A stretch of DNA of 9,209 nt, from positions 1 to 9,209 of the forward strand of contig JAKACS010000090.1 in the NCBI GenBank assembly GCA_021821235.1, in the 5' to 3' direction. Position 1 is the first letter of the stretch. Every line of letters starts with the position of its first letter. The DNA comes from Bacillota bacterium. GTDB taxonomy: Bacteria > Bacillota > Bacilli > Bacillales_B > DSM-18226. This document shows positions 1-9,209 of this stretch, in pieces. Made by a program: the position numbers and the translations under genes. The notes under the pieces are model-generated. The model saw nothing but the letters and a program-made list of their open reading frames with translations, did no database searches and had not been told where the DNA came from.

Positions 1-183
1 ATGCAGGAGAAAGTGGCGGTCGTTCCCGGTAATGTCTTTGGTCAAAGTGGTGAAGGTTATGTGAGATGTTCCTACGCTACCTCGATGACACAACTGCAAG
101 AAGCACTCAAACGGATCCAACGATTCCTTGAATCAAAAGGAGTATATAATAATGATTCAGCACAATTCAAAATAAAACAGTAA
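1..183 (+). CDS. PLP-dependent class I/II aminotransferase, C-terminal fragment
   Basis: This is the last 60 codons of a gene that enters from the left; the ATG at position 1 is an internal methionine, not a start. The residues PGNVFGQSGEGYVRCSYA match the C-terminal signature of fold-type I aminotransferases of the aspartate/aromatic group. In that family the Arg of YVRCSYA (residue 22 of the fragment) binds the substrate alpha-carboxylate. The family transfers an amino group between an amino acid and a 2-oxo acid in the cytoplasm using pyridoxal phosphate. The tail resembles B. subtilis YugH/PatA-like enzymes, but the substrate cannot be read from this fragment. The gene ends in TAA and is followed 34 bases later by a strong hairpin with a T-run, so it is the last gene of its transcript. 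The family call is fairly secure; the exact member is open. Confidence 0.85.
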   Translation: MQEKVAVVPGNVFGQSGEGYVRCSYATSMTQLQEALKRIQRFLESKGVYNNDSAQFKIKQ

Positions 184-216
184 ATACGATCATTCTTTTC
201 AAAAAGAATAACAATG

Positions 217-252
217 AAAGGGAGCCTGCTTAGCAATTTCAGGCTCCTTTTT
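217..252 (+). terminator. Intrinsic terminator of the aminotransferase gene
   Basis: GGAGCCTG (221-228) pairs with CAGGCTCC (240-247) around an 11-nt loop, and flanking AAAG/TTTT can lengthen the stem. Five Ts follow on the plus strand (248-252). It also lies downstream of the ATPase gene on the opposite strand and could serve both, although the minus-strand exit (CTTTCATT) is a poorer U-tract. Confidence 0.85.
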
Positions 253-300
253 AATATAAATCTTTTAATTTCCAACCTCATTTTAGTGATCACCTAAAGA

Positions 301-1749
301 TCATTGATCTTCGTATCCTACCTTCTCTGCATGACCCAATAAGTACAAAAATGCAAAAGCAGGTATCCGAATAATAGAAGTATTTGTATTGTGTTTAGTC
401 ATACCATAGTCATCATCATTTTTGGTGACAACAATTGCGCCTTTTGTCTGGCCATCGTTCGCCCATTCAACAATTGCTTCTTGATCAGTGATCGTAGAAT
501 TCTGTTTGTATTTAACCTCAACGAGTATGCGCCCAATTGGTAAAGAGATCACAATATCAATTTCCTTTTGTGTTTTCGCATCTCGAAAGTAACCAATATC
601 CAGGTGCTGAGAGTAGAAAAAAGTATGAATATGTTTGTAAACAGCTGTCTCTATAATAATCCCCATTTCAAGGGAATCTGTTAAAACGTCCTCTCCTAAC
701 ATGAGAACTGCGTTTCTAATGGCGGGATCAGCTAAATATATTTTTGGTTTCGATTTTAGTATTTTTTTGCCTTTTAATTCAATAGGCCGACTAGAGTAAA
801 TTAAGTTCGCTTGCTCAAGAAGCTCCAAATAATTGCTAATGGTTTGTCTTGAAACACCAACTTCTTTTGCAAGCGTTTCCTGCACAACAATATTACTGCT
901 TGTCATACATAAATATAAAAATATTTTTTCGAAATCTGAGACGTTCCGGACATTAAATAAAGATACAATGTCTCTTTTTATTACTTTGTCTACAACATCT
1001 TCACGGATGACCTTTTGTGCAAATGAAATATCTTGAGTTAAGGCCACTTCTGGAAAACCACCTATTAACAAATAATGATGGAAATACCTTTGAAGAGGGG
1101 TCAATGAAACCATTAACTCTGTTAATTGTTTCTGGGAAAGTTGATTCAGAGAAGTTGGTTTAATTCCTTTAGGTAATAGAGGTCTAGAAAACCCGATTAG
1201 CTCGATGTATTCATAAAAAGATAGGGTTGGAACTTTAATTTGTGTCCATCGCCCTGCGCCACTTTCATTTATTTTAGTTGAGATAATGGGACTAGCAGAA
1301 CCAGTTGCAACGATTTTATATTGCGGATGCTGATCATATAAAGTTTTTAACCAAGTATCCCAATCGGAAGCATATTGAATTTCATCAAAAAATAAGAAAA
1401 GTTCTTCTGCCTGATTAGAAATGTTGTTCTCAAATACCTCTAATATTTCGCCGATATTACATAGTTTTAACATGGGATGGTCAAAAGAAACATAAAGAAC
1501 CTGTTTTGGAGAAAAATTTTCTACTACTTCATTCATCATTTGATACATGATCGTTGTTTTTCCTACCCGTCTTGGGCCTGATAAAATGACTTCCCTGCGA
1601 ATTTGGGGATGGTAAAATATTTTCTTTGCTTCATAAAAAGCTAAACGTTTAACAGGTTTAATTAAACCTTTAGGAATTTGACCTGTGGTCCACCATGGAT
1701 TAAAACCTAACAATACTTTAAGTATTTTTTCTTGAGGTATAAAAGACAT
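301..1749 (-). CDS. AAA-family ATPase with DUF4143-type C-terminus
   Basis: This is a 482-residue predicted cytoplasmic ATPase. The Walker A motif is GPRRVGKTT (about 58-66), Walker B is LFLFFDEIQ (about 117-125), and a sensor-like TGSAS lies near 149-153. GGFPEV at about 230 is typical of these proteins. A winged-helix-like segment follows (about 290-315, with GVSRQTISNYLELLEQANL). The C-terminus (about 365-415) carries E367, D398 and ExK (411-413), the arrangement seen in PD-(D/E)XK-like DUF4143 folds. The family is widespread and often encoded alone; its cellular role is not established, and nuclease activity is not proven. The start is set by GAGGTG at 1758-1763, 8 nt upstream of the ATG, with a promoter just beyond. 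Neighbours on both sides belong to separate transcripts, so it looks like a one-gene unit and possibly an accessory insertion. Confidence 0.88.
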   Translation of the reverse strand: MSFIPQEKILKVLLGFNPWWTTGQIPKGLIKPVKRLAFYEAKKIFYHPQIRREVILSGPRRVGKTTIMYQMMNEVVENFSPKQVLYVSFDHPMLKLCNIGEILEVFENNISNQAEELFLFFDEIQYASDWDTWLKTLYDQHPQYKIVATGSASPIISTKINESGAGRWTQIKVPTLSFYEYIELIGFSRPLLPKGIKPTSLNQLSQKQLTELMVSLTPLQRYFHHYLLIGGFPEVALTQDISFAQKVIREDVVDKVIKRDIVSLFNVRNVSDFEKIFLYLCMTSSNIVVQETLAKEVGVSRQTISNYLELLEQANLIYSSRPIELKGKKILKSKPKIYLADPAIRNAVLMLGEDVLTDSLEMGIIIETAVYKHIHTFFYSQHLDIGYFRDAKTQKEIDIVISLPIGRILVEVKYKQNSTITDQEAIVEWANDGQTKGAIVVTKNDDDYGMTKHNTNTSIIRIPAFAFLYLLGHAEKVGYEDQ

Positions 1750-1777
1750 AAACTATTCACCTCACATGTAAATGTTA

Positions 1778-1806
1778 AGTATAGTTTACACTAATTCGGC
1801 CAAAAA
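1778..1806 (-). promoter_or_regulatory. Probable sigma-A promoter of the ATPase gene
   Basis: On the minus strand TTTTTG (1801-1806) and TATACT (1778-1783) are separated by 17 bp, placing the transcript start roughly 20 bases before the ribosome binding site. The -10 is good (5/6) and the -35 weak. Confidence 0.4.
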
Positions 1807-2041
1807 TATAAGTGTGGATTGTGTTTTGGTTGGAAAAATAAAATATATACTAAATATGGTGGTTATTCTTAATAATGCTGATCACTTTATAAAACTTAAA
1901 AATTATTTAAGTGATTTTTTGCTTACAAAAACAAGTTGTTTTAAAACTTTCGAACCTCATTTATTATGAAGAGTCTGTTTTCTTGGTATTTGAGAAAAGT
2001 TTTACCCTTTTCACGTACATCTGGTGGAAACTTTGATGGGA
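1807..2041. other. AT-rich gap with no convincing gene
   Basis: No supported protein gene was found. A 65-codon plus-strand frame (1772-1969) has no ribosome binding site and low-complexity content. The stretch does hold an AT-rich hairpin, ACTTAAA (1894-1900) with TTTAAGT (1906-1912), nested in ATCACTT/AAGTGAT (1881-1887 and 1909-1915) and followed by six Ts on the plus strand. It also holds a perfect odd palindrome, AAAACAAGTTGTTTT (1928-1942). These could belong to a short untranslated plus-strand RNA or be chance in AT-rich DNA. Confidence 0.4.
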
Positions 2042-2060
2042 GTGGGAGTCAGGCTCCCAC
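2042..2060 (+). repeat. 7-bp inverted repeat over the TSUP stop codon, terminator-like on the plus strand
   Basis: GTGGGAG (2042-2048), loop TCAGG, CTCCCAC (2054-2060). The stop codon of the minus-strand permease gene (2049-2051) lies in the loop. The T-run (TTTT) is on the plus-strand exit, while the minus-strand exit reads TCCCATC. It is therefore not a classical terminator for the operon that ends here. It may be a structural 3' end, or a copy of a dispersed palindrome. Confidence 0.55.
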
Positions 2061-2831
2061 TTTTAGCATAATGAGCATATAAACTGACGAGAAGATGGTG
2101 ATGATTGCGATAATGATTTTTAAATGGTGAATCGATACTTTGTTTGCAAGGCGTGCTCCGGTTACAATTCCTATGATTGTCCCCAGCAAGCTAGAAATGA
2201 CTAACATTTTGATGTTTCCTATGGTTGAATAAGCAAAGTATCCGAAGATGGATGGAATGGCAATGACAATCGAGTTTAAAAGGCCGACTCCGACTGCTTT
2301 TCTGATTGTGACTCCTAGGCTTGCAAGCAATGGAACAATTAAAATAGGACCGCCTGCTCCTGTTAATGAACAAATACCTGCTGTAATAAATCCGAGCAGA
2401 ATGACGAGTGCAGGTTTATCCAATAGAGTGGATTGTTTTTTTAGCGGCTCCGTGCTTTGGTTGTTTTTCTTTAATAAAATGGAAATACCAGCCAACAAGA
2501 CAAAAATGTAGAGGAGAAGTTTTGCCAGGAAATCTGAAATGAACACATTGATTTGGACGCCTAGAAACGCACCTGGAAGACTGCCAATACTTAAATATAG
2601 TGCAAGTTTTAAATCCATGTTTTTGGATTTCCAATAGGAGTAGGAACCGATTATGCCTGAAACAGCAAAGGATAAGAAACTAAGTGCAAGGGAATCATGC
2701 ACCGGTATAGTTAATAAACCTACATAAATTAATGGAAGGAGAAAGCCGGAGATTCCGGACATTCCCAATAATACTCCAATAATCAAATTTGAACTAAAAA
2801 CGATACTAAAAAGAAGGAAATAGTTGAACAT
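2049..2831 (-). CDS. Sulfite exporter TauE/SafE (TSUP) family permease
   Basis: This is a roughly 260-residue integral membrane protein, normal length for the TSUP family, with two homologous halves of about four helices each. The first half carries GMSGISGFLLPLIYVGLLTI near the N-terminus. The second carries SLTGAGGPILIVPLLASLGV after a short charged cytoplasmic loop (KKNNQSTEPLKKQ). Family members move sulfite, sulfoacetate, taurine-derived or other small organic anions; the substrate is not readable here. It is the last gene of the riboswitch-led operon, 42 nt after the amidohydrolase. Two adjacent ATGs compete (2834 and 2831). GAGGT at 2838-2842 lies 6 nt from the second but only 3 nt from the first, so the second is preferred. 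Its location suggests a role in exporting or exchanging a product of the amidohydrolase pathway, which is inference only. Confidence 0.88.
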   Translation of the reverse strand: MFNYFLLFSIVFSSNLIIGVLLGMSGISGFLLPLIYVGLLTIPVHDSLALSFLSFAVSGIIGSYSYWKSKNMDLKLALYLSIGSLPGAFLGVQINVFISDFLAKLLLYIFVLLAGISILLKKNNQSTEPLKKQSTLLDKPALVILLGFITAGICSLTGAGGPILIVPLLASLGVTIRKAVGVGLLNSIVIAIPSIFGYFAYSTIGNIKMLVISSLLGTIIGIVTGARLANKVSIHHLKIIIAIITIFSSVYMLIMLKVGA

Positions 2832-2873
2832 CATCTGACCTCAATTTCTTCGCACACTATGATAAGCATCTGG

Positions 2874-4223
2874 CTAGATATTGGCTCTAATTGCAAGCTC
2901 TTTTAATGTCTGTTTGCTTTCATATTTTATTTTTTCTTCATCCAATGTAAGAACTTGCCTATCTTTCATTAAAATTTTCCCATTCACGATTGTATCGGTA
3001 ACATCATGACTGTTGATTGACTCGATTAGCGTGTTGATTAGGTTATGTGTAGGCTGAATATGAGGCTGGTCGATGTTGATTAAGATCATATCTGCTTTTT
3101 TGCCGATTTCCAACGTCCCTAACTGATTTTCACGCAGCATTGATTTTGCCCCGCCTAATGTAGCCATTTCTAAAATCGTTTTTGAAGGCATTACAACCGG
3201 ATCAAAAATCGGTACACCCCAAAACGCTCGCATTAATGATTTAAATACTTTCATCTGATCAAATAAACTTAAGCCGGAATGGGCGGCACCATCTGTCCCT
3301 AGTCCAATCCCGATGCCTTTTTGCAGCAAGGCTGGGGTTTTCGTAAATCCCTTTCCTGAGTTGCTAATTGGACAATGGGCAATTTTGCTATTGTGCTTAT
3401 TAATAATGTCCATTTCATTTTCCGATAACAGAATGCTGTGTGCACCTAAAAAGTTTTGATCGAGAACCCCAAGGGATTCAAGAAATTCATAGGGGCGCAT
3501 TTGAAAGTTTTCCAAACAATAGCTCACTTCATTTGGATATTCGTTCATATGGGCGTGTACGCCTGTTGAGTAATCTTTCGCCATTTCGAATACTTTCTCA
3601 ACTAATACAGGTGTACAGGTAATGAGGGAGCGAAGGGAAAACCATACGTCTACTCTTTCGTCGCCAGCACCGTGATAATCGCGAAAGAGTTGTCGATTTT
3701 TACGAAGGTTTTCTTCCGTACTCGACTTCATCGTGTCCGGGATGTCGTTGCCGCTATCCATTGTAGAGCATGTAATCACCCCGCGCAAACCTGACTCTAC
3801 CACAGCCTCGGCTACTTTATGCATATGTCTTCCGCCTGCGTCAATGAACGCTGTTGTACCCGATTTAATCATTTCAAGACAGCTTAACTGAGCGCTCGTA
3901 TAAACATCGCTTTCTTGAAGATTGCTTTCAAATGGAACCATGATACGTGTCCAAATCATCGGGTATTCATCGCTAATTCTTCCTTTTAAAAGATGTTGGC
4001 ATGTATGGGTATGGGCATCAATCAGACCGGGCATAACCAATTTTCCATTTCCGTTTAATGTTTCTTTTGCTTTGTAGATCGTTGAAAGGAGTGTTTCATC
4101 GCCAATATCCAAAATGGATTTATCTTTTATTACAAGGCTTTGGCCGCTTTTTACTTCAAATTCAGGTGTTAAGATGGAACAGTTTTGAATGATTAAATCA
4201 GCATTGAACGCTTTGTTTTCCAT
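2874..4223 (-). CDS. ATZ/TRZ-type metal-dependent amidohydrolase (probable amino-heterocycle deaminase)
   Basis: This is a 449-residue TIM-barrel hydrolase of the amidohydrolase superfamily, subgroup containing MtaD/SAH deaminase, AtzB/TrzN and guanine deaminase-like enzymes. Metal and catalytic residues are intact: H71 and H73 in DAHTHT, H225 and E228 in HAHMNE, H262 in GAHS, HCPISNSGKG (283-292) and D311 in GTDGAAHS. The N-terminal beta-sandwich strand (DLIIQNCSILTP) and C-terminal KKADMILIN are typical. Such enzymes hydrolyse an exocyclic amine from a purine, pterin or triazine ring. With purine control upstream, a purine or pterin-type substrate is the likeliest, but the motifs do not fix it. 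The start is the ATG at 4223, with GGAGG 5 nt upstream. An 18-codon upstream extension of the frame has no suitable site and reads as leader. It lies 115 nt after the transporter genes, beyond a hairpin. Confidence 0.88.
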   Translation of the reverse strand: MENKAFNADLIIQNCSILTPEFEVKSGQSLVIKDKSILDIGDETLLSTIYKAKETLNGNGKLVMPGLIDAHTHTCQHLLKGRISDEYPMIWTRIMVPFESNLQESDVYTSAQLSCLEMIKSGTTAFIDAGGRHMHKVAEAVVESGLRGVITCSTMDSGNDIPDTMKSSTEENLRKNRQLFRDYHGAGDERVDVWFSLRSLITCTPVLVEKVFEMAKDYSTGVHAHMNEYPNEVSYCLENFQMRPYEFLESLGVLDQNFLGAHSILLSENEMDIINKHNSKIAHCPISNSGKGFTKTPALLQKGIGIGLGTDGAAHSGLSLFDQMKVFKSLMRAFWGVPIFDPVVMPSKTILEMATLGGAKSMLRENQLGTLEIGKKADMILINIDQPHIQPTHNLINTLIESINSHDVTDTIVNGKILMKDRQVLTLDEEKIKYESKQTLKELAIRANI

Positions 4224-4228
4224 TTTAT

Positions 4229-4233
4229 CCTCC
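4229..4233 (-). promoter_or_regulatory. Ribosome binding site that fixes the amidohydrolase start
   Basis: GGAGG on the minus strand, 5 nt before the ATG at 4223. It supports this start over the in-frame ATGs further upstream (4277 and 4271). Confidence 0.75.
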
Positions 4234-4297
4234 AGTAGAAAGAGAGAAAGGAGAACAAGACGTCCTCCCATCCTCATTTATCTCGCATTAATGGAAA

Positions 4298-4325
4298 GTA
4301 AAACTCCCACTGATGGAAGTTTCAC
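4298..4325 (-). terminator. Intercistronic hairpin, possible partial terminator or processing site
   Basis: On the minus strand GTGAAACTTCCA pairs with TGGGAGTTTTAC through 12 bp (two G-U pairs) around the tetraloop TCAG, followed by TTT. The U-tract is short, so read-through is likely. It sits between the small membrane gene (stop at 4339) and the amidohydrolase (start at 4223). It could lower expression of the downstream pair or protect an RNA end. Confidence 0.5.
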
Positions 4326-4338
4326 TTAATAGTAAGTA

Positions 4339-4791
4339 TTAGTTTAGTGCGTGAGTTACATTCAAAAACACTTGGGCAAAAACAGCCTGGATCAGGAAGG
4401 TGCCTGTAAAAACTAAAATGGCGATAATGAGCATTTTCCAGCTTTGACCGAGAAAGGATTTAGCATTGAGCCCAATTCCAGCCATTGTACCGACAATGGT
4501 GATTGGAGCCATGAAAGAGATTTTCGCCGTATAGTCAATAATGGGCTTGGCAATTGGCGAAATAGGACTCGCTACAAGTAATCCAATCAGAACGACGTAA
4601 ACGATGGGCGGGATTTTTAAAGGAAGTACTTTTCCAATAAAGATTCCGATAAAGGCAATTGCTGATAAAATCAACACGCCCGGAATCGAGTCTGTAACAG
4701 ACATATGGTTCCCGATAAGATTTGCAATAATGGTTGTAATAGCGGATGTGAGTAATAGTGATACTGCCCAATTCTTCATGCTCATCGTCAT
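4339..4791 (-). CDS. Small polytopic membrane protein, probable transporter subunit
   Basis: This is a 150-residue, strongly hydrophobic protein with four to five predicted helices (roughly 7-27, 36-57, 61-80, 90-108, 118-144). Motifs include GIFIGKVLPLKIPPIVYVVL and a late GTMAGIGLNAKSFLGQSWK, whose layout recalls the C-terminal halves of GltS- or LrgB-like carriers. I do not recognise a named family. It is tightly coupled to the DUF3100-like gene: the first gene stops at 4797 and the ATG at 4791 is 5 nt later, with GCAGG 9 nt upstream of it. A TTG at 4800 would give a 4-nt overlap but lies directly against the Shine-Dalgarno region. The coupling and complementary sizes suggest that the two proteins form one bipartite permease, which is inference. 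Substrate unknown; purine control points to a purine-like compound. Confidence 0.75.
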   Translation of the reverse strand: MTMSMKNWAVSLLLTSAITTIIANLIGNHMSVTDSIPGVLILSAIAFIGIFIGKVLPLKIPPIVYVVLIGLLVASPISPIAKPIIDYTAKISFMAPITIVGTMAGIGLNAKSFLGQSWKMLIIAILVFTGTFLIQAVFAQVFLNVTHALN

Positions 4792-4796
4792 ATGAA

Positions 4797-5651
4797 TCAA
4801 CCTGCCTTTCTAAAATTTACGTTAGTCCCACGAGTGCGTTTTGGACTAATTCTAGGCTCTAGCCAGAAATACAGTTTCTTTGTAAGCGGAAGAGAGATAA
4901 AGAGTGTGAAATAAATTCCAATTATCGCAGAAAGCATATCACTTGCTCCTGCCAGCATGACAATCTGATCTGCATACTGAGGATAAATAGTTGCCAAAGT
5001 ACTGGATGCAGCAGCCATCATTACTCCGCTTCCGACCCCGCTAGCCATTGCAAGGGCTAAAGGATGGAAAAGGTTAGTAGCTGCCACAATGCTTGCTAAA
5101 AATCCGATGTAGATTGTGCCGATTATGAAACCGATGATATAAATGGAAAGGGAACCTCTTGCTTCAGCAGAATCGGCTCCGTATAAATGACAAATAAGTC
5201 CGTAATCTTTGTCCCTGCATGTAGAACTGGTTGCGCCAATTGCTTCCTTTTTGATACCGAGCAATAATGCGACAGGTAAGGCAAAGATAATAGTGCCTAC
5301 GTGACCAAGCTCTTGAAAAGCGAGAGCAGGCCCTACATCAACTAACTTTGGCAGATTTGAACCGGCAAGTACTCCGATTTTTGCCATAAAGGGTGCAATC
5401 GCCACAAGAACAAGAGACGACGCTTTTTTTGTTTCCTTTTCTTTAAAAAATCCCAGTACATCACGACCGAGCAAAACGCTTATGATAATGGCAAAAAGCA
5501 TTGGATAGATTACAATTAACGCAGAACCTGCCTGAATTTTTTTCGTACCAATTAGCTCTGCAATCAGAACAATTAGTAGGGCAGATAAATATAACCGGTA
5601 ATTCTCTTTTATTTCCACCCAAATAGATTTTGGTTGATTTGTTTTTTCCAT
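4797..5651 (-). CDS. Polytopic membrane protein, DUF3100-like putative transporter
   Basis: This is a 284-residue membrane protein with about seven hydrophobic segments (roughly 19-35, 43-62, 79-97, 118-133, 167-190, 196-222, 229-256). Conserved-looking features are YPMLFAIIISVLLG (49-62), the polar ATSSTCRD (140-147) next to a helix end, and a Gly/Ala/Ser-rich GVGSGVMMAAASS (205-217) that may line a substrate path. It resembles proteins annotated DUF3100, for which I know no demonstrated substrate; the family name is recalled, not searched. The start is chosen because GAGGAGG (5660-5666) lies 8 nt before this ATG; the frame extends 15 codons further without a site. It is the first gene after a guanine riboswitch and terminator, so it should be expressed when purines are scarce. 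That suggests a purine-base permease. Confidence 0.75.
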   Translation of the reverse strand: MEKTNQPKSIWVEIKENYRLYLSALLIVLIAELIGTKKIQAGSALIVIYPMLFAIIISVLLGRDVLGFFKEKETKKASSLVLVAIAPFMAKIGVLAGSNLPKLVDVGPALAFQELGHVGTIIFALPVALLLGIKKEAIGATSSTCRDKDYGLICHLYGADSAEARGSLSIYIIGFIIGTIYIGFLASIVAATNLFHPLALAMASGVGSGVMMAAASSTLATIYPQYADQIVMLAGASDMLSAIIGIYFTLFISLPLTKKLYFWLEPRISPKRTRGTNVNFRKAG

Positions 5652-5659
5652 TCCTTTTT

Positions 5660-5666
5660 CCTCCTC
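5660..5666 (-). promoter_or_regulatory. Ribosome binding site that fixes the DUF3100-like start
   Basis: GAGGAGG on the minus strand, 8 nt before the ATG at 5651, near-perfect to the anti-Shine-Dalgarno sequence. It rules against the longer in-frame start at 5696. Confidence 0.85.
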
Positions 5667-5707
5667 GTTTTTTGAAAATTGAATCCGCATAAACATAAGC
5701 TGAAGTG

Positions 5708-5741
5708 AAAAAAAGAAAAACTCTAGTTTTCACTAGAGTTT
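5708..5741 (-). terminator. Riboswitch expression-platform terminator
   Basis: On the minus strand AAACTCTAGT (5741-5732) pairs perfectly with ACTAGAGTTT (5727-5718) around a GAAA tetraloop, followed by TTCTTTTTTT. It lies in the leader of the DUF3100-like gene, 67 bases upstream of the start codon, where a plain terminator would make no sense. It is therefore read as the regulated terminator of the purine riboswitch just upstream. Confidence 0.9.
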
Positions 5742-5821
5742 GACATACAGAAAAAACAGAAAACGAGGTCAGTAGGAAATACACGGTATCATCCATGTTC
5801 ATTCTCTATCGTTTTTTGTTA

Positions 5822-5894
5822 TTCTCCATAGTCAAACTATTTACGGTAGTTTGGTAGAAACTTTTGGTCCATATTACCAAATTTATACGAAGAA
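5822..5894 (-). ncRNA. Purine riboswitch aptamer, guanine/hypoxanthine class
   Basis: The minus-strand RNA folds as the classic three-way junction. P1 is TTCTTCGTA (5894-5886) with TATGGAGAA, including G-U pairs. P2 is TTTGGT with ACCAAA closing loop AATATGG. J2/3 contains TTTCTACC. P3 is CAAACTA with TAGTTTG closing loop CCGTAAA. The two loops carry the bases that make the conserved kissing interaction. J3/1 reads GACTATGG; the C of GAC (position 5831, C74 in standard xpt numbering) pairs with the ligand and selects guanine or hypoxanthine, where U would select adenine. Known members with a downstream terminator switch transcription off when guanine binds. It lies between the promoter near 5947-5975 and the terminator at 5708-5741, in front of the DUF3100-like operon. 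Confidence 0.95.
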
Positions 5895-5897
5895 CTA

Positions 5898-5941
5898 AAA
5901 TGCGAATATTATGTTATAATTTATATAGAATGTTCGTATAT
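5898..5941 (-). promoter_or_regulatory. Putative PurR operator (inverted PurBox pair)
   Basis: The Bacillus PurBox consensus is AWWWCCGAACWWT, usually present as an inverted pair 16-17 bp apart. Minus strand 5941-5929 reads ATATACGAACATT (one mismatch). Plus strand 5898-5910 reads AAATGCGAATATT (two mismatches). They are in opposite orientation, 18 bp apart. The pair overlaps the predicted transcript start and lies just upstream of the guanine aptamer, the same combination known for B. subtilis purine transport and salvage genes such as pbuG and xpt-pbuX. Confidence 0.55.
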
Positions 5942-5946
5942 TTGGT

Positions 5947-5975
5947 AATGTACATGATTCTTATTTGTGTGTCAA
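5947..5975 (-). promoter_or_regulatory. Probable sigma-A promoter of the riboswitch-led operon
   Basis: On the minus strand TTGACA (5970-5975) is followed after 17 bp by TACATT (5947-5952). The -35 is perfect and the -10 matches 4/6. The start would fall near 5940, so the transcript would begin at the PurBox pair and contain the whole aptamer. Confidence 0.6.
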
Positions 5976-6028
5976 AGGATTTTAATACCAATTTCAATAC
6001 TTAAGGTAATTTTTTTGATGGGAGGTGC

Positions 6029-6094
6029 TTGCTGAAGGCATTTCTGACAGAGATTTGTCTTTCAAGTATCATTTTTTCTGCTTTAATAGCATAA
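6029..6094 (+). CDS. Possible 21-residue hydrophobic leader peptide
   Basis: A TTG codon 3 nt after a strong GGGAGG (6020-6025) opens a short frame. It encodes a peptide beginning MLKAFLTEIC and ending SIIFSALIA, then TAA. The Shine-Dalgarno is excellent, but the spacing to TTG is short (a CTG follows at 6 nt) and no promoter was found in front. It lies upstream of the likely mqo promoter, so it would not be part of the mqo transcript from that promoter. It may be chance. Confidence 0.2.
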   Translation: MLKAFLTEICLSSIIFSALIA

Positions 6095-6115
6095 TAACTT
6101 TAATAATATTAAATA

Positions 6116-6145
6116 TTTCAATATGTCAAATAATAGTGGTACACT
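6116..6145 (+). promoter_or_regulatory. Possible extended -10 promoter of mqo
   Basis: TGGTACACT (-10 TACACT at 6140-6145 with a TGn extension) is preceded by TTTCAA or TTCAAT at 6116-6122, with a spacer of 18 or 17 bp. This would give a leader of roughly 105 bases. It is the best candidate in an otherwise AT-rich stretch with no gene (5976-6256, apart from the tiny frame noted above). Confidence 0.4.
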
Positions 6146-6187
6146 AGAATTAGCTATAACTGGTTCAGAAAAGGTGTGTGGTTCGTC

Positions 6188-6259
6188 GCGCTCTCGCTTA
6201 CTATGGTGCTTAAAAGGAGCGCTAACATCCTTTCTGCAAATCTAAGGGGTATAAGGATG
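6188..6259 (+). promoter_or_regulatory. Two inverted repeats in the mqo leader, the second covering the start codon
   Basis: GCGCTC (6188-6193) can pair with GAGCGC (6217-6222). CATCCTT (6226-6232) can pair with AAGGATG (6253-6259), which contains the predicted ATG; the AAGGGG ribosome binding site (6244-6249) would lie in the loop. The region is GC-richer than the DNA before it. Translational control is possible, but the stems are short. Confidence 0.3.
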
Positions 6260-7789
6260 GGAAAAATGAGTAACAGACAAACGAAATCAGACGTAATCTT
6301 AATTGGTGCTGGAATCATGAGTGCGACTTTGGCAACACTCTTGAAAGAATTAGTGCCAGACTGGACAATTACCGTGTTTGAGAAGCTCGAAAATGCTGGA
6401 GCGGAAAGCTCGAACGAATGGAATAATGCTGGTACGGGGCATTCCGCGCTATGCGAGCTTAACTACACCGTCGAAAAAACGGATGGATCGCTGGATAGTA
6501 GCAAAGCGATAAAAATTAATGAGCAGTTCCAGATTTCAAGGCAATTTTGGTCCTACCTTGTAAGCAAAAAGCTGATCGATAACCCAAGGGATTTTATCAG
6601 ACAATTGCCTCATGTGAGTTTTGTACAAGGGGAAAAAAATAGAACATTTTTGAAAAAACGATTTGAAGCGCTTTCGAGTCACCCGTTTTTTAAAGGAATG
6701 GAATTTTCCGATGACCATGAAAAGCTGACGGAATGGCTTCCGCTTATGATGGAAGGCCGTACTTCAGATGAGCCAATTGCTGCAACAAAAATCGCCTCTG
6801 GAACGGATGTCAATTTTGGCGCTTTAACGCGCATATTGTTTGATTACTTAAAGTATCAAAACGTTGAGGTCAACTACAAACATCAGGTTGAGGATCTTAA
6901 ACGTACCAGCGAAGGTCAGTGGGAATTGAAAGTGCGCAACGCGAGCGGCGAAGCGGAACGTCATACAGCAAAATTCGTCTTTATCGGTGCCGGTGGCGGA
7001 TCCTTGCCATTGCTGCAAAAAACCGGTATTCCAGAAAGTAAGCATATCGGCGGTTTCCCGGTAAGCGGTTTGTTCTTGGTGTGCAACAACCCGGATGTTG
7101 TCAAACAGCATCATGCAAAAGTGTACGGAAAAGCGAAAGTTGGAGCGCCTCCAATGTCCGTGCCGCATCTGGATACGCGTTATATCGAAAACAAAAAATC
7201 CCTGCTATTTGGACCATTTGCAGGTTTCTCGCCGAAATTCTTAAAAACGGGTTCAAATCTGGATTTATTGCGTTCAGTAAAACCAAATAACGTTATCACG
7301 ATGTTGGCGGCAGGTGCAAAAAACATTCCGTTGACAAAATACCTGATCCAGCAAGTAATGTTATCAAAAGAACAACGTATCGAAGAGCTGCGGGAATTTA
7401 TTCCGACTGCCAAAAGTGAAGATTGGGACATCGTAGTAGCGGGCCAGCGTGTCCAAGTAATTAAGGATACTGAGGCTGACGGCAAAGGAACGCTTCAATT
7501 TGGGACGGAAGTTGTCAGTGCTGCTGATGGCTCAATTGCTGCATTGCTAGGTGCTTCACCTGGTGCTTCTACCGCTGTCTCCGTCATGCTTGAGGTAATT
7601 AAAAAATGTTTCCCGCAGCAGCTGAATGAGTGGGAACCAAAGTTAAAAGAAATCATTCCTTCATATGGTGTGTCACTGGCGAAAAATCCGGATCTTTTTG
7701 ACGAAATCCATGCTTCAACCGCAAAGACGCTGGACCTAAATGCAAATTCGCCATTACAGACAGAAGAACGAATTCTTGTAACGACTTAA
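6257..7789 (+). CDS. mqo: Malate:quinone oxidoreductase
   Basis: This is a membrane-associated FAD enzyme that oxidises malate to oxaloacetate and passes electrons to the quinone pool, an NAD-independent step of the citrate cycle. The protein has about 510 residues, close to the usual 490-510. [14 protein letters not shown] near residue 13 is the FAD-binding loop. [18 protein letters not shown] (family signature), [62 protein letters not shown] and [13 protein letters not shown] are all recognisable from Bacillus Mqo. The protein looks complete and undamaged. AAGGGG (6244-6249) is 7 nt from the ATG at 6257; a second ATG at 6266 gives MSNRQTKSD, which aligns with the start of B. subtilis Mqo and is a credible alternative. 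The frame extends 27 codons further upstream without a site or Mqo-like sequence. It is a single-gene unit closed by its own terminator. Confidence 0.96.
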
Positions 7790-7843
7790 AAATCAAGTAG
7801 ATAAGTATGTTCACAGATTATGAATTTTACGAATTGATTATCA

Positions 7844-7879
7844 GGGACTTTTCACATTTTGTGAAGTCCTTTTTCTTTT
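7844..7879 (+). terminator. Intrinsic terminator of mqo
   Basis: GGGAC (7844-7848) and TTCAC (7851-7855) pair with GTGAA and GTCCT (7861-7870), with a two-base TT bulge and loop ATTTT, followed by TTTTCTTTT. It begins 54 bases after the stop codon. Confidence 0.85.
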
Positions 7880-7940
7880 GGAGATAAGGAGAGTAGGCTT
7901 AAAAAATATTCCTCTTTTATAGGTGCTTCAACCTAAATGC

Positions 7941-8768
7941 TTAAAAGGCAAAATACTGCCGTAATAAAAACGAAATCCATTTACAATGAGGATGGTTACG
8001 AATGTTTTCCAGCAGCCCTTTGATAATTGCTCCGCTAAAAGAAGGCTCTAGCACTTGTTGTTTTAAAAGAATGAGCGAGTCCTTTTCAATTGATTCTTCC
8101 ATTTCCTCAATTTTTTGTTTCAGCATCTCAATTAGTTGTTCCTTTGTTATTGTATCATTTATTGGTTCGATCACTTGAAAAAGCTCTTTCGACATAAAGG
8201 ATATCGTCATATTTCGCGCGAGCAAATTTGTTTTTTCGCCAAGAGACTCCGACAATAACTTCAAATCAAATGGTAGATTATTGAAAATGAATAATTGCAA
8301 ATGCGTATTGATAAAGCCTTTAATGCAATACATTAAATCGTATTGTGTGTTTTGAACTTCACTCCCATATAAGCGGTCGATCATGTCGAGAATCATGTTG
8401 CCGACTAATTTGTCGTAATATCTTATTTTGTGGATGAGCTGTTGATTTAGTGAATGCGATTGTTCTTGCAAGAATACTTTAGCAAAACCGGATTGTCTGT
8501 AAAAAGATTGGTAGATTGTATAGTAAAATTCAGTTAATAGCTGCGCGTCATGTGTATGTTTGACTACATAGTCAATATCAGAAACAATGTGCATCATAAA
8601 CTGGTCAATTAAGGCGATGATCAATTCATCCTTCGATTTAAAGACTAAGTAGAAAGCCCCTTTAGAAATGCCGCAGTAATCGGTTATTTGCTGTACAGAA
8701 GTAGCTTCAAATCCTTGCTTTGCAAAAAGATCCAATGCTTTCTCCATTATGAGTTGTTTTTTGTTCAT
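7941..8768 (-). CDS. TetR/AcrR-family transcriptional repressor of the adjacent RND pump
   Basis: This 275-residue regulator has the N-terminal helix-turn-helix typical of TetR proteins: the KALDLFAKQGFEATSVQQIT segment (about 10-29), then YCGISKGAFYLVFKSKDELI (about 31-50), where SKGAFYLVF is the recognition helix region. The remaining 220 residues form a helical ligand-binding domain, longer than the common 190-200-residue TetR, as in B. subtilis YerO, which is encoded beside the RND gene swrC. It diverges from an RND efflux gene, and the intergenic DNA holds an inverted repeat across both promoters, so autoregulation and control of the pump are expected. The start ATG has only a distant GGGAG (12 nt) or weak GGGAAAG upstream, suggesting modest translation. 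The inducer is unknown; amphiphilic or drug-like molecules are typical. YerO orthology is plausible but not tested. Confidence 0.9.
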   Translation of the reverse strand: MNKKQLIMEKALDLFAKQGFEATSVQQITDYCGISKGAFYLVFKSKDELIIALIDQFMMHIVSDIDYVVKHTHDAQLLTEFYYTIYQSFYRQSGFAKVFLQEQSHSLNQQLIHKIRYYDKLVGNMILDMIDRLYGSEVQNTQYDLMYCIKGFINTHLQLFIFNNLPFDLKLLSESLGEKTNLLARNMTISFMSKELFQVIEPINDTITKEQLIEMLKQKIEEMEESIEKDSLILLKQQVLEPSFSGAIIKGLLENIRNHPHCKWISFLLRQYFAF

Positions 8769-8796
8769 CTTGCTTTCCCACTCCCATGTTCATTGA

Positions 8797-8825
8797 TTGA
8801 CAAATGACTAGTTGGTCATTATTAT
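8797..8825 (+). promoter_or_regulatory. Sigma-A promoter of the RND efflux gene
   Basis: TTGACA (8797-8802), a 17-bp spacer and TATTAT (8820-8825), predicting a start near 8832. The match is near consensus, so without a repressor it should be strong. Confidence 0.8.
8803..8820. promoter_or_regulatory. Putative TetR operator
   Basis: AATGACTAGTTGGTCATT is an inverted repeat with perfect 6-bp arms (AATGAC/GTCATT) around a 6-bp centre. It fills the -35/-10 spacer of the RND promoter plus the first base of its -10. It also overlaps the start region of the opposing tetR promoter, so one bound dimer would block both. Confidence 0.7.
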
Positions 8826-8849
8826 AAGTATTTGAGTTTACTAAGTCAA
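8821..8849 (-). promoter_or_regulatory. Sigma-A promoter of the tetR gene
   Basis: On the minus strand TTGACT (8844-8849), a 17-bp spacer and TATAAT (8821-8826), with the start predicted near 8814. The -10 box overlaps the -10 box of the RND promoter on the other strand, so RNA polymerase cannot occupy both at once. Confidence 0.8.
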
Positions 8850-8868
8850 TCTATGGGTAGGTGTAACA

Positions 8869-9209
8869 GTGAAGCAGTTGGTTCAATTTGTTTTAGGTAA
8901 TAAACTGGCAGTTTGGCTACTAACGATAATTGTTACGATATCTGGCATTTATTCAGGTACCGTGATGAAAACGGAGACGATTCCGGATATTTCGATTCCG
9001 TATTTAATGGTCACAGGGTTCTATCCTGGAGCCACTCCTGAACAGGTCATGAAGGAAGTCTCGATGCCGATTGAAAAAGCAGTCGAAGGTCTTGATCGAG
9101 TAAAGGCCGTCTATTCCAATTCATACTCAAATATGGCGAGTGTCCAGGTTGAGTACGAGTACGGTATTGACATGAACGAGGCAAAACGGGAATTAAAATC
9201 AGCACTAGA
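8869..9209 (+). CDS. RND-family efflux transporter, N-terminal part (SwrC/AcrB-like)
   Basis: The first 113 codons are present and the gene runs off the window. Translation from GTG at 8869 gives MKQLVQFVLGNKLAVWLLTI, then a first transmembrane helix (about 8-31). This is followed by the start of the porter domain with ETIPDISIPYLMV and PGATPEQVMKEVSMPIEKAV, a hallmark of RND pumps (HAE1/SwrC type). Family members use the proton gradient to expel drugs, surfactants or lipopeptides; B. subtilis SwrC gives surfactin self-resistance. AGGTG (8859-8863) lies 5 nt before GTG, an in-frame TAA occurs at 8842-8844, and no in-frame ATG lies between, so the GTG start is well supported. Full-length relatives exceed 1000 residues, so most of the gene is outside. 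It is divergent from a TetR gene with a shared operator. Confidence 0.93.
   Translation, partial: MKQLVQFVLGNKLAVWLLTIIVTISGIYSGTVMKTETIPDISIPYLMVTGFYPGATPEQVMKEVSMPIEKAVEGLDRVKAVYSNSYSNMASVQVEYEYGIDMNEAKRELKSAL

Follow-up and report, generated by a model that had tools for sequence, protein, structure and literature searches.

A guanine-class riboswitch and a PurR operator-like site precede a DUF3100 operon, a candidate purine-scavenging module

The operon described here, from a Bacillus-like bacterium, comprises four same-strand genes downstream of a guanine-class purine aptamer, encoding a DUF3100 protein, a 150-aa membrane protein, an amidohydrolase and a TSUP permease. We propose, with a probability of slightly under one half, that it serves scavenging during purine starvation, importing and deaminating a purine-like compound that would feed purine salvage. 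DUF3100 is named in no paper of the literature searched, and a search on uncharacterised riboswitch-controlled transporters gave nothing relevant among the first ten of 2,437 matches. The riboswitch-bearing clade provides the first functional clue to this widespread family of membrane proteins. Since a riboswitch indicates the regulating metabolite, the function of DUF3100 is directly testable in this clade, as part of a two-component carrier acting with a deaminase on a purine-like compound.

Organization of the operon and its leader

The features of the operon are reported in table 1. The original prediction placed a complete purine aptamer and a terminator ahead of the four genes, with a 5-nt gap between the first two. 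This description is confirmed: RF00167 is matched over its full length, the terminator stem is conserved in relatives, and the stop codon of the DUF3100 gene ends at 4797, the following ATG being at 4791. The starts of the DUF3100 and amidohydrolase genes were shifted downstream to their present positions on the basis of homologue alignments and Shine–Dalgarno-like sites. A putative terminator separating genes two and three (4249–4275) was dropped, its strength being no better than chance.

Table 1. Features of the DUF3100 operon. Positions refer to the window, the whole stretch of 9209 nucleotides analysed.
Feature	Position	Strand	Description
Promoter-like site	5947–5975	−	TTGACA-N17-TACATT, pattern scan; TTTGAC found at a similar position in all 16 upstream stretches
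PurR operator-like inverted pair	5903–5936	−	CGAA...TTCG, 34 nt overall; its final 8 nt extend into the 5′ flank of the Rfam match
Guanine-class purine riboswitch aptamer	5809–5910	−	RF00167, model 1–102 of 102; 88.8 bits (cut-off 37), E 1.1e-15
Expression platform	5718–5744	−	GUCAAACU (5744–5737) can pair with the aptamer and shares nucleotides with the terminator stem's 5′ arm
DUF3100 protein, proposed first carrier half	4797–5651	−	284 aa; PF11299, 291.4 bits, above the Pfam gathering cut-off of 27
150-aa membrane protein, proposed second carrier half	4339–4791	−	no Pfam or NCBIfam match
ATZ/TRZ-type amidohydrolase	2874–4223	−	449 aa; Amidohydro_1, 189.5 bits; HxHxxQ and GuaD-type catalytic set
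TSUP (TauE/SafE) permease	2049–2834	−	261 aa; PF01925, 116.8 bits, above the gathering cut-off of 32.6

The aptamer is the sole gathering-level RNA match of Rfam in the window and shows the three-way junction of RF00167 with its conserved loop and junction bases. The junction position that pairs with the ligand (C74) is a C, within GACUA, in the window and in six aligned relatives, and this specificity base assigns the aptamer to the guanine class. The terminator consists of a 10-bp stem and a T tract (5741–5718, minus strand). Simple matches of this kind occur at close to chance frequency (five between positions 1950 and 6300, against 3.4 expected), but this particular stem is kept in relatives. 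An AAAC(T/C)CTAG element of the terminator type is present in 15 of the 16 riboswitch-operon leaders and GTCAAACTCTAG, complementary to the aptamer segment GTTTGAC, in 11 of them. By a stricter stem criterion, 11 leaders carry a terminator of the 5741–5718 type, one (L075) carries a different and weaker one, and none is found in the remaining four (L008, L009, L010 and L011). Pairing of the platform with the aptamer was seen on the complete leader of the window itself; when leaders were cut early, just 0–2 bases of the terminator arm were paired with the aptamer. The four-gene set is probably switched off by guanine.

Promoter-like sites of the pattern in table 1 number 13 in the region, with 11.6 expected by chance. 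Just 5′ of the aptamer core, all 16 riboswitch operons carry a PurBox-type pair at the same place, where 0.02 would be expected per 97-nt stretch. The span from CGAA to TTCG is 34–35 nt in every case and, scored on the CGAA/TTCG cores, agrees with the geometry of the Bacillus subtilis PurBoxes, described in the available text of PMC8789054 as two 14-bp boxes with a 16–17 bp spacer. In that text the B. subtilis boxes lie upstream of the −35 element, whereas the operator-like pair of the window lies just downstream of the promoter-like site. A PurR gene scored above its cut-off in all five genomes examined. Since a PurR-type operator accompanies every one of these 16 riboswitch operons, the operon is probably under two purine signals, PurR and the guanine riboswitch.

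The guanine riboswitch regulon of Bacillus includes xpt-pbuX, pur, pbuG and nupG. The arrangement in the window resembles the regulons of Bacillus and Clostridioides difficile (for the latter, available text of PMC11477304), where a guanine-class aptamer and terminator precede genes of purine transport or salvage. It differs in that the genes under control encode a DUF3100 carrier and an ATZ/TRZ-type amidohydrolase; the available text on these regulons mentions neither. A PurR site beside a guanine-class aptamer is also reported for the nupR leader of B. thuringiensis (available text of PMC9430930).

Distribution of the gene set and of its control

DUF3100, its partner and the amidohydrolase occur together in 76 of 80 loci, and a TSUP relative lies within the operon in 61. 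The expected association of the aptamer with these genes holds for the closest relatives but is not general: an aptamer precedes DUF3100 in 15 of the 18 loci with at least 72 per cent DUF3100 identity, and none was found in the other 62 by a narrow model and a pattern search. Full Rfam covered 14 of the 80 loci and nine later loci, the remaining absences resting on the narrow model and pattern. Purine control is conserved in one clade, where it looks double (PurBox and riboswitch), and a single gain of the riboswitch fits the tree. A gene of Crp, LysR or GntR/UTRA type is found nearby in 53 of the 65 aptamer-less loci, compared with one of the 15 aptamer loci. If a riboswitch and a PurR site have indeed taken over from protein regulators in one clade, this would be a clear-cut example of regulatory rewiring.

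Four genomes with the riboswitch operon contain further guanine-class aptamers. Behind these, 16 ORFs were found and 10 scanned; of the scanned ORFs, eight are purE, guaA, xpt or an adenine deaminase-like gene. In relatives, xpt and guaA therefore share this class of switch.

The DUF3100 family at large is found in Firmicutes, Actinobacteria, Synergistota, Fusobacteria and Proteobacteria, and 70 out of 397 genomes sampled within the order of genome G001 encode it. Among 75 loci from these DUF3100 genomes (L116–L190, of which 30 span just about 1.5 kb on each side), the purine-aptamer pattern was found in none and an ATZ-type amidohydrolase gene lies near one (L189); on these counts a purine link of the whole family was rejected. 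Distant members adjoin M20 hydrolases and other carboxylate-type genes, and this pairing with M20 hydrolases indicates that the family is not purine-specific. The DUF3100–amidohydrolase set is also present in Bifidobacterium, Collinsella and numerous Clostridia, several of them from animal guts according to record titles, so that knowing its function may bear on purine use in that habitat.

The candidate carrier and the amidohydrolase

The two membrane proteins had been predicted to be importers; they are better described as probable halves of one carrier. DUF3100 and its partner are fused in Bifidobacterium (locus L066, protein P0242), which makes two halves of a single carrier the most likely arrangement. 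The predicted fold of P0242, from which all the fold evidence comes, weakly resembles SbtA, NapA, ASBT and CitS. Foldseek gave no match for the carrier at E 0.001 (best E 8e-3, with other folds among the top rows), and a PDB sequence search with DUF3100 none at E 5. An elevator fold (NhaA/ASBT/CitS-like) is tentatively indicated by the model; the DUF3100 carrier differs from the elevator carriers SbtA, NapA/NhaP, ASBT and CitS in being usually split over two genes and in having no PDB sequence match. The LrgA/LrgB-type carriers are two-gene systems that pair a larger with a smaller membrane protein, as proposed here for DUF3100 and its partner.

In the amidohydrolase, Q76 (of HxHxxQ), E228, H262 and D311 are conserved in all 80 enzyme rows, and R198 in 69. 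Members of the GuaD cluster are reported to carry a Gln after β-strand 1 (available text of PMC12828455 and PMC13054789), and the window enzyme combines this Gln with the catalytic Glu, His and Asp. It has in common with GuaD, 8-oxoguanine deaminase, NdmH and AtzB the metal-binding HxH and His, the Glu/His/Asp set and the Gln of HxHxxQ. The Arg in the TPRF motif of Escherichia coli GuaD also has an aligned Arg in the window enzyme, yet identity between the two enzymes is 23 per cent. The scaffold is nearest to adenosine/MTA deaminases. No curated family cut-off is reached, the scores being 152.2 bits for guanine deaminase (TIGR02967, cut-off 375.4), 188.3 for MTA/SAH deaminase (NF012037, 779), 325 for 5′-deoxyadenosine deaminase (NF005557, 522) and 210.6 for 8-oxoguanine deaminase (NF006055, 532).

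Distant relatives of the enzyme in DUF3100-less loci have purine-type neighbours in four of eight cases, namely Xan_ur_permease, Bmp/PnrA with ABC parts, or adenine deaminase. Of the heterocycle deaminases originally predicted, a purine-type deaminase is plausible, a reading that draws on active-site residues and the neighbours of relatives; a pterin may also be the compound handled. Two other assignments were dropped: a metal-dependent bile salt hydrolase, that enzyme being of the YtcJ-like PF07969 type (available text of PMC13081902), and an SsnA-like enzyme, because E. coli SsnA has HNHFYS instead of HxHxxQ.

Proposed function and alternatives

Under purine abundance the operon would be kept silent by PurR, sitting just downstream of the promoter, together with guanine, whose binding to the leader aptamer would free the terminator. 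Under purine shortage, DUF3100 and its partner would form one carrier importing a purine-like or related amino-oxo heterocycle. This compound would then lose an exocyclic amino (or alkylamino) group to the amidohydrolase, with xanthine or hypoxanthine as the likeliest product; xanthine could reach GMP via Xpt and GuaA, and the TSUP protein may transport a product or counter-ion. A narrower version is doubtful in its entirety: a new family of two-subunit elevator carriers, one branch of which would import a guanine analogue (for example N2-alkylguanine, isoguanine or a pterin-like base), and a new guanine-cluster hydrolase producing xanthine for Xpt/GuaA. Salvage of modified guanines would then be governed by PurR and the guanine riboswitch in Bacillales and by substrate-type regulators in Clostridia.

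The strongest alternative, in our view unlikely, is that the operon imports and hydrolyses a non-purine, nitrogen-rich or carboxylated metabolite. The purine switch would have been recruited since purine synthesis benefits from the ammonia, glycine-like or one-carbon unit that is set free. Among the genes reportedly controlled by PurR in B. subtilis are glyA and folD. It controls steT as well (available text of PMC8789054). DUF3100 elsewhere accompanies M20 aminoacylases, serine ammonia-lyase, and 3-hydroxyisobutyrate-type and aldehyde dehydrogenases, carriers of the resembled fold move organic anions (citrate, bile acids, bicarbonate) or cations, and 65 of the 80 loci yielded no aptamer, all of which suits a non-purine substrate. 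However, the invariant deaminase set with its GuaD-type Gln, the purine-type neighbours in DUF3100-less loci and the purine genes behind the other aptamers of these genomes argue against such a substrate.

Slightly less likely is an adenosine-class deaminase acting on 5′-deoxyadenosine, MTA, SAH or similar compounds, with nucleosides salvaged as hypoxanthine precursors and TSUP handling the sulfur part. Four solved adenosine/MTA-type chains have HxHxxM and PHAPY where the window enzyme has HxHxxQ and LRS, and its MTA/SAH score is far below the cut-off. A role in detoxifying or clearing away bases that are damaged or foreign (8-oxoguanine, isoguanine, alkylated guanines, triazines), in which purine control would be incidental, is improbable, as the 8-oxoguanine deaminase cut-off is missed and an operon turned off by guanine and PurR suits salvage better.

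The riboswitch operon and its relatives

The operon lies on the minus strand of the window, and the original prediction of a purine aptamer ahead of four same-strand genes was borne out; Rfam finds no other RNA at gathering level in the window. The observation of a guanine-aptamer operon is real and worth following. As the closest homologues of DUF3100 (95%) and of the enzyme (94%) both come from Neobacillus sp. SM06, the window is Neobacillus-like.

Features of the operon and its surroundings
Feature	Position	Strand	Remark
Purine riboswitch aptamer	5809-5910	-	Rfam, 88.8 bits; guanine-class C
DUF3100	4797-5651	-	
150-aa membrane protein	4339-4791	-	without family match
Amidohydro_1 enzyme	2874-4223	-	
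TauE/TSUP permease	2049-2834	-	
AAA_14/DUF4143 ATPase	301-1749	-	ordinary neighbour
Malate:quinone oxidoreductase	6176-7789	+	ordinary neighbour
TetR regulator	7941-8768	-	ordinary neighbour

The genome scan gave 471 DUF3100 relatives; the counts rest on the best 80 of them. The expected co-occurrence with an amidohydrolase is evident, this gene lying within the operon stretch in 78 of the 80 loci; the small protein is a separate ORF there in 78 and TSUP is present in 61. DUF3100, small protein and amidohydrolase occur together in 76 loci, and all four genes in 58. Locus L015 misses one of the first three genes at a contig end, and in L036 (Lacrimispora, 9977-11133) the stretch from DUF3100 to the enzyme showed no stand-alone small protein. 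In L066 (Bifidobacterium oedipodis, 9962-11461), the small partner is fused to DUF3100, with the enzyme and TSUP behind. In L068, the enzyme is on the opposite strand.

The proposed link between aptamer and DUF3100 holds among the closest relatives and was not found beyond them: the aptamer precedes DUF3100 in 15 of the 80 loci (L001-L013, L016 and L075), all with identical four-gene order and all among the 18 with DUF3100 identity of 72% or more (not found in L014, L015 and L017), and it was found in none of the 62 loci below 60%. On the tree of the enzyme, a single change accounts for the riboswitch rows; the branch comprising exactly these rows is weakly supported (38/48; 39% of 200 bootstrap trees), and the branch adding L017 only has support of 100/97. 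Of 193 genomes in the family to which G001, the source genome of L001, belongs, 38 match DUF3100 at a threshold of 1e-60, seven of them with the close type (460 bits or more), and four of these seven carry the aptamer. In L017 (Siminovitchia fordii, 9992-10872), DUF3100 is in two frames, without riboswitch, and is followed by a GntR gene. This copy may be decaying, or the frame break may stem from a sequencing error.

Leader architecture and regulatory context

Leaders were compared in 16 riboswitch operons, which are mutually related, so that the counts measure conservation and not independent origin. In the ligand-free minimum-energy fold of the window leader (z -3.44 versus shuffles), the aptamer segment AGUUUGAC is paired with GUCAAACU at the terminator foot. 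This pairing would block the stem AAACUCUAG...CUAGAGUUU, which ligand binding would release. The aptamer motif GTTTGAC is present in all 16 operons, GTCAAACTCTAG in 11 and the terminator element AAAC(T/C)CTAG in 15 (the exception being L075); a stricter stem search found the same terminator in 11/16. L013 also has a c-di-GMP-I riboswitch on the opposite strand (9386-9478, minus), some 250 nt ahead of its purine aptamer.

All 16 leaders also carry CGAA...TTCG over 34-35 nt, a pair for which the expectation in a 97-nt stretch of these loci is 0.02. PMC8789054 describes Bacillus subtilis PurR boxes as centred on CGAA/TTCG with a spacer of 16-17 bp, a geometry yielding the same span; they are upstream of -35 in the pur operon, whereas the pair here is placed 3' of a -10-like hexamer and 5' of the aptamer core. 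Of 17 other purine aptamers found by pattern in L086-L115, 8 are preceded by this loose pair. PurR scores above the curated cut-off in 5/5 genomes, and PMC9430930 gives a tested precedent for PurR and a guanine riboswitch on one leader, B. thuringiensis nupR.

With regulators typed on one representative per cluster by Pfam (five GntR genes by NCBIfam), a Crp-type gene is near DUF3100 in 38/80 loci. LysR-type genes of two clusters accompany it in 10 and 4 loci, respectively, and GntR/UTRA-type genes in seven (L014, L017-L020, L025 and L027; a 93-aa piece in L018, on the opposite strand in L027). Such genes occur in 53 of 65 aptamer-free loci versus 1 of 15 aptamer loci (L005). In L222 and L223 there is an IclR gene. 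It therefore seems that one lineage of Bacillales has brought a substrate-regulated operon under purine control.

Each of eight genomes has 5-8 purine aptamers. Ten of the 16 ORFs found downstream of aptamers other than that of the operon were scanned: three xpt, three guaA, one purE, one adenine deaminase-like and two unnamed. Any xanthine that a deaminase produced would pass to Xpt and GuaA, whose genes share this class of switch. The adenine deaminase-like gene, behind a guanine-class aptamer in Sporosarcina genome G003 (L099, 1633-3102; 453.8 bits versus a cut-off of 472.5, the ORF being cut at the locus end), is another amidohydrolase-type deaminase in this regulon.

Candidate substrates of the enzyme and of DUF3100

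The reading we favour, at a probability of about 0.47, is a carrier and deaminase that would scavenge a purine-like compound under double purine control. A scan of 398 genomes from the phylum of G001 at 1e-110 located the enzyme at 12 places spread over 11 genomes, G001's own copy among them. The other 11 enzymes, examined in 10 fetched loci, all have the GuaD-type motif HxHxxQ, and 10 have the Arg aligned with the TPRF Arg of Escherichia coli GuaD (Arg198 in the window). The DUF3100 pair is present in two of the ten loci. Among the chosen neighbours scanned, four of the eight loci without it have a purine-type gene, namely adenine deaminase (L226, L229), PnrA-like Bmp with ABC parts (L227) or Xan_ur_permease (L228), and L225, L230 and L231 have nothing purine-like. 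In L224 (269-6234), two amidohydrolases of this kind adjoin ABC, CbiQ and a 208-aa protein without Pfam match; these three may make up an ECF transporter, substrate-binding component included.

These neighbours support a purine or nucleoside substrate and do not distinguish guanine from adenosine type, because the enzymes of the four loci are 35-38% identical to that of the window and the best model for 7/7 scanned relatives is 5'-deoxyadenosine deaminase or N-ethylammeline chlorohydrolase, below cut-off. A new two-subunit carrier for a guanine analogue, with a new guanine-cluster hydrolase yielding xanthine, is rather unlikely. The same model matches speak for an adenosine-class deaminase in an operon salvaging such nucleosides, which we consider unlikely. 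In a Clostridial branch (L060, L062, L065, L069, L071-L073, L076, L078 and L080), TSUP precedes the enzyme and Thr replaces Arg198, as it also does in L068; this branch perhaps has a different substrate.

No paper mentioning DUF3100, alone or with a riboswitch, was found in the literature searched, which excludes most subscription journals, and in the available part of a survey of cis-regulatory RNA regulons (PMC3766115) the genes of this operon are not named. A C. difficile study (PMC11477304) deals with both a purine riboswitch and an amidohydrolase, but there the enzyme is of the M20D type and its gene seems to belong to an operon controlled by a lysine riboswitch.

Other neighbours of DUF3100 speak against a role restricted to purines, as they include M20, dehydrogenase and serine ammonia-lyase genes. 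Members of the family therefore probably transport various metabolites bearing an amide or amine group, each matched by a dedicated hydrolase. In the order of G001 (74 loci, L189 left out, 30 spanning just about 1.5 kb per side; one representative scanned per neighbour cluster), M20-type genes are near DUF3100 in 28 loci, and a 3-hydroxyisobutyrate-type dehydrogenase with an aldehyde dehydrogenase in 10. On plasmids, DUF3100 lies beside M20 hydrolases in Klebsiella, Agrobacterium, Nitratireductor, Fusobacterium and Bartonella, and beside serine ammonia-lyase in the first two.
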